DNA from: Parafannyhessea umbonata
Lineage (GTDB): Bacteria > Actinomycetota > Coriobacteriia > Coriobacteriales > Atopobiaceae
DNA: 64,000 nucleotides
Assembly: GCF_012844235.1 (NCBI RefSeq)
Contig: NZ_JABAGR010000006.1
Span: 124,001 to 188,000, forward strand
Direction: 5' to 3'
Below the pieces are notes generated by a model. It was given only the letters and a program-made list of their open reading frames with translations. It had not been told where the DNA came from and did not search any database. Positions within the stretch are counted from its first letter, which is position 1, and every line of letters begins with the position of its first letter. The position numbers were made by a program, and so were the translations under genes. Below, piece by piece: positions 1 through 64,000 of this stretch.

Positions 1-19
1 ACGCTCCTTTCCTCATCTA

Positions 20-31
20 GAACAGATGTTC
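20..31. promoter_or_regulatory. LexA/SOS box (GAAC-N4-GTTC)
   Basis: The sequence GAACAGATGTTC fits the Gram-positive and actinobacterial LexA consensus GAAC-N4-GTTC exactly, and sits within a slightly longer dyad (AGAACA...TGTTCT). Read on the minus strand it is followed by AAAGGAG at about 5-11, so a minus-strand gene probably starts just left of position 1 under this operator. That gene is outside the window. The assignment rests on the consensus match and position only. Confidence 0.6.
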
Positions 32-201
32 TGTACAGAGCATTATGCCACGCGGAAACGGGTTGTCCAGTGACATTTTCGAAGGATGCCAACTTTCTTG
101 AAATCGCAGGTCGGAGCTGTTGTCTGTTGCAGATATCCGCAAGGTAAGCGAAAGACATCTGCAAGCGTTCGGACCTGGGCGCATCGTTTGCGACGTTTGT
201 G

Positions 202-915
202 CTAAGCCCACTGCACGGGCGCGGCGCCGTGGGACGCGAGGAAGTCGTTCGCCTGCGAGAAGGGCCTCGAGCCCATGAACGGAACGAGCCCCCCGCCCGC
301 GCGGTTGGCGGAGAGCGGGGAGGGGTGCGTGGACGAGAGCACGCACTTCTCGCCCGCGAGCGTGCCCGCGGAGCGAGCCTCCTCGACCGCAGACGTCACG
401 AGGGTGGCGGCATGGCGTCCCCACGCAAGGTAGCAGATGGGCTGCGGAAGCTCTGTCGTGCGCCTGACCAGGTAGTTTGTGAGGCTTTGCCACCCAAGCC
501 GCACGTGGGAGTTCGCGGCGTGCTCGCGCACGGTGAGCGTCGTGTTGAGCAGCAGGACCCCCTGGCGCGCCCACGGGGTGAGGTCACCCGTCGCGGGCGG
601 CTCGCAGCCAAGGTCCCGCGAGAGCTCCTTGTAGACGTTGCGCAGGCTGGGCGGGAGCCGCTGGCCCGCGGGCACCGAGAACGAGAGTCCCATCGCCTGT
701 CCCGGCTCGTGGTACGGGTCCTGCCCCAGTATCACCACGCGCACGTCGCTTGGCGCCGTGAGCTCGAGCGCGCGCAGGATCTGGTCCTGCGCGGGGTAGA
801 TGACCTGGCTCTGGCGCAGGCGCCTGACCTCGTCCAGCAGGCGCTCTGTGTCGCTGCGCACCCGCTCCGGCGCGCCGTCAAGCCAGAGTCCCACGTTGTC
901 CTTGGTCGCGTCCAT
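202..915 (-). CDS. ung: uracil-DNA glycosylase
   Basis: Family 1 uracil-DNA glycosylase, 237 aa, close to the usual 220-230. It excises uracil from DNA to start base-excision repair in the cytoplasm. The water-activating loop GQDPYH is at residues 65-70 with catalytic Asp66, and the C-terminal HPSPLS loop that inserts into the minor groove is present, followed by a normal GSRPFSQAN segment. The ATG is preceded by a GAGGGAGGGAG Shine-Dalgarno sequence. It is transcribed toward the left edge, where a LexA-type box lies beyond its 3' end. Nothing unusual in the reading frame. Confidence 0.97.
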   Translation of the reverse strand: MDATKDNVGLWLDGAPERVRSDTERLLDEVRRLRQSQVIYPAQDQILRALELTAPSDVRVVILGQDPYHEPGQAMGLSFSVPAGQRLPPSLRNVYKELSRDLGCEPPATGDLTPWARQGVLLLNTTLTVREHAANSHVRLGWQSLTNYLVRRTTELPQPICYLAWGRHAATLVTSAVEEARSAGTLAGEKCVLSSTHPSPLSANRAGGGLVPFMGSRPFSQANDFLASHGAAPVQWA

Positions 916-1048
916 CGCACTCCCTCCCTCGTGTGTTTGTCGCAGGCGACGGTAGCATCAATGGGGCTTTGGGTAAAGACAAGTGGTAGCAACTAGCCAG
1001 GAAGAGACGCCCGCGGCCTTGGCCGGTCCGTGGCGCAGGGGAGGACGC

Positions 1049-2029
1049 ATGACGAGATACCAGCTGGAGCACGAGGGCGCCCGCCTGCCGGAGGGCGTGG
1101 TGGACCTTGAGGCGGAGCGCGAGCGCAGGGAGGACCACATCGTGCGCGGCACGGCGGCCGACGGCATGGTGCGCGCGTTTGCGATCACGGCGCGCGCGAC
1201 GGTAGAGGAGGCACGCGCCCGGCATGACACGACGCCGGTGGCGACGGCGGCCCTGGGCAGGCTGATCATGGGCGCGCAGATGATGGGCGCCATGTCCAAG
1301 AACGACGACGAGCTCGTCACCATCACGGTCATGGGCGACGGCGACCTTGGCAGGATAACCGTGACGGCCGACAACCGCGGCCACGCGAAGGGATTCGTGC
1401 AGAACCCGCGGGTGTGGCTGCCGCTCAACGGCCGCGGCCACCTAGACGTGGGGCAGGCCGTCGGGGCGGGCACGCTGTCCGTCGTGCACGACGTCGCGGG
1501 AATGGACCCGTACTCGAGCGAGGTCGAGCTCGTCTCGGGGGAGATAGGGGATGACCTCACCTACTACTTCGCGGCGAGCGACCAGATTCCCACCTCGCTT
1601 GGGGTGGGCGTGCTCGTGGACCGCGACATGAGTGTGCGCCGCGCCGGCGGCTTCGTGATCCAGCTGTTGCCCGGCTGCGACGAGGACGTCGTGGCGGCGC
1701 TGGAGGCGAATCTCGCGCCCGTGCATTCCGTCACGGACCTGCTGGAGGCGGGCATGACCCCCACGGAGATGCTGCAGCATCTGCTGCAAGGGCTGGACTA
1801 CCAGGAGCTCGACCGCATGCCTGCAAGCTTCCGCTGCGGCTGCGACCGCTCGCGCGCCATGCGCGCCGTGCTGGCCCTGGGCCGCGCGGAGCTTGGCGAC
1901 ATGGTCGAGAAGGGCGAGCCCGCCCAGGTGCACTGCCACTTCTGCGGCGCCGACTACCGCTTCGAGCCCACGGAGCTTGCGAAGATGCTTTGCGACGCGG
2001 GTGCGCCCGCGCCAGAGGCCGATATCTAG
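1049..2029 (+). CDS. hslO: Hsp33 redox-regulated chaperone
   Basis: Cytosolic Hsp33 holdase, activated by oxidative unfolding. The 326-aa product carries the family core (residues about 40-75: VRAFAITAR, EEARARH, ATAALGRLIMGA) and the C-terminal zinc/redox switch: Cys263-x-Cys265 and Cys296-x2-Cys299. The ATG at 1049 is chosen because AGGGGAGGA stands a few bases upstream; an in-frame ATG at 983 has no good ribosome site. With this start there are about 20 extra residues before the usual Hsp33 N-terminus, so a start further inside is also possible. It is divergent from ung. Confidence 0.95.
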   Translation: MTRYQLEHEGARLPEGVVDLEAERERREDHIVRGTAADGMVRAFAITARATVEEARARHDTTPVATAALGRLIMGAQMMGAMSKNDDELVTITVMGDGDLGRITVTADNRGHAKGFVQNPRVWLPLNGRGHLDVGQAVGAGTLSVVHDVAGMDPYSSEVELVSGEIGDDLTYYFAASDQIPTSLGVGVLVDRDMSVRRAGGFVIQLLPGCDEDVVAALEANLAPVHSVTDLLEAGMTPTEMLQHLLQGLDYQELDRMPASFRCGCDRSRAMRAVLALGRAELGDMVEKGEPAQVHCHFCGADYRFEPTELAKMLCDAGAPAPEADI

Positions 2030-2138
2030 CGCGCTCGCGCGGGCGACACTGGACCTTGATACAGAAAGCGCCTATCGTGGAACTGAGCGCTGTTTGCGAG
2101 CGCGGTCGTATCGGTCACACAGCTTGATTGGAGCCGCG

Positions 2139-3086
2139 ATGTGCACAGGTGTTAGGTTTACCGATGGCAAGGGCAACATGTACTTTGGCCGAAACCTCGA
2201 CTGGAGCTGCTCGTACGGCGAGCGCGTGGTCATCACCCCGCGCGGCTACAAGCCAAAGTCTCCGTTTGGCGCCGTTCCCCAGGTGGGCATGGCCATCATA
2301 GGCATGGGCATCGTGGAGGACGACACGCCCCTCTACTTTGACTGCGGAAACGAGAAGGGCCTCGCCGTGGCCGGGCTCAACTTCCCGGGCTACGCGGTGT
2401 ACGCGGACGCTCCGCGCGAGGGCGCCACGAACGTCGCCGCCTTCGAGTTCCCGCTCTGGGTGGTCGCGAACCACGCCACGGTGGACGAGGTCGAGGCGGC
2501 GCTCGCGAACGTGACGATCGTGGACGAGCCCGTCAGCCCCAGGTTCCCGTCTTCGATGCTGCACTGGATCATCGGCGACTCCACCCGCTCGATCGTGGTC
2601 GAGCAGACCGAGGCTGGCCTACAGGTGTTCCACGACGACGTGGACGTCCTCACGAACCAGCCCGGCTTCGCGTGGCACACGGAGAACCTGCGCAACTACA
2701 TCAACCTCACGAGCGACGTGCCCGGACCGCTGTCCTGGCGCACGCAGGAGCTCTCCGCGTTTGGCTCCGGCGCCGGCATGCGCGGCCTCCCCGGCGACTA
2801 CTACTCGCCGTCGCGCTTCGTGCGCGAGGCCTACCTCAACGCGAACTACCCCACCCAGGAGGGCGAGAAGGCAAACGTCAGCAAGATCTTCCACATCCTG
2901 GGCGGCGTGAGCATGATCGACGGCGCCGCGAAGATGACGAACGGCGAGTTCGAGACCACGATCTTCACGGGCGCGTTCTCCTCCGCGACCTGCACGTACT
3001 ACTGGTCCACCTACGACGACCCGGCCATCCACTCCGTCGCGCTGTTCGACCACAACGTGGATTCCGACGTCCTCATACAGGAGTAG
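2139..3086 (+). CDS. bsh: bile salt hydrolase / choloylglycine hydrolase
   Basis: Ntn-hydrolase of the choloylglycine hydrolase family, 315 aa (family about 315-330). It cleaves the amide bond of glycine- or taurine-conjugated bile acids. The start places Cys2 directly after Met, as needed for the autocatalytic nucleophile. Arg18 and Asp21 (GRNLDW), Asn81 (GLNFPGY), Asn173 (TNQPGF) and Arg226 (SPSRF) match the known catalytic set of Clostridium and Lactobacillus BSH. Penicillin V acylase activity is the main alternative, but the MCTGVRF...YFGRNLDW start is BSH-like. No signal peptide is visible, so a cytosolic enzyme is expected. An efflux operon follows 83 nt downstream. Confidence 0.93.
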   Translation: MCTGVRFTDGKGNMYFGRNLDWSCSYGERVVITPRGYKPKSPFGAVPQVGMAIIGMGIVEDDTPLYFDCGNEKGLAVAGLNFPGYAVYADAPREGATNVAAFEFPLWVVANHATVDEVEAALANVTIVDEPVSPRFPSSMLHWIIGDSTRSIVVEQTEAGLQVFHDDVDVLTNQPGFAWHTENLRNYINLTSDVPGPLSWRTQELSAFGSGAGMRGLPGDYYSPSRFVREAYLNANYPTQEGEKANVSKIFHILGGVSMIDGAAKMTNGEFETTIFTGAFSSATCTYYWSTYDDPAIHSVALFDHNVDSDVLIQE

Positions 3087-3104
3087 ACTCTCTGCACAAC
3101 CTAT

Positions 3105-3142
3105 AGAGCGGCGGCTGCGGGCCTTGGGTCCGCGGCCGCTCT
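3105..3142 (+). terminator. GC-rich hairpin after bsh
   Basis: AGAGCGGC at the left pairs with GCCGCTCT at the right, with an inner GCGG/CCGC pairing and a small bulge. It lies between the bsh stop and the efflux adaptor gene. There is no clear T-run, so it may be a weak terminator or an mRNA-stabilising hairpin. Confidence 0.45.
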
Positions 3143-3169
3143 CACACTACCCCCAGATGGGAGCAGCGC

Positions 3170-4693
3170 ATGAGCAGGAAGTTCGGTTTTGGCAAGCCCT
3201 CGCCGGGGGACGACGAGGCGACGGACGCCAAGGGCGAGAAGAACGAGGCCTCGCGGGACGCAGACGCGACGCAGGCGGTGACGCCGCCCCTGCCCGCAAA
3301 CCCGCTCCGGAACGCGTCGGACGGCGCGCCGGCAGACCCGACGAAGGGTCCCGCCGCCATCGACGCGGCGGACGAGGACGAAAGCGGCATGCTCGCGTAC
3401 CAGAACCTCGAGCGCCATCGCAAGGAGAAGAGGCGCCGCCGCAACGTGAAGATCGCGGTGGGGGCGTGCGCCGCCGTCGTGATAGCCGCGGCCATCATCG
3501 TGCCCCGGGTGCTCACGCCCGCGGACGCCGGCAAGCAGATGCCCGCAACGGCGGAGGTCACGCGCGGCGACCTCACCTCCAGCGTGAGCGTCACGGGCGC
3601 GGCCCAGCCCGCGTCGAGCGTCTACGTCACGCCCGAGGTGAGCGGCATCGTCCAGGACCTGCGCGTGTCCGAGGGCGACACCGTGGGCAAGGGCGACGTG
3701 CTCTTCTCGCTCAAGAACGACTCGCTCGACCGCGCGGTCGCGGACGCCCAGCGGCAGGTGTCTGACGCGCAGGCGCAGGTCAACACCGCCCAGCGCGGCG
3801 TCGACAGCGCAAACGCCGCCTACAAGAAGGCGCTGGACGCCTGGAACTCCGCGCCGGACGCAGAGACGCAGGCGGGCCTCGCGGACCCCGACAGCCTCTA
3901 TGGCGACGTGCAGACGGCAAACGACGGCCTGAACAGCGCAAGGTCCGCGCTCGACTCTGCAAGCCAGGCGCTTGCGGACGCGAAGGCCCAGGCGGCGAAG
4001 CGCACGGTCACGGCTCCCGCCTCGGGAAGCGTCGTCGCGGTGAACGCGCGGAACGGCGCCGCGTACGGCGACGCCACGGGCGGCTCCACCACAAGCGACG
4101 GCACGGGCCAGGGCGGCCAGGGCACGGGCGCCGGCTGGGCCGTGCAGATCGCGGACCTCTCGAGGATGAGGGTTGCCACGCAGGTGAACGAGGTGGACAT
4201 CTCGGGTGTGGCCGTGGGGCAGGCCGCGAGCGTGACCTTCTCGGCGATTCCCGGCCTCGAGTGCGACGCGAAGGTCGAGAAGATCGCGACGGTCGCGAGC
4301 AGCGACGGCTCCATGGGCGGCGACGGCGTCGTGACGTACGAGGTCGACCTCGTGATCGACCAGCCGGACGAGCGCATCAAGCCGGGCATGACCGCGAACG
4401 CGACCATCCAGACGCAGAGCGTGTCCGACGTGCTCATGGTGCCGATAGCGGCGCTGAACGACTACGACGAGTCCGCCGGAACCGCCAGCGTGACCGTCGT
4501 CACGCTCGATGGGGAGGGCAACGTCAAGACCTCCCGCGACGTCGACGTGAAGGTGGGCGAGAAGAACGGGTCCGACGCCGCCGTGACGGGCGTGAAGGAG
4601 GGCGAGACCGTCAAGCTCGCGGACGAGGGCGACTCCGCGGACGGCGGCGCGGCCGGGGGCGACGCCTCCGCCGCCACGGCAGACGGGCGCTAG
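3170..4693 (+). CDS. MacA/HlyD-type efflux adaptor (membrane fusion) protein
   Basis: 507-aa adaptor of a MacAB-like tripartite-type exporter. A charged, low-complexity cytoplasmic N-terminus (about 1-93) precedes a KEKRRRR stop-transfer block and one transmembrane segment (about 95-117). Then come a biotinyl-lipoyl half (VTPEVSGIVQDLRVSEGDTVGKGDVL), a helical hairpin rich in Ala/Gln/Asp (about 180-280), the second lipoyl half, and beta-barrel domains containing GMTANATIQ. The C-terminus is a Gly/Ala/Asp-rich tail. In Gram-positives such adaptors stand outside the membrane and couple to the permease. The ABC ATPase begins 3 nt after its stop. Substrate is not shown; neighbouring bsh makes bile compounds or peptides worth considering. 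Confidence 0.9.
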   Translation: MSRKFGFGKPSPGDDEATDAKGEKNEASRDADATQAVTPPLPANPLRNASDGAPADPTKGPAAIDAADEDESGMLAYQNLERHRKEKRRRRNVKIAVGACAAVVIAAAIIVPRVLTPADAGKQMPATAEVTRGDLTSSVSVTGAAQPASSVYVTPEVSGIVQDLRVSEGDTVGKGDVLFSLKNDSLDRAVADAQRQVSDAQAQVNTAQRGVDSANAAYKKALDAWNSAPDAETQAGLADPDSLYGDVQTANDGLNSARSALDSASQALADAKAQAAKRTVTAPASGSVVAVNARNGAAYGDATGGSTTSDGTGQGGQGTGAGWAVQIADLSRMRVATQVNEVDISGVAVGQAASVTFSAIPGLECDAKVEKIATVASSDGSMGGDGVVTYEVDLVIDQPDERIKPGMTANATIQTQSVSDVLMVPIAALNDYDESAGTASVTVVTLDGEGNVKTSRDVDVKVGEKNGSDAAVTGVKEGETVKLADEGDSADGGAAGGDASAATADGR

Positions 4694-4695
4694 CC

Positions 4696-5423
<728 letters not shown>

Positions 5424-5427
<4 letters not shown>

Positions 5428-6638
5428 GGCTGAGGGACCTTTGGGCCGAGACCTGGGAGGCCCTCGACGCAAACCGCGGCAGGTCGCTCCTCACGGTGCT
5501 GGGCATCGTGATCGGCATCAGCGCGGTCATCGCGATGACCGCGCTCATCGGCGGCGTGCGGCAGGGCCTCATGGGCGAGCTCGGCCTCGACCGCGCCCGC
5601 GTCATAACCATGGGCGTCTACAACGGCTCGCAGGTGCGCACCGAGGACATCGCGAAGATTGAGGAGGGGCTGCCGGAGTACGAGTACATAACGGGCAGCT
5701 CCTACGGTGGCGGCAAGGTCGCGAGCGACGCCAAGAGCGTTGACGGGCAGGTGCTGGGCATTGCGCCCCACTACTTCGACGTGACGGGCCAGAAGCTCGT
5801 GGAAGGCCGCACGTTCACGAGCGGCGAGAACGACTCTGCCTCGACGGTGGCGATACTGGACAAGACGAGCGCGCACAACCTGTTTGGCGACGAGGACGCC
5901 CTTGGCCAGAAGGTGCGCATCAAGGGGATCGAGTACCGCGTGGTCGGCTTGCTTGAGAACAGCCAGCAGACCGACCCGAAGGGCGTGACGGCCTACGTTC
6001 CGCTCAAGGCGTGCGTCCAGAGGGTCACGGGCTACGACAACGTGGACATGCTTTCCGGCATGGCGCGGGAGGGCGAGGACATCGACTCCCTCGTTACGAA
6101 GACGAAGGACTTCCTGGCGACGTACTACCACCTGAGCGACGAGGACGTCGAGAACGGCCTGTACGTATCGTCCATGAAGTCCATGATTGACAGCTTCAAC
6201 TCCGTCATGTTCACGTTCCAGCTGCTCATGACGTCCGTCGCGTCCATCTCGCTCGTGGTTGGCGGCATCGGCATCATGAACATGATGCTCACGAACGTGA
6301 CGGAGCGCATCCGCGAGATCGGGCTTCGCAAGGCCCTGGGGGCCCGCAGATCAGACATCACGCGGCAGTTCCTGCTGGAGTCCGTGTGCCTGACGCTGGC
6401 GGGAGGGGCGATCGGCATCGTGCTTGGCTACCTGGGGGCGTTCGCCCTCGGCGGCGTCGCGACGGGCCTTCTGGCCTCTGGCGACAGCGGCATGTCCCTT
6501 ACCGTGACGCCCGTGATAGAGCCCATGGCCGTGCTTGGCGCGACGGGAATCTGCGTGCTCATAGGCGTGGTGTTTGGCTACTACCCGGCACGGCGCGCCG
6601 CGAAGCTCGACCCGGTGGAGTCCCTTCACTACCAGTGA
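5424..6638 (+). CDS. MacB/FtsX-type ABC transporter permease
   Basis: 404-aa permease with the MacB layout: one N-terminal transmembrane helix after RGRSLLTVLGIVIG, a large extracellular MacB core domain (about 45-270), then three C-terminal helices containing the conserved GGIGIMNMMLTNVTERIREIGLRKALGA block. It ends with the usual YYPARRAAKLDPVESLHYQ tail. It overlaps the ATPase gene by 4 nt. Together with the adaptor it should extrude an amphipathic substrate or peptide from the membrane; the sequence does not identify the substrate. Confidence 0.94.
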
Positions 6639-6776
6639 AAGCAGGATGCCCGGGACCACCTTGGCAAGGCGGCGCCCCTCACCTTGTGGCCGTGCGTCGG
6701 CTACGATAGACCATACGCAGACAAGGACGTCTGCCTGCGACCGTCTGGCCACAGGCCCCGGGGGAGAAGAGCGCGC

Positions 6777-7439
6777 ATGACGGGCAAGACGCACATAGCC
6801 ATAGGCGTGGCATCCGCGCTGGCCGTGGCCCCGCTGGCCGGGGCACGGCTTGGCGTGCCGACCGGCGTGGCGCCGCAGGCGATTGCGCTCGCGCTTGGCG
6901 GGATGGTGGGCGGCATGCTGCCCGATACCGACACGCCGTCCAGCATGGGCGCGCGCGGGACGCGCCGCGTGTGGGCGGCGCTTGCCGTCATGGTGGCGTC
7001 GCTTCTGGCGGTTGACCACGCGCGGGGGAGCGACCTCGCCCTTGGCCTGGCGTCGGGCTTCTCGTACGAGCGGTTGGCGGGGCTGGCGATCGTGGTCGCC
7101 ACCTGCGCGGTGGGCAGGGCGTCCGGGCACAGGGGCTTCTCGCACTCGCTCGTGGCGCTTGCGCTGGTGGGGTATGGCTCATGGATGCTCTGCCATCCGA
7201 TTGCGGCTGCCGTCGCCGTGGGCTATGCGTCGCACCTGGCGCTCGACCTCACCAACAAGAGGGGCGTCAGGCTCCTGTGGCCATGGGGCAGGACGCTCTG
7301 CCTTGGCCTCTTCGAGTCCGGTCGCCTTGCGGACTGGACGCTCTTCGTGCTGGGTATTGCCGCCGCGGCCCTCATGGTGGCGACGCGCCTGCAGCTGATG
7401 GGCCCCATGCCGGCGGCCTTGCCGCCCGTTGGGATGTAG
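6777..7439 (+). CDS. YdjM-like membrane-bound metal-dependent hydrolase
   Basis: 220-aa multi-spanning membrane protein of the YdjM/DUF457 family. The family metal-binding features are visible: an early His in TGKTHIAIG, a DTDTP motif after GGMLP, and HRGFSHS followed by SHLALDLTN. These residues form the predicted metal site of the family, whose substrate is poorly known. The start is chosen for GGGGGAGAAGAG a few bases upstream. It follows the efflux operon after about 140 nt and is convergent with the next gene. Confidence 0.8.
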   Translation: MTGKTHIAIGVASALAVAPLAGARLGVPTGVAPQAIALALGGMVGGMLPDTDTPSSMGARGTRRVWAALAVMVASLLAVDHARGSDLALGLASGFSYERLAGLAIVVATCAVGRASGHRGFSHSLVALALVGYGSWMLCHPIAAAVAVGYASHLALDLTNKRGVRLLWPWGRTLCLGLFESGRLADWTLFVLGIAAAALMVATRLQLMGPMPAALPPVGM

Positions 7440-7485
7440 ACGGCCGTCGCGGCCATGCCGTGGTGAGGCACATCGTGCGCGGTCG

Positions 7486-8181
7486 CTATCTGCGGAAGCG
7501 CCTGAGCGGGTGCCGCGCACGGTCCGCCATCTGGCGCTGGCGCTCCTCCTGGGCGTCGCGCCAGGACCGCGTCGCCTCCGGGTGCTCCGAGGTCGCCTTC
7601 GCGCACAGCGCATAGAGTGCAATCCCCAGCCCAAAGCTCAGGACGGACGCAAGCATTTCTCCGACAGGCTCCCTTGCGCCGATCGTGCTTCCCGGGACCA
7701 TCATCAGCACTACGTCCACAAAGGAGAAGAGCGTGGGGACCGCGGCCCAGCCACGCACGACCTGCGGGAGCTGCGTCGTGTCGATGGCCGCACGGATGGT
7801 GAACGCCGCGGCGACGACCATCGCCGCCAGGCGGAGCACGGCCATGAGGATGTCGGTCTGGTAGAGGCCAAGCATGTCGATGGCGCCGGTGCACGCCTCG
7901 AAGTAGATTACGGCCCAGACTGCGACGGCAGCGGCGCATGCGATGAGGGCGTTCTGTGCGGCGGACCTTGGCAGCCTTGCAAGGTCAGCAAGCCTGCCTC
8001 TTCCCTCCCGAAGCGATGTGTGGCCCGACGCGCGCATGTCCTGGGAGAGCTCCCTCGCAACGCGTCCGGCCGCGGTCGATGCGTCCGCGGCCTTCTCGCC
8101 CGCGGGCCTCTGCGCCACGCGCTCGCGCTCGTAGGCCAGGTGCTGGCGGCGACGTGCTTTCTGGTTGGACCTCTTGGACAT
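7486..8181 (-). CDS. hypothetical four-helix membrane protein
   Basis: No family recognised. The 231-aa product has a very basic N-terminus (KRSNQKARRRQHLAYERER), a polar stretch to about residue 70, then four hydrophobic segments at roughly 75-95, 108-128, 145-163 and 175-195, and a basic Arg-rich C-terminal tail. Both tails are expected in the cytoplasm. It is upstream of, and in the same direction as, nothing obviously related; lacI lies on its other side. Codon use resembles neighbouring genes, so it is probably a real gene. Confidence 0.7.
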   Translation of the reverse strand: MSKRSNQKARRRQHLAYERERVAQRPAGEKAADASTAAGRVARELSQDMRASGHTSLREGRGRLADLARLPRSAAQNALIACAAAVAVWAVIYFEACTGAIDMLGLYQTDILMAVLRLAAMVVAAAFTIRAAIDTTQLPQVVRGWAAVPTLFSFVDVVLMMVPGSTIGAREPVGEMLASVLSFGLGIALYALCAKATSEHPEATRSWRDAQEERQRQMADRARHPLRRFRR

Positions 8182-8262
8182 GCTTGAACCCCTGTTTGAC
8201 TGGTAGTTACAAAGACCTTTGCGCCGCGCACCTCGTGCCGCCGGCGCCCGCCCTGGGAGGCG

Positions 8263-9261
8263 CTAGATGCGGGCGACGGAATCTCGTATCACGAAATCGG
8301 ATGATATGTGGGTGACGCAGGTGTATCCGCGCGGGTTCCGCACCTGTCCCAGGAGCTTCTGCACGGCCATGCTGCCGATGTCGTGCTTGTGGATGTGGAT
8401 GGTCGTGAGGGAGGGGAGCGTGAGCCTCGCAAGTGGAAGGTCGTCGAAGCCGATGAACGAGACCTCCTCCGGCACGCGTATCCCCCGCTCGATGAATGCG
8501 CGCATCGCGCCGCTCGCGAGGATGTCGTTGTCGGCGAAGAAGGCGGTGGGGAGCTCGGGGTCGTGGCTGAGCCATTCCTTGGCGCCCGAGTATGCGGTCG
8601 AGAGCTTCGTGCCCACGTGCATGACGTACTTCTCGTCGAGCGTCAGGCCGGCCTCGCGCAGCGCGTGCTCGCAGCCACGTCTTCTGAGCGGGAAGTTCTG
8701 GATGATGTCTCCCGCGGGGATGTACCCGATCCTGGTGTGGCCCATGGATATGAGGTAGTGGACCGCCATGTACGAGGAGCTCTCGTTCGAGATGACTATC
8801 GACTCTATGGGCTTGTGGAAGCAGTAGCCGTCCACGATGACCAGGGGGGCGGCACAGTCGTAGAACGGCTTGTAGTCCTCCTCTTTCAGCTCCGTGCCCA
8901 GAAGGATCAGGCCGCTCGTCTTGTCGTTACAGAGCTCCTCGATCTGGTCGCGTGCCATGTATGACTTCAGGTCGACCGTGACGTAGCGCGTCGGCATGCC
9001 CTCGCGCCTGGCCTCGCGCTCTATTCCGTCCATCACGGCTGGGTGGAACTCGCCCTCGTCGAGGATCGAGCCCGTCTTCCGGGCGACAACGAAGTTGATG
9101 CGCTCGATGCGGTTCTGGGGCTTGTAGCCCATCTCTCCCGCGACGCGGATGATCTGCGCGGCAGTCTTCTGCGAGACTCCCGGCTTGTGGTTGAGGGCAT
9201 TCGATACCGTTGCGGGAGAGTACCCCGTGACCTTGCTTATGGTGCGGATGCTTACCTTCAT
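8263..9261 (-). CDS. LacI-family transcriptional regulator
   Basis: 332-aa regulator. The N-terminal LacI helix-turn-helix (VSIRTISKVTGYSPATVSNAL) with hinge residues is followed by a periplasmic-binding-protein-like effector domain (about 60-332) that ends IHKHDIGSMAVQKLL. It is transcribed away from a 10.7-kb sugar-catabolism block across an AT-rich intergenic region that holds an operator-like dyad. It is therefore the likely local repressor, responding to the transported sugar or a phosphorylated intermediate. Effector identity cannot be read from the sequence. Confidence 0.95.
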   Translation of the reverse strand: MKVSIRTISKVTGYSPATVSNALNHKPGVSQKTAAQIIRVAGEMGYKPQNRIERINFVVARKTGSILDEGEFHPAVMDGIEREARREGMPTRYVTVDLKSYMARDQIEELCNDKTSGLILLGTELKEEDYKPFYDCAAPLVIVDGYCFHKPIESIVISNESSSYMAVHYLISMGHTRIGYIPAGDIIQNFPLRRRGCEHALREAGLTLDEKYVMHVGTKLSTAYSGAKEWLSHDPELPTAFFADNDILASGAMRAFIERGIRVPEEVSFIGFDDLPLARLTLPSLTTIHIHKHDIGSMAVQKLLGQVRNPRGYTCVTHISSDFVIRDSVARI

Positions 9262-9853
9262 GGTGAATTCGCCTGCGGCTCTTTATGACGATGTCTCGAA
9301 CTCAGATGAAAGAGTGTCTTCTGGGCGTGGATTCGCACGTTTCGTTCAGCCCTAAACAGATTGCCTTTCTTTCAGAAGTATAGCTAAACAAAATAGAAGA
9401 TGTTAGGTAACTACCGAGCACTTGTTCATTTATGACGTTAGATGCAAATCCGGAAACGTTTTCAAATGTCACTATTGCTTGCAAATTCAAACTTAGATAC
9501 ATCTTAAAATTATATATAAACATTAAAGAAGTAAATAAGAGAATAATATACGTATAATATACAAATATAAGATGAAATAACGGAAAATCGCAAATCTTTA
9601 ATGATAAGGGTCTTTCAAGCAAATCTCAATAAGAAGTTAAGAAACTTCGCTCAGGTATAAAAGTGCTACCGTCCGCGCTTCTTTTCTTCTGTTTAGTAAA
9701 CTTCATCAGTACAGTGGTCTACAGAGGCTTATATAAGGCATATTTGGCCGTGTGTATGTCAGAACTAAACAAATAACAAAACACAATTTCCAATCGGAGC
9801 AGAGCGGTGCCCCAAATTGTGGCCTCGAGTTGTCTGACGAGGAAGGACTTGAA
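9262..9853. other. AT-rich divergent regulatory region without a gene
   Basis: About 590 nt between lacI and the isomerase gene. From about 9350 to 9800 it is strikingly AT-rich against GC-rich flanks, with many TATA-like tracts (for example around 9505-9560 and 9730). CTAAACA occurs at 9352-9358, 9384-9390 and 9765-9771 and inverted at 9690-9696, where it forms GTTTAGTAAAC. A 106-codon minus-strand frame (9302-9622) is judged a by-product of the AT-rich composition. The region probably holds both divergent promoters and several regulator sites. Confidence 0.6.
9451..9464. promoter_or_regulatory. LacI-family operator-like dyad
   Basis: CGGAAACGTTTTCA contains the near-palindrome GGAAACGTTTTC (5 of 6 pairs), centred on the CG typical of LacI-family operators. 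It also fits the cre consensus with two mismatches. The core AAACGTTTT recurs at 17694-17702 inside the same gene block, which supports binding by the local LacI regulator rather than CcpA alone. Confidence 0.5.
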
Positions 9854-11290
9854 ATGGGAGACGGTTACAAGCAGATAAAGCTCGGCGTAGCCCCTACGAG
9901 GCGCAGCATCTTCAGCGCGCCCGACGCGGTCAAGTACGCAAACCTCACGCGCGCCAAGCTCGACGAGCTGGGCGTCAACTACGTCGACATCACGGACATC
10001 AACGAGGAGGGCCTCCTCTACGACGACGAGGACCGCAAGAAGATAGCCGCTAAGTTCAAGGCCGAGAAGATCGATGGACTCTTCCTTCCGCACGGAAACT
10101 TCGGAACGGAGTACGAGTGCGCCCGCCTCGCAAAGGAGCTCGACGTTCCCGTGCTGCTCTGGGGCCCGCGCGACGAGGCGCCCCTCGAGAACGGCATCCG
10201 CCTGCGCGACACCCAGTGCGGGCTCTTCGCAACCGGCAAGGTCCTGCGCCGATTCGACGTCCCGTTCACGTACATGACGAACTGCCGCCTCGACGACCCC
10301 GAGTTCAAGCGCGGCCTCTTCGACTTCCTCGCCGTCTGCAACGTGGTGAAGAAGTTCCGTAACATGCGAATCCTCCAGATCGGGCCCCGTCCCTTCGACT
10401 TCTGGTCGACCATGTGCAACGAGGGCGAACTTCTCGAGAAGTTCAACATCCAGCTCGCGCCCATCCCGCTTCCCGAGCTGACCGACGCGATGAAGGACGC
10501 CGAGAAGAACGAGCCCGACGTGGTCGACGGCGTAGTCGCGTACTGCCACGAGAACATGACGTGCGACATCTCCGAGGATCTGCTGCGCAACGTCGCGTCG
10601 CTGAAGGTCGCCATGCGCAACCTGGCGACGAAGTACGGGGCGTCCGCAATCGTCATCCAGTGCTGGAACGCCCTGCAGGGCCAGATCGGCATCATGCCCT
10701 GTGCGGCGAATTCGCTCCTCAACGAGGAGGGACTGCCCGTAGTCTGCGAGACCGACGTCCACGGCGCCATCTCCCAGGTCCTTGCCGAGGCGGCGACGCT
10801 CGGGGACACCCGCGCGATGTTCGCCGACTGGACGGTTCGCCACCCGACCAACGACAACGGCGAGCTGCTTCAGCACTGCGGTCCGTGGCCGATCTCGGTG
10901 GCGAGGGAGAAGCCCACGATCTGCGTGCCGGTGGCCTTCGACCACAACGGCGCCGTCTCGGCGGAGGCGAAGCCGGGCAAGCTCACGATCATGCGCGTCG
11001 ACGGCGACCACGGCGAGTACTCCATGCTGCTCGGACATGCCAAGGGATGCGACGGCCCGTTCACCAAGGGCACCTACCTCTGGATCGAGGTCAACAACCT
11101 CAAGCGCCTGGAGGCAAAGGTGGTCGAGGGCCCCTACATCCACCACTGCGTCGCCATCCACGCGGACATCGTTCCCATCCTGTACGAGGCCTGCAAGTAC
11201 ATAGGCATCAAGCCCGATCTCTACGACCCGATCGAGGACAAGGTCAAGGCCTACCTCCATGGAGAGGACGTCACGTTCGACGAGGTCTAG
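9854..11290 (+). CDS. L-fucose/arabinose isomerase-fold sugar isomerase (D-apiose isomerase candidate)
   Basis: 478-aa protein resembling L-fucose isomerase-like enzymes, which interconvert aldose and ketose using a divalent metal. The N-terminal Rossmann-like part has a GLFLPHGNFGTEYECARLA motif; the C-terminal part has VCETDVHGAIS, PVAFDHNGA and HCVAIHADI, likely metal and substrate ligands. The ATG at 9854 is chosen for AGGAAGGAC directly upstream; a longer frame from 9752 lacks a ribosome site. It is first in a block with a split transketolase, ribose-type ABC transporter and FGGY kinase. That set matches the known D-apiose to apulose pathway, which makes D-apiose isomerase the best guess. 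Fucose or arabinose isomerase in the strict sense is less likely because no aldolase or epimerase partner is present. Confidence 0.72.
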   Translation: MGDGYKQIKLGVAPTRRSIFSAPDAVKYANLTRAKLDELGVNYVDITDINEEGLLYDDEDRKKIAAKFKAEKIDGLFLPHGNFGTEYECARLAKELDVPVLLWGPRDEAPLENGIRLRDTQCGLFATGKVLRRFDVPFTYMTNCRLDDPEFKRGLFDFLAVCNVVKKFRNMRILQIGPRPFDFWSTMCNEGELLEKFNIQLAPIPLPELTDAMKDAEKNEPDVVDGVVAYCHENMTCDISEDLLRNVASLKVAMRNLATKYGASAIVIQCWNALQGQIGIMPCAANSLLNEEGLPVVCETDVHGAISQVLAEAATLGDTRAMFADWTVRHPTNDNGELLQHCGPWPISVAREKPTICVPVAFDHNGAVSAEAKPGKLTIMRVDGDHGEYSMLLGHAKGCDGPFTKGTYLWIEVNNLKRLEAKVVEGPYIHHCVAIHADIVPILYEACKYIGIKPDLYDPIEDKVKAYLHGEDVTFDEV

Positions 11291-11334
11291 GCACGAGTTT
11301 CGGCCGTCAGAAAAACCCGAAGGGAGCTGTGGCA

Positions 11335-12168
11335 ATGAACTACAAGTCTCTTGCATACGATCTGCGCAAGGACACGCTCGACATCATCATGTCCGGTGGC
11401 GGCGGACACATCGGCGGGGACATGAGCGAGATGGAGGTGCTCGTCGCCCTCTATCTTGCGGGAGGCATGAACGTCTCCCCGCAGAACATGGACGATCCCA
11501 ACCGCGACCGTTTCGTGCTCTCGAAGGGCCATTCCGTCGAGGCGTACTATGCGGTCCTCGCCAAGGCGGGCTTCCTCGACATCGACGAGGTGAAGGAGAA
11601 GTTCTCGAAGTTCGGCTCGCCGTACATCGGGCATCCCAACAACCACCTCCCCGGCATCGAGATGAACTCCGGCTCGCTCGGGCATGGCCTTCCCGTCAGC
11701 GTGGGCATGGCGCTCGCCGGCAAGATGGACGGCCGCGGCTACCGCGTGTACACCCTGCTTGGAGACGGTGAGTTTGCCGAGGGCTCCAACTGGGAGGCGC
11801 TCGAGTCCGGGGCGATGTACGGCCTTGACAACCTCTGCGCAATCATCGACCGCAACCACCTGCAGATCTCGGGCAACACCGAGGACGTCATGGCGCACGA
11901 GAAGCTCGCCGCGAAGGTCGCCGCGTTCAACTGGAACGTCATCGACGTGAAGGACGCGAACGACCTCGACCAGGTCATGGCGGCGCTCGAGGAGGCGAGG
12001 CGCTGCAAGGGCAAGCCCTCGTTCATCATCGCCAACACCGTCAAGGGCTGCGGGTCGCCCGTCATGGAGAACAAGGCGTCGTGGCACCACCACGTACCCA
12101 CCCCCGAGGAGTACGACCAGATCGTGAAGGACCTCGAGTCCAGGAAGGAGGCGCTCCAGGATGCCTAA
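11335..12168 (+). CDS. transketolase N-terminal subunit (AptA-type candidate)
   Basis: 277-aa thiamine diphosphate-binding half of a split transketolase. Visible motifs: SGGGGHIGGDMS near the N-terminus, LSKGHSVEAYYA, GSLGHGLPVSVGMA, and the GDGEFAEGSNWEA Mg-ThDP motif with a downstream RNHLQISG. The C-terminal half is a separate gene overlapping by 8 nt. Subunit pairs of this kind serve as ordinary transketolases or as apulose-4-phosphate transketolase in D-apiose utilisation. The latter is inferred here from the isomerase, FGGY kinase and ABC transporter neighbours. Confidence 0.88.
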   Translation: MNYKSLAYDLRKDTLDIIMSGGGGHIGGDMSEMEVLVALYLAGGMNVSPQNMDDPNRDRFVLSKGHSVEAYYAVLAKAGFLDIDEVKEKFSKFGSPYIGHPNNHLPGIEMNSGSLGHGLPVSVGMALAGKMDGRGYRVYTLLGDGEFAEGSNWEALESGAMYGLDNLCAIIDRNHLQISGNTEDVMAHEKLAAKVAAFNWNVIDVKDANDLDQVMAALEEARRCKGKPSFIIANTVKGCGSPVMENKASWHHHVPTPEEYDQIVKDLESRKEALQDA

Positions 12169-13099
12169 CAAGATCGCCAACAGGAAGGTCATCTGCGACG
12201 TGCTGATGGAGCACGCAAAGACCGACAAGGACGTCGTCGTCCTCTGCAGCGACTCTCGCGGGTCCGCGTCCCTCACTCCGTTCTTCAACGAGTATCCGGA
12301 GCAGTCCGTCGAGGTGGGCATCGCCGAGCAGGACCTCGTGGGAATCGCGGCGGGACTCGCGGCCTGCGGAAAGAAGCCGTTTGCGGCCTCGCCGGCGTCG
12401 TTCCTCTCCACCCGCTCCTACGAGCAGTGCAAGATCGACTGCGCCTATTCGGACACCAACGTGAAGCTCATCGGCATCTCCGGCGGAATCTCGTACGGCG
12501 CCCTCGGCATGAGCCACCACAGCGCGCAGGACATAGCGGCGATGAGCGCCATCCCCAACATGAGGGTGTACCTGCCGAGCGATCGCTTCCAGACGAGGAA
12601 GCTGTTCGAGGCGCTGCTCCAGGACCAGAAGTGCGCCTACATCCGCGTCGGCCGCAATCCCGTGGAGGACGTCTACACGGAAGATGACTGCCCGTTCCAG
12701 ATGGACAAGGCGACGCTCGTCCGCGATGGCGAGGACGTGCTGCTCGTCGCGTGCGGAGAGATGGTCAGGCCCGCCGTCGATGCGGCTGAGATCCTCGAGA
12801 AGAGCGGCATCTCCGCCTCCGTGCTCGACATGTACTGCGTCAAGCCTCTGGACCGCGAGGCCATCGTCCGTCAGGCGAGCAAGGCAAGGGCGGTCGTCTC
12901 CGTCGAGGAGCACTCGCCGTTCGGCGGACTCGGCTCGATGGTCGCGCAGGTCGTGGGCCAGGAGTGCCCGAAGACGTGCGTCACGATGGCCCTCCCGGAC
13001 TCGCCGGTCATCACCGGCACCTCCAAGGAGGTCTTCGACTACTACGGCCTCAACGGAGAGGGAATCGCGAAGCGCGCCATCGAGGCGCTCGGGAAGTAG
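12161..13099 (+). CDS. transketolase C-terminal subunit (AptB-type candidate)
   Basis: 312-aa pyrimidine-binding plus C-terminal domain half of transketolase. EVGIAEQDLVGIAAGLA carries the conserved Glu that activates ThDP. SASFLSTRSYEQ-like and GGISYGALGMSHH segments follow, then VEEHSPFGGLGSMVAQV in the C-terminal domain. It overlaps the first subunit gene by 8 nt, consistent with coupled, equimolar synthesis. The pair transfers a two-carbon ketol unit, feeding pentose or branched-pentose phosphates into glycolysis. Confidence 0.88.
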   Translation: MPNKIANRKVICDVLMEHAKTDKDVVVLCSDSRGSASLTPFFNEYPEQSVEVGIAEQDLVGIAAGLAACGKKPFAASPASFLSTRSYEQCKIDCAYSDTNVKLIGISGGISYGALGMSHHSAQDIAAMSAIPNMRVYLPSDRFQTRKLFEALLQDQKCAYIRVGRNPVEDVYTEDDCPFQMDKATLVRDGEDVLLVACGEMVRPAVDAAEILEKSGISASVLDMYCVKPLDREAIVRQASKARAVVSVEEHSPFGGLGSMVAQVVGQECPKTCVTMALPDSPVITGTSKEVFDYYGLNGEGIAKRAIEALGK

Positions 13100-13160
13100 G
13101 GCAGTTGACGGGCACGGCCCGCTGCAATAGGAAGAAAGCTTCGGGGAAAGGGAAAAGACT

Positions 13161-14186
13161 ATGGCAATCTCTAGGCGTTCGTTCGTGGAAATGTCCGCTC
13201 TCGCTGGCACGACCATCGCTCTGACCGCTTGTGGTGGAAGCAAGGGCTCCGACAAGACGTCGAGTGCGGATAAGAGCAAGTCTGGCTCCAAGAAGGAGGC
13301 CAAGGTCCTCAAGGGCGGCGGCTCCAACATCATCTACGTCATCACCCCCTCCGTCTCCAACCCCGCGTTCAAGGCCGAGGCCGACGGCGCCACTGACGAG
13401 GCCAAGAAGATGGGCTACGAGGTCAAGGCCAACTCCCACGACGACGACGCGAACAAGCAGTCCGAGCTGTTCGACTCCGCCATTGCCGACAAGGCCGCGG
13501 CAATCATCTGCGACAACGCCGGCGCGGACGCAACCGTTGAGGCCGTGAAGAAGGCCGCGAAGGCAGGCATCCCGACGTTCCTGATCGACCGCGAGATCAC
13601 CACCACCGGTGACGCGATCGCGCAGATCATCGCGGACAACAACCAGGGCGCGTCCGACGTCGCGCAGACGTTCGTCGACGCCATGGGCGAGAAGGGCAAC
13701 TACGTCGAGCTCCTCGGAAAGGAGTCCGACACCAACGCCAAGGTCCGCTCCGACGCCTTCCGCTCGGTCATCGACCAGTACAAGGACATGAAGATGCTCG
13801 AGCAGCAGACCGCGAACTGGGAGCAGACCCAGGCGTACGACAAGATGGAGACCCTGATCCAGACCTACGGCGACAAGATTCAGGGCGTCGTCTCCGGCAA
13901 CGACACCATGCTCCAGGGCGCCTGCGCAGCCCTCGAGGCACACAACATGAACGTCCCCGTCATCGGCGTCGACGGCTCTGACGAGGCGCGCGACCTCATC
14001 AAGCAGGGCAAGGCGACCGCGACCGCGCTCCAGCAGTTCGACGTCATCGCCCGCACCGCAGTCCAGGAGGCCGACAAGTACCTGAAGGACGGCTCCACCG
14101 GCGAGGACGAGAAGCAGCTCATCCCGTGCATCGTCATCACCAAGGACAACGCGGACAAGCTGAACGGCTTCGTCTACACCGAGTAG
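13161..14186 (+). CDS. sugar ABC transporter substrate-binding lipoprotein (RbsB-like)
   Basis: 341-aa extracytoplasmic binding protein. The N-terminus SRRSFVEMSALAGTTIALTAC combines a twin-arginine-like motif with a lipobox (LTAC, Cys about 24), so it is probably lipidated and membrane-anchored. A Ser/Lys linker precedes a type I periplasmic-binding fold (YVITPSVSNPAFKAEADGA, GIPTFLIDREI, GVVSGNDTMLQGACAAL, VIGVDGSDEARDLI) of the ribose/galactose cluster. It works with the ATPase and permease encoded 0.8-2.4 kb downstream. The ligand is not determinable from sequence; D-apiose or ribose are candidates. A strong hairpin follows the stop. Confidence 0.93.
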   Translation: MAISRRSFVEMSALAGTTIALTACGGSKGSDKTSSADKSKSGSKKEAKVLKGGGSNIIYVITPSVSNPAFKAEADGATDEAKKMGYEVKANSHDDDANKQSELFDSAIADKAAAIICDNAGADATVEAVKKAAKAGIPTFLIDREITTTGDAIAQIIADNNQGASDVAQTFVDAMGEKGNYVELLGKESDTNAKVRSDAFRSVIDQYKDMKMLEQQTANWEQTQAYDKMETLIQTYGDKIQGVVSGNDTMLQGACAALEAHNMNVPVIGVDGSDEARDLIKQGKATATALQQFDVIARTAVQEADKYLKDGSTGEDEKQLIPCIVITKDNADKLNGFVYTE

Positions 14187-14204
14187 TCGCAAATCGATCT
14201 CATC

Positions 14205-14241
14205 ATCGCGGGGGCATGGGTGCCACCCATGCCCCCGCGAT
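14205..14241 (+). terminator. 18-bp perfect hairpin after binding-protein gene
   Basis: A perfect inverted repeat of 18 bp (ATCGCGGGGGCATGGGTG and its complement) has a single central base at 14223, so the real loop is a few bases. No T-run follows. Placed just after the binding-protein gene, it fits a partial terminator or 3'-end stabiliser that raises binding-protein mRNA relative to the membrane components, as in many ABC sugar operons. Confidence 0.7.
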
Positions 14242-14301
14242 GCATTGGATGTTACGTGGCAGTACGCGTGGTCGGGCGCGTTGCCAGATTGGAGGAGAAA
14301 G

Positions 14302-14985
14302 ATGAGGAAGGGGTTTCTCCCGGTAGTGGCAAGCGCACTTGTGGCGGGGGCCGTCGCGCTCTCTGGCTGCACCGTCGTGCCCATCGGTCAGGAGGCCAAG
14401 TACACGGGTGAGGTCACGTTCGACGCAAAGTCCCAGTCCAAGGACCTCTGGAAGAAGGTCAAGGACGAGATTCCCTCTAAGGCGGCGGACCTCGGCGAGC
14501 TGCTGGCGGCCGGCGACGCCGGAAGCCTCACGAAGGACGATGTCATCCAGAAGTTCGACGGCAAGAGCCTCAGCACCTCCAAGGTCGCAGCGGGCAGTGG
14601 CGTCGTCTATGCCGTCAAGGGGACGGGAACCGTCACCGAGGTCAACGCGAAGGCCGTTGACAAGAGCGCCTCGTCCAAGGGCACGATGACCGTCGCCGTC
14701 GACGGCTACGCGGGGAGCAAGAAGGTCGTCATCAACGTCGGGCCCGTCATCTCCGACACGTCGCTGCGCGACTACCTCACGAGCATCAACCTGAACGACT
14801 ACAAGGACACCACGCAGTGGAGCCAGGTCTCCCAGGCAATCAACGACACCGCCCAGAAGGACGTGATCGACAAGGCCGACATCGGGAGCCTGAAGGGCAA
14901 GAAGATCAGCTTTACCGGCGCGTTCACCGCCAAGACCGGAATGACCATGGTCAGCATCACCCCGGTCGAGCTGAGCGCCGAGTAG
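14302..14985 (+). CDS. DUF2291-family lipoprotein of sugar ABC operons
   Basis: 227-aa predicted lipoprotein; the signal peptide MRKGFLPVVASALVAGAVALSGC ends in a lipobox with Cys23. The rest is a soluble beta-rich domain with GVVYAVKGTGTVTEVNAKA and a C-terminal GKKISFTGAFTAKTG motif. DUF2291 proteins occur next to ribose-type ABC transporters and their function is not established; an accessory role at the transporter is inferred from position between binding protein and ATPase. The start is fixed by GGAGGAG 4 nt upstream. Confidence 0.75.
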   Translation: MRKGFLPVVASALVAGAVALSGCTVVPIGQEAKYTGEVTFDAKSQSKDLWKKVKDEIPSKAADLGELLAAGDAGSLTKDDVIQKFDGKSLSTSKVAAGSGVVYAVKGTGTVTEVNAKAVDKSASSKGTMTVAVDGYAGSKKVVINVGPVISDTSLRDYLTSINLNDYKDTTQWSQVSQAINDTAQKDVIDKADIGSLKGKKISFTGAFTAKTGMTMVSITPVELSAE

Positions 14986-15013
14986 GACGTCCTCGACATT
15001 AGGAAGGAGATGC

Positions 15014-16579
15014 ATGCACATGGCAGGATACAGCTGCCCCGATAACGTCTTCCTGCATGCCGAGAAGATCTCGAAGATCTACCCGGGCACCAAGGCCCTG
15101 GACGAGGTTTCCTTCGATCTTCTGAAGGGCAAGGTCAACGTCCTCATCGGCGAGAACGGTGCGGGCAAGTCAACGCTCATGAAGATGATCGCCGGCATAG
15201 AGCAGCCGTCCTCCGGAACGATGTACATCGGCGACCAGGAGGTCCACTTCAAGGACACCACGGAGGCGAGGAAGCACGGGATCGGCATCATCCACCAGGA
15301 GCTGAGCCTGTTCCCGAACCTCAACATCTACCAGAACATCTTCATGAACAAGGAGCTGAAGAAGGGCGCGTCGCTCGACAACGCAAGGCACGTCGAGCGG
15401 GCGAACAAGGTTCTCGCAAAACTCGAGCACCCGATGGACCCCAACACCATCGTCGGCACGCTTCGAGTCGGCCAGCAGCAGATGGTCGAGATCGCGCGCA
15501 ATCTCGTCGACGACGACCTCAAGGTCCTCATCATGGACGAGCCCACCTCGTCGCTCTCCCAGCAGGAGGTCCAGGTCCTCTTCAAGATCATGCGCGAGCT
15601 CACGAGCGAGGGTCTCTCGATCGTCTACATCTCGCACCGCCTCGAGGAGATCATGGAGATCGGCGACCACGTCACCATCCTGCGAGACGGCAAGTACGTG
15701 GACGACGCGGACGTCAAGGACATCAGCGTGTCCTGGATTGTCTCCAAGATGACGGGCGGCGAGAAGAACTACCCCAAGCGCGACCGTACCGTCGACTGGT
15801 CCAAGCAGCCCAAGGTGCTCGAGGTCAAGGACCTGTGCCTGCCGAAGCCTGGCGGAGGCTACCTCGTCGACCACGTGAGCTTCGACCTCAAGAGGGGTGA
15901 GGTCCTCGGCATCTACGGTCTTCTCGGCGCCGGACGCTCCGAGGTCTTCGAGTGCATTATGGGCTTGCATCCCGAGCACACGGGCGAGGTCGACATCGAG
16001 GGGAAGCCGGTGCAGATCAAGAGCGTCTCCCAGATGATCGACATGGGAGTCTCGCTCATTCCCGAGGACCGTCAGGGCAGCGGTCTCGTCCAGACGCTCG
16101 ACATCGAGAAGAACGCCTCCCTTGCCGCACTGAAGCGCTATAAGCGAGGTCCGTTCATCGACTCGGCGCTCGAGGACAAGAAGGTGGACGAGGAGATCGA
16201 GGACATCCACATCAAGGTCGCGGACAAGCACCTGCCGATTCTCTCGCTCTCCGGCGGAAACCAGCAGAAGGTCGTCATCGCGAAGGGTCTGCTCACCGAG
16301 CCGAAGATCTTCCTGATGGACGAGCCGAGCAGGGGTATCGACGTCGGCGCGAAGACGGAGGTCTTCGAGATCATCAACAAGTACGCCCAGCAAGGCCTGT
16401 CCATCATCGTCATCTCCTCGGAGCTCGAGGAGATCATGGCGATCTCCGACCGGATCATCGTCCTGTCCAACGGCAAGAAGACGGGCGAGTTCGTCGGGGA
16501 CGACATCACAAAGGACGCGCTCGTGATGGCCTCGTACAAGGGTCACCACACGGAAACGAAACAGCAGGAGGGTAAGTAA
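15014..16579 (+). CDS. sugar ABC transporter ATPase, RbsA/MglA type
   Basis: 521-aa double-cassette ATPase of carbohydrate importers. The first half has Walker A GENGAGKST, an RVGQQQMVEIARNL signature-like segment and Walker B LIMDEPTSSLS. The second has a degenerate P-loop GLLGAGRSE, signature LSGGNQQKV and LMDEPSRGIDVGAK, the normal asymmetric arrangement for this class. The start is ambiguous between ATG 15014 and 15020, both downstream of AGGAAGGAG. It is separated from the permease by 2 nt and drives uptake of the ligand captured by the upstream lipoprotein. Confidence 0.95.
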   Translation: MHMAGYSCPDNVFLHAEKISKIYPGTKALDEVSFDLLKGKVNVLIGENGAGKSTLMKMIAGIEQPSSGTMYIGDQEVHFKDTTEARKHGIGIIHQELSLFPNLNIYQNIFMNKELKKGASLDNARHVERANKVLAKLEHPMDPNTIVGTLRVGQQQMVEIARNLVDDDLKVLIMDEPTSSLSQQEVQVLFKIMRELTSEGLSIVYISHRLEEIMEIGDHVTILRDGKYVDDADVKDISVSWIVSKMTGGEKNYPKRDRTVDWSKQPKVLEVKDLCLPKPGGGYLVDHVSFDLKRGEVLGIYGLLGAGRSEVFECIMGLHPEHTGEVDIEGKPVQIKSVSQMIDMGVSLIPEDRQGSGLVQTLDIEKNASLAALKRYKRGPFIDSALEDKKVDEEIEDIHIKVADKHLPILSLSGGNQQKVVIAKGLLTEPKIFLMDEPSRGIDVGAKTEVFEIINKYAQQGLSIIVISSELEEIMAISDRIIVLSNGKKTGEFVGDDITKDALVMASYKGHHTETKQQEGK

Positions 16580-16581
16580 CC

Positions 16582-17667
16582 ATGGCAGCGGATACTAAGA
16601 AGGGCTCGGGCGGCAACAACCAGCTGTTGATGACGCTGCTCAAGGGTCGTACGCTCATCGTTCTCGCAATTCTCTTCGTGTTCTTCAGCTTTGCGGCGCC
16701 GAACTTCTTCAACGTGGACTCGCTCCTCTCCGTCGCGAAGCACGTGGCCCTGTATGGCATCCTCGCCATCGGCATGACCTACGTCATCATCACGGGAGGC
16801 ATCGACCTCTCCGTCGGCGCCGTCGTGGGATTCTGCGGCATGCTCGCGGGCGGGTTCTTGCAGGAGGGCCTGACGCTGCCCATGTTCGGCGTCACGATCT
16901 ACATGTCAGTTCCCGTCGTCGCCCTCGTCACGCTGGTCATCGGCGTGCTCCTGGGAGTCGTGAACGGCCTCATCATCACGAAGCTCGGGGTGACGCCCTT
17001 CATCGCGACCCTGGGCACCATGTACGTGTGGCGCGGCTTCGCGAACATCCGCTCGAACGGCGCGACCTTCAACGACATCGCGGGCAAGGCCGGCCTGGGC
17101 AACATGGGCTTCTCGTTCTTCAGCTCCAGCGTCTTCGGAATCATCCCCATGGGCGTCGTCATCCTCGTGATCTTCGCGGTGATCGCCGGCCTCGTCCTGA
17201 ACAAGACGGCGTTCGGCTGGCACGTGCTCGCCATCGGCGGCAACACCAACGCGGCAAGGCTCTCCGGCATCAAGGTCGACAAGAGCCTCATCATCGTCTA
17301 TGCGATCTCTGGCCTGTGCTCGGCCATGGTCGGCATCATCACCACCTCGCAGCTGATGGCCGCGCACCCCGCTACGGGCAACTCCTGGGAGATGAACGCC
17401 ATTGCGGCATCCGTCCTGGGCGGCACCTCGATGGCAGGCGGCGTCGGCACCATCATCGGCACCATAGAGGGCGCGTTCGTCATCGGCGTCATCAACGACG
17501 GCATGACCATGATGGGCGTCACGGAGTTCTGGCAGCAGGTCATCCGCGGCCTCGTGATCATCATCGCCGTCGTGATCGACCAGGTGCAGCGCAACATCCA
17601 GGCACGCATGGCGCTCCAGGCGAGAAACGAGTCCAAGAACGAGGAGAAGGCCGCGGCTACGGCCTAG
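16582..17667 (+). CDS. sugar ABC transporter permease, RbsC type
   Basis: 361-aa integral membrane permease with about eight to ten hydrophobic helices and the ribose-permease signatures AIGMTYVIITGGIDLSVG, LGVTPFIATLGTMY and AASVLGGTSMAGGVGTIIGT. It starts 2 nt after the ATPase stop with AGGAGG-type sequence inside that gene's end. The C-terminus is a charged cytoplasmic tail. It forms the membrane channel, presumably as a homodimer. Confidence 0.95.
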   Translation: MAADTKKGSGGNNQLLMTLLKGRTLIVLAILFVFFSFAAPNFFNVDSLLSVAKHVALYGILAIGMTYVIITGGIDLSVGAVVGFCGMLAGGFLQEGLTLPMFGVTIYMSVPVVALVTLVIGVLLGVVNGLIITKLGVTPFIATLGTMYVWRGFANIRSNGATFNDIAGKAGLGNMGFSFFSSSVFGIIPMGVVILVIFAVIAGLVLNKTAFGWHVLAIGGNTNAARLSGIKVDKSLIIVYAISGLCSAMVGIITTSQLMAAHPATGNSWEMNAIAASVLGGTSMAGGVGTIIGTIEGAFVIGVINDGMTMMGVTEFWQQVIRGLVIIIAVVIDQVQRNIQARMALQARNESKNEEKAAATA

Positions 17668-17693
17668 CGGCCCGCCCCGAGAGGGCGCTTGAC

Positions 17694-17702
17694 AAACGTT
17701 TT
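17694..17702. promoter_or_regulatory. second AAACGTTTT operator-like core
   Basis: AAACGTTTT repeats the core of the dyad in front of the isomerase gene. It overlaps the end of a TTGACA (17689-17694) that resembles a -35 element, although no good -10 follows at the usual distance. The position between permease and mutarotase genes suggests a second, internal control point by the LacI regulator. Confidence 0.4.
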
Positions 17703-17710
17703 GCAGTGAG

Positions 17711-17752
17711 TGGGGGCGCCGCCATCCGCCGCATGGCGGGGCGACGCCCCCA
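17711..17752 (+). terminator. two-part hairpin between permease and mutarotase genes
   Basis: TGGGGGCG (17711-17718) pairs with CGCCCCCA (17745-17752), and inside it CCGCCAT (17719-17725) pairs with ATGGCGG (17733-17739), with a short asymmetric bulge. There is no T-run. It may be a partial terminator or processing barrier separating transporter from kinase expression. Confidence 0.55.
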
Positions 17753-17769
17753 GGTCGAAGGGATACGCC

Positions 17770-18165
17770 ATGAAGAAGAGCGGCATCATCAACGCGCAGC
17801 TTGCCGGCCTCCTTGCGGGGCTGGGACACAAGGACACCTACATGATCGCGGACGCGGGCATGCCCATACCGAAGGGCGTGGAGGTCGTGGACTTGGCCGT
17901 TGTGGGCGGGGTCCCGACGTTTAGGCAGGTCATGGACGCAATTGCGGACGAGTGCGTCTTCGAGCACTACACGCTTGCCGAGGAGATCAAGGAGGCGAAC
18001 CCAGAGCTGCACGCGTACGTGCAGGAGAGGCTCGGGGGAGTCGAGCACGACTACGTGCCGCACGTCGAGCTGAAGCGCATGGAGGCGGACTGCAAGTTCG
18101 TGATAAGGACGGGCGAGTTCTCGCCGTATCCCAACGTGCTGCTCACGGCGGCGTGCGCGTTTTAG
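17770..18165 (+). CDS. RbsD/FucU-family sugar mutarotase (D-ribose pyranase)
   Basis: 131-aa RbsD-type protein; the family interconverts pyranose and furanose or anomeric forms of sugars so that kinases receive the right form. Diagnostic segments are GIINAQLAGLLAGLGHKDTYMIADAGMPIP (His and Asp of the active site) and the C-terminal RTGEFSPYPNVLL. Length matches the family. It precedes two sugar kinase genes, as rbsD usually does. Whether it acts on ribose or on another pentose cannot be told from the sequence. Confidence 0.9.
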   Translation: MKKSGIINAQLAGLLAGLGHKDTYMIADAGMPIPKGVEVVDLAVVGGVPTFRQVMDAIADECVFEHYTLAEEIKEANPELHAYVQERLGGVEHDYVPHVELKRMEADCKFVIRTGEFSPYPNVLLTAACAF

Positions 18166-18173
18166 GGGCGGAC

Positions 18174-19667
18174 ATGGCGAAGTACGTATTGGGCATCGAT
18201 CAGAGCACGCAGGGGACCAAGGCCATCCTCTTCGACGGAGAGGGGGCCCTTCTCGCCCGCGCGGACCGTCCTCACAGGCAGATCGTGAACGACCGCGGAT
18301 GGGTCGAGCACGACCCGGAGGAGATATATCGCAACGTGGTCGCGACCGTGGCGGACGTGGTCGCGAAGGCGGGCGTGGACAGGGGCGACATCGCATGCGT
18401 GGGCATCTCGAACCAGCGCGAGACGTCGCTCGTGTGGGATGCCGACGGCACGCCGTGCCACAACGCCATCGTATGGCAGGACGCGCGCGCGACGGACGTG
18501 TGCGAGCGCGTCGCGGCCGCGGGCATGGAAGACGCGGTGAGGGAGCGGACGGGGATCAGGCTGTCGCCGTACTTTCCCGCGGCTAAGCTCGCGTGGATCT
18601 GCGAGAACGTGGACGGCGTGGCAGAGGGCCTGCGTCGGGGGAGGCTGCGCCTGGGGACGGTCGACGCGTACCTGGTGTACAGGCTGACGCATGGGGAGTC
18701 GTACAAGACGGACTACTCGAACGCGTCGAGGACGGAGCTCTTCGACATCCGAGGGCTCGCGTGGGACGAGGGGCTGTGTGACGCGTTCGGCATCCCCGTG
18801 GCGGCGCTTCCCGAGGTGTGCGACTCCGACGCGCCGTTTGGCATGACCGACTTCGAGGGCTACCTGGACGCGCCCATCCCCATACACGCCGTGATGGGCG
18901 ACTCCCACGGTGCGCTGTTTGGGCAGGGCTGCCTGCGGCCCGGCATGGTGAAGGCGACGTACGGCACCGGATCCTCCGTCATGATGAACGTGGGGGAGAG
19001 GCCCGTGACGTCGGAAAGCGGCCTGGTGTCGTCGCTCGCCTGGAAGCTGGGCGGAAAGGTGAACTACGTCCTGGAGGGCAACGTCAACTACACCGGCGCC
19101 GTCGTGACGTGGCTGAAGGACGACGTGGGGCTCGTCGAGTCCGCGGGACAGACCGAGGAGCTTGCGCGTGCCGCGAGCGAGTGCGACCGCAGCTACCTGG
19201 TGCCGGCGTTTTCCGGCCTGGGCGCGCCGTACTGGGACCCTGGTGCCGTGGGCGTGCTGTACGGGATGACGCGGACGACGCACAGGGCCGAGATCGTGCG
19301 CGCGGCGCTGGACAGCATTGGCTACCAGATAACCGACGTGCTGAGGGCGATGGAGAGCGACTCCGGCGTCGCGATCGGGGAGCTGCGCGTGGACGGAGGC
19401 CCCACGCACAACGGCTACCTCATGCAGTTCCAGAGCGACATCGCCCGCGTGCCGGTGGCGGTGTCCCCGACGGAGGAGCTGTCGGGCATGGGGGCCGCGT
19501 ACGCCGCGGGGTGCGCCACGGGGATCTACGACGCGGGAGCGCTGTTTGACGGCGTGGAGCGCAGGGTCTTCAGGCCCGAGCGCGACGAGGCGTGGTCGCG
19601 TCGCAAGTATGATGGCTGGAGGCACGCCGTTTCGAAGGCGCTCTCTGGGACGGAGGAACGCTCATGA
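18174..19667 (+). CDS. FGGY-family carbohydrate kinase (apulose kinase candidate)
   Basis: 497-aa FGGY kinase with two actin-like domains. The N-terminal phosphate loop GIDQSTQGTKAILFD, GISNQRETSLVWD, a catalytic Asp region in MGDSHGALFGQ, YGTGSSVMM, and the C-terminal DGGPTHNGYLMQFQSD with ELSGMGAAYAAG are all intact. Overall it is closest to glycerol- or xylulose-type kinases by motif, and it is distinct from the true glpK at 34.7-36.2 kb. Its place in this operon argues for phosphorylating the ketose made by the isomerase. It ends in an ATGA overlap with the next kinase. Confidence 0.9.
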   Translation: MAKYVLGIDQSTQGTKAILFDGEGALLARADRPHRQIVNDRGWVEHDPEEIYRNVVATVADVVAKAGVDRGDIACVGISNQRETSLVWDADGTPCHNAIVWQDARATDVCERVAAAGMEDAVRERTGIRLSPYFPAAKLAWICENVDGVAEGLRRGRLRLGTVDAYLVYRLTHGESYKTDYSNASRTELFDIRGLAWDEGLCDAFGIPVAALPEVCDSDAPFGMTDFEGYLDAPIPIHAVMGDSHGALFGQGCLRPGMVKATYGTGSSVMMNVGERPVTSESGLVSSLAWKLGGKVNYVLEGNVNYTGAVVTWLKDDVGLVESAGQTEELARAASECDRSYLVPAFSGLGAPYWDPGAVGVLYGMTRTTHRAEIVRAALDSIGYQITDVLRAMESDSGVAIGELRVDGGPTHNGYLMQFQSDIARVPVAVSPTEELSGMGAAYAAGCATGIYDAGALFDGVERRVFRPERDEAWSRRKYDGWRHAVSKALSGTEERS

Positions 19668-20551
19668 GGATTCTAGACTTCGGATCTTTGAACATCGACT
19701 ACGTGTACCAGGTCGACCACATGGTCAGGCCCGGCGAGACCCTCGCCGCGGGGCGGCGCGACGTGTATCCCGGCGGCAAGGGCCTGAACCAGGCCGTCGC
19801 GTGCGCGCGTGCCGGCGCAAAGGTGTGGCAGGCGGGCATGGTGGGCCCGGAGGGAGGCCTGCTTCTGGACGTGTGCCGCGAGGCCGGCGTGAACACGGAC
19901 TACGTGCGGACCGTCGACGTCGCGAGCGGCCACACCGTCATCCAGGTGGACGGGGGAGGCCAGAACTGTATCCTCCTGTACGGCGGAGCGAACCAGCGCG
20001 TCGACGAGGCGTATGCGGACGAGGTCCTCTCGCACTTCTCGGCGGGGGACTACGTGATCCTGCAGAACGAGATATCGTGCCTGCCGCACATAGTGGACGC
20101 GGCCGCGGCGCGCGGGATGAGGGTCGCGCTGAACCCCTCGCCGTACAACGACGCCCTGGAGGCCGTCGACATGTCGAAGGTGTCGCTCTTCCTGCTGAAC
20201 GAGGTCGAGGGCGCGCAGGTGGCCGGCGGCTCCGAGGACCCGGACGAGGTCCTGGCGCGCCTGGGCGAGAAGTACCCGGACGCCGCGGTCGTGCTCACGC
20301 TTGGGTCCGAGGGCTCTCGCTACCAGCGGGGCGACGAGCGCTACGCGCAGGGCATCTACCACGTGGACGCGAAGGACACCACCGCCGCCGGCGACACGTT
20401 CACCGGCTACTTCGTGTGGGCAGTGAGCGAGGGCAGGCCCGTGCCCGAGGCGCTCGACATCGCCGCGAAGGCATCCGCCATCGCAGTCTCGCGCGCGGGC
20501 GCCGTGCCGTCCATCCCCACGATCGAAGAGGTCATGGCAGCGGAGCTCTGA
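19664..20551 (+). CDS. PfkB-family kinase (ribokinase-like)
   Basis: 295-aa PfkB carbohydrate kinase. It has the N-terminal GGKGLNQAVACARAGA signature, a central NEVEGAQV motif and the C-terminal catalytic signature DTTAAGDTFTGYF, where the second Asp is the base. Ribokinase is the most likely activity given the preceding RbsD-type gene, and length fits. It starts within the FGGY kinase stop (4-nt overlap), so the two kinases are co-translated. It is the last gene of the block; a 14-bp hairpin follows. Confidence 0.88.
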   Translation: MRILDFGSLNIDYVYQVDHMVRPGETLAAGRRDVYPGGKGLNQAVACARAGAKVWQAGMVGPEGGLLLDVCREAGVNTDYVRTVDVASGHTVIQVDGGGQNCILLYGGANQRVDEAYADEVLSHFSAGDYVILQNEISCLPHIVDAAAARGMRVALNPSPYNDALEAVDMSKVSLFLLNEVEGAQVAGGSEDPDEVLARLGEKYPDAAVVLTLGSEGSRYQRGDERYAQGIYHVDAKDTTAAGDTFTGYFVWAVSEGRPVPEALDIAAKASAIAVSRAGAVPSIPTIEEVMAAEL

Positions 20552-20580
20552 CGCCCGCCCGCCGAATGCCAACGACCCTC

Positions 20581-21402
20581 CTAGCGCTCGCCCGGCTCCT
20601 CCCCCAACACGAGCCGGGCGAGCGTCCTTGTGACGCCGGACTCGAGGTTGGACCACTCGCACACGTGAGCGGCGGCCTTGCGCACAGACGGCTCGCCGTT
20701 GGGCATGGCGTAGGACTCGTCCACGGCAAGCAGCATGTCGAGGTCGTTCGGGCCGTCGCCAAACGCGACGGCCTCGCCGCGGCTGGCGTCGAAGTGGCGG
20801 CACAGCACGTCGACCGCATGGCTCTTGCTCACGCCCGCGACCATGACCTCGCACAGGACGTCGTTGCTGCGCACCACCGTAAGCTCGGGGTAGCGTGCGC
20901 CAAGGGTGCTCTCGGCGGAAAGGATCGCCTTGGGCTCTCCCATCAGCAGGAACTTGTGGATGCCGCGCCTGCCGAACGTGCCCTTGAGGTCGCGGCTCTG
21001 GGTCGCGCGCGTCTGGACGAAGTACTCCTCCTGCAGCACGCGGGAGTCGCGCGCGTCGTCCACGATCCACTTGTGAAACCCGTACGTGCCCGCCACCACG
21101 TCGGGCAGGTCGCTCTCCAGGTACGCCTTCACCTCGAGCGCGAGGTCGAGCGGGATGGTCTTGCTGTAGAGCTCGTCGCCCTTCTCGTCCAGCACGTACG
21201 CGCCGGAAAACGCCGCGACCGGGCCGGTGATGCCCAGCGCCCGTTGAACGGAGTAGATGCCCTCCGGCGAGCGGCCGGACACCAGGCACAGCGGGATGCG
21301 CTGCGTGACGCGCCTGAGGGTGGGGCCGTCCGCGGGCAGCGCGTGGTGGTTCGTGTCCACGATGGTTCCGTCTACGTCGCTGAACGCGATGCGAATGCTC
21401 AT
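20581..21402 (-). CDS. HAD-superfamily sugar phosphatase, Cof type
   Basis: 273-aa HAD hydrolase of the Cof/YbiV type IIB group. Motif I is AFSDVDGTIVDT (nucleophile and acid Asp), motif II lies in LVSGRSPEG, the cap domain is central, and GVSKSHAV with AFGDGPNDLDML provide the Lys and Mg-binding Asp residues. Likely substrates are sugar phosphates. The ATG at 21402 is chosen for AGAAGGAG upstream; the longer upstream frame is not supported. It is divergent from a GntR regulator with a shared dyad between them. Confidence 0.88.
   Translation of the reverse strand: MSIRIAFSDVDGTIVDTNHHALPADGPTLRRVTQRIPLCLVSGRSPEGIYSVQRALGITGPVAAFSGAYVLDEKGDELYSKTIPLDLALEVKAYLESDLPDVVAGTYGFHKWIVDDARDSRVLQEEYFVQTRATQSRDLKGTFGRRGIHKFLLMGEPKAILSAESTLGARYPELTVVRSNDVLCEVMVAGVSKSHAVDVLCRHFDASRGEAVAFGDGPNDLDMLLAVDESYAMPNGEPSVRKAAAHVCEWSNLESGVTRTLARLVLGEEPGER
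20585..20624. terminator. 14-bp perfect hairpin at convergent gene ends
   Basis: CGCTCGCCCGGCTC (20585-20598) and its exact complement (20611-20624) enclose a 12-nt loop. The hairpin lies within the last codons of the minus-strand HAD gene and just downstream of the kinase stop. It could therefore terminate plus-strand transcription of the sugar block; no T-run is visible. Confidence 0.55.
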
Positions 21403-21485
21403 GGGTGCTCCTTCTGCCGGTGGTGTGTGGTCCCAGCGTCGCACGTTGCCGCCACCTGGCGGGCGAGCTTTCGCATTTGGTCCAA

Positions 21486-21507
21486 ATGTATGGTAGCTAT
21501 GGTACAT
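21486..21507. promoter_or_regulatory. 22-bp operator-like dyad before GntR gene
   Basis: ATGTA-N4-TAGCTA-like centre-TACAT: 8 of 11 base pairs are symmetric over 21486-21507. It ends one base before the GntR start codon, so bound regulator would block that gene and could also affect the divergent HAD gene. This is typical of autoregulated GntR/HutC operators. No Shine-Dalgarno sequence is visible between it and the ATG. Confidence 0.5.
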
Positions 21508-21508
21508 T

Positions 21509-22300
21509 ATGGGCATGAACGCACTGGACGCCATATGCGCGACGCCGCTTGACAAGACGTCGGACGTGCCCCTGTACCTGCAGCTCAAGCTCAGGCTCAT
21601 GGGGCTCATCGCCACGCACGCCTTCGACGGGCAGACGCCGCTTCCCGCGGAGGCAGAAATCTGCCGCGCGCTCGGGCTGTCGCGCTCCACGGTCCGTCGC
21701 TGCTTCAAGGACCTCGTGGACGAGGGCCGCGTCGTCCGCCGGCGCGGCAAGGGCACGTTCGTCGCGCGCTACCAGCGGGGCCGCACCACCGACGTCGCGC
21801 TGAACTTCTCCGCGCGCATGGAGGCGCTGGGGAAGGTGCCGTCGTCGCGCATCCTCTCGCTTCGGCAGGTGCCGGGCACGGACGTCCTCAGGCGCCGGCT
21901 TCGCCTGGGCGAGAGGGACGGGGCGCTCTGGGAGGTGCGGCGCCTGCGCATGGCGGACGGCGTGCCGATGGAGACGAACACGGCGTACGTGCCGACCGCC
22001 GTGTGCCCGGCGCTCACGCGCGAGCGGGTGGAGCGGTCGCTGTACGCGTGCGTCGCGGAGGACGCGGGGCTTCTGCCCACGTACGAGGACGCGTACATCG
22101 AGGCCGTGGTGCTGGACGCCGCGGAGGCGGACGCGCTCCAGCAGGTGCGCGGCGCGCCCGGCATCCGCGTGGTGAGGACGACGTACGACGCGGACATGGT
22201 CCCGTTCGAGGTGGGCGTGCTCGTGCGTCGCGCGGACAAGAACCGCCTGCACCTGCGGCTGGGCCCGTCGGGCTCGGAGGTCATGCTGGACGTGACGTGA
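21509..22300 (+). CDS. GntR-family (HutC/UTRA) transcriptional regulator
   Basis: 263-aa regulator: a winged helix-turn-helix at about 20-85 (PLYLQLKLRLMGLI, PLPAEAEICRALGLSRSTVRR, GKGTFVA), then a UTRA effector domain to the end. Start ATG at 21509, or 21515 six bases later; neither has a clear ribosome site, so the mRNA may be leaderless. It faces a HAD phosphatase gene across 106 nt with a shared dyad. The ligand is unknown; UTRA domains usually bind sugars, sugar phosphates or related small molecules. Confidence 0.92.
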   Translation: MGMNALDAICATPLDKTSDVPLYLQLKLRLMGLIATHAFDGQTPLPAEAEICRALGLSRSTVRRCFKDLVDEGRVVRRRGKGTFVARYQRGRTTDVALNFSARMEALGKVPSSRILSLRQVPGTDVLRRRLRLGERDGALWEVRRLRMADGVPMETNTAYVPTAVCPALTRERVERSLYACVAEDAGLLPTYEDAYIEAVVLDAAEADALQQVRGAPGIRVVRTTYDADMVPFEVGVLVRRADKNRLHLRLGPSGSEVMLDVT

Positions 22301-22389
22301 GGTGCCGCCAGGCGAGGGGCGCGTGCGGGACCGGCCGCGGGCCGGGCGGGCGGCGGGCCGAAGAAGGCGCCGCGCCGGGCGAGAAACGC

Positions 22390-22575
22390 ATGAAACGGAG
22401 CTGGGAGCGAATAATGAAGAACGAGAGGACCCGCGACGCGTGGGAGCGGATCAAGGGCTCGAAGCCACGGCGCCAGGAGATGCGCGGCATGCGCTTTGGC
22501 CAGAAGGGCATCGGGCCGAACAAGGCCTCCGGCCACAAGGGCGGCATGGGCAGGCAGGGGTCGAGGCGCGGGTAG
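22390..22575 (+). CDS. possible small basic protein, unrecognised
   Basis: A 61-codon frame in the 440-nt gap between the GntR gene and the pflB 3' end. The product is strongly basic and Gly-rich (RFGQKGIGPNKASGHKGGMG near the end), without a known domain. An internal ATG at 22414 with GGGAG about 8 nt before it would give 53 aa. Low AT content makes open frames cheap here, so it may be spurious. The rest of the gap holds only GC-rich hairpins. Confidence 0.25.
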   Translation: MKRSWERIMKNERTRDAWERIKGSKPRRQEMRGMRFGQKGIGPNKASGHKGGMGRQGSRRG

Positions 22576-22652
22576 CCTGCGCGCGGCATCGCACGGCCGG
22601 CCTTGGGGCCTCGCCCCATCGCCTTTGGGGGCTCGCGGCCCCACGTGCCACG

Positions 22653-22693
22653 AAGGGGGCCTCCCGACACCACCAGGTGCGGAAGGCCCCCTT
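22653..22693 (-). terminator. terminator-like hairpin downstream of pflB
   Basis: AAGGGGGCCT (22653-22662) pairs perfectly with AGGCCCCCTT (22684-22693) around a 21-nt loop. It lies 50 nt beyond the pflB stop codon. On the minus strand the stem is followed by CGT rather than a T-run, so termination strength is uncertain. Confidence 0.55.
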
Positions 22694-22742
22694 GCGCCTC
22701 AGGATGCGCCGGCACTTGGCGCCGGCCGCGTTGCGCCCTGCG

Positions 22743-25016
22743 CTACATGCGGTCGTGGCAGGTGCGCGCGATGACGTCGAGCTGCTGCTCGCGGGTGAGG
22801 TCGATGAACTTGACCGCGTAGCCGGAGACGCGGATCGTGAAGTTGGCGTACTCGGGCTTCTCGGGGTGCTCCATCGCGTCCTTTAGCTTGTCGACGCCGA
22901 AAACGTTCACGTTCAGGTGGTGGGCACCGGCGGCGAAGTAGCCGTCCATCACGTTGACGAGGTTGGCCTTGCGCTGCTCCAGGTCGTTGCCGAGCGCGCT
23001 GGGGTTGATGGTCTGCGTGTTGCTGATGCCGTCGAGCGCATACTCGTACGGGAGCTTGGCCACGGAGTTGAGGCTGGCGAGGAGGCCGTTCTTCTCTGCG
23101 CCGTACGCGGGGTTGGCGCCGGGCGCGAACGGCCTGAAGGCCTCGCGGCCGTCGGGCAGGGCGCCCGTGGCCTTGCCGTAGACCACGTTCGACGTGATGG
23201 TCAGGATCGAGGTGGTGGGCTCGGAGTTGCGGTAGGTGTGGTGCTTCCTGATCTTGGCCATGAAGGTCTTGAGCAGCCACACCGCGATGTCGTCCGCGCG
23301 GTCGTCGTCGTTGCCGTAGCGGGGGAAGTCGCCCTCGACCACGTAGTCGGTCACGAGACCGTCCTCGTTGCGGACGCACCTGACCTTCGCGTACTTGATG
23401 GCGGACAGCGAGTCGACCACGTGGCTGAAGCCCGCGATGCCCGTGGCGAACGTGCGGCGGACGTCGGTGTCGATGAGGGCCATCTCGGCGGCCTCGTAGT
23501 AGTACTTGTCGTGCATGTACTGGATGAGGTTCAGGATGTTGACGTACAGGCCGGAGAGCCAGTCCATCATGAGGTCGAACTTGTGCATGACCTCGTCGTA
23601 GTCGAGGTACTCGCTCGTGATCGGAGCGAGCTCGGGGCCGACCTGCATGTTCTTGCCGGTCTTCTTGTCCAGGAACTTCTCGTCCTTGCCGCCGTTGATG
23701 GCGTAGAGCAGGCACTTCGCCAGGTTGGCGCGCGCTCCGAAGAACTGCATCTCCTTGCCGGTCTGGGTCGCGGAGACGCAGCAGCAGATGCTGTAGTCGT
23801 CACCCCAGACGGGACGCATCACGTCGTCGTTTTCGTACTGGACGGAGGAGGTGTTGATGGAGACCTTCGCGGCGTAGCGGCGGAAGTTGAGGGGAAGGCG
23901 CTTGCTGTAGAGCACGGTGAGATTGGGCTCCGGCGCGGGTCCCATGTTCTCGAGCGTGTGCAGGAAGCGGTAGTCGTTCTTCGTGACCATGTGACGGCCA
24001 TCCTGGCCGAGACCGGCCATCTCGAGCGTCGCCCAGACGGGGTCGCCGGAGAAGAGCTCGTTGTAGCTGGGGATGCGCGCGAACTTGACCATGCGGAACT
24101 TGAGGACCATGTGGTCGACGAGCTCCTGGGCCTCGGACTCCGTCAGGGTTCCCGCAGCGAGGTCGCGCTCGATGTATATGTCCAGGAAGGTCGCGATGCG
24201 ACCGACGGACATGGCCGCGCCGTTCTGGGTCTTGATGGCTGCGAGGTAGCCGAAGTACAGCCACTGGAACGCCTCGTGTGCGTTGGTGGCGGGCTTCGAG
24301 ATGTCGAAGCCGTAGGTGGCGGCCATGTCCTTGATGCCCCTGAGGGAGCGAATCTGCTCGGCAATCTCCTCGCGCAGGCGGATGACGTCGTCGGTCATGG
24401 TGCCGTCGCCGCAGTTCAGGAGGTCCTCCTGCTTCTTGGCGATCAGGTAGTCGATGCCGTACAGGGCGACGCGGCGGTAGTCGCCGACGATGCGGCCGCG
24501 GCCATAGGTGTCGGGCAGGCCGGTCACGATGTGGGAGTGGCGGGCGTCGCGCATCTCGGGGGTGTACGCGTCGAACACGGCCTGGTTGTGGGTCTTGTGG
24601 TACTCGTTGAAGATCTTGTCGTACTTCGGGTCGATCTTGTAGCCGTAGCTCTCGGCGGCCTGCTGCGCCATCTTGATGCCGCCGTACGGCATGAACGCGC
24701 GCTTGAGGGGCTTGTCGGTCTGAAGGCCCACGACCTTCTCGAGGTCCTTCAGCTCGGGGTCGATGTAGCCCGGACCATATGCGGTGAGGCCGCTCACGAC
24801 CTCGGTCTCGCAGTCGAGGACGCCGCCGTTCGCGCGCTCCTGCGCCTGAAGCTCCTGGACCTTGCCCCAGAGCCTGTCCGTGGCCTCGGTGGGGCCGGCG
24901 AGGAAAGACTCGTCCCCGTCGTAGGGCGTGTAGTTCTGCTGGATGAAGTCGCGGACGTTCACGTCGGACGTCCAATGGCCTGCGGCGAAGCCGTTCCACT
25001 CTTCCCTAAGCTGCAT
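22743..25016 (-). CDS. pflB: formate C-acetyltransferase (pyruvate formate-lyase)
   Basis: 757-aa glycyl-radical enzyme converting pyruvate and CoA to acetyl-CoA and formate under anaerobiosis. The active-site cysteines lie in a CCC run at residues 411-413, within [11 protein letters not shown]. The radical glycine is Gly732 in RVSGYAV near the C-terminus. Length and N-terminus (WNGFAAGHW) match classical PFL, not a diol dehydratase or choline lyase. Strong ribosome site AGAGAGGAG. Its activase gene is 85 nt upstream on the same strand, so the two are presumably co-transcribed. Confidence 0.98.
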
Positions 25017-25101
25017 CGTGCTCCTCTCTTTCTGGCGGCCGCGCCGCCGCCTTGGCTGCTGGTTGCTCTGCTGCGCGTCGCGCAGGTGGTTCGCGGTGTG
25101 G

Positions 25102-25839
25102 CTAGGAGGGGGCGCCCTCCGCCCCGAGGATGCGCCTTGCGTTCTGCACGCGCTCCGGGCTTGGCGGCTCGACGCCGTCTAGGGTGTACGGGATGCCGAG
25201 CTCCTTCCACTTGTAGGCACCGAGGGTGTGGTAGGGGAGGACCTCGACGCGCTCCACGTTCGAGAGTGTCCCGATGAACTCTGCGGTGCGCCTAAGGTAC
25301 GCGTCATCGTCCGTGATGCCGGGAACGAGCACGTGGCGTATCCAGACGGGCTTCGCGATGTCGCTCAGGTAGGTGAGGGCGTCGAGGATGTTGGCGTTGT
25401 CGTGGCCGGTCAGGCCCTTGTGGCCTGCCGGGTCGATGTGCTTGAGGTCCGCGAGCACGAGGTCGCACGACCCCATGAGGCGCTCGAACTTGCCGAAGAA
25501 GGGCTCGCTCCGGGTGAACGGCTGCAGGGCCGTGTCGAGGCAGGTGCCGATGCCCCGCTGCCTGGCCTTCTGGAAGAGCTCCGTCACGAAGTCGATCTGC
25601 AGAAGGGCCTCGCCGCCGCTCACGGTGATGCCACCGTCCTCGCCCCAGTAGCCGCGGTAGCGCTCCGCCTTGTCGAGGACCTCGTCCGCCGACATCTGCG
25701 TGCCCCCGTCCATGGCCCAGGTGTCGACGTTGTGGCAGTAGCGGCAGCGCATGGCGCAGCCCTGCAGGAAGACGAGGTAGCGCACGCCGGGGCCGTCGGC
25801 CGACCCAAACGACTCCAGTGAGTGGACCCTTCCGAGCAT
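25102..25839 (-). CDS. pflA: pyruvate formate-lyase activating enzyme
   Basis: 245-aa radical SAM enzyme that installs the glycyl radical on PFL using S-adenosylmethionine and a [4Fe-4S] cluster. The cluster motif is Cys28-x3-Cys32-x2-Cys35 (GCAMRCRYC), with GGEALLQ as the SAM-binding GGE motif. The start at 25839 is chosen because GGAGGAGG stands about 8 nt upstream. An in-frame ATG at 25881 would overlap the FNR-type promoter elements and lacks a ribosome site. It is upstream of pflB, the reverse of the E. coli order. Confidence 0.95.
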
Positions 25840-25864
25840 CCCCGTCGCCTCCTCCAGAAAATGT

Positions 25865-25878
25865 TTGTCGTTAGACAA
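25865..25878. promoter_or_regulatory. second Crp/Fnr-type half-site pair near pflA start of transcription
   Basis: TTGTC-GTTA-GACAA is a perfect 5-bp dyad with the N4 spacing used by Crp/Fnr regulators. It is centred at 25871.5, exactly 40 bp from the better FNR box, and overlaps the expected transcription start of pflA. Binding there would repress rather than activate. Confidence 0.45.
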
Positions 25879-25918
25879 CATATATGGGGGCGACGGAAAG
25901 TTCCTTGATTACAGTCAA
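25879..25918 (-). promoter_or_regulatory. FNR-type class II promoter of pflA-pflB
   Basis: On the plus strand, TTGATTACAGTCAA at 25905-25918 matches the FNR consensus TTGAT-N4-ATCAA except for one base, inside the longer dyad CTTGA...TCAAG. On the minus strand a TATATG -10 element (25884-25879) begins about 27.5 nt from its centre, within a base or two of the spacing for an FNR site near -41.5. An FNR-like regulator gene lies directly upstream. Confidence 0.7.
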
Positions 25919-26033
25919 GTAACGGAAAAATGTTTTTGCCTGAGATGGCGTGTGGAAAGTGATATGCAGAGCGGACTCGACTTTATGCAAATGGGAGCGC
26001 GCACGTCGGGGACATCCGCAGCAATGCCTGCGG

Positions 26034-26753
26034 CTATGCGTCGTCGCAGAGCCGGCGAAGCGCGACGTGGTCAAGCACGCGGATCTTGCCGCGACCGATG
26101 CGCTGCACCATGCCGTCGCGCTCGAACGAGCCGAGGGCGCGGCTGACGGTCTCCGGCCTGAGCCCCACGGAGTTCGCGATGTCGCCCAGGGTGAGGTGGA
26201 TCTCCGGGCCGATGCAGCGCTCGTCGCGCCACAGCAGAAACTTCGCCAGGCGGCGCCGAGGGTCCCTCGTGCTGAGGACCTTGATCTTCTCCTCCGCCTC
26301 CACGAGCTCCGTACCGAGGGTCTGGATAAGGCTCGTCGCGACCTCGCGGTTGTCGCCGATCAGCCGCATGAAGTCGGTGCGGCGGATGCGGCAGAGGTCG
26401 ACGCGGGTGAGGCAGCCGACGCTGTAGCGGTAGACGCTCTCCTTCAGGAACATGCCGTGCCAGATGGCCTGGCCGTCGTGCAGGATGTCCAGGAGGTACT
26501 CCTCGCCGTCCGCGTCCGCGTGGAACGTCTTGATGCGCCCATGGCGCACCACCAGGATCGACTCGATGGGGTCGCCCTCGCGAACCAGCAGGCTTCCCGC
26601 GGGGTGGGTGGAACGCAGCGCGTGCGCCATCAGGTCGTTGCGCGCGGACTCCGGTAGCCCCGCGAACAGGCGGATGCTCCCCATGCAGCTGCCGCCGCCC
26701 TCGCGAAAGGGACAGTCCATCGTCTCCTTGCACCGAGTCGGATCCTTGGCCAC
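26034..26753 (-). CDS. Crp/Fnr-family regulator, FNR-like
   Basis: 239-aa regulator with an N-terminal cyclic-nucleotide-binding-type beta barrel (about 28-140), a dimerisation helix and a C-terminal helix-turn-helix (LGDIANSVGLRPETVSRAL, about 189-207). Cys8, Cys14 and Cys23 near the N-terminus plus Cys114 or Cys121 resemble the four-cysteine arrangement of oxygen-sensing FNR, though spacing differs from E. coli. An iron-sulfur oxygen sensor is therefore possible. It sits just upstream of pflA-pflB, which carries a matching FNR box, so it is the likely anaerobic activator. Confidence 0.85.
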   Translation of the reverse strand: MAKDPTRCKETMDCPFREGGGSCMGSIRLFAGLPESARNDLMAHALRSTHPAGSLLVREGDPIESILVVRHGRIKTFHADADGEEYLLDILHDGQAIWHGMFLKESVYRYSVGCLTRVDLCRIRRTDFMRLIGDNREVATSLIQTLGTELVEAEEKIKVLSTRDPRRRLAKFLLWRDERCIGPEIHLTLGDIANSVGLRPETVSRALGSFERDGMVQRIGRGKIRVLDHVALRRLCDDA

Positions 26754-26940
26754 CGTTCCTCCTCACGTCGTCCTCGTACCCATGATACCCAAGCGCGGCC
26801 GCGCGAGCCTGCGCCCGGCGACCGCTTGGGGGGTCGGGGGCACCCTCTGCGACAGGTGTGGTAGCCTTTTAAGCTGCAGCGTCAAAGCTGGGCCCTCCCG
26901 CGAGGCAGGGTCACGTCTCGTGTGTTGCGAGGGGATGCAC

Positions 26941-28185
26941 ATGGCACTCAATCAGGACAGCGCGACCGCGAGGGCGGCCGAGGCACCGGCCCAGGGCCCG
27001 GCGGAGGGCGGGACCACCACGCCGGCGGGAGCGGCGGGCGCAGCGCCGTCGCCGCTAGAGCAGGAGCTCGCCAAGAGGGAGGCCCTCTGCGAGCAGGCGG
27101 AGCGCGTCGCAGGCGAGAAGGACTGGCACCACGGGCCGGCGGACCTCCGTAGGCTCGCGGACGAGTGGCGCTCGCTGCGCCGCTGGCACGACCCGCGCGA
27201 GGATGCGCTCTGGAGGCGCTTCGACGCGGCGCGCGAGGCGTTCTACCAGGCCCGGGACGAGGCCCGCGACGATGCGCGCAAGAAGAAGGAGGCCCTTGCG
27301 GCCGAGGCGGAGCGCCTGGCCGGCTCCACGAGCTGGAAGCAGACCGCCGCGCGCATGCGCGAGATGATGGACGAGTGGAAGGCTGCCGGCACGTGCGGCC
27401 ACGAGGCCGACGAGGAGCTCTGGCAGCGCTTCGACAAGGCCCGCAAGGCGTTCAACGCGGCGCGCGAGGAGGACTACGCCCGCCTGGAGCAGGCGCGCGC
27501 GAAGGCGAAGGCCGTAAAGGAGCAGCTCGTGGAGGAGGCCCGCAAGGCGGCGGTGACCTCGCCCGACTGGAAGGGCCAGGAGTGGCGTGCCGCCTCGCAG
27601 CGGATGAAGGACCTCATGGCGCGCTGGAAGGCCGCCGGCGTCGCGGACCGCGCGGACAACGACCGCCTGTGGGAGGAGTTCACGGCCGCGCGCCAGCCGT
27701 TCTTCGACGCGCAGCACGCCCACTACGAGGCGCTCGAGGCCGCGCAGAGGAAGGCCGCGGACGCGAAGCGGGCCCTGGTGGAGGAGGCGCGCGCCCTCGC
27801 GGCCGCGGACGACTTCTCGCGCGAGGCGACGGAGCGCGCCAAGGACCTCGACCGCAGGTGGAAGCAGCTGGGATTTGCCGGCCGCGAGCTGAACGACACG
27901 CTGTGGGAGGAGTTCAACAAGGCGAAGGAGGGCTTCTGGGACAAGAAGCGCGCCTATGGCGAGGCTCGCCACGAGGAGTGGCGCCAGCGCACGCAGGACG
28001 CGATCGACCGCAGGCAGAAGCGGATATCAGACCTGCAGCAGCAGGCGGACCGCCTGCAGGAGCGCCTGAACAACGCCTACGCCACCGACCACGTGGAGGA
28101 GATGCAGGACAGGCTCGAGCAGAAGCTCGACCTGATAGACAAGATCAAGGCGGAGGTCGAGGACATCAAGTCCAGGCTCGACTAG
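26941..28185 (+). CDS. DUF349-repeat coiled-coil protein
   Basis: 414-aa, highly charged, mostly alpha-helical protein. After an Ala/Pro-rich N-terminus (1-40) there are four DUF349-like repeats of about 70-75 residues, each with a W...W-x-R/K-F spacing (DEWRSLRRW...LWRRFDAARE; DEWKAAG...LWQRFDKARK; ARWKAAGV...LWEEFTAAR; RRWKQLGF...LWEEFNKAKE). A C-terminal coiled coil (about 360-414) follows. Function of DUF349 proteins is not established. ATG 26941 follows GAGGGG; ATG 26935 is an alternative. First of a three-gene cluster with pepF. Confidence 0.85.
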   Translation: MALNQDSATARAAEAPAQGPAEGGTTTPAGAAGAAPSPLEQELAKREALCEQAERVAGEKDWHHGPADLRRLADEWRSLRRWHDPREDALWRRFDAAREAFYQARDEARDDARKKKEALAAEAERLAGSTSWKQTAARMREMMDEWKAAGTCGHEADEELWQRFDKARKAFNAAREEDYARLEQARAKAKAVKEQLVEEARKAAVTSPDWKGQEWRAASQRMKDLMARWKAAGVADRADNDRLWEEFTAARQPFFDAQHAHYEALEAAQRKAADAKRALVEEARALAAADDFSREATERAKDLDRRWKQLGFAGRELNDTLWEEFNKAKEGFWDKKRAYGEARHEEWRQRTQDAIDRRQKRISDLQQQADRLQERLNNAYATDHVEEMQDRLEQKLDLIDKIKAEVEDIKSRLD

Positions 28186-28208
28186 CCGCGCGAACGACGG
28201 AGGGATGC

Positions 28209-30056
28209 ATGGCAGGGGACGTCAAGGACAGCACGGACAACAACGGCGCCGCGGGCGAGAAGGTCGTGACGTACGAGAGCAGGGACCAGGTGCCCGAGCG
28301 CTACCGCTGGGACCTGAGCGACCTGTTCGCAAGCGACGAGGACTTCGAGCGCGCCCTCGGCGAGGCCGAGTCGCTCGTGGCCGAGTACGCCGGCTGGCGC
28401 GAGAGGGCCACGGCGACGGGGGCGGACCTTCTCGCCTACCTGCGCTTCGACGACGACGCGACCATTCGCGTGCAGCGCCTGTGGAACTACGCGTCGCGCC
28501 GCGCGGACGAGGACACCCGCATCAGTCGCTACCAGGACCTCAACTCGCGCGTGACGAGCCTCGCGACGCGCGTCTCGGCCGCGTCGTCGTGGTTCGAGCC
28601 TGCGGTGCAGGCGCTCGACGCCAAGCTGCTGGAGGAGTGGTACGCGGCCACGCCCGGGCTCGACCTGTATCGCCTGGCGCTCGACCGCATCCGCGCGCTG
28701 GCCGCCCACACGCTCGCGCCGGAGCAGGAGGCGATTCTGGCGCAGGCGCAGGAGCTGATGGAGCAGCCGGGCAAGGCGTTCACGATGCTGAACGACGCGG
28801 ACCTCAGCTTCCCGGAGGCCACGGACGCGAACGGCCGGCAGCACGCCGTCACGCACGGCAGCTACGTCCCGCTCGAGATGTCGTCGGACCGGGCGCTCCG
28901 CGAGTCCGCGTACCACAGCGTCTACGGCACGTACCGCTCCGTCAGGAACACGTGCGCCGCGCTTCTGGCGTCGCAGATGAGGCACCTCGCGTTCTTCTCG
29001 AACGCGCGCCACTACGCGAGCTCGCTCGAGGCGTCGCTTGCGCCCACGGAGGTCCCGGTCGAGGTGTACGCGAGCCTCATCGACTCCGTCCACCGCAACA
29101 TCGAGTCCCTCCACCGCTACATGGAGGTCCGCCGCCGCGCGCTCGGCCTGGACGCGCTGCGCTACTGGGACCTGTACGTGCCCATCGTGAGGGCCCCGGA
29201 GCGGCGCTACACGTTCGAGGAGGCGTGCGACCTCATGCTGAAGGCCCTCGCCCCGCTGGGCGAGAAGTACGTGTCCGTCGTGCGCCGCGCGCTCTCGGAG
29301 CGCTGGATCGACGTGTACGAGACGCCCGGCAAGATGAGCGGCGCATACTCCGCCGACGGCCACGGCATGCGTCCCGTGATTCTGCTCAACTTCCAGGGGA
29401 CGCTCGACGACGTGTTCACCCTCGTGCACGAGATGGGCCACTCCATGCAGACGTGGCTCTCGAACGAGGCCCAGCCGCCGCGCTACCAGGAGTACCCCAT
29501 GTTCGTGGCGGAGGTCGCCTCGACCACGAACGAGTGCCTGCTCATCCGCTACCTGCTCGACCACACGACCGATGACGCGGAGCGCCTGTTCCTCGTGAAC
29601 CACTTCTGCGAGATGTTCCGCGGCACCCTGTTCAGGCAGACCATGTTCGCGGAGTTCGAGCGCGACGCCAACGCCGCGTGCGCCGCGGGCGAGGGCGTGG
29701 GCGCAGACGCCCTCTGCGCCCGCTACCGAGCGCTGAACGACCTGTACTACGGCGACGCGGTGCGGTCGGACGACGAGATAGCGCACGAGTGGGCGCGCAT
29801 CCCGCACTTCTACTACGACTACTACGTCTACGTGTACGCCACGAGCTTCGCCGCGGCCGTCGCCCTGTCCGAGCGCATGCTGCGCGAGGGCGAGCCCGCC
29901 GTGGAGGACTACCTTGGCTTCCTGTCCGGCGGCTGCTCCAAGACCCCCATCGAGCTCCTGCGCGGCGCCGGCGTGGACATGGCATCCGGCGAGGCCGTGG
30001 ACGCCGCCCTCGCGCGCTTCGCCGAGCTCGTGGACGAGCTCGACCGGGGGATCTAG
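28209..30056 (+). CDS. pepF: oligoendopeptidase F
   Basis: 615-aa M3B-family zinc metallopeptidase that degrades oligopeptides in the cytoplasm. The zinc motif HEMGHS is at residues 407-412, with the third ligand Glu in the following FVAEVASTTNE segment. The N-terminal M3 domain starts YRWDLSDLFAS, and the C-terminus has the family YVYVYATSFAAAVALS. ATG 28209 has GGAGGG just upstream. It is 23 nt after the DUF349 gene and 5 nt before a small hypothetical gene, suggesting one transcript. Confidence 0.97.
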   Translation: MAGDVKDSTDNNGAAGEKVVTYESRDQVPERYRWDLSDLFASDEDFERALGEAESLVAEYAGWRERATATGADLLAYLRFDDDATIRVQRLWNYASRRADEDTRISRYQDLNSRVTSLATRVSAASSWFEPAVQALDAKLLEEWYAATPGLDLYRLALDRIRALAAHTLAPEQEAILAQAQELMEQPGKAFTMLNDADLSFPEATDANGRQHAVTHGSYVPLEMSSDRALRESAYHSVYGTYRSVRNTCAALLASQMRHLAFFSNARHYASSLEASLAPTEVPVEVYASLIDSVHRNIESLHRYMEVRRRALGLDALRYWDLYVPIVRAPERRYTFEEACDLMLKALAPLGEKYVSVVRRALSERWIDVYETPGKMSGAYSADGHGMRPVILLNFQGTLDDVFTLVHEMGHSMQTWLSNEAQPPRYQEYPMFVAEVASTTNECLLIRYLLDHTTDDAERLFLVNHFCEMFRGTLFRQTMFAEFERDANAACAAGEGVGADALCARYRALNDLYYGDAVRSDDEIAHEWARIPHFYYDYYVYVYATSFAAAVALSERMLREGEPAVEDYLGFLSGGCSKTPIELLRGAGVDMASGEAVDAALARFAELVDELDRGI

Positions 30057-30061
30057 CCGCC

Positions 30062-30778
30062 ATGCGGCGCGACTCCCTGGTGCACGTGGCCGCGACCGGC
30101 GGCTACGGCAGCGTGTTCGAGGTGCATGACGGCGTGTGCGAGGTGGGCCTCATCGACCCCACCGCGGACGAGTACTCCATCACGGTTCCGCAGTCCGCCG
30201 TGCAGGAGATGGACCCCGTGGGCGACTCGGCGCGCGCGGGGCTTCTCGGGCACCTCGTCCTGTTCCACCTTCGCGTCAACTGGCGTCTCAGGCTCGCGTT
30301 GAGCTTCGAGGCGTTCGCGGGGAGGGAGGAGGACGGCGCCCTCGAGCTGTGGGCCGCCTGCGGCACGTCGCGCCCCCGCAGGGTCGCGACGCTCTCCGCG
30401 CGCGAGGAGTCGCTCCTGACCACCTCGCTCGCGGCGCTCTCGCTCGACGCGTGGGCGCCCGGCCAGGCCGGCGCCGCGCCGAGCCTCGACGGCTGGAGCT
30501 GGTCTACGGAGCTCGTCGGCGCGGGCGTGGGGCAGTCCGCCTGCGGCAGCTGCCCTTCGGGCGAGAAGGACGGGCAACCGTTGTCGCCGGGCGCCGTTCC
30601 AGAGGGGCTGCCCGCCGTGGTGGAGGCGCTTGCCGGGCTCGGCCTTCCCGTCGCATGGACGGAGCGCGGCCCACGCGCGACGGGCGCGCCGCTTCCGCAG
30701 GCGCCTCAGCCAGAGGACGACGCCGGCGAGTCGGAGGGCCCCGCGCTGCCGTTCGACCTTGGCGCGCTTGGCCTATAG
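30062..30778 (+). CDS. hypothetical protein downstream of pepF
   Basis: 238 aa, no family recognised. The first 130 residues look like a compact mixed alpha/beta domain (HVAATGGYGSVFEVHDGVCEV) with no membrane segment. The rest is Gly/Pro/Ala-rich and likely partly disordered, with a CGSC pair. It begins 5 nt after the pepF stop, so it is probably co-transcribed. The ribosome site is weak; the start is the first ATG in frame after pepF. Confidence 0.6.
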   Translation: MRRDSLVHVAATGGYGSVFEVHDGVCEVGLIDPTADEYSITVPQSAVQEMDPVGDSARAGLLGHLVLFHLRVNWRLRLALSFEAFAGREEDGALELWAACGTSRPRRVATLSAREESLLTTSLAALSLDAWAPGQAGAAPSLDGWSWSTELVGAGVGQSACGSCPSGEKDGQPLSPGAVPEGLPAVVEALAGLGLPVAWTERGPRATGAPLPQAPQPEDDAGESEGPALPFDLGALGL

Positions 30779-30920
30779 AGACCTGCGGCCTTAAGGCACA
30801 GCGCACGACCGGCAAAGCGCATGCCGCCGCACAAGAGGGGGCCGGACGGCTCGATGCCGCCCGGCCCCTGTGCGTGCCGCTTGGATGCCCCCGCGCCCGC
30901 GGGCGACCCTCGGTCGTGCG

Positions 30921-32087
30921 CTATGCGCTCTTCTCGAAGCTTATCTGCGCGTAGTTGCTGTCGTAGTCCGCCAGGGCCTGGTAGATGTCGCCACCCTCGG
31001 ACGTGCTCTGCTCAAACGGCGTCTGCAGCGTCTCGGGGTAGTACGAGGGGTAGTTGAACCCCAGGTCGATCGCCCAGGCGTTGTCCACCCTCCGCGCGGC
31101 CGTCAGCAGGTCGTTGTAGCAGTTGCCCGTCGCGACCCACGCGTGATAGAACGGGGCGGTCTCCTGGTAGGCGAGGGCGTTGTTTGCGTCCTGGTCCGCC
31201 TGGAGCTGCGAGATGAGCCCCTGCACCTCCTCGCGCTTCGCCGTGCGCTGCGCGCGGTCCGCCGTATACAGCGTCTTGTAGTCCGATACCGCGGCGTCCA
31301 CCTTCGAGCGGTAGTCCGCAAGCTTGTCGGAGTACTGCTTGATGGCCTTCTTCTCGGTCTTCTCCTCGTCGGTCAATCCGGCGTCGGGATCTTTCTTCTT
31401 GCTCTTCTCGGACGACTTCTTCGAGCTCTTCTTCGACGAGCTCTCCTTCGAGGAGCTCTTATCGTCCTTTGCGGAGGAGGAGCCGTCCTTGTTAGAGGAG
31501 CCCTCGGACGTCTGCTCGCTGCCCGCGCGCGGCGTGACCTTGCTCGCCTGCGGGTCGCTGAAGCCGGTTCCGCAGGATGATGCCAGGAAGATCAGCAGCA
31601 CCAGCACGGCCGTCGCCGCGATGATGGCGATGGGGACCCTCTTGTCGGACGTCCAGAAGCTGTCCGACCTCTCGAAGCGCGACTCGGTCGGGTTCGTGCC
31701 CACCGGCGCCCTCATGGGGGAGCTCGAAGCGTCGATCACCTCGAAGCCCTGGGGCTTTCCGTAGCTTGGGAGGTCGGGCAGGTACGACGCCCCGTCCTGC
31801 GGGGCGACGTGCTCGGCGGCATCTCCCTGGCGCAGGTGGTGCGCCGGTGCGGGCGCGTCCTGTGCGGGCTCCGTCGCCTCCGCCTCGGCGTCTGCGGCCT
31901 CGCCCCCTTCGGGCTCGGGCACGACCAGCGTCGGGTCGTCCTCCGCTACGGCCTCCTCGACGCCCTCGGGCTCGGGCTCGACGGTGTCGTCGCCCTGCCA
32001 GGCGTCCAGGTAGGTTCCGCACTCCATGCAGAACTCTTGGCCGGGTTTTAGTGGTGCGCCGCATTTCGGGCAGAACTTCGGGAACAT
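30921..32087 (-). CDS. zinc-ribbon, single-TM protein with Ser/Lys-rich linker
   Basis: 388-aa membrane protein. An N-terminal zinc ribbon (Cys6-x2-Cys9 and Cys20-x2-Cys23) precedes an acidic Pro/Glu/Ala stretch and one transmembrane helix at about 150-170 (IAIIAATAVLVLLIFLASSC). After this comes an extracellular Ser/Lys/Asp low-complexity linker (about 185-240) and a helical C-terminal domain of about 150 residues. Zinc-ribbon plus one-TM proteins of this layout are common in Coriobacteriia, and function is unknown. The same-strand neighbour upstream is a PASTA protein. Confidence 0.75.
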   Translation of the reverse strand: MFPKFCPKCGAPLKPGQEFCMECGTYLDAWQGDDTVEPEPEGVEEAVAEDDPTLVVPEPEGGEAADAEAEATEPAQDAPAPAHHLRQGDAAEHVAPQDGASYLPDLPSYGKPQGFEVIDASSSPMRAPVGTNPTESRFERSDSFWTSDKRVPIAIIAATAVLVLLIFLASSCGTGFSDPQASKVTPRAGSEQTSEGSSNKDGSSSAKDDKSSSKESSSKKSSKKSSEKSKKKDPDAGLTDEEKTEKKAIKQYSDKLADYRSKVDAAVSDYKTLYTADRAQRTAKREEVQGLISQLQADQDANNALAYQETAPFYHAWVATGNCYNDLLTAARRVDNAWAIDLGFNYPSYYPETLQTPFEQSTSEGGDIYQALADYDSNYAQISFEKSA

Positions 32088-32215
32088 GGCTCTCCAAGGT
32101 CTCGGTAAGGATTCTTAAAGAGTATACAGGTCGGGGGGCGCTCGTACCGCCCCTCAATAATGCCACACGTTCTGCATCCGCGCGCGTTTGGGCTGGCAGG
32201 CGGCAGGTGGCGCCC

Positions 32216-33331
32216 CTACTCGTCCGACTTCGCGACGTACACGGTCACGGTAGATCCCACCTCGACCTCGTCGCCAACGGCGGGCGACACGCTCGATACC
32301 ATGCCCGCGGGGATGCCGTAGTCCAGCACGTCCTTTCCGCGCGTGCTCTTCAGGCCCATGCCCCTCAGCAGCGTGACGGCGTTCTGGTAGGTCATGCCCA
32401 CCACGTCCGGGATGGTCACGGTGCCCTTGTCGCTCTCGCTCGCGTGGTCGCCGTCGGACCCGGCCGGGTTCGGCCCGTCCGAGACTATCAGGTCGATGGC
32501 GGTGCCGCGGATCCTCTCGCTGCCCGCCTGCGGCGCCTGGCTTATAACCGTCCCGGCAGGCACGGTGCTCGAGTACGCGTACATCACGTCGTCCTGCACG
32601 AAGAAGTTCGTCTGCATGATGGCGTTCGCGGCGTCGGCCTTGGAAAGCCCCACGAGGTTCGGCGCGTCCTGCGTCTCCTGCGTCACGGTGCCCACCACGA
32701 TCGTCACGGTGCCGTTGGGGCCCACGGCCTCGTCGGCCGACGGCTCCGTGGAAAGCACGCGCCCCTTGTCAGAGACGCGCTCCGTCTCCTGGTCCTCGAC
32801 CTTGACCTTGAGGCCCTTGCGCTCCAGGGTCGCCCGCGCCCGCTCCTCGTTGTATCCAACGACGCTCGGCACCGTCGTGCCGCTCAGCAGGCCAAAGCAC
32901 CTCGTGACTATGAGCGTCGACCCAAGGACGGCGGCAAGTACGACGAGAAGGACCGCCCTGATCGTCACGGACCGCTTCCTGGCGTCCAGCTCGCTTGGGG
33001 TCTTGGCCGGCGCGGTGTACTCCGTCTTCGGCACGTAGATCTTTCCCGTGTCCGCAAGCTCCCGCCCCGGCTCGGGCTCCGGCTCGGTCTCGTGCCCTGG
33101 CTCGGGCGCGGGCGCGGGCGCGGGCTCCGGCTCGGCCCCGCGGTCCGGCTCGGCCCCGGACGCCTTTTCGGCCGCGCCCTCCTCGCTCTTCTCGGCCTTG
33201 GGCTCCGCCTTCGGCGCGGCCGCATGCTTCGGCCTCCTGGCCTCCGCCTCCTCCGGCACCCGAGGCGCTCGCGCGTCGTCTGCGGTCGTGTCTGGCTTGG
33301 CGGAGTCGCCCCTTGCGTCGTCGGCTGCCAC
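32216..33331 (-). CDS. PASTA-domain single-TM protein
   Basis: About 371 aa. A long acidic Pro/Glu/Ala cytoplasmic N-terminus (to about 120) and one transmembrane helix (VLLVVLAAVLGSTLIVT) are followed by three extracellular PASTA repeats (VPSVVGYNEERARATLERKGL; APNLVGLSKADAANAIM; IPDVVGMTYQNAVTLLRGMGL). It looks like the tail of a PknB-type kinase without a kinase domain. PASTA domains bind cell-wall fragments, so a wall-sensing or divisome role is inferred. Start is uncertain: GTG 33331 with a weak GGGG site, or TTG 33355 with none. Confidence 0.8.
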   Translation of the reverse strand: MAADDARGDSAKPDTTADDARAPRVPEEAEARRPKHAAAPKAEPKAEKSEEGAAEKASGAEPDRGAEPEPAPAPAPEPGHETEPEPEPGRELADTGKIYVPKTEYTAPAKTPSELDARKRSVTIRAVLLVVLAAVLGSTLIVTRCFGLLSGTTVPSVVGYNEERARATLERKGLKVKVEDQETERVSDKGRVLSTEPSADEAVGPNGTVTIVVGTVTQETQDAPNLVGLSKADAANAIMQTNFFVQDDVMYAYSSTVPAGTVISQAPQAGSERIRGTAIDLIVSDGPNPAGSDGDHASESDKGTVTIPDVVGMTYQNAVTLLRGMGLKSTRGKDVLDYGIPAGMVSSVSPAVGDEVEVGSTVTVYVAKSDE

Positions 33332-33395
33332 TGCATCACCCCATGTCCGGTCCAAACTAGCTATCTGACCAATGATAATGCATGGCGGACCACAT

Positions 33396-33438
33396 TCAAA
33401 ACGCCTCCGTGCAAGCGTATCTGCTCGCGCGGAGGCGT
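33396..33438 (-). terminator. intrinsic terminator of the lipase-glpK-peptidase operon
   Basis: ACGCCTCCG and CGGAGGCGT (33401-33409 and 33430-33438) form a 9-bp stem. On the minus strand it is followed by TTTTGAATG, giving a standard rho-independent terminator about 40 nt after the M20 peptidase stop codon. Confidence 0.75.
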
Positions 33439-33479
33439 CGTCCCGTTCCCGGGGCCCTGCCGTCGTCCCGCCGCCGGAC

Positions 33480-34709
33480 CTAGTCTCCCAGCATCAGCCG
33501 CAGCACCACCTCGAGGCCCTCCTTCAAGCTCTCCTTCTCGATCCACTCCCCGCGGGTGTGGAGCTTCGCGCCGCGCACGGTGCCTATCGTGTTCGCGGGG
33601 ATCCCCAGGGACAGCGGGATGTTCGCGTCCGTGGAGGCCGGCCTCAGGTCCGCCTCCCTGCCCGTCACGCGCCTCACGATGGCGGCGCTCCTCTCCGTCA
33701 TCCTCTGCAGGGCCGCCTCGTCCACGCCGTTCGCGTACGGGCGCACGCCCAGCGTCGTCAGCTCGATCTTGCCGGCGTCGTCTCGCCTCATGAGCTCGTG
33801 GCGGTGCCTCTCGATCACGCTCTCGAAGAACGCGCGCATTACCTCGATGTTCTCGCGCGAGGACGACCTGAACTCGAACTTCGCCATCGCGTGCGACGGG
33901 ATCGAGTTGATGGTGGTGCCGCCCTCGATCTTGCCCACGTTCATGGTGGTGTGCGCGCCGTCCATCACGTCGGTCGGCGGGTTTATGCGGTACAGGTCCT
34001 CTATGATCGAGCAGAGCTCCTCTATGGCGTTCGCGTTGCCATAGTCGTGGTACGAGTGGCCGCCCGTGCACTCCACGTCTATCTGGTAGCGCTCCGACCC
34101 CACGCACACGGATATGCACTGCGGAAGGTACAGGTCGAACGAGAAGTACCGGTCCACGCAGTCGCCCACCTCGTCAAACAGGTTGCGCGTTCCCGCGAGG
34201 TTGCCCAGGCCCTCCTCGCAGGTGTTCGCGACCACCAGGATGTTGCCCTTGCGCGTGGCCCTGTCCAGCGCCAGCGGGTTCTGCAGCAAAAACTTCGTCG
34301 CCATCAGCAGGTTCACGAGGTTCGCGGTGTCGTCGCCCACGCCCGGCGCCCACATGCGCACGTCGTCCTCGCGAATCGGCAGCTCCGTCGTGTCGGGAAA
34401 CACGACGTCGGTGTGGGCGGCGTACATCGTGAGCGTGTGGTTCTTCACACTCTCGGCAAGCGTCTGCGCGTCGTGGTGCGCCTCGCGCCTCGCGCGGGGG
34501 TTCATCAGCAGGCACAGCACGTTCTTCTCGTCGTCCACGCGCACGTTGCGCGCGCCGTGCGCGTGGAGCCATCCAGCGATGAAGCTCGCGCGCTGCTCCT
34601 CGTGGTGAGACGGCGCGGGAATCCTCGCCAGCGTGCGCAGGAGCTCCAGCTCCTCCGCGTGCGAGTCCCTCACGTAGCGCCTGATTGCCTGGCTGACGAA
34701 GAGGTCCAT
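33480..34709 (-). CDS. M20-family metallopeptidase (PepT-like)
   Basis: 409-aa zinc peptidase of the M20 (di/tripeptidase) group. Metal-binding elements are MYAAHTDVVFPD, the VGDDTANLVNLLM stretch with its bridging Asp, the catalytic Glu pair in NTCEEGLGN, and a C-terminal His in AKLHTRGEW. The central dimerisation domain is present (HSYHDYGNANAIEEL). Likely releases amino acids from short peptides. Its ATG directly follows the glpK stop codon with no gap, so translation is probably coupled. Confidence 0.9.
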   Translation of the reverse strand: MDLFVSQAIRRYVRDSHAEELELLRTLARIPAPSHHEEQRASFIAGWLHAHGARNVRVDDEKNVLCLLMNPRARREAHHDAQTLAESVKNHTLTMYAAHTDVVFPDTTELPIREDDVRMWAPGVGDDTANLVNLLMATKFLLQNPLALDRATRKGNILVVANTCEEGLGNLAGTRNLFDEVGDCVDRYFSFDLYLPQCISVCVGSERYQIDVECTGGHSYHDYGNANAIEELCSIIEDLYRINPPTDVMDGAHTTMNVGKIEGGTTINSIPSHAMAKFEFRSSSRENIEVMRAFFESVIERHRHELMRRDDAGKIELTTLGVRPYANGVDEAALQRMTERSAAIVRRVTGREADLRPASTDANIPLSLGIPANTIGTVRGAKLHTRGEWIEKESLKEGLEVVLRLMLGD

Positions 34710-36200
34710 CTACATCGATCTCCTAATCGCGTCCTTCCAACCGGCCAGGAGGCCGGCCGCATCGTCTGCGTCCATGGTAGGACGGAACACGTCGTCAGAG
34801 GAGCGCAGGGCGAGAAGATCCTGCGTTCCCGACCAGAAGCCGCTTGCGAGGCCCGCGAGGTACGCGGCCCCAAGGGACGTGGTCTCGATGTTCTGGGGGC
34901 GCCTGATGCTCGCGCGCAGGACGTCCGCCTGGAACTGCATGAGGAAGTCGTTTCGGGACGCGCCGCCGTCCACGTTCAGGTCGCGCAGGGTCACCCCGGC
35001 GTCGGCCTCCATGGCGCGCGCGAGGTCGTACGTCTGGTACGCCAGCGCCTCGAGCGCCGCCCGCGCCACGTGCGCCGGCGTGGTGCCGCGGGTGATGCCG
35101 CAGATGAGCCCGCGCGCGTCTGGCTTCCAGTACGGGGCGCCCAGCCCGGTGAACGCGGGCACTATGTACACGCCGCCCGTGTTGGGGACGCTGCGCGCCA
35201 GGAACTCCGTCTCCTCGGCGGTGCGGACGAGGTGCATCTCGTCGCGCAGCCACTGGATGAGGGCGCCGGCCACGAACACGCTGCCCTCGAGCGCGTACTG
35301 CACGTGCGGCGCGCCCGGCGGCGTGGCCGCTATGGTCGTGACCAGGTTGTTCTGCGATACCGGCGCCTGCTCGCCCGTGTTCATGAGCAGGAAGCAGCCC
35401 GTGCCGTACGTGTTCTTCGCCTGGCCGGGCTCGAAGCAGCACTGGCCAAACAGCGCGGACTGCTGGTCGCCGGCGACGCCGCGGATGGGAATGCCCGCCG
35501 GGATGCCCGGGTAGCTCGTCTCGCCAAAGAACGAGGCGGACGGCCGCACCTCAGGCATCATGGAGGCGGGAATGCCAAACAGGTCCAGGAGCTCCTGGTC
35601 CCAGCAGCCCTCGTGGATGTTGTACAGCATGGTGCGGCTGGCGTTCGTGGGGTCCGTCGCGTGCACGAGCCCGCCCGTGAGCACCCACACGAGCCATGTG
35701 TCCACGGTGCCGAACACGAGCTCGCCGGCCTCGGCGCGCTCCCGCGCCCCGTCCACGTTGTCCAGCAGCCACTTGATCTTGCTGGCCGAGAAGTACGCGT
35801 CAGGTAAAAGCCCGGTCTTCTGCTGGACCATGCGCCTTGCGTCCTTTGTGCCGCACAGCTCGTCGATGATGGGCGCGGTGCGGCGGCACTGCCACACGAT
35901 GGCGTTGTGGATGGGCTCGCCCGTGGTGGGATCCCACACGATCGTGGTCTCGCGCTGGTTGTCGATGCCGATGGCGTCGACGTTGTCCACGGTGAGGGAG
36001 TGGCGGCTCGCGAGCTCCGTCAGGCTCCCGAGCTGCGAGTACAGGATCTCCTGCGGGTTGTGCTCCACCCAGCCCGGCTTGGGGTAGATCTGCGGGTACG
36101 TGCGCTGCACGCAGTCGACCATGCGTCCCGCGTGGTCGACCAGGACGGCGCGCGAGGACGTGGTGCCTTGGTCGAGCGCGACTATGTACTTCTCGCTCAT
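34710..36200 (-). CDS. glpK: glycerol kinase
   Basis: 496-aa FGGY kinase that phosphorylates glycerol to glycerol-3-phosphate. Diagnostic glycerol-kinase sequence: ALDQGTTSSRAVLVDHAG, GIDNQRETTIVWD, AIVWQCRRTAP, GDQQSALFGQ, NTYGTGCFLLMNTG and DGGASRNDFLMQFQAD. It follows the alpha/beta hydrolase gene by 1 nt and abuts the peptidase gene, all on the minus strand. Next to a monoacylglycerol-lipase-like enzyme, it probably captures glycerol freed from lipids. No glycerol facilitator is adjacent. Confidence 0.97.
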   Translation of the reverse strand: MSEKYIVALDQGTTSSRAVLVDHAGRMVDCVQRTYPQIYPKPGWVEHNPQEILYSQLGSLTELASRHSLTVDNVDAIGIDNQRETTIVWDPTTGEPIHNAIVWQCRRTAPIIDELCGTKDARRMVQQKTGLLPDAYFSASKIKWLLDNVDGARERAEAGELVFGTVDTWLVWVLTGGLVHATDPTNASRTMLYNIHEGCWDQELLDLFGIPASMMPEVRPSASFFGETSYPGIPAGIPIRGVAGDQQSALFGQCCFEPGQAKNTYGTGCFLLMNTGEQAPVSQNNLVTTIAATPPGAPHVQYALEGSVFVAGALIQWLRDEMHLVRTAEETEFLARSVPNTGGVYIVPAFTGLGAPYWKPDARGLICGITRGTTPAHVARAALEALAYQTYDLARAMEADAGVTLRDLNVDGGASRNDFLMQFQADVLRASIRRPQNIETTSLGAAYLAGLASGFWSGTQDLLALRSSDDVFRPTMDADDAAGLLAGWKDAIRRSM

Positions 36201-36201
36201 G

Positions 36202-37197
36202 CTATGCCTCCGTCTTGGGTTCTGGGTTCGGGGCGGGTGCGTGGCGGTCGAGCCAGCCGCGTACGCACTCGAACACGGCGGCATGGCCGTCCTCCTGCAG
36301 GACCTCGTGCCGCATGCCGTCGAATATCCTGTACGTGACGTCCGTGGAGCCGGCGCGGCGCGCGAGCTCGGCCGAGCGCACGACCCCGCGGCCAAACTCG
36401 CCCACGGGGTCCTCCGCGCCGGCGACGTAGAGCAGCGGGAGGTCGTGCGGGACGCGCTGGGCGCACTCCAGCGTGCAGACCTCGGCCGTGAGCTCCGTGA
36501 GCGTGGCGTAGCCTCCCGCGGAGAACATGAAGCCGCACGCGTCGTCCGCGATGTACGCGTCCACGTTCTCTTGGTTGTGGGACAGCCAGTCGAAGTCCGT
36601 GCGGCGGTTTGGGATGGCCTTCGCGTACGCGCCGTCCGCCATGGCGTGGAGAAGGGCGCTCCTGTGGTCCTGGCCGCGCATGCGCGCTATCGCGAGGGCC
36701 ATGGCGTGGCCTGCACGCGACGTGCGGGGCTCGACGAAGCCGGTGCCGCAGATGACGGCGCCGGAGATCCTGTCGCCGTACGTGGCGGCGTAGTACCTGG
36801 CGACGAAGCTTCCCATGGAGTGGCCGAACACGAAGCACGGCGTGCCGGGCGCGCAGTACGCGGCGGCAAGCGTGCGCAGGCGCTCGACGTCTTCCACCAG
36901 GGCGTCGCTCCCGCCCTGGGCGGGAAGGCACCCCCAGCGCCCTGGCTCGGCGCTCGACCCGTGGCCGATCTGGTTGTGCCCGCAGACGAGGTAGCCGGCG
37001 CCTGCGAGGTAGCGGGCGAACTCGTCGTAGCGCTCGATGTGCTCGGCCATGCCGTGCACGAGCACGACGACGCCCCTGGGGCGCGACTCGCGCGCGGCAT
37101 CGGGGTCGCCTGTGCGCCAGGCGTATCCGCGAATGGTAGATACCCCGTCTGCCGACGCAAACGAGATGGGCGTGCGTGCGACATCGCCCTGTGACAT
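36202..37197 (-). CDS. alpha/beta hydrolase, monoacylglycerol-lipase-like
   Basis: 331-aa serine hydrolase of the Hydrolase_4 (monoacylglycerol lipase/lysophospholipase) group. Oxyanion region VVLVHGMAEHIERYDEFARYL, nucleophile elbow GHSMGS, acid Asp in AGAEDPVGEFG and catalytic His in DGMRHEVLQE are all in order. No signal peptide. It leads an operon with glpK and an M20 peptidase, so glycerol release from mono- or lysolipids is a reasonable inference. GGAGGGAG ribosome site upstream, and TATACT (37238-37233 on the minus strand) is a candidate -10. Confidence 0.88.
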   Translation of the reverse strand: MSQGDVARTPISFASADGVSTIRGYAWRTGDPDAARESRPRGVVVLVHGMAEHIERYDEFARYLAGAGYLVCGHNQIGHGSSAEPGRWGCLPAQGGSDALVEDVERLRTLAAAYCAPGTPCFVFGHSMGSFVARYYAATYGDRISGAVICGTGFVEPRTSRAGHAMALAIARMRGQDHRSALLHAMADGAYAKAIPNRRTDFDWLSHNQENVDAYIADDACGFMFSAGGYATLTELTAEVCTLECAQRVPHDLPLLYVAGAEDPVGEFGRGVVRSAELARRAGSTDVTYRIFDGMRHEVLQEDGHAAVFECVRGWLDRHAPAPNPEPKTEA

Positions 37198-37320
37198 GCG
37201 TTCTCCCTCCGCTCGAAAAAAAGACGAGACAGAGTATATGCGCGCCCCGGCACGCCGCCCGCGGCTCTTACGCCAGACGTCGCGTGCGCTCGACGTGCGG
37301 GCGGCGGGTGCGGCGGCGGG

Positions 37321-38175
37321 TCAGTCGCGGAGCACGGCCCCCGCGGGTTCGGGGGAGGGCTCGAGGGCGCCCTCGAGCTCGAGCGGGGCGTCTGACGCGA
37401 CGACGACGTTGTTGTCCTCCACGTCCGGCTCGTCCGTGGAGCACGGGATGACGTACACGTGGGAGAAGACCTCCCCGAGCGTGCGCGTGACGTCGCGCAG
37501 GAGCCGCGACCTTTCGCCCTCCAGCGCGGACACGACGTTCGCCAGGTAGATCCCGTCCCGCGCGAGGCGGCCCCTCGCGGCGCGGGCGCCCTCGAGCGTG
37601 GCGAGGGAGCGCGTGGGCAGGAGCGCCCCGAAGCAGTCGTTTGCGACCACGTCGTAGCGCGGGAGTCCGGCGTCGCCGTCCAGGAACGCGCGGCCGTCCA
37701 TGTTGAAGGTCCTTATGCGCGAGGAGCTGCCGGGGCTCATCTGGTCGAGGCGTCCCAGCAGGAAGTAGTCGCGCGCGAGCCGCGAGACCGCGGGGTCGAC
37801 CTCGACCACGTCCACGCGGGCGTCCGGGTCGTGCGCCACGAGGTACTTGGGAAACGCGTAGCCGCCCCCGCCGAGCATGAGCACGCGCTGGGGCCGCCGG
37901 CCCATGGCCCCCATGGCGCGCGCGAACAACCGGTGGTATGGGAAGACGAGCTCGCACCAGGAGTCGTCCAGGTAGGTGGCGCTCTGCCACGTGCCGTCCA
38001 CCTCGAGCACGCGGACGGGCGCGCCGGAGGCGTCGTGCACGTCCACGACCTGCGTGGGCCCGAACATGGTGTCGGCGGACGCCACGACGACGCGGTCGTG
38101 CAGCAGCCGTGCGCCGGCGTTTCCCAGCCAGTCCACGAGTGCCCTTGCGATCCTGGCGCGCATGCTCTTCTCCAT
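37321..38175 (-). CDS. spermidine-synthase-like methyltransferase-fold protein
   Basis: 284-aa protein with the polyamine-synthase Rossmann fold. VLMLGGGGYAFPKYL replaces the usual GGGDG motif of true spermidine synthases, DVVEVDP carries the acidic ribose-binding residue, and YDVVANDCFG replaces the D-x-x-D of the active site. The missing acidic residues argue against genuine aminopropyl transfer; such SpeE-like proteins are widespread in actinobacteria with unknown substrates. The C-terminus is a Glu/Pro-rich tail. It is alone, between the lipase operon and a divergent small gene. Confidence 0.75.
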   Translation of the reverse strand: MEKSMRARIARALVDWLGNAGARLLHDRVVVASADTMFGPTQVVDVHDASGAPVRVLEVDGTWQSATYLDDSWCELVFPYHRLFARAMGAMGRRPQRVLMLGGGGYAFPKYLVAHDPDARVDVVEVDPAVSRLARDYFLLGRLDQMSPGSSSRIRTFNMDGRAFLDGDAGLPRYDVVANDCFGALLPTRSLATLEGARAARGRLARDGIYLANVVSALEGERSRLLRDVTRTLGEVFSHVYVIPCSTDEPDVEDNNVVVASDAPLELEGALEPSPEPAGAVLRD

Positions 38176-38332
38176 TCCCCTGTGGTGGACGTTCGTGCGA
38201 TGATGCGTGATGCGACGCTACCACGATAGCGCTTGCGGCATGGCGCGTGGGCGCCGTCTGGCGAGCAAGGTGAATCAAAGCCGGCGAGCCGGGAAGACTG
38301 TGTAGGTGGCGATGCATTGGAAAGGACGACCG

Positions 38333-38608
38333 ATGGCGACAGGACTGCACTGCTCGGATTGCATATTCAGCAGCTTTTCGTACAACGAGGAGTGGGGAAG
38401 GTACCAGGGATCGTGCAGCAGGGGCTACACGCTGGCCGACCCGCACGAGACCCGCGAGCCCGACATGTACTTCGCAAAGAGCCCGCGCGACCTGGTGCCG
38501 CTGACGGACCCTTGGGGGAAGGAGTACCTGCGCACGGATAACATTTGCAAGCAGTTCCTGCGGCCGACCGACCCCGATGCCGCCCGCTACCTGCGCAAGA
38601 AGGACTAG
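38333..38608 (+). CDS. small cysteine-containing protein, unrecognised
   Basis: 91 aa with Cys7-x2-Cys10 near the N-terminus, Cys28 and Cys72, which could make a small metal site or a disulfide-linked fold. No transmembrane segment or signal peptide. The ATG at 38333 has GGAAAGGA upstream. It runs into the macro-domain gene with 2 nt between stop and TTG start, so the two are probably co-expressed. The name of the family, if any, is not known to me. Confidence 0.65.
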   Translation: MATGLHCSDCIFSSFSYNEEWGRYQGSCSRGYTLADPHETREPDMYFAKSPRDLVPLTDPWGKEYLRTDNICKQFLRPTDPDAARYLRKKD

Positions 38609-38610
38609 CC

Positions 38611-39153
38611 TTGCTCTGCGTGGTGCAAGGGTCCGTTGTGGACCAGAAGGCGGACGCCATCGTGAACGCCGCGAACCACACGCTGCTGGGCGGCGGGGGC
38701 GTAGACGGCGCCATCCACCGCGCCGCCGGCCCGGGCCTGCTTAGGGAGTGCCGCACGCTTGGCGGATGCCGCACGGGCGAGGCGAAGGCGACAGGCGCGT
38801 ATGGCATACGCCAGGCGCGCCACGTGATCCACACCGTCGGCCCGGTGTACAGCGCGAGAAGGGCGGACGAGTGCCGGCGGGAGCTTGAGTCCTGCTACCG
38901 CAGCTCGTGTGAGCTGGCGCTGGGGCTGGGTGACGCGTCCATCGCGTTTCCGGCGATATCGTGCGGCGTGTACGGATACCCGCTGGAGGAGGGGCTGGCC
39001 GTGGCGCTCGAGGTGCTGGCGTCGTACGCGCCGCGCTTCCAGCGGGTGGTGCTCGCGCTGTTCAGATCGGGGGAGTATGCCGTGGCGCGCGAGGTGGCGA
39101 CCGGGCTGTATCCCGTGCGGGAGGGTCCGGAGGGGCTCGTCGTCATGGCGTAG
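38611..39153 (+). CDS. macro-domain ADP-ribose-processing protein (YmdB-like)
   Basis: 180-aa macro domain. The ADP-ribose-binding loops are clear: ADAIVNAANHTLLGGGGVDGAIHRAAG (catalytic Asn/Asp region), then CRTGEAKATGAYGI, VIHTVGPVY and AFPAISCGVYGYP. The family hydrolyses O-acetyl-ADP-ribose or removes ADP-ribose from acidic residues. The start is taken as TTG 38611 because AAGAAGGA lies 5 nt upstream, inside the preceding gene; an ATG further upstream would overlap that gene heavily. Confidence 0.88.
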   Translation: MLCVVQGSVVDQKADAIVNAANHTLLGGGGVDGAIHRAAGPGLLRECRTLGGCRTGEAKATGAYGIRQARHVIHTVGPVYSARRADECRRELESCYRSSCELALGLGDASIAFPAISCGVYGYPLEEGLAVALEVLASYAPRFQRVVLALFRSGEYAVAREVATGLYPVREGPEGLVVMA

Positions 39154-39188
39154 CGCCGCGCCCACGGGGCTTGCGCGCCTGCACGCGA

Positions 39189-39220
39189 AACGGGCTCCCG
39201 ACGATTGCCGGGAGCCCGTT
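39189..39220. terminator. bidirectional terminator hairpin between macro gene and mscL
   Basis: AACGGGCTCCCG (39189-39200) and its exact complement (39209-39220) form a 12-bp stem with an 8-nt loop. It lies between the convergent macro-domain and mscL genes. T-runs are absent on both sides. Confidence 0.65.
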
Positions 39221-39254
39221 GCATGACGTGCTTGCGCGCCCGCGTCGCGCGTGC

Positions 39255-39695
39255 CTACGCCTTTGCGCGTGCGCCGCCGGGAATCTCGCCGCCGCAGTGC
39301 GGGCAGCGGGTGGCGCCGGCCTTGACCTCCTCCAGGCAGTGCGGGCACACGGGGGCCGCGGCCTCCTCCTTCTGCTCCTGGGCGTGCGTGAGCTTCGCCG
39401 TGGCCTCGCTCAGCCTGTTGACGCTCTTTACCAGGATGAACACGATGAGCGCCACGATGAGGAAGTTGATGACGGAGCTGATGAACGCGCCGAAGTCGAT
39501 CTTGGTGCCGGGGACCACGAGGCCGGAGATCTCCGTTCCGCCGCCGGTCAGGAACGTGATGAGCGGGTTGATGATGTTGTCCGTGAGCGACGTGACGATG
39601 CCGGTGAACGCGCCGCCGATGATGACGCCGACCGCCATGTCCATCACGTTGCCGCGACTGACGAACTCCTTGAACTCCGTGAAGAACTTGCTCAT
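39255..39695 (-). CDS. mscL: large-conductance mechanosensitive channel with C-terminal zinc ribbon
   Basis: 146-aa MscL that opens on membrane tension to release solutes during osmotic downshock. Helix 1 (NVMDMAVGVIIGGAFTGIV) and helix 2 (FGAFISSVINFLIVALIVFIL) are standard, followed by the usual cytoplasmic helix. Unlike typical MscL, the C-terminus carries two CPHC motifs (Cys117, Cys120, Cys131, Cys134), a zinc ribbon. The gene lies 4 nt after the dtd stop and shares its strand. Confidence 0.96.
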   Translation of the reverse strand: MSKFFTEFKEFVSRGNVMDMAVGVIIGGAFTGIVTSLTDNIINPLITFLTGGGTEISGLVVPGTKIDFGAFISSVINFLIVALIVFILVKSVNRLSEATAKLTHAQEQKEEAAAPVCPHCLEEVKAGATRCPHCGGEIPGGARAKA

Positions 39696-39699
39696 GGGG

Positions 39700-40161
39700 C
39701 TACCTCCTGGGTCTTGACAGCTCGTCCGTGTCGAGCCATATGGTGATGGGGCCGTCGTTTACGAGCGACACCTGCATGTCCGCGCCAAAGACGCCGTGGC
39801 CCACGTGACGGACGTCTTTGGCGGCGAGCTCGAGGAAGCGGCGGTACAGGCGCTCCCCGAGCTCTGGGGGAGCGGCGTCCGTGAACGACGGCCGGTTGCC
39901 GCGCCTGCAGTCCGCATAGAGCGTGAACTGGCTCACCACGAGCACCTCGCCGTCCACCTGCGCCAGCGAGAGGTTCATCTTGCCGTCGCGGTCGTCGAAC
40001 ACCCTGAGGCGGAAGATCTTCTCCCACAGGCGCCGCGCGGTCTGTTCGTCGTCGCCTGGGCCGACGCCCAGAAGGACGAGAAACCCGCGGCCGCAGCTGC
40101 CCGTGACGCCTCCGTCCACGGAGACGCTGGCCGAGCTGACGCGCTGGACGCACGCCCTCAC
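39700..40161 (-). CDS. dtd: D-aminoacyl-tRNA deacylase
   Basis: 153-aa Dtd that hydrolyses D-amino acids from mischarged tRNA. The cross-subunit and active-site motifs SQFTLYADCRRGNRPSF and the N-terminal VRACVQRVSSASV, with a C-terminal GPITIWLDT (standing for the usual GPVT), are present. The start is a GTG that overlaps the TGA of the upstream carboxypeptidase gene (GTGA), so translation is coupled. The frame appears within a much longer open frame, but homology begins only here. Confidence 0.94.
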   Translation of the reverse strand: MRACVQRVSSASVSVDGGVTGSCGRGFLVLLGVGPGDDEQTARRLWEKIFRLRVFDDRDGKMNLSLAQVDGEVLVVSQFTLYADCRRGNRPSFTDAAPPELGERLYRRFLELAAKDVRHVGHGVFGADMQVSLVNDGPITIWLDTDELSRPRR

Positions 40162-42113
40162 GCCTGGTCGCCTTCCTCGGGCTCCGGCATCCTGATGCCG
40201 TAGATGGCGCAGAACTTCTGGAGCAGGTAGTCGGTGTAGTAGGTGGCGTTGAACGGCTCGCCGCACGCGTTCTGGATGAGCTCGGCGGAGTCCTTGGAGC
40301 GGCCGTACTGCCAGATGCGCGTGCGCAGCCACTCGCGCACGGGGGCGAGGTTGCCCTTGGAGAGCCGGCCCTCCCAGTCCATGCCCTCGGCGATCATCTG
40401 GTGGCGCAGCTGCGCGCCGATGGCGCCACCGAGCGCGTAGGTGGGGAAGTAGCCGAAGAGGCCGTCGGCCCAGTGGGAATCCTGCAGGCAGCCGTGGGTG
40501 TCGTCCGGAACGTCGACGCCGAGGTAGTCCTTGTACTTCTGGTTCCAGACCGCGGGCACGTCCTTGGCGGTGATCTGGCCCGAGAAGAGCATCTGCTCTA
40601 TCTCGTAGCGCACGAGCACGTGCAGCGGGTAGGTGAGCTCGTCGGCCTCGGTGCGGACGAGGCTGCCCTCGGCCCTGTTGACCGCGAGGTAGAACTGGTT
40701 TGGCGTGACGCGGCCGAGCTGGCCGCGGAAGTGGCTCGCCATGGTCTTGAGCAGCGGCGCGGCGAACGCGCGGCTGCGGCCGACGTAGTTCTCGAAGAAG
40801 CGGGACTGCGCCTCGTGCATGCCGGCGGAGGTGCCGCCCTTGAGCGATGTGTAGTTGAAGTCCGGGTTCACGCCGCATTCGTACAGCGTGTGGCCGCCCT
40901 CGTGCAGCATCGTGAACACGTTCGAGACGACGTCGTTCTCGTACACGTGCGCGGCGATGATGGCGTAGTTGGTGGTGAGGGCGTCGGAGTAGGGGTGCTC
41001 CGTCGTGGTGACGAACAGGGCGTCGCGGTCGAGCCCCTCGAGGTCGACGAGGTCGCTTGCGAGCGCCCACTGGCGACGCTCGTCGAAGCGGCCCTCGATC
41101 ACGGAGCGGTCGGGCTGCCAGCCGCGGCGGCGGATCTCTGCGAACAGCGGCACGACGATGCCTCTGACCTGGCCGAAGAACTCGTCGTAGAACGTGCGGT
41201 CGCAGCCGTGCTCGAAGTTGTCGAGCCAGACGTCGTACGGGTCGGCGTCCGCGTTGCGGTAGCGGGCGATCTTGACCATGGCCTGGACGATCCTGTCGAG
41301 GTAGGGCTCGAACGACGCGAAGTCGTTCGTGGCCTTCGCCCTCTGCCAGACGCTGTCGGACTTGGCCAGGAGGCGCGTGAAGTCCATCTGGACGTCGTCT
41401 GGAACGTCGACCATCTGCGCGCGGTCGCGGCGCAGGATCTTGACCTGGGCCTTCTGGGTGTCGGTCAGGATGTCCGGCATGGAGTTGAGACGCTCGAGCA
41501 TGGCGCCGGTCTCCGGGTTGCAGACGAGCTCCTTGTCTTCCTGCTCGAGGATGGCCTGGGCCTCGCCGCGGTCGGTCACGGCCTTCGCGGGGTCGATGGA
41601 CGGGCCGTAGCACGAGATGCCGATGCGCGCGTAGCGGTGCGCGTACAGGTGACGCTCGAGGTCGTTGAGGGAGGCGATGTCCTCCTTGGGGTTGCTGATG
41701 GCGGCGGGCGCCGGCTTGCGCGGCACGCCCATGGCCTCGCGTCCGTCAGCCGGCCTTGGCCGGTTGGGCGCGGCCGCGTGGGGCGCCTCCTCGCTGGCGG
41801 CAGGCTCCGGCGCCGCCTTCGCGACCTCCTGGCGGTACATCTGCTCCACGGCGTCCGCCGGCTCGACCGACTCCGGGGCGGGTGCCGGGGCGTGCTCCGG
41901 AGCCTCTGCCGCGGGCGCGTGCCTTGCCTCGTCCAGGTTGGGGCCGCGCTCTATCGTGAGGTCGCCGTCGCCGACGGGCTCGCCCTCCACAACCGGTGCG
42001 GGATCCTCGAACCTGTCGGCCGCGTGGGCGAAGATGCTCAGGAACGAGGGCACTGCGCCGGTGGACGCGGCTTTTCTCGCCTCTGGCCTGCGCTTGGAAT
42101 CATCTGAGGGCAT
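40158..42113 (-). CDS. M32 carboxypeptidase with long N-terminal extension
   Basis: 651-aa zinc carboxypeptidase of the M32 (Taq) family, which trims C-terminal residues from peptides. Zinc motif HEGGH is at 404-408, with GMHEAQSRFFEN as the following Glu ligand region. Family members are about 500 aa; the extra 160 residues at the N-terminus are Ala/Pro/Glu-rich and look disordered. The domain itself begins about LNDLERHLYAHRYARIG. ATG 42113 is supported by AAGGAG. It overlaps dtd by 4 nt. Confidence 0.93.
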   Translation of the reverse strand: MPSDDSKRRPEARKAASTGAVPSFLSIFAHAADRFEDPAPVVEGEPVGDGDLTIERGPNLDEARHAPAAEAPEHAPAPAPESVEPADAVEQMYRQEVAKAAPEPAASEEAPHAAAPNRPRPADGREAMGVPRKPAPAAISNPKEDIASLNDLERHLYAHRYARIGISCYGPSIDPAKAVTDRGEAQAILEQEDKELVCNPETGAMLERLNSMPDILTDTQKAQVKILRRDRAQMVDVPDDVQMDFTRLLAKSDSVWQRAKATNDFASFEPYLDRIVQAMVKIARYRNADADPYDVWLDNFEHGCDRTFYDEFFGQVRGIVVPLFAEIRRRGWQPDRSVIEGRFDERRQWALASDLVDLEGLDRDALFVTTTEHPYSDALTTNYAIIAAHVYENDVVSNVFTMLHEGGHTLYECGVNPDFNYTSLKGGTSAGMHEAQSRFFENYVGRSRAFAAPLLKTMASHFRGQLGRVTPNQFYLAVNRAEGSLVRTEADELTYPLHVLVRYEIEQMLFSGQITAKDVPAVWNQKYKDYLGVDVPDDTHGCLQDSHWADGLFGYFPTYALGGAIGAQLRHQMIAEGMDWEGRLSKGNLAPVREWLRTRIWQYGRSKDSAELIQNACGEPFNATYYTDYLLQKFCAIYGIRMPEPEEGDQA

Positions 42114-42424
42114 GTTCTTCTCCTTGCCTGCCCTGCCATGGCCGGCGTGTAGGCCGACGGTGGGCGGGGCTGCGGAATTCGTGCTACTGATGCACAAGTC
42201 TAGCGTGATTGGGAGGTTTGCGGGGGCGTGGCCACGCGCGATTTGGTGCGTTGACGCGTGCGGGGCGCCGTGCGGCGCGGGAGGTCTGCTCGCCCGTCGA
42301 CCGTGTGCGCTCCCGGGCGGACACGTTGCGGGGTTCTGGGCTTTCGGGCGGCCGACTTGAACGATACTCTTAGGTATTTGGAACACGTTGTCCGTCCCGG
42401 CGCGTGCCGGGGAGAGGAGCCCTT

Positions 42425-43375
42425 ATGAGTTGCGTGCTGGGTATCGACATTGGCGGAACGAGCATCAAGGCGGGGCTGTTTACGCCGGAGGGCAAGCTCG
42501 TGGAGGTGAAGAAGATCCCGACCGGTGCCATCGACGACGAGAAGGCGTTCGCGGAGGTGTGCGAGGGGCTGAGCTCGCTCGTGGTTGGCGCGGGGTTTCT
42601 TCCGGACGACGTGACGGCCGTGGGGCTGGACATCCCGGGACCCGTGGACGACAGCGGCCGCGTGGGCATGCTGCCGAACATCAGGCTCGACCCCGACGGG
42701 CTGAAGACCGCGATCAAGCACGAGTTTGGCAACGCCACCCTCGCCTTCGTGAACGACGCGAACGCCGCGGCGCTGGGCGAGCTGTGGCAGGGGTCGGCGC
42801 GCGACCTTTCGAGCTTTGTGATGGTGACGCTGGGCACCGGCGTGGGCGGCGGCGTCGTGACCGGTGGAAAGCTGGTGTCTGGCGCGTTTGGCGCCGGCGG
42901 CGAGATCGGCCACATCACCGTGAACGCGGGGGAGACCCGCGTGTGCGGCTGCGGGCGCAGGGGCTGCCTGGAGCAGTACGCGTCCGCGACGGGCATCGTC
43001 TGGCTGTACCAGCAGGCATGCAAGGCAGACGGCGGCGAGCACCCGAAGCCGGAGCACGCGACGGACACGATCACGGTCTTCAACGCGTGCCGCGACGGCG
43101 ACGCGTGCGCCGAACGCGCCATCGACCAGATGTGCGACACGCTGGGCCTTGCGCTTGCGCAGATAAGCTGCGTGATCGATCCGGCGGCGTACCTGATTGG
43201 CGGCGGCGTGGCCGGTGGCTTCGACCTGTTTGCGGAGAGGCTCGCGGCCTCGTTCAGGTCGCACTGCCTTTCGACCAGCGCGAGCGCGCGCATCCTGCCG
43301 TGCAGCCTCGGCAACGAGGCCGGCATGTACGGCGTCGCGTACGCGGCACTGCAGGAGGCCGCGAAGGGCGAGTAG
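42425..43375 (+). CDS. glcK: ROK-family glucokinase
   Basis: 316-aa ROK sugar kinase. N-terminal ATP motif GIDIGGTSIKAGLF, catalytic FVNDANAAALGE and the ROK signature around TGVGGGVV...GEIGHITV are followed by the zinc-binding CGCGRRGCLEQYASA (His and three Cys). Glucokinase is most likely; ROK kinases for other hexoses or N-acetyl sugars are possible. Start ATG 42425 has a GGGGAGAGGAG ribosome site. Confidence 0.9.
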   Translation: MSCVLGIDIGGTSIKAGLFTPEGKLVEVKKIPTGAIDDEKAFAEVCEGLSSLVVGAGFLPDDVTAVGLDIPGPVDDSGRVGMLPNIRLDPDGLKTAIKHEFGNATLAFVNDANAAALGELWQGSARDLSSFVMVTLGTGVGGGVVTGGKLVSGAFGAGGEIGHITVNAGETRVCGCGRRGCLEQYASATGIVWLYQQACKADGGEHPKPEHATDTITVFNACRDGDACAERAIDQMCDTLGLALAQISCVIDPAAYLIGGGVAGGFDLFAERLAASFRSHCLSTSASARILPCSLGNEAGMYGVAYAALQEAAKGE

Positions 43376-43566
43376 CGCCAGGGCAAGGAGGCTGGGCGGG
43401 AAGCGCGGGGCCGCGTCCTTCTCGCCCGCGGCGGTGGCGGCGGACGGAAATGTCCACGAATACATGAGCAGCAAACTTTTGCTTCTTTTATGACGTTCGC
43501 CACCGTTTACGCGGATACAATTGGATTTAAGAGTGTTGGTAACCGGCTTTGCCAAAGGAGACTGTC

Positions 43567-44019
43567 ATGGCAGATTACGTTAAGTCGTCCCACGTGTTTC
43601 TTGACAACCCTGCGAAGAACGTAGACGAGGCTCTTGAGTTCCTCTCGAAGAAGATGGTCGAGCTTGGCTACGCCGACGACGAGAAGACAGTGCTGGACGC
43701 CTTCAAGGCTCGCGAGTCCGAGGGCACCACGGGCATGATGGACGGCTTTGCCATTCCGCATGCGACGAGCGATGCCATCAAGCAGACGGCCGTCCTGCTG
43801 GTGAAGTTTGCCGGCGACATCGAGTGGGAGTCGATGGACAAGAAGCCCATCAAGGTCGCCATTGCGATTTGCACCCCGCGTGAGGAGAAGGGCACGACGC
43901 ACCTGCAGCTACTGAGCGAGGTTGCCATCATGCTGACGAAGGAGTCGTTCCGCAGCGACCTTCTGAACTGCGACGATTCTGAGAAGCTCGCCGCGATTGT
44001 CGAGGGCTGCTTCAAGTAG
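43567..44019 (+). CDS. PTS fructose/mannitol-type EIIA protein
   Basis: 150-aa phosphotransferase EIIA domain. The phosphorylated His lies in GFAIPHATS, and the EIIA-2 fold runs VLLVKFAGDIEWESMDKKPIKVAIAICTP to the C-terminus. The gene stands alone, without EIIB or EIIC next to it, so it may donate to a distant EII or regulate, as PtsN does. The ATG at 43567 follows AAAGGAG. A GATACAAT at 43514-43521 is a candidate -10. About 1.07 kb of repeat-bearing non-coding DNA follows. Confidence 0.92.
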   Translation: MADYVKSSHVFLDNPAKNVDEALEFLSKKMVELGYADDEKTVLDAFKARESEGTTGMMDGFAIPHATSDAIKQTAVLLVKFAGDIEWESMDKKPIKVAIAICTPREEKGTTHLQLLSEVAIMLTKESFRSDLLNCDDSEKLAAIVEGCFK

Positions 44020-44182
44020 GGGCGTGCTGGGCGCCGGTGGCGTGCGCTGCGGGCGACCTGGGGTTGCGCGAATGTGATGCGGGGCTCGGCTTTGTTGGCC
44101 GGTCCCCGTTTGCGTGGCGGGCGCGGGCGGCGTGCGGGTGCGATGGCGCGTGGCGCTGCGGGCGGTGGCGCCGGTGCGTGGC

Positions 44183-44219
44183 GCTGGCGGCGCTGGTGCG
44201 TGGTGCCGGCGCCGCCAGC
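44183..44219 (+). terminator. 11-bp hairpin at the left border of the repeat array
   Basis: GCTGGCGGCGC (44183-44193) and its exact complement (44209-44219) enclose a 15-nt loop. It stands between the EIIA gene and the first dyad unit and may end EIIA transcription; no T-run. Confidence 0.45.
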
Positions 44220-44223
44220 CGCC

Positions 44224-44897
44224 GGTACACGTGAGCCCCGAGTTGACACGCCCCGTACACGTCGCGGCCGAGTTTCGCGGGTCCGTGCAAGCTCGCGGCA
44301 GACGTGTACCGGGCCGGGTACACTTCGAAGCCCAGTTTGCAGGGGCCCTGCAAACTGGGCGCCCATGTGTACGGGGTGGGTACACATGGGCGCGCTTTTG
44401 GCAAGAAGTTGTAAACTCGGGCCAGACGAGTAGCATCGAAAGTCGAGCCATGTCAGGAACTGTCAGACGTGTACCGGGTCGTTCGTTAAGACTTTGATTG
44501 TGCAGCTAATCTACCTCATGTTATGTGGAATTAGACTAATTCCACATGGTACACGTCTGACCCGAGTTTGCATTTTCCGGTACACATGCGCGAGTTCCTG
44601 CCATGGTTTGATTTCTTATGGCACACGTCGGCCGCGAGTTTGCGGGATCCCGTGCGTTTCTGCCACACGTGTACCGGCGGGGGACACCCTCGGCACACAT
44701 GAGGGCCGAGTTTGCAGGCCGCCCGCGAACTGGGGGCAGGTGTGTACCGCCAGGGTGCCCCCCGGTACCCGTCTGGCCCGAGTTTCGTGCAACCGTGCAA
44801 ACTCGCCGCAGGAGTGTACCGGCACGCAACGCTTCCCCGTACTCGTGAGGGCCGAGTTTACGCCGGCCCTGCAAACTCGCGGCAGAAGTGTACCGGC
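44224..44897. repeat. tandem array of imperfect 55-60 nt dyad (hairpin) repeats
   Basis: About eight units plus extra half-units. Left arm consensus: CCGGTACACGTGNGGCCGAG followed by TTTGC. Right arm is its complement: GCAAACTCGCGGCAGACGTG then TACCGG. Best units: 44255-44309, 44318-44372, 44692-44748, 44763-44821 and 44837-44896; weaker or split ones at 44224-44254, 44380-44431, 44461-44480, 44549-44590 and 44620-44675. Neighbouring units are 8-40 nt apart. In 44330-44360 both arms changed together (CAGTTT with AAACTG instead of GAGTTT with AAACTC), which keeps a perfect 15-bp stem. The array lies between the EIIA and HAD genes with no credible gene inside. Confidence 0.85.
44523..44547. repeat. 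perfect 12-bp palindrome inside the array
   Basis: ATGTGGAATTAG and its exact complement flank one base (A44535). It is AT-richer than its surroundings and unlike the array consensus, sitting in the gap between the two halves of the array. Confidence 0.6.
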
Positions 44898-45085
44898 GTG
44901 TTGGACGCCGCCAAACGTGGCAGCTCCAATCACGGGGGCTTCACGGCTGGGCCGGGCGAGCGCGGCGGAGTTGGCCCAGGCTATCGATTCAATGGGGCAA
45001 AGCCCCGGCGAGTCGGCCCCGGTGCCGCAGGTGCCGTATCATATGCTGCGATGTTTGATGCCCCAACCACGCGAAAGAGGACGAA

Positions 45086-45970
45086 ATGGCACGTCAGAAC
45101 ATGGCGAGTAAGAATATCAGGCTCATCCTTGCGGACATCGACCGAACGCTGCTCCCCTGGGGGCTCGACGCCGTGCCACCCCGGACGCGCGCGGCGATGC
45201 ACCATGCCATGGAGGCCGGCATCCGCGTGGGGCCGGCCACCGGACGCGGCTTCGACTGGCTGTCCCCGCTCTTCTCGGGCGACTCCGCGTGCTTCCGGAC
45301 GTGCGTCGCGACGAACGGAAACCAGGTGTTCCTGGATGGTCGCAAGATTCGCGAGGCAAACTTCAGCGGCGATGCACTCGCGAGGGTCGCGGAGGTGGCG
45401 GCCGGCTTTCCGCACGCGGGGGTCATCGCGTTCGACGGCGCCACGCCCTCGCTCGTGAGCGGCCGCATCGAGGACCTTAGGGCGACGTTCCCATCGTATG
45501 CCGCGGCATGCCGCACGCGGGCAGACGGCTCGGCGCTGGGGCTCCCGGACTTTGCGGCGACAAAGGTGAACGTGTTCCTGGCCCGGGAGTCCGCGGACGG
45601 CACGCTTGCGCCCGCGGGCGAGAAGGACTCGCGCGCCATGGTCGATGCCCTGAACCAGCAGGTGGACGGCCTTGACTTCGACTATCCGCAGCCGGGCTTC
45701 ACGAACGTCATGCGCGCGGGGTGGAACAAGGCCACGGGCATACTGGCGCTAGCGCGCGAGCTGGGAATCGGCGTGGACGAGGTCGTGGTCTTTGGCGACG
45801 CCGGGAACGACCTGTCAATGTTCGAGGCCATTCCCAACTCCGTGGCGGTGGCGAACGCCACGCCGGAGGCGGCCGCGGCGGCCCGCTGGCACATCGGCCC
45901 GAGCACGAAGGAAGCCGTGGCGGACGCGATCGAGGCGCTGGCCGCGGGGGAGTGGCCGTTTTCCGAGTAG
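45086..45970 (+). CDS. HAD-superfamily hydrolase, Cof type
   Basis: 294-aa Cof-like phosphatase. Motif I reads LILADIDRTLLPWG: both Asp are kept but the usual Gly (DxDGT) is Arg, which is rare. The GPATGRGFDWL Thr motif, a capped middle domain, GWNKATGILALA with its Lys, and VFGDAGNDLSMFE complete the HAD set. Probable sugar-phosphate phosphatase. The start has GAAAGAGGA before the ATG; a second ATG at codon 6 is possible. It follows the repeat array. Confidence 0.85.
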   Translation: MARQNMASKNIRLILADIDRTLLPWGLDAVPPRTRAAMHHAMEAGIRVGPATGRGFDWLSPLFSGDSACFRTCVATNGNQVFLDGRKIREANFSGDALARVAEVAAGFPHAGVIAFDGATPSLVSGRIEDLRATFPSYAAACRTRADGSALGLPDFAATKVNVFLARESADGTLAPAGEKDSRAMVDALNQQVDGLDFDYPQPGFTNVMRAGWNKATGILALARELGIGVDEVVVFGDAGNDLSMFEAIPNSVAVANATPEAAAAARWHIGPSTKEAVADAIEALAAGEWPFSE

Positions 45971-46096
45971 CGCCGATCGGCTTGCCGCCTTGCCACGCGC
46001 GCCGTCCCGCCACGCGCGCGGCCGCTGTGCCGTCACGCGCCGCGAGTTGTGAATGTCCGCGTTCTTCTCGCCCGTTGGCGCGTTGTGTGCTATCCT

Positions 46097-46377
46097 CAGC
46101 CACTAGGCAATGACGGAGAGGTTCGGCCGTCGCGTCGCTGGAGGACAGAGAGGGAGCTCACCGGCTGAGAGGCTCTCACGAAGGCTGACGGACGAAGTTC
46201 ACTCCACCAGCCGCGACCTGAACGCCGTCGGGCAGCCGCCGGCAAGTAGGGAAGCCGTCCGCCCCACGGAACGGGGCTCAACGAGTGGGTGCTCGCGAGA
46301 GACAACGTGAACGCCAATCAAGGTGGTACCGCGGATAACTCCGTCCTTGAGCCATGTGCTCGGGACGGTTTTTGTTT
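46097..46377 (+). ncRNA. T-box riboswitch leader for tRNA-Phe, upstream of pheS
   Basis: The leader contains the T-box motif AGGTGGTACCGCGG (46321-46334), which pairs with the uncharged tRNA acceptor end. It is followed by a rho-independent terminator: CCGTCC...GGGACGG stem at 46341-46368 and a T-run (46369-46377). The upstream part folds as Stem I; a TTC at 46198-46200 in GAAGTTCACTCC is the likely Phe specifier codon. Low charged tRNA-Phe should favour antitermination and pheST expression. A TTCTCGCCCG element and TATCCT (46091-46096) precede it as a possible promoter. The exact 5' end is estimated. Confidence 0.9.
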
Positions 46378-46391
46378 AAAGGGGGATTTTC

Positions 46392-47459
46392 ATGGCAATG
46401 TCGGACGACCTGAACGCGATTCAGGAGCGGGTGCAGGAGGCGCTTGCGGGCGCGCACAGCCTGGAGGACCTTGAGAAGATCCGCGTGGCGGCGCTGGGCA
46501 AGAAGGGCTCGCTCACCGCGATCATGCACATGATGGGCAAGGTGCCGCCCGAGGAGCGCCCCGCGATGGGCAAGCTCGCCAACACGGTGCGCGCCAACGT
46601 GGACAGCGCCATCAAGCAGGCGCGCCTTCAGATCGCGAAGCGCGCGCTGGACGAGAAGATCATGGCGGAGGCGGCCGACGTCACCCTGCCGGGACGCAGG
46701 CTGAGCCCGGGCACGGAGCACCTTATCAGCCAGATCCGCGAGGAGATCGAGGACATCTTCTGCGGCCTGGGCTACACGGTCGAGGACGGCCCGTACGTCG
46801 AGACCACCTACTACAACTTCACGGCCCTGAACGCCCCTGAGGACCACCCCAGCCGCTCGGCGAAGGACACGTTCTACGTGGTGGACAACGCGCCCGAGGG
46901 CAAGGAGAAGCACGTCCTGGGCGAGTCGGACGTCCTGCTCCGCACGCAGACCTCCGGCGTGCAGGTGCACACGATGGAGGAGAAGAAGCCGCCCATCTAC
47001 ATGATCTGCCCGGGCACGGTGTTCCGCCCCGACACGGCCGACGCAAACCACCTGCCGCAGTTCACGCAGGTCGAGGGTCTCGTCGTGGACGAGGGCATCA
47101 CGTTTGGCGACCTGAAGGGCACGTTGGACTACTTCTGCCGCGAGATCTTCGGCAAGGACCGCGCCACGCGCTACCGCCCGCACTTCTTCCCGTTCACGGA
47201 GCCCAGCTGCGAGGTCGACGTCAGCTGCGGCGTGTGCCACGGCAAGGGCTGCCGCTTCTGCAAGAACACCGGGTGGCTCGAGATCCTGGGCTGCGGCATG
47301 GTGGACCCAAACGTGTTCCACTACTGCGGCATCGACCCCGAGAAGTACTCCGGCTTCGCCTTCGGCATCGGCGTGGAGCGCGTCGCGGCCCTGCGCTACG
47401 ACCTGCCGGACCTGCGCATGCTCATGACGGGCGACATGCGCTTCCTCAGGCAGTTCTAG
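46392..47459 (+). CDS. pheS: phenylalanyl-tRNA synthetase alpha subunit
   Basis: 355-aa catalytic alpha subunit of the (alpha-beta)2 enzyme. The N-terminal coiled coil (about 1-85) precedes the class II core: motif 1 around LISQIREEIEDIFCGLGY, motif 2 PGTVFRPDTADANHLPQFTQVEG and motif 3 FAFGIGVERVAALRY. A CGVCHGKGCRFCKNTG insertion with four Cys may bind zinc, as in some bacterial PheS. Gene is controlled by the T-box leader directly upstream and followed by pheT. Confidence 0.98.
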   Translation: MAMSDDLNAIQERVQEALAGAHSLEDLEKIRVAALGKKGSLTAIMHMMGKVPPEERPAMGKLANTVRANVDSAIKQARLQIAKRALDEKIMAEAADVTLPGRRLSPGTEHLISQIREEIEDIFCGLGYTVEDGPYVETTYYNFTALNAPEDHPSRSAKDTFYVVDNAPEGKEKHVLGESDVLLRTQTSGVQVHTMEEKKPPIYMICPGTVFRPDTADANHLPQFTQVEGLVVDEGITFGDLKGTLDYFCREIFGKDRATRYRPHFFPFTEPSCEVDVSCGVCHGKGCRFCKNTGWLEILGCGMVDPNVFHYCGIDPEKYSGFAFGIGVERVAALRYDLPDLRMLMTGDMRFLRQF

Positions 47460-47549
47460 CTGCCGCGCACCCCGCGCACGCGGGGGCGCACCCCAGAAAC
47501 AGGCGACGTGCGGGCGGCCGGCCAGGCTCCCGCAAAGAAAGGCAACAAG

Positions 47550-50021
47550 ATGCGTGTCTCTTATGAGTGGCTCAAGACCATGGTGGACGTGCCCGAGGAC
47601 CCCCAGGACCTCGTGAGGGAGTTCGTCCGCACCGGCACGGAGGTCGAGGCGGTCGAGCGCGTCGGCGCGGACATCACCCGCGTCGTCACGTCCCAGGTGC
47701 TCGAGAAGGTGCCCCACCCGGACTCCGACCACATGTACGTCTGCAAGATGGACGTGGGCAAGTACAACGTGGACGAGAAGGGCGAGCCCTGCCCGCTGCA
47801 GGTGGTGTGCGGCGCCCAGAACTTCGAGGTGGGCGACAAGACCGTCACCGCGCTCGTGGGCGCGACGCTGCCCGGCGACGTGAAGATCAAGAAGGGCAAG
47901 CTCCGTGGCGTCGACTCGTTCGGCATGAACTGCTCGAGCCGCGAGCTCGGGCTCGACGCGGACCACTCCGGCATCATGATCCTGCCGAAGGACGCGCCCG
48001 TGGGCGTCGACTTCGTGGAGTGGAAGGGCATGAGCGACACGGTGATCGACTGCGAGATCACGCCGAACCGCCCGGACTGCCTGTCCATGTGCGGCATGGC
48101 GACCGAGGTCTCGGCCATGCTCGACGAAGACACCCACATCGAGCTCCCCGCCATCAAGAACGAGTCCGCCGAGTTCGGCCGCACGGCCGACATGGTCGAC
48201 GTCACGATCGACGACGCGGAGCTGTGCGGCCGCTACACCGCGCGCGTCGTGCGCAACGTGAAGATCGGCCCCAGCCCCGAGTGGCTCGCGAGGCGCGTCA
48301 TCGCCGCGGGCGCGCGTCCCATCAACAACGTGGTCGACGTCACCAACTACGTCATGTTCCTCACCGGCCAGCCGCTGCACGCGTTCGACCTGGGCAAGGT
48401 CTCGACGCGTGACGGCAAGCGCCACATCGTCGTGCGTGCGGCGCATGAGGGCGAGAAGCTCGTGACCCTCGACGGCCAGGAGCGCACGCTCACGCCGGAC
48501 ATGGCCGTCATCACGGACGACGGCAACGCGCCCGTGGCGCTCGCCGGTGTCATGGGCGGCCTGAACTCCGACATCGACGAAGACACCGTGGACGTCCTCC
48601 TGGAGAGCGCCGTGTTCGACAAGGGCCACGTCAGCCGCACGAGCCGCAACCTCGACCTCATGAGCGAGGCGTCCATCCGCTACGAGCGCCAGGTCGACGG
48701 AGCGCGCTGCGCCCTGGTGAGCGACGTCGCGGCCGCGCTGTTCGAGCAGTGCTGCGGCGCGGACGTGTGCGAGGGCATGGTCGACGTGTACCCCGCGCCG
48801 GTCGACGCGCCCCAGATGGACCTGCGCCCCGACCGCGTGCGTGCGCTCACCGGAGCCCCCATAGAGGCCGAGTTCATGGCGAGCCGCCTGGAGCGCCTGG
48901 GCTGCACCGTCACGCGCGGCGCGGACGAGCATGCCCCCATGCACGTCGTCGCGCCCACGAACCGCCCGGACCTCACGCGCGAGATCGACCTCGTCGAGGA
49001 GGTGCTGCGCCTCTGGGGCGAGGGCGACGTCGAGCCCACGCTCCCCGCTGCCCGCAACCACGCCGGCGGGCTCACCGTCGAGCAGCAGCGCGTGCGCAAG
49101 ATCGGCCAGGTCCTGCGCGCGAGCGGCCTGTGCGAGACGTCCACGTACAACTTCGCCGACCCCAGGGACCTCGAGCGCCTCGGCATGAGCGAGGAGGGTC
49201 GCGGCGTCCCCGTGAAGATCATGCGCCCGCTCGTGGCCGACCAGTCCCAGATGCGCCGCGACATCATCCCGGGCCTGCTGCGCTCCGTCGCGTACAACCT
49301 TGACCACGGCGTCCAGAACGTCCAGCTCTACGAGGTCGGGCGCGTGTTCTTCGGGCACGAGCACAAGAGCCAGCCGGACGAGCCCAGCTACGTCGCCGGC
49401 GTCATGTGCGGCGCGTGGAACGACGACCAGTGGAACAAGAAGTACGTCAAGCTCGACTTCTTCGACGCCAAGGGCGTCGTCGAGAACCTGCTGGACGCCC
49501 TGCGCATCACGAAGGTCCGCTTCAAGGCCGCGGACCCCGAGCGCTACGGCTGGCTCCAGCCCGGCCGCGCGGCCGAGGTCATCGCGCAGGGCGAGCTGCT
49601 CGGCTGGGTCGGCAACATCCACCCCTCGAGCCTCAAGAACTTCGACCTGGACGTTCCCGTCGTCGCGTTTGAGCTCTCCGTCAAGGCGCTGCTGCGTCTG
49701 GCCCAGCGCGAGCTTCCGTACAAGGAGGTCCCGACGCTGCCCGGCGTCTCCATCGACCTCGCGCTCGTCGTGGACGAGGACATGACGTGCGAGCAGGTCG
49801 TCCAGCGCATCCAGAGCGCGGGCGGCAAGCTCCTCGCGGACGTCCGCCTCTTCGACGTGTACCGTGACAAGATCCGCGTGGGCGAGGGCAAGAAGTCCAT
49901 GGCCTTCTCGCTCACCTATCGCGCGGCCGACCACACCCTCACCTCCGAGGAGGTCGAGAAGGCCCACAACAAGCTCGTGACGAAGGTCATGAAGTCCACC
50001 GGCGGCGAGGTCCGTAGCTAG
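47550..50021 (+). CDS. pheT: phenylalanyl-tRNA synthetase beta subunit
   Basis: 823-aa beta subunit. The N-terminal tRNA-binding OB domain lies in the first 150 residues (VTSQVLEKVPHPDSDHMYVCKMDVG). The B3/B4 editing domain follows (MCGMATEVSAML...CGRYTARVV), then B5, the catalytic-like core, and the C-terminal anticodon-binding domain (LFDVYRDKIRVGEGKKSMAFSL). ATG 47550 is chosen for AAAGAAAGG upstream, 90 nt after pheS. A strong hairpin follows the stop. Confidence 0.98.
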   Translation: MRVSYEWLKTMVDVPEDPQDLVREFVRTGTEVEAVERVGADITRVVTSQVLEKVPHPDSDHMYVCKMDVGKYNVDEKGEPCPLQVVCGAQNFEVGDKTVTALVGATLPGDVKIKKGKLRGVDSFGMNCSSRELGLDADHSGIMILPKDAPVGVDFVEWKGMSDTVIDCEITPNRPDCLSMCGMATEVSAMLDEDTHIELPAIKNESAEFGRTADMVDVTIDDAELCGRYTARVVRNVKIGPSPEWLARRVIAAGARPINNVVDVTNYVMFLTGQPLHAFDLGKVSTRDGKRHIVVRAAHEGEKLVTLDGQERTLTPDMAVITDDGNAPVALAGVMGGLNSDIDEDTVDVLLESAVFDKGHVSRTSRNLDLMSEASIRYERQVDGARCALVSDVAAALFEQCCGADVCEGMVDVYPAPVDAPQMDLRPDRVRALTGAPIEAEFMASRLERLGCTVTRGADEHAPMHVVAPTNRPDLTREIDLVEEVLRLWGEGDVEPTLPAARNHAGGLTVEQQRVRKIGQVLRASGLCETSTYNFADPRDLERLGMSEEGRGVPVKIMRPLVADQSQMRRDIIPGLLRSVAYNLDHGVQNVQLYEVGRVFFGHEHKSQPDEPSYVAGVMCGAWNDDQWNKKYVKLDFFDAKGVVENLLDALRITKVRFKAADPERYGWLQPGRAAEVIAQGELLGWVGNIHPSSLKNFDLDVPVVAFELSVKALLRLAQRELPYKEVPTLPGVSIDLALVVDEDMTCEQVVQRIQSAGGKLLADVRLFDVYRDKIRVGEGKKSMAFSLTYRAADHTLTSEEVEKAHNKLVTKVMKSTGGEVRS

Positions 50022-50041
50022 CGTCTTGGCCTTGGGCCAAA

Positions 50042-50070
50042 GGTCCCCCGGGCACGGGCCCGGGGGGACC
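50042..50070 (+). terminator. hairpin terminator after pheT
   Basis: GGTCCCCCGGGC (50042-50053) pairs with GCCCGGGGGGACC (50058-50070) with one extra G as a bulge, followed by GATCTTTCGG. A short T-run makes it a moderate rho-independent terminator for the pheST transcript. Confidence 0.65.
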
Positions 50071-50164
50071 GATCTTTCGGCACTGGGTGCGAACTTGGTG
50101 TCTTTGGTGGCCGACGCGCCCCGTTTCGTGCACACCCGCGGCGTTTATGCCTAGAATGGACCCT

Positions 50165-50878
50165 ATGCCAAGCTGGAACATACATATAGCCCACGTGCAG
50201 CGCCTGCTCCACGAGCAGGACGCGCGGGCGCTGGGCATTCGCGACGCGAACGCGTTCCTGTTCGGCAACCTCGTGCCGGACATCTACGTGGGCTACCTGG
50301 TGCAGCCCATCTCGCGTAAGGTGCCGTACAGGGTGACGCACTTCGCGGACCCGGCCTTCGTGCCGCAGCCGGCGTACTGGGACTTCTGGACTCGCTACGC
50401 GCGCGCCTCCGCGGACGAGCGGGGCCGCGTTTCCGACGTGGTGCTGGGCGCGTGGATGCACCTTCTGGCGGACAACGTGTACAACGCCGCGAACAACCGC
50501 TTCATAGCGGAGCACGGCATCGAGCCGGGGGAGGAGACCCGCAAGCGCAAGCAGGCGGACTTCGACCTCTTCGGCCGCACGCTCGAGCTTGACATCGCGC
50601 CGCAGGTGAGCAGGTCCGTCCTGCAGCAGGCCGCGGCATTTCCGCAGTATCCCATAGGCGAGGAGGACGCGATCCGCGCCATAGCCGTCGCGGACGACGT
50701 GGTGGAGCAGAACAGCGAGCGCCACGTCGCGGGCACGCCGCGCTACTGCATGCTCGACGCGTCGTTCTTCTCGCAAACGTACGAAAATGTCTATCATCTA
50801 ATGGTCAGGAATCTGAGGGCCTATGCCGAGCACGGCGCACTTGGGTGTGGCGAGCGCGGCAGCGACGGCAACGCGTAG
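50165..50878 (+). CDS. zinc-dependent phospholipase C-like protein
   Basis: 237-aa soluble helical protein resembling the zinc-dependent phospholipase C/S1-P1 fold family. His and Asp residues suited to metal binding occur at WNIHIAHVQ, GNLVPDIYVG, RVTHFADPAF and GAWMHLLADNVYN. No signal peptide. TAGAAT at 50152-50157 is a good -10 whose transcription start would fall at about the ATG, so the mRNA is probably leaderless; ATG 50156 in frame is the alternative. Function is inferred from fold only. Confidence 0.65.
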   Translation: MPSWNIHIAHVQRLLHEQDARALGIRDANAFLFGNLVPDIYVGYLVQPISRKVPYRVTHFADPAFVPQPAYWDFWTRYARASADERGRVSDVVLGAWMHLLADNVYNAANNRFIAEHGIEPGEETRKRKQADFDLFGRTLELDIAPQVSRSVLQQAAAFPQYPIGEEDAIRAIAVADDVVEQNSERHVAGTPRYCMLDASFFSQTYENVYHLMVRNLRAYAEHGALGCGERGSDGNA

Positions 50879-50944
50879 GGGCTGTCGTTGGGCGTACGAG
50901 TCACAAAGCGGCGGGCCGCGGGCCGCCTGCGGAAGGGTTGATGC

Positions 50945-51682
50945 ATGCCCAAGTTCGACAAGTCTGATGGCGAGCTGCTGTACGTCCAGGTATCGGACTA
51001 CGTGCGCGAGAAGATCTACTCCAAGGACTGGGGGGTGGACGAGCCCATCCCGTCCGAGCACGAGCTGATGGACATGCTGCACCTGTCGCGCGGCACGGTG
51101 CAGAAGGGCATTCGCCAGCTTGTGGACGAGGGGCTGCTCGTTCAGCAGCGCGGCCGCGGCACGTTCGTGGTGCAGCCCGTCATGGCCAGGCCCAGCTCCA
51201 ACCGCCTGCTGTCGTTTGGCGAGTCCATGAGCGCCCAGGGCGTGAAGTACATCACGAGGGTCGTGAAGTCCGAGGTGAGGCAGGCCGGCCCCCTCTGCGC
51301 GGAGAACCTGCAGATGGACGTGGGGGACGACTACCTGTACCTGTGCCGCGTGCGCTACGTGAGCCACCGCGCCGTCATGTTCATCGAGAGCCACCTGAAC
51401 CTGAGCGTGTGCCCGGGGATCGAGGACGCGAACTTCGAGCACGAGGCGCTGTTCGCGGCCGTGGAGCGCACGAGCGGCCACGAGATCGGCCGCTCCGAGA
51501 TGGTCTACACTGCCCGCACGGCCGGCAAGGTGAGGGGCGGCTACCTGGAGTGCGACGAGCACGCGCCGGTGCTGGAGCTGGACCAGCTGGTGAGGCTCGA
51601 CAACGGCGTGCCGTTCGAGTGGGGCAGCGTCTGGCTGCCCGCAAACAGGTGCGTCATCAGCAACGAGACGCACCGCGCCTAG
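50945..51682 (+). CDS. GntR-family (UTRA) transcriptional regulator, probably for the amylase gene
   Basis: 245-aa regulator: winged HTH (PIPSEHELMDMLHLSRGTVQKGI, then GRGTFVVQP) and a UTRA effector domain to the end. The layout and closeness to a GH13 gene 63 nt downstream on the same strand suggest a TreR-like or maltose-type regulator of alpha-glucoside use. Effector not determinable from sequence. The neighbouring GntR at 21.5 kb is a different paralogue. Confidence 0.9.
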   Translation: MPKFDKSDGELLYVQVSDYVREKIYSKDWGVDEPIPSEHELMDMLHLSRGTVQKGIRQLVDEGLLVQQRGRGTFVVQPVMARPSSNRLLSFGESMSAQGVKYITRVVKSEVRQAGPLCAENLQMDVGDDYLYLCRVRYVSHRAVMFIESHLNLSVCPGIEDANFEHEALFAAVERTSGHEIGRSEMVYTARTAGKVRGGYLECDEHAPVLELDQLVRLDNGVPFEWGSVWLPANRCVISNETHRA

Positions 51683-51745
51683 CACGGCCGCGCACCTTGG
51701 CCGCAAGCCCGGGCGAAACACATATCCCACGATGGGGGAGGCTGC

Positions 51746-53116
51746 ATGAGCTGGTACGAGGAATCGGTTGTCTATCAGGTCTATCCGCTGGGACTCACGG
51801 GTGCGCCCTACCTGAACGACAGGACGAGCGAGCCCGTGCACAGGCTGCGCAAGCTCGTGGACGACGGCTGGGTGGAGCACATGCACAGGCTCGGCGCGAC
51901 GTGCCTGCTTCTGAACCCCGTGTTCGAGAGCGAGTCCCACGGCTATGACACCATCGACTACACGAGGGTCGACCGTCGCCTTGGCACGAACGAAGACCTG
52001 CGCCACGTGGTGGACGCGTGTCACGAGGCGGGCATCAAGGTGCTCCTGGACGGCGTCTTCAACCACGTGGGCCGCGACTTCTGGGCGTTCGAGGACGTCC
52101 GCAGGAACCGCCAGGCAAGCCCGTACGCCGGTTGGTTCAACATTGACTGGGGTTCGAACGACGAATTTGACGACGGCTTCAACTACGACTGCTGGGAGGG
52201 CGTCAGGCAGCTCGTGAAGCTCAACCACGGCAACTTCGAGCTGAACGACTACCTCGCGAAGGTCATCCGCGACTGGGAGTCCGAGTTCGACATCGACGGG
52301 CTGCGCCTGGACGTCGCGTACTGCCTGGACCGGGGCTTCCTCGGCTACCTGCGCCGCATCGCGAACGAGCTCACGCAGGAGCGCTCTTCTCGCCTGGGCG
52401 AGAAGGACGGGAAGTTCCTGCTGCTGGGCGAGACCATGTTCGGGGACTACAACCAGTGGATGGGCGACGACCTCTGCGACTCCGTCACGAACTACGAGGC
52501 GTACAAGGGGCTGTGGTCGTCCGCGAACTCCGCGAACATGCACGAGATCGCGTACTCGCTCGAGCGCCAGAGCGGCTCGCACCCGTGGGACCTCTACACC
52601 GGCCGTCACCTGCTGAACTTCCTCGACAACCACGACGTGCCGCGCATCGCGACGAAGCTGGACGACAGGCGGCAGCTCCGTCCGCTGTACGGGCTGCTCT
52701 TTGGCATGGCCGGCGTCCCGAACGTGTACTACGGAAGCGAGTGGGGCATCGAGGGCGAGCAGCTCCCCGGTGACCACGACCTGAGGCCCGCGCTCGACGC
52801 GCCGGAGTGGAACGAGCTGACGGAGTGGGTCTCTGCCCTCGCACAGTGCCGCAAGCCCGGTCATCCCGGCGCCGAGGCGCTGGCGTGGGGCGACTACGCG
52901 CAGGTTGCCGTCCAGCCCAGGCAGCTGCTGTTCCAGCGCCAGAGCGAGCACGAGCGCCTGTTCGTGGCCATCAACATCGCGGACGAGCCGTACACGTTCC
53001 ACTTCGACGCCGGCTGCGGCAGGGCGCAGGACGTGATTGACGGGTCGGACCACGACTTTGGCGGCGGCAGCGAGGTCGAGCCCTTCTCGGCGCACTTCTG
53101 GCTCTGCGAGCGGTAG
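51746..53116 (+). CDS. GH13 alpha-amylase-family glycosidase (cyclomaltodextrinase/neopullulanase-like)
   Basis: 456-aa intracellular alpha-glucan hydrolase without signal peptide. The four GH13 regions are visible: DGVFNH (102-107), GLRLDVAY with nucleophile Asp189, LLGETM with acid Glu229, and FLDNHD with transition-state Asp297. The N-terminus lacks the extra N-domain of neopullulanases. It should degrade short maltodextrins or cyclodextrins to glucose and maltose, feeding the ROK glucokinase. Regulator gene is directly upstream; a large hairpin follows. Confidence 0.9.
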   Translation: MSWYEESVVYQVYPLGLTGAPYLNDRTSEPVHRLRKLVDDGWVEHMHRLGATCLLLNPVFESESHGYDTIDYTRVDRRLGTNEDLRHVVDACHEAGIKVLLDGVFNHVGRDFWAFEDVRRNRQASPYAGWFNIDWGSNDEFDDGFNYDCWEGVRQLVKLNHGNFELNDYLAKVIRDWESEFDIDGLRLDVAYCLDRGFLGYLRRIANELTQERSSRLGEKDGKFLLLGETMFGDYNQWMGDDLCDSVTNYEAYKGLWSSANSANMHEIAYSLERQSGSHPWDLYTGRHLLNFLDNHDVPRIATKLDDRRQLRPLYGLLFGMAGVPNVYYGSEWGIEGEQLPGDHDLRPALDAPEWNELTEWVSALAQCRKPGHPGAEALAWGDYAQVAVQPRQLLFQRQSEHERLFVAINIADEPYTFHFDAGCGRAQDVIDGSDHDFGGGSEVEPFSAHFWLCER

Positions 53117-53140
53117 CGCGCGTCCTTGGCACATGCCACG

Positions 53141-53197
53141 CGAACGCCGTCGGGGCGTCGGGCCTTAAGATGCCCGGCGCCCCGATCTTCGCGTTCG
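53141..53197. terminator. large composite hairpin between GH13 and ArsC-like genes
   Basis: TCGGGGCG (53150-53157) pairs with CGCCCCGA (53178-53185), and CGGGC (53159-53163) with GCCCG (53172-53176) inside it. Outer CGAACGC (53141-53147) can pair with GCGTTCG (53191-53197). It lies between convergent genes and probably terminates both. Confidence 0.6.
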
Positions 53198-53208
53198 ATG
53201 CGCGCCCG

Positions 53209-53577
53209 CTAGCCCAGGAGCCGCTGCTCCCACTCAGCCTCGCGAAAGCCTGCGAGCACGAAGTCCGAGCCCACAAGAAGCGGGCGCTTCACGAGCATCC
53301 CGTCCGTGGAAAGCAGCTGGTAGCATTCCTCGTTTGACATGCCGGGCAGCTTGTCCTTCAGTCCCATCTGGCGGTACAGCATGCCGGACGTGTTGAACAG
53401 CCTCCTGATGGGGAGCCCGCTCCTTGCGTGCCAGGCGGCGAGTTCCTCGGGCGTGGGGTTCTGGCGCACGATGTCGCGGTACTCGTAGGCTATGCCGTGC
53501 TCGTCCAGCCACTTGACGGCCCTTTTGCACGTCGAGCACTTGGGATAGCACAGTGCCGTAAGCCTCTCTGTGGGCAT
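53209..53577 (-). CDS. ArsC/Spx-family protein
   Basis: 122-aa thioredoxin-fold protein of the ArsC/Spx/YffB group. The CxxC-type motif is KCSTCKRA near residue 13. RDIVRQNPTPEEL and RPLLVGSDFVLAGF are the family interaction and substrate segments. Whether it reduces arsenate or acts like Spx/MgsR as a regulator cannot be decided here; no ars operon genes are adjacent. ATG 53577 has AGGAGGAG upstream. Confidence 0.82.
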   Translation of the reverse strand: MPTERLTALCYPKCSTCKRAVKWLDEHGIAYEYRDIVRQNPTPEELAAWHARSGLPIRRLFNTSGMLYRQMGLKDKLPGMSNEECYQLLSTDGMLVKRPLLVGSDFVLAGFREAEWEQRLLG

Positions 53578-53663
53578 GTCTCCTCCTGTCTTCCTCATGC
53601 GGGCACGCCGCCTTCGGGCGGCCGTGCCATGTGGCATCCATTCTACAATCCGTCGCACGAAAA

Positions 53664-53688
53664 GGGGCCGCCCCAGCGGGACGGCCCC
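53664..53688 (-). terminator. intrinsic terminator of pyk
   Basis: GGGGCCG (53664-53670) pairs with CGGCCCC (53682-53688) with an inner CCC/GGG. On the minus strand the stem is followed by TTTTCG. It lies 26 nt beyond the pyk stop codon. Confidence 0.75.
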
Positions 53689-53713
53689 AAGGTGCGTCTG
53701 CGAAGACGAGCTC

Positions 53714-55165
53714 CTACTGAATCTGGGAGACCATCGCCATGTTGGTGGACGTGATGTAGTCGCCCTGAGAGGGGGACGTCTGCGGGTCGCCGGCGGTGAC
53801 GACAACCAGGTCGCCGGTCTCCACGACGCCGTGCTCCTTGGCGACGGTCAGCGCGTTGTAGCACGTCGCTGACAGAGAGCCCTGCTCGGTGGTCTTGTAC
53901 GCGTCGACGCCCCACTGGAAGCACGTCTTGCGGATGGCGTGGTTGGACGGGGACATCGCGACGATGGGGATGCGGGGACGGAAGTTGGAGATCAGGCGAG
54001 AAGTGCGGCCACTGTGGGTCGGGCAGATGATGCACTTCGCGTTCACGCGGTCCGCGACCTCCGCGGCCGCGAGGCCGATGGCGGAGTTGACGTTGCGCAT
54101 GCCGCCACGGTCGTGGTACTCGCGACGCTCGGGGAGGTACTTCTCGGTCTCCCTGCAGATGGAGGCCATCATCTTCACGGCCTCGACGGGGTACTTGCCC
54201 GCCGCGGTCTCGCCGGAGAGCATGACGCAGTCGGTGCCGTCGTAGATGGCGTTCGCGACGTCGTTGACCTCGGCGCGGGTCGGGCGCGGGTTGCGGATCA
54301 TGGAGTCGAGCATCTGGGTGGCCGTGATGACGGGCTTGTAGCTCTGGGCGCACTTCTTGATGATGATCTTCTGGATGTGCGGGACCTCCTGCGCGGGAAT
54401 CTCGACGCCCAGGTCGCCACGGGCGACCATGCAGCCGTCAGAGGCGGCAAGAATCTCGTCGAAGTTCTTCACGCCCAGGGCGCTCTCGATCTTGGGGAAG
54501 ATGTACACGTTGCGAAGGCCGTTGTCCGCGCAGATCTTGCGGATGTCGTCGACCGCCTGGGCGTTGCGGATGAAGGAGGCGGCGATGGCGTCGATGCCGA
54601 GCTCGCAGCCGAACATGATGTCCGCGATGTCCTGCTCGGTGACGGAGGGCAGGCCGATCTCGACGTTCGGGACGTTCACGCCCTTCTTCTCGCCGATCTC
54701 GCCGCCGTTGGTGACGACGCAGTGCATGTCGTTGCCCTCGACGTGGTCGACCTCGAGGCCCACGAGGCCGTCGTCGATCAGGATGATGGAGCCCTTCTCG
54801 ACCTCGTTCGGGAGGTTGAGGTAGTCAAGGGAGATGTGACTCGCGTTGCCGTGCCAGTCCTCGGTGGTGGGCTGAGCCGTGACGACGATCTTGTCGCCGG
54901 TATTGACGGTGACCTTCTGACCACCCTCGAGCAGGCCCGTGCGGACCTCGGGGCCCTTGGTGTCGAGCATAATGGCGACGGGAATGCCTAGCTCCTCGGA
55001 GATGCGGCGGACGCGATCGATGTTCTGACGGTGATATGCGTGGGATCCGTGGCTGAAGTTGAAGCGGGCCACGTTCATGCCGTTCTTGATGAGCTCGCGA
55101 AGAACCTCATCGCTCTCGGTCGCGGGTCCCATCGTGCAGACGATCTTGGTCCTCTTGGTAGACAT
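53714..55165 (-). CDS. pyk: pyruvate kinase
   Basis: 483-aa glycolytic enzyme making pyruvate and ATP from phosphoenolpyruvate and ADP. N-terminal RTKIVCTMGPATES, K-binding and PEP site motifs NFSHGSHAYH, MVARGDLGVEIP and the signature-bearing IFPKIESALGV with the catalytic Lys, then the GETAAGKYPVEAV segment and the allosteric C-domain. There is no C-terminal PEP-utiliser extension. A cre-like site lies about 60 nt upstream of the start on the promoter side. Confidence 0.98.
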   Translation of the reverse strand: MSTKRTKIVCTMGPATESDEVLRELIKNGMNVARFNFSHGSHAYHRQNIDRVRRISEELGIPVAIMLDTKGPEVRTGLLEGGQKVTVNTGDKIVVTAQPTTEDWHGNASHISLDYLNLPNEVEKGSIILIDDGLVGLEVDHVEGNDMHCVVTNGGEIGEKKGVNVPNVEIGLPSVTEQDIADIMFGCELGIDAIAASFIRNAQAVDDIRKICADNGLRNVYIFPKIESALGVKNFDEILAASDGCMVARGDLGVEIPAQEVPHIQKIIIKKCAQSYKPVITATQMLDSMIRNPRPTRAEVNDVANAIYDGTDCVMLSGETAAGKYPVEAVKMMASICRETEKYLPERREYHDRGGMRNVNSAIGLAAAEVADRVNAKCIICPTHSGRTSRLISNFRPRIPIVAMSPSNHAIRKTCFQWGVDAYKTTEQGSLSATCYNALTVAKEHGVVETGDLVVVTAGDPQTSPSQGDYITSTNMAMVSQIQ

Positions 55166-55217
55166 GCTGTTCCTTTCTGACCATAAGAGAAAGGCGAGCC
55201 ACGGTGCGCGGCTCGCC

Positions 55218-55231
55218 TGGAAACGCTTTCA
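55218..55231. promoter_or_regulatory. cre-like (CcpA/LacI-type) site upstream of pyk
   Basis: TGGAAACGCTTTCA fits the cre consensus TGWAANCGNTNWCA with one mismatch at position 3. It lies 53 nt upstream of the pyk start codon (minus strand), where it could affect glycolytic expression by a LacI-family factor. It resembles the GGAAACGTTTTC dyad at 9452. Confidence 0.5.
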
Positions 55232-55318
55232 AACCGCTTGGGCCTATTGTAAACCGCTGACGGCCACTGTTGATTCGTGACAACAAAGGAAATGGTAATG
55301 ACCGTGATTCCTAGTCAT

Positions 55319-56323
55319 CTAGCAGACGACGCTGCGGTCGCTGAACTCCTCGCCCTTCGCGTAGCGCTCCGCGTTGTCCAGCGTGACCTGGGCAATCTGC
55401 TGCAGGGCCTCGTAGGTGAAGAACGCCTGGTGAGAGGTGAGGACGACGTTGGGGAAGGAGCAGAGGCGGGCGGTGATGGAGTGGCCGAGGATCTGGTCCT
55501 CGCGGTTCTGGTACACGTTGGCGTTCTCGCCCTCGTACACGTCGAGGCCGGCGGCGCCGATCTTGCCGGAGCGGATGCCGCGGATGAGCGCCTCGATGTC
55601 GACGAGGCCGCCGCGCGCGGTGTTGATGAGGATGACGCCGTCCTTCATCTTGGCGATGGTGTCGTCGTTCACGAGGTGATAGCTCTCCTCGTTCAGGAAG
55701 GCGTGGAGGCTGATGAGGTCGGACTGCTCGTAGATGGTTTCGTAGTCGACGTACTTGTCGATCACGCCGTCGTCAACGAGCTTCTGGTTGGGATAGAGGT
55801 CGGCTCCCAGGACGGTCATGCCGAAGCCCTTGCAGATGCGTGCGAGCGCGGCGCCGATGCGGCCGGTGCCGATGATGCCCGCGGTCTTGCCGTGCAGCGT
55901 GTGGCCGACGAGGCCGTCGAGCGAGAAGTCGTTCTCGCGGACGCGGATGTACGCCTTGTGGATGTGGCGGTCGGCGCAGAGGGCGAGCGCGATGGCGTGC
56001 TCGGCGATTGCCTCGGGGGAGTAGGCGGGGACGCGGGTGACCTTCATGCCGATGGACTTCGCGAAGTCGACGTTCACGGCGTCGAAGCCGGCGCAGCGCA
56101 TGAGGACGAGGCCGACGCCGAGGCCACGGAGGATCTCTAGGGTCATAGCGGAGACATCGGCGTTGACGAAGGCGCAGACGGCGTCATAGCCCTTGGCGAG
56201 GGCCGCGGTCGTGGGTGTGAGGTTCACCTCGGTGAAATCGACCTGAACGTCGGGATAGTTGGGGAGCTCCGCCGAGAAAGACTTCTTATCGTAGCCACGC
56301 GTGCCAAAGAAAAGAACCTTCAT
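55319..56323 (-). CDS. ldhA: D-lactate dehydrogenase
   Basis: 334-aa D-2-hydroxyacid dehydrogenase, most similar in pattern to fermentative D-lactate dehydrogenase. The NAD-binding motif GIIGTGRIG and the catalytic Arg (INTARGGLVD), Glu (AAGLDVYEGE) and His (TSHQAFFTYEAL) residues are intact. It reduces pyruvate to D-lactate and regenerates NAD. With pyk upstream on the same strand and pfl at 23-26 kb it forms the pyruvate branch point. Other hydroxyacid substrates cannot be excluded. Confidence 0.92.
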   Translation of the reverse strand: MKVLFFGTRGYDKKSFSAELPNYPDVQVDFTEVNLTPTTAALAKGYDAVCAFVNADVSAMTLEILRGLGVGLVLMRCAGFDAVNVDFAKSIGMKVTRVPAYSPEAIAEHAIALALCADRHIHKAYIRVRENDFSLDGLVGHTLHGKTAGIIGTGRIGAALARICKGFGMTVLGADLYPNQKLVDDGVIDKYVDYETIYEQSDLISLHAFLNEESYHLVNDDTIAKMKDGVILINTARGGLVDIEALIRGIRSGKIGAAGLDVYEGENANVYQNREDQILGHSITARLCSFPNVVLTSHQAFFTYEALQQIAQVTLDNAERYAKGEEFSDRSVVC

Positions 56324-56728
56324 GCCTGATCCTTTCGTCGTGGCGGCACACTGCCGCCTTGCCTAGGCTGTGCTTGCCAGCCGCCAGCCAATCGATACAT
56401 CAAATTATAGCGACGGTACGGCCCGTTGGAGCTTGCCGGACCAAGTATGTGGTGGTCAGCGCCGATTTGTCTACGTTCGTGCGGTCAACCGTTGCCCGAG
56501 ACGGGCTGAAGGCGAGGGATGGGCTCTGATGGGGGCGTGCCCTTGTTTCTGGGGAGTTTTTGTCCAAGACCCCGCATGCCAAGCACTTCTCGCCCGCGCG
56601 ATGACCCTTGGGTAGAATGGGTTGTGTCATGTTGGGCGTCCGGCATGGCAACCTTGGTGAGCCCTTGCCCCTCCTGGGGAATTATGATCGGGCATCAATC
56701 TGCCGGACGAATCATCCAGGAGGGAAAA
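56324..56728 (+). promoter_or_regulatory. promoter and structured leader of the P-type ATPase gene
   Basis: No gene in this 405-nt stretch. A TTCTCGCCCG element (56587-56596) stands 16 nt before TAGAAT (56613-56618), a good -10. Within the following leader CGTCCGGCA (56637-56645) pairs exactly with TGCCGGACG (56701-56709), closing a loop that contains CCCC-TCCT-GGGG. The stem ends 8 nt before the CAGGAGGG ribosome site. This layout suggests a regulatory leader, possibly metal-responsive; no known riboswitch consensus was recognised. Confidence 0.5.
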
Positions 56729-59404
56729 TTGAAGGAATACCTGCAAGACTCCTCGGCAGTCCTCGAGGCCGTCGGCTCCGACGGCGAGCGCGGGCTGACC
56801 GCGGGGGAGGCGGCCGCGCGCCTCGAGCGCGACGGCCTGAACAAGCTCAAGGAGGCCGAGAAGGACCCGCTGTGGAAGCGGTTCCTCGCGCAGATGGCCG
56901 ACCCCATGATCATCATGCTGATCGTGGCCGCGGTCATCTCGGCGCTCACGGGCATCGCCCAAGGCGAGGCGGACTTCGCCGACGTCATCATCATCTGCTT
57001 CGTGGTCGTGGTGAATGCCGTTCTGGGCGTGGTGCAGGAGTCCAAGGCCGAGGAGGCCCTGGCGGCGCTGCAGGAGATGTCCGCCGCGCAGAGCAAGGCC
57101 GTCCGCGACGGCAAGGTCGTGGCGGTGCCGTCGTCCGAGCTCGTGGTGGGCGACGTCGTCGTGCTCGAGGCCGGCGACTCCGTGCCGGCAGACTGCCGCA
57201 TCCTCGAGAGCGCCTCGATGAAGATCGAGGAGGCGGCGCTCACGGGCGAGTCCGTGCCCGCGAACAAGGTCGCCGACGCCCTTGACGCCCCCGAGAGCGG
57301 GGACGTGCCCCTGGGCGACCGCAAGAACATGTGCTACATGGGGTCGACCGTGGTGTACGGCCGCGGTCGCGCCGTCGTTGTCGCAACCGGCATGGGCACG
57401 GAGATGGGCAAGATCGCCGACGCCCTGTCCCGCGCGACCGACGAGGAGACCCCGCTCCAGAAGAAGCTCGACGAGCTCTCCAAGGTGCTCTCGATCATCT
57501 GCATCGTCATCTGCGCCCTCGTGTTCGGCGTCACGTGGCTGAAGCACGGCATGGGCTTCTTCAACAACATGCCGCTCGTGCTCAACACCTTCATGGTCGC
57601 GGTGTCGCTTGCCGTCGCCGCCATCCCCGAGGGGCTCGCGGCGGTCGTGACCATCGTGCTGTCCATCGGCGTCACGAAGATGAGCCAGCACAACGCGATC
57701 ATCCGCAAGCTCTCGGCCGTCGAGACCCTTGGCTGCACGCAGGTCATCTGCTCGGACAAGACGGGCACCCTCACGCAGAACAAGATGACGGTCGTCCGCC
57801 ACTTCACTGAGGACCAGGACAGGCTCGTGCGCTGCATGGCGCTCTGCTCCGACGCGAAGTGGGACGAGCAGAAGGGGGAGGCCGTCGGCGAGCCGACCGA
57901 GGCTGCGCTCGTTGCCGACGCGGCGAAGCTCGGATTTTCGTCAGGCGACCTCGACGCCGCCAACCCCCGCGTCGGCGAGGCCCCGTTCGACTCCGGCCGC
58001 AAGATGATGTCCGTCGTGAACCTCGCGCCGGACGGCAACTACGTCCAGCACACCAAGGGCGGCCCGGACGTCGTGCTCGCGCGCTGCACCATGGTCCGCA
58101 CCGCCGAGGGCGACGTGCCCCTCACCGACGAGCGTCGCGCGCGAATCATGGAGGCCAACAAGGCCATGGCGGACGACGCCCTGCGCGTGATGGCTGCGGC
58201 CAGGGTGAACTACGGCAAGGAGGCGCCGGAGTCCTTCTCGCCCGAGGCGCTTGAGCACGACATGACCTTCCTCGGGCTCTGCGGCATGATCGACCCGGTC
58301 AGGCCCGAGGTCGGACAGGCCGTCGCCGAGGCCCACGCCGCGGGCATGAACGTCGTGATGATCACCGGCGACCACATCGACACCGCCGTCGCGATCGCGA
58401 AGGAGCTCGGCATCGTCACCGACCGCTCGCAGGCCATCACCGGCGCCGAGCTCGACCGCATGTCCGACGAGGAGTTCTCGAGGAGCATCGCCAACTACGG
58501 CGTGTACGCCCGCGTCCAGCCGGAGCACAAGACCCGCATCGTCGACACGTGGAAGAAGCTCGGCAAGGTCGTCGCCATGACCGGCGACGGCGTGAACGAC
58601 GCCCCGTCCATCAAGCGCGCCGACATCGGCATCGGCATGGGCATCACAGGCACCGACGTCACCAAGAACGTTGCCGACATGGTGCTCGCGGACGACAACT
58701 TCGCGACGATCATCAACGCCTGCGAGGAGGGTCGCCGCATCTACGACAACATCAGAAAGTCCATCGCCTTCCTGCTCTCCTCCAACCTCGCCGAGGTCAT
58801 CTCCGTCTTCGTGGCGTCGCTCGTCGGCTTCACGATCCTCGAGCCCACGCACCTGCTCTGGCTGAACCTCATCACGGACTGCTTCCCCGCGCTCGCGATG
58901 GCCATGGAGGAGGCTGAGCCCGACATCATGGAGCGCGAGCCCCGCAGCTCCACCGACGGCATCTTCGCCGGCGGCATGGGCCTCGACTGTCTCGTCCAGG
59001 GCGCGATGATCGGCGCGCTGACGCTCGTCTCGTACTTCGTCGGCCTCCGCTTCGAGGGCGTGCCCCTCGCCGACGTGCTCTCCGGTGCCAACAAGGGCCT
59101 CGACGGCATGACCATGGCGTTCCTGACCCTCTCGATGGTCGAGATGTTCCACTCGTTCAACATGCGCAGCCGCCGGAAGTCGGTCTTCTCGCTCCCCACG
59201 CAGAACAAGTGGCTCTGGGGTTCCTTCGCGCTCTCCCTCGTCCTGACGTTCGTGGTCATTGAGACCCCGCTCGCCCGCGCGTTCGACTTCGCCGAGATCA
59301 GCGCCGCGGAATACGGCATCGCGATGGCGCTCGCGTTCCTGATCATCCCGCTCGTGGAGGCCTACAAGGCCATCATGCGCGCCGTCGAGAAGAACAGGGC
59401 GTAG
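56729..59404 (+). CDS. calcium-type cation-transporting P-type ATPase
   Basis: 891-aa PIIA-type ATPase with about ten transmembrane helices. Key motifs: ALTGESVP (actuator), PEGLAAVVTIVLS in helix 4, phosphorylation site CSDKTGTLTQNKM with Asp343, the nucleotide domain with KGGPDVV, and MTGDGVNDAPSIKRADIG. The sequence fits SERCA/PMCA-like bacterial Ca2+ exporters, though Mn2+ is possible. Start is TTG 56729 with CAGGAGGG 4-5 nt upstream, giving a typical MKEYLQDS start; ATG 56684 in frame has only a weak site. rsgA begins 6 nt after its stop. Confidence 0.95.
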   Translation: MKEYLQDSSAVLEAVGSDGERGLTAGEAAARLERDGLNKLKEAEKDPLWKRFLAQMADPMIIMLIVAAVISALTGIAQGEADFADVIIICFVVVVNAVLGVVQESKAEEALAALQEMSAAQSKAVRDGKVVAVPSSELVVGDVVVLEAGDSVPADCRILESASMKIEEAALTGESVPANKVADALDAPESGDVPLGDRKNMCYMGSTVVYGRGRAVVVATGMGTEMGKIADALSRATDEETPLQKKLDELSKVLSIICIVICALVFGVTWLKHGMGFFNNMPLVLNTFMVAVSLAVAAIPEGLAAVVTIVLSIGVTKMSQHNAIIRKLSAVETLGCTQVICSDKTGTLTQNKMTVVRHFTEDQDRLVRCMALCSDAKWDEQKGEAVGEPTEAALVADAAKLGFSSGDLDAANPRVGEAPFDSGRKMMSVVNLAPDGNYVQHTKGGPDVVLARCTMVRTAEGDVPLTDERRARIMEANKAMADDALRVMAAARVNYGKEAPESFSPEALEHDMTFLGLCGMIDPVRPEVGQAVAEAHAAGMNVVMITGDHIDTAVAIAKELGIVTDRSQAITGAELDRMSDEEFSRSIANYGVYARVQPEHKTRIVDTWKKLGKVVAMTGDGVNDAPSIKRADIGIGMGITGTDVTKNVADMVLADDNFATIINACEEGRRIYDNIRKSIAFLLSSNLAEVISVFVASLVGFTILEPTHLLWLNLITDCFPALAMAMEEAEPDIMEREPRSSTDGIFAGGMGLDCLVQGAMIGALTLVSYFVGLRFEGVPLADVLSGANKGLDGMTMAFLTLSMVEMFHSFNMRSRRKSVFSLPTQNKWLWGSFALSLVLTFVVIETPLARAFDFAEISAAEYGIAMALAFLIIPLVEAYKAIMRAVEKNRA

Positions 59405-59410
59405 CGCCTC

Positions 59411-60607
59411 ATGGCAAGGCGCGCTCACAAGTCCAGCAGGTCTGACAAGCGCAGAGCGGTCGCCGGCGGGGTCCACGAGGCCCTGCCGGCGCTCTCTTCC
59501 CTGTCCGAGCTGCCGGCATACACGGAGCTTTCCGCAAGCGACCGCCAGAGGTCCGCCTTCGAGCGGGAGGCGGACCGGGCCGTCGCCGCGGGCGAGGCCA
59601 GGCGAGAAGAGCTCGACCTCGGCTGCGTCGCCCGCCTTGACCGCGGCTTTCCCGCGGTCATCACCCCGCGGGGCGTCTATCGCACCGAGTTCGCCGCGTC
59701 GCTCACCAAGGGGGACGACAACTCGCGCGCCGCGGTGGGCGACTGGGTCTGCGCCCGGAGGCCCGCTGGGCACGACATGGGCATCCTCTGCAAGATCCTT
59801 CCGCGCGAGAGCGACATCGCAAGGTGGAAGGGCGGCTCGCGCGGAGAGCGGCAGACGCTCGCGGCAAACGTCGACGTCGTGCTCGTGACGCAGGCGCTCG
59901 GGCCCGGCCCCATATCGACCGACAGGCTCGTGCGGTCCGCGGTCATCGCGCGCGATTGCGGCGCCGACATCGCCGTGGTCCTCACGAAGGCGGACCGCGC
60001 CGGCGCATCGATGCTCCAGACGGACGTCGAGCTCATCCAAGAGGTTCTTGGCTGGGGCGTCCGCATCGTCGCGACCTCCGCGGGCGCCACGGGGCGCAGG
60101 GCCATGGCGGACCTCATGGATGCCGCCGGTCGCTGCGGGTCGGGATGGGGCGAGGACGACGTCCGGCATCTCGTGCCAGCGGGAACGGTCGCAATCGTGC
60201 TGGGGGAGTCCGGCGCCGGCAAGTCGACGCTGCTGAACGCGCTGCTGGGCCGGGAGGCGCTCGAGACCGGCGCGGTCCGCACGTCTGACGACATGGGGCG
60301 CCACACCACCGTCGCCAGGCGCATGGTCTCCCTCCCCGGGGCCGGCGTGATCATCGACGAGCCCGGACTCAGGAGCCTTCCGCTCGTGGGCCACGAGCGT
60401 GGCCTCGCGAAGGTGTTTCCAGAGATCTCCGAGGCGGCGCGGACGTGCAGGTTCCGCGACTGCACGCACACCCACGAGCCTGGCTGCGGGGTCCGGTCCG
60501 CCTTCGCCGCGGGAGAGTTCTCGAAAGAACGGCTCGATGCATACGTCTCGCTCGCCGCCGAGATGCGTGCCAGCGCAAAGACGCTCGACCCGGACGTAGT
60601 GTTGTAG
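59411..60607 (+). CDS. rsgA: ribosome small-subunit GTPase RsgA
   Basis: 398-aa circularly permuted GTPase that helps mature the 30S subunit. N-terminal OB-fold (GCVARLDRGFPAVIT, about 70-130), then permuted G motifs: G4 TKAD (192-195), G1 GESGAGKST (265-273), G3 DEPGLRSL, and a C-terminal zinc site CRFRDCTHTHEPGC. The N-terminus has an extra Lys/Arg/Ser-rich stretch of about 60 residues. It follows the ATPase gene by 6 nt, so co-transcription is likely. Confidence 0.95.
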   Translation: MARRAHKSSRSDKRRAVAGGVHEALPALSSLSELPAYTELSASDRQRSAFEREADRAVAAGEARREELDLGCVARLDRGFPAVITPRGVYRTEFAASLTKGDDNSRAAVGDWVCARRPAGHDMGILCKILPRESDIARWKGGSRGERQTLAANVDVVLVTQALGPGPISTDRLVRSAVIARDCGADIAVVLTKADRAGASMLQTDVELIQEVLGWGVRIVATSAGATGRRAMADLMDAAGRCGSGWGEDDVRHLVPAGTVAIVLGESGAGKSTLLNALLGREALETGAVRTSDDMGRHTTVARRMVSLPGAGVIIDEPGLRSLPLVGHERGLAKVFPEISEAARTCRFRDCTHTHEPGCGVRSAFAAGEFSKERLDAYVSLAAEMRASAKTLDPDVVL

Positions 60608-60646
60608 CCGAGGACGACATATCCGTTTCACACCACAGCCTAGCTG

Positions 60647-60680
60647 CGCTTTTCCTAGTGCAGCTAGGCTGAATTTATGC
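60647..60680 (+). terminator. 11-bp hairpin after rsgA
   Basis: AGCCTAGCTGC (60647-60657) and its exact complement (60670-60680) form a stem with a 12-nt loop that includes TTTT. No T-run follows. It separates rsgA from the pilus locus. Confidence 0.5.
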
Positions 60681-60790
60681 GCAAGAGAACTGAGAGGCCA
60701 ATTTGGAGACTCGCCGCCCCGCGGCCGGCGATGGCGCAGACTCATGTCTACAAGACGTGTCCCAAAGCGTGACAGGGGATGGGGGTCGCC

Positions 60791-61546
60791 ATGTCTCTAA
60801 GATTCAGGCTGGTATTCGCCAGCGCCTGCGCTGTCCTCGTTCTTCTCGCCTTCACCGCCTACGGCAACCATGTGCGCGCCCAGGCCGAGCAGGTCAGGAA
60901 CGCGGCAATCGCCCGTTATGGCGGCGAGGTCGTGAGCCTCGTGGTGTCGAACTCGGCCCTCGAGCCCGGGCAGGTGGTGGGCGAGAAGGACGTGTCCGTG
61001 CGGGACTGGGTGGCTGACCTTGCGCCGCAGGGGGCGCTCACGAGCCTGGACGACGTCATTGGTCGCGAGGTGACCGTGCCCGTGAGCAAGAACGCCCCCG
61101 TCACGAAGCTCGCCTTCAGGGACTCTTCGGAGCTCGCGGACATTCCGTCGGGTCACGTGGCCATGAGCGTGCCCGTCAACGAGAAGCTCGGCGTGACGAA
61201 GGGCGTCCCGCAGGGGACGAGGCTGCTTGCCTACGAGGTGACGGACGAGGGGTCGAAGCCGCTGAGCGAGGACGTGACGGTGCTGTCGGCCCCAAGCTCC
61301 TCGAGCTCGATGGGCATGACGGCGCAGATCTCCCTGGCCGTGCCCGCCGACGACGTCTCCTCGCTTCTGGACGCAAGCGGGAGGGGGGACCTGAGGCTCG
61401 TGATGCCCGCGGACGACGTCAAGCGGCCGGAGGAGGTTGCGTCGGCGCCAGAGTCCCGGGCCGAGAAGCCCGAGGAGGACTCCGAGGAGGACTCTGGGGG
61501 CGTTGGCGAGGGGAGTCCCCGAAGCCTGGCCGAAGAATCGAGGTAG
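60791..61546 (+). CDS. CpaB/SAF-domain Flp pilus assembly protein
   Basis: 251 aa with an N-terminal transmembrane helix (FRLVFASACAVLVLLAFTAY, about 4-24) and a SAF-like beta domain (LEPGQVVGEKDVSVRDW, then VPVNEKLGVTKGVPQGTRLLAYEV). A disordered Glu/Ser tail closes it. CpaB-type proteins are periplasmic or wall-side components of Tad pili. The start ATG 60791 is preferred for GGGGG 5 nt before it; ATG 60779 has its site too close. It leads a cluster with tadZ and cpaF. Confidence 0.75.
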   Translation: MSLRFRLVFASACAVLVLLAFTAYGNHVRAQAEQVRNAAIARYGGEVVSLVVSNSALEPGQVVGEKDVSVRDWVADLAPQGALTSLDDVIGREVTVPVSKNAPVTKLAFRDSSELADIPSGHVAMSVPVNEKLGVTKGVPQGTRLLAYEVTDEGSKPLSEDVTVLSAPSSSSSMGMTAQISLAVPADDVSSLLDASGRGDLRLVMPADDVKRPEEVASAPESRAEKPEEDSEEDSGGVGEGSPRSLAEESR

Positions 61547-61559
61547 GGAGGCGCATGGG

Positions 61560-62903
61560 ATGGCGGACAGATGGCTGGGATGGACTTCGGAAGGAAGTCG
61601 GACCGACATTCGAAGGGCCTTGGCGTCACTTCGCCCGAAGGCGACGCTTGCGTTCGCATCGAGTGCGGAGGACCTCCGGGAGCGGGTGATGGATTCGGTC
61701 GGAGCTCCTTGGGGAGTGATCGTCGGACTGAGCGACTCGGGCGTTTCGGACATGAACCTTGCGGCTGCGGTGGCGCATGACGGCATGGCGGGAAGCGTGG
61801 TTCTCGTTACGCGCAACGCCTCGGGGTCGCTGCGCTCGAGGGCGTCACAGGCCGGCATCGACACCGTGATCGATATGGGGGAGGTTGATGCTGCGGTCGC
61901 GGTGGCCCGCGCCAAGGGGAGCGCGGGGGGCGTTCGGGCAGACGGTGCCGCCGCGCCCGCGGCGGAAGGGGGAGGGCCGCCGCGCGACTTGGATGACGTT
62001 CCGTTTGCTCTGGACGAGCCCGATGGCCTTTCCTGGAGCGAGAAGACGATGACGCCCACCGGCCCTGCGGAAGGAGGACGTGGGTCGATGCTCGTGTTCG
62101 TCTCTGGGAGGGGCGGTGTGGGCAAGACCACCATCGCATCGGAGTGCGCCGTCGTGGCGAGCCTGTGGGGGCTGAGCGTGGCGGTGGTCGACCTCGACCT
62201 TTCCTGCGGAAACGTGTATGCGGGATTTGGCGTGGGGGCTCCCGTCGACCTTGCGAAGCTTGCGGCCAACGGGGTTCCGTCAATCGAGACCATGGGCAGG
62301 AGCTGCGTCCGGCTCGCGAACGATGCGTGCCTCTGGGGGCCTTGCGAGAGGCCGGAGATGGCGGAGCAGGTCATGCCGCACGTAGGTCGGCTGCTCGAGT
62401 ACCTGGCGCAGAGGTACGAGCTCGTCCTTGTGGACACGTCGACGACGTTTACCGACGCGGTCGCCGAGGCCGTGCAGAAGGCGGACCGCGTGTTCGTGGT
62501 GCACGACGGCGCGCCCGGTTCAATCGGCTCCGCGGGAAGGACGAGCTCGCTCGTGGTGCGCCTTGGCGTCGCAAGGACCCGAATGGTGCGCGTGGAGAAC
62601 GTCGCCAACCCGAGGGCGAAGAACGACCTCGGGCCCGGCATCGGCCAGAGGGGCCTTGAGGGCGCCCCGTTCTTCCGGGTGATCGACGGTGGGCCCGAGG
62701 TGCAGGAGGTTGCGGCCGCAGGAGGAATACGGGAGCTCGTGAGAGAGGGTGGTCCGATGGTGCAGAGCGTCAAAGTCATGCTCGCGAGGACCCTTGCCGA
62801 GCTTGGGGCCCTGCCGCCTGACGAGGACGCGCAGCTTGCCGCCCACGTCGAGACCAGGAGGCCGAGATTCAAGTTCTTCTCGCGAAGGGAGGAGGTGGTC
62901 TGA
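61560..62903 (+). CDS. tadZ: TadZ/CpaE-like pilus localisation ATPase
   Basis: 447-aa protein: an N-terminal receiver-like domain (about 1-130), a Gly/Ala/Pro linker, then a ParA/MinD-type ATPase with deviant Walker A SGRGGVGKTT and VVDLDLSCGNVYAGFG and VDTSTTFTDAV. TadZ proteins localise the Tad secretion machine at a cell pole. ATG 61560 follows AGGGAGG. The stop overlaps the start of cpaF (TGATG), so the two are coupled. Confidence 0.82.
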   Translation: MADRWLGWTSEGSRTDIRRALASLRPKATLAFASSAEDLRERVMDSVGAPWGVIVGLSDSGVSDMNLAAAVAHDGMAGSVVLVTRNASGSLRSRASQAGIDTVIDMGEVDAAVAVARAKGSAGGVRADGAAAPAAEGGGPPRDLDDVPFALDEPDGLSWSEKTMTPTGPAEGGRGSMLVFVSGRGGVGKTTIASECAVVASLWGLSVAVVDLDLSCGNVYAGFGVGAPVDLAKLAANGVPSIETMGRSCVRLANDACLWGPCERPEMAEQVMPHVGRLLEYLAQRYELVLVDTSTTFTDAVAEAVQKADRVFVVHDGAPGSIGSAGRTSSLVVRLGVARTRMVRVENVANPRAKNDLGPGIGQRGLEGAPFFRVIDGGPEVQEVAAAGGIRELVREGGPMVQSVKVMLARTLAELGALPPDEDAQLAAHVETRRPRFKFFSRREEVV

Positions 62904-64000
62904 TGTCTGTCCTCGAGAGGGTGAAGACGCACGAGGCCGTCGCGCTCGGCGTTGTCGGCGAGGGAACGACAAGCAGGTCAGATTATCGGAGGCTTCGGGA
63001 GGACCTGCGGCACGAGCTGGTGGGGCGGCTTGGCCTTTCGGCGATCGCCTCGATGCTCCAGTCCGTGAAGGCAAGCGAGGTCAGGGAGGAGCTCGCGGTC
63101 ACCTGCCAGGCGATATTGAACGAGGCGCACTTCTCTTCGCTCCTGCAGAGCGAGCAGGACCAGGTGACGAGGGAGGTACTGGACGACATCTGCGGCCTGG
63201 GCCCCATACAGAGCCTCCTGGACGACGACGGTGTGAGCGAGATCATGATCAACGGAACAGGCGCCCTGTTCTTCGAGCGAGATGGGCGCATCCACTCTGC
63301 GGAGTCGGTGTTCGAGTCCAAGGAGCAGATCATGATGGTGATCGACAGGATCCTTGCTCCCCTGGGACGCCGGCTCGACAGGACGAACCCGCTTGTCGAT
63401 GCTCGCCTTGCCAACGGCGACCGAGTGAACGCGGTGTCGGACACCATTGCCATAAACGGCCCGGCGGTCACCATTCGAAAGTTCTCCGATCGCATCACGA
63501 CGCTCGACAGGCTCGTTGAGCTTGGTTCGATCCCGAGGTGGTATGCGACGCTCCTTTCCTGGGCGGTGCACGCGAGGCAGGACATCGCCGTCGCGGGCGG
63601 GACCGGTTCGGGAAAGACGACCCTGCTTAACGCCCTGAGCACTCAGATCGGCCTGCAGGAACGCATCGTGACCATAGAGGACTCCGCAGAGCTGAAGTTT
63701 GACTCTCATCCCGATGTGGTGCGGCTGGAGGCGCGGTCGGCCTCCATCGAGGGGACCGGAGAGGTGACCATTCGCGACCTCGTCAAGAACGCGCTGCGGA
63801 TGCGACCCGACAGAATCGTTGTGGGAGAATGCCGCGGCGAGGAGACGATCGACATGCTGCAGGCCATGAATACCGGGCATGACGGATCGCTGACGACGCT
63901 TCATGCGGGGTCGGCGCAGGAGGCGATCCTGAGGCTCGTGCTCATGGCGAGGTTCGGCATGGACCTTCCCACCGACATCATCGAGGAGCAGATCGCCTCG
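62903..64000 (+). CDS. cpaF: CpaF/TadA-type pilus assembly ATPase, 3' end beyond window
   Basis: 366 codons readable, no stop before the edge. A type II/IV secretion ATPase: Walker [10 protein letters not shown] at 232-240, Asp box [10 protein letters not shown], Walker [17 protein letters not shown] and His box [14 protein letters not shown]. The N-terminal domain has [25 protein letters not shown], diagnostic of CpaF/TadA. It powers Flp pilus assembly; tadB, tadC and flp genes should follow to the right. Confidence 0.95.

Follow-up and report, generated by a model that had tools for sequence, protein, structure and literature searches.

The promoter of pflA in this stretch of DNA raises a simple question: does it need two palindromic boxes, and does the regulator encoded next door use both of them? 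The window, i.e., the whole stretch of 64,000 nucleotides analysed, belongs to a GC-rich Coriobacteriia chromosome, and its minus-strand genes follow each other in the order Crp/Fnr-type regulator, pflA, pflB. Parafannyhessea, Tractidigestivibacter, Olsenella, Olegusella and Atopobium come out as its closest named relatives, which points to Atopobiaceae. A sequence-only reading had taken the two boxes for Crp/Fnr-type sites, the one placed for activation by an FNR-like factor, the other for repression, be it by the same factor at higher occupancy or by a different family member. Both 14-bp dyads are present, at 25905-25918 and 25865-25878, with their centres exactly 40 bp apart. The features of interest are:

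26034..26753, minus strand: gene of the FNR-type regulator (239 aa, start codon GTG), 194 nt ahead of pflA
25926..25938, minus strand: A/T-rich tract upstream of box 1 (in 28 promoters, A or T favoured at columns -13 to -9)
25900..25923, minus strand: dyad GTTACTTGACTGTAATCAAGGAAC, box 1 extended by its conserved flanks (28 promoters)
25905..25918, minus strand: box 1, predicted FNR-type operator, TTGATTACAGTCAA (minus strand TTGACTGTAATCAA), centre 25911.5, i.e., -41.5 from the deduced start
25877..25882, minus strand: TATGTT, the -10 hexamer, spaced 22 nt from box 1
25870, minus strand: putative transcription start (+1), deduced from the -10 position
25865..25878, minus strand: box 2, dyad TTGTCGTTAGACAA (minus strand TTGTCTAACGACAA), centre 25871.5, spanning the putative start and sharing the final two bases of the -10 hexamer
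25848..25855, minus strand: Shine-Dalgarno sequence GGAGGAGG of pflA, 8 nt before the ATG at 25839
25102..25839, minus strand: pflA, pyruvate formate-lyase-activating enzyme (TIGR02493, 288.5 bits, cut-off 231.75), ATG at 25839
22743..25016, minus strand: pflB, formate C-acetyltransferase (TIGR01255, 1151 bits, cut-off 994)

The open reading frame of pflA extends to 25881, but a start there is unlikely. The ATG at 25839 is preferred because the Shine-Dalgarno sequence lies ahead of it and because it aligns in relatives. Between 16906 and 34119 of the window, many long antisense reading frames run alongside the real genes, which is probably an effect of the high GC content.

The loose pattern TTG-N8-CAA is of little help. 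The window holds 5 matches where 5.0 are expected, and the genome 117, fewer than the 342 of the reversed control. The pattern alone was rejected as evidence. The significance of any box must come from relatives. We searched 140 genomes of the family and called a regulator carrier at E <= 1e-30. By this measure 30 genomes carry the regulator, and the identical 30 carry PflA with best E-values <= 4.4e-108. Nine further genomes have a distant PflA only (E about 1e-61 to 1e-65, 45-48% identity), and none of them has a regulator match at 1e-30; one of these, G005, shows a regulator-like match of 32% identity at a looser cut-off. Some oddities were seen on the way. At C2:153482-156602, genome G120 has another pflA, a more distant one (56%), with a regulator-like fragment (46%) close by. 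For L150 (G045) and L151 (G121), the regulator match runs across two frames, possibly because of gene decay or assembly errors.

When promoters identical over 150 nt are merged, the 30 genomes yield 28 distinct pflA promoters, L024 standing for G053. All 28 contain TTGAY-N4-RTCAA at 9/10 or 10/10 positions and all have the TTGA core; the window's box 1 fits 10/10. Among 5600 mononucleotide-shuffled promoters, a box of at least 9/10 turned up 131 times. The flanks are conserved too (counts out of 28: T22/T22/A24/C24 on one flank, G22/G28/A28/A26/C20 on the opposite one), and the consensus grows to GTTNCTTGAY-N4-RTCAAGNAAC. Beyond the family the box tends to go with the regulator. Where the locus also encodes a regulator homologue (33-48% identity), 11 of 14 pflA promoters have it at 10/10; where it does not, 3 of 49 do. 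Contig ends truncate several of these loci. In three of the outside loci (L032, L055, L075) a regulator-like gene of 33-37% identity is present and the box is absent. A genome from another family of the same order (G274, L215) repeats the gene order, the box and its 22-nt spacing. Being conserved far beyond chance, box 1 is, as a predicted site, a conserved FNR-type operator.

The spacing is as strict as the sequence. In 26 of the 28 family promoters a TANNNT hexamer follows box 1 at 22 nt, in the other two at 23 nt, and no such hexamer occurs at any other spacer between 15 and 30 nt. If the hexamer occupies -12 to -7, the centre of box 1 falls at -41.5, the class II position assigned to it beforehand. 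The TATATG proposed as -10 does lie between the boxes (25884-25879, minus strand), yet what the relatives keep is TATGTT at 25882-25877, 2 bp off. A search of the window's pflA promoter for a sigma-70 -35/-10 pair found none; a -10 without a -35 hexamer is what an activator-dependent promoter should look like. With an operator centred near -41.5 from the deduced start, a -10 and no good -35, the promoter matches the class II pattern, and the A/T-rich tract upstream of box 1 is a possible contact for the alpha subunit. According to the available part of PMC3688515, among 23 E. coli promoters that FNR activates and whose start is known, 19 carry the site near -41.5.

Box 2 behaves differently. 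It does overlap the predicted start, as had been supposed, the dyad at 25865-25878 spanning the putative +1 at 25870. Conservation in relatives had been proposed as a check for both boxes; while box 1 is found in 28 of 28 promoters, box 2 is absent from 26 of them and from all promoters outside the genus. A looser TTG-N8-CAA downstream of box 1 is seen in the window and in L139 only (2/28). On the other side, box 2 is a perfect dyad, and a perfect TTGNN-N4-NNCAA arises in only 0.085% of shuffles of the window promoter (any TTG-N8-CAA in 1.3%). The only same-genus relative with a pflA has kept 13 of its 14 positions, while the upstream spacer agrees at 60 of 94, and box 2 may thus be under some constraint. 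This is, of course, weak evidence, because the two species already agree at 81-87% of the third codon positions in pflA and the regulator gene.

Could box 2 be the operator of some other factor, restricted to this genus, that blocks initiation? The rarity of the perfect dyad and its preservation next to a diverged spacer speak for it, and so does the distribution of a second Crp/Fnr-type protein (L082 955-1719). All three genomes of the genus encode it, as do three further ones that lack the FNR-type regulator; of the 30 pfl-bearing genomes, the two that have box 2 are the only ones to encode it. Its gene, however, is preceded in 4 of 6 loci (L247, L248, L249, L251) by a dyad of its own, GTTGC-N4-GCAAC, possibly its operator. 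As this differs from TTGTC-N4-GACAA, the protein was rejected for box 2, which also speaks against the different family member of the sequence-only reading. Rex was dismissed likewise: its N-terminal domain PF06971 has 0 matches in the window's genome (G000, 99.94% complete), while the control found it in 7 of 14 known genomes. No further exact TTGTC-N4-GACAA exists in this genome and none at all in the other two of the genus. One genus, moreover, amounts to one evolutionary event, and in view of the high identity at third codon positions a separate factor at box 2 is unlikely.

As an aside, about 3.6 kb around the gene of the second Crp/Fnr-type protein are more than 99% identical between G000 and G002 (L247/L248), whereas pflA and the regulator gene of the same pair match at only 81-87% of their third codon positions. 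This uneven divergence perhaps reflects a recent exchange.

What, then, is the regulator? The gene had rightly been named an FNR-like neighbour of pflA. Its product matches PF00027 (54.1 bits, cut-off 27.5) and PF13545 (58.8 bits, cut-off 27); a cNMP-binding-like sensor domain, a Crp-type helix-turn-helix and the Crp/Fnr fold place it in the Crp/Fnr superfamily. The recognition helix reads ETVSR, and E201, T202, S204 and R205 are invariant in all 33 aligned regulators. By DNA recognition it would thus be FNR-type, with an ETxSR helix and, in box 1, a predicted operator of the TTGAT-N4-ATCAA kind. It is not an Fnr equivalog: the NCBIfam model PRK11161 yields 49.8 bits where 228 are demanded.

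The sensor domain would also suit a CRP-type protein that depends on a cyclic nucleotide, and by fold GlxR and the CRP of M. tuberculosis rank on top. CRP, however, has the recognition helix R-E-x-x-x-R and the site TGTGA-N6-TCACA, neither of which resembles ETVSR or TTGAY-N4-RTCAA, and the fold of A. fischeri FNR comes close behind (rank 11, TM 0.81). We therefore consider a CRP-type regulator improbable. In a sequence comparison with the PDB, DNR (3dkw) came out as the second best match. HcpR, DNR and other FNR-like regulators have the fold in common with the window's regulator, and their half-sites are TTGAY-like.

Knowing the sites, one can ask whether one regulator serves both, activating at box 1 and repressing at box 2 once occupancy rises. 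The geometry is inviting. A perfect dyad, box 2 lies 40 bp or about four helical turns from box 1, overlaps the start, and persists with one mismatch in the sole same-genus relative with pflA; in E. coli, FNR-repressed promoters can carry sites over +1, as the accessible text of PMC3688515 has it. The sequence does not follow. Neither half of box 2 has the TTGA core. A weight matrix trained on 26 other box-1 sites of the family gives 24.4 bits to box 1, 17-27 bits to box-1 sites (17.3 to the lowest training site) and 0.1 bits to box 2, which ranks 45th of the 63987 14-mers in the window. Together with the absence from 26 of 28 promoters and the restriction to one genus, this makes a second site of the same regulator very improbable; the label Crp/Fnr-type suits box 1 but not box 2. 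That box 2 works as a hairpin in the leader, where the dyad could form a 5-bp stem with a 4-nt loop, is next to inconceivable, because the -10 at 25882-25877 would set the transcript start near 25870, inside the dyad, and leave one arm untranscribed. Repression via box 2 by Crp/Fnr proteins is thus unlikely to judge from these motifs; most likely, box 2 is a genus-specific chance dyad in DNA that serves as -10, start and leader.

We are left with a reading that we regard as very probable: box 1 would be the operator of the adjoining FNR-type regulator, which would activate pflA-pflB in class II fashion, and box 2 would not be its site. Conservation, spacing, synteny, co-occurrence and the recognition helix come directly from the sequences; the start site, the binding, the direction of the effect and the oxygen signal are deduced. 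The active form of the regulator would most likely be the cluster-loaded one that prevails without oxygen. As a dimer it would bind GTTACTTGAC-TGTA-ATCAAGGAAC at -41.5 and recruit RNA polymerase, in the manner of class II activators, to a promoter with TATGTT as -10 and no -35. This would switch on pflA and pflB, which would be made together.

The signal deserves a comment. The window's regulator has the N-terminal cysteines C8, C14 and C23, spaced differently from those of E. coli FNR, and C121, which aligns with the internal cysteine of A. fischeri FNR. For the cysteines we compared 27 family regulators, the frame-split L150 and L151 and repeats from the same genome being left out. At least two N-terminal cysteines plus C121 are kept in 23 of the 27, and all of them are missing together in four: L139 (G034), L143 (G033), L148 (G041) and L149 (G042). 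C114, in turn, is invariant in 40 of 40 aligned regulators. The pairs G033/G034 and G041/G042 each share a genus with a cysteine-keeping member (G037 and G043, respectively) and therefore count as two joint losses. The alignment suggests that the N-terminal cysteines and C121 act as one unit, as cluster ligands would, that was dropped in two lineages. The cysteine-free lineages keep the box upstream of pflA. The structure model is uninformative on a cluster, its N terminus being of low confidence (pLDDT < 50 for residues 1-10). For the species of the window, the cysteine pattern makes oxygen sensing plausible. It is not a general trait, since 4 of 27 family regulators lack these cysteines.

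How many targets does such a regulator have? In the window's genome, exact TTGAY-N4-RTCAA occurs in three places, box 1, C8:14409 and C23:209827. The latter two share one 14-mer and lie in a duplication whose end, by eye, resembles the 3'-end of a tRNA, one of them beside an integrase-like frame. ARAGORN called no tRNA in either stretch. Neither place looks like a promoter, and both were set aside. The near-identical stretches (L094 and L095, about 1400-1620, on C8 and C23 of G000), with their tRNA-3'-end-like termini, may be the attachment-site pair of an integrated element. The stricter TTGAY-N4-RTCAA-N-GAA has matches in 27 of 140 genomes: in 21 of the 30 carriers at pflA, in two carriers only elsewhere and in 4 of the 110 non-carriers, where all matches lie inside reading frames of at least 150 aa. 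In G053 the extended box is also found upstream of adhE (C66; L165 1501-1522), uniquely among 28 adhE loci; the product matches Aldedh, and the name AdhE is our reading. The adhE control in carrier genomes thus gave a 10/10 box in 1 of 28 loci, besides a 9/10 box in L241, 300 nt upstream of the start, and adhE was rejected as a general second target. To judge from the sites found, the regulon would come close to a single operon, pflA-pflB. Tentatively, this would be an FNR-type regulator with essentially one target which, in G033/G034 and G041/G042, dropped the N-terminal cysteines and C121 and kept gene position, recognition helix and operator, so that pflAB would there be under a non-oxygen signal or under none.

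The architecture itself is that of a textbook FNR class II promoter. According to the excerpts available, an ETxSR helix reads TTGAT (PMC7349173), and the E. coli class II promoters of focA-pflB, dmsA and narG share with the window TTGAT-N4-ATCAA near -41.5, the ETxSR helix and pyruvate formate-lyase as a target (PMC3688515, PMC7349173). E. coli FNR is described there as a global regulator (PMC3688515), whereas the window's regulator adjoins its target and would serve about one operon; its system also differs in the extended half-site GTTNCTTGAY and in the PRK11161 score below cut-off. For the cld promoter of Ideonella dechloratans, class II was likewise deduced from an FNR box with weak -10 and -35, and there it is backed by reporter tests; the target is another one, and the FNR-type gene lies off the element that carries cld (PMC7349173, in part). 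HcpR and DNR control nitrogen-oxide genes, not pfl, as far as the accessible portion of PMC1274295 goes.

In the open-licence literature searched, no description of such a pfl switch in these families was found. As far as this literature shows, the novelty is a local, nearly one-operon FNR-type member in Atopobiaceae and the repeated loss of its cysteines. Box 2 teaches that, unless relatives are consulted, a neat palindrome in a single promoter can be misleading. That two lineages have lost C121 along with the N-terminal cysteines is a natural experiment on an FNR-type regulator without its likely cluster ligands. For the gut and oral Coriobacteriia, the locus would mean a switch of one FNR-type regulator and one operon for a main fermentation step, with a precisely spaced promoter that lends itself to direct testing.
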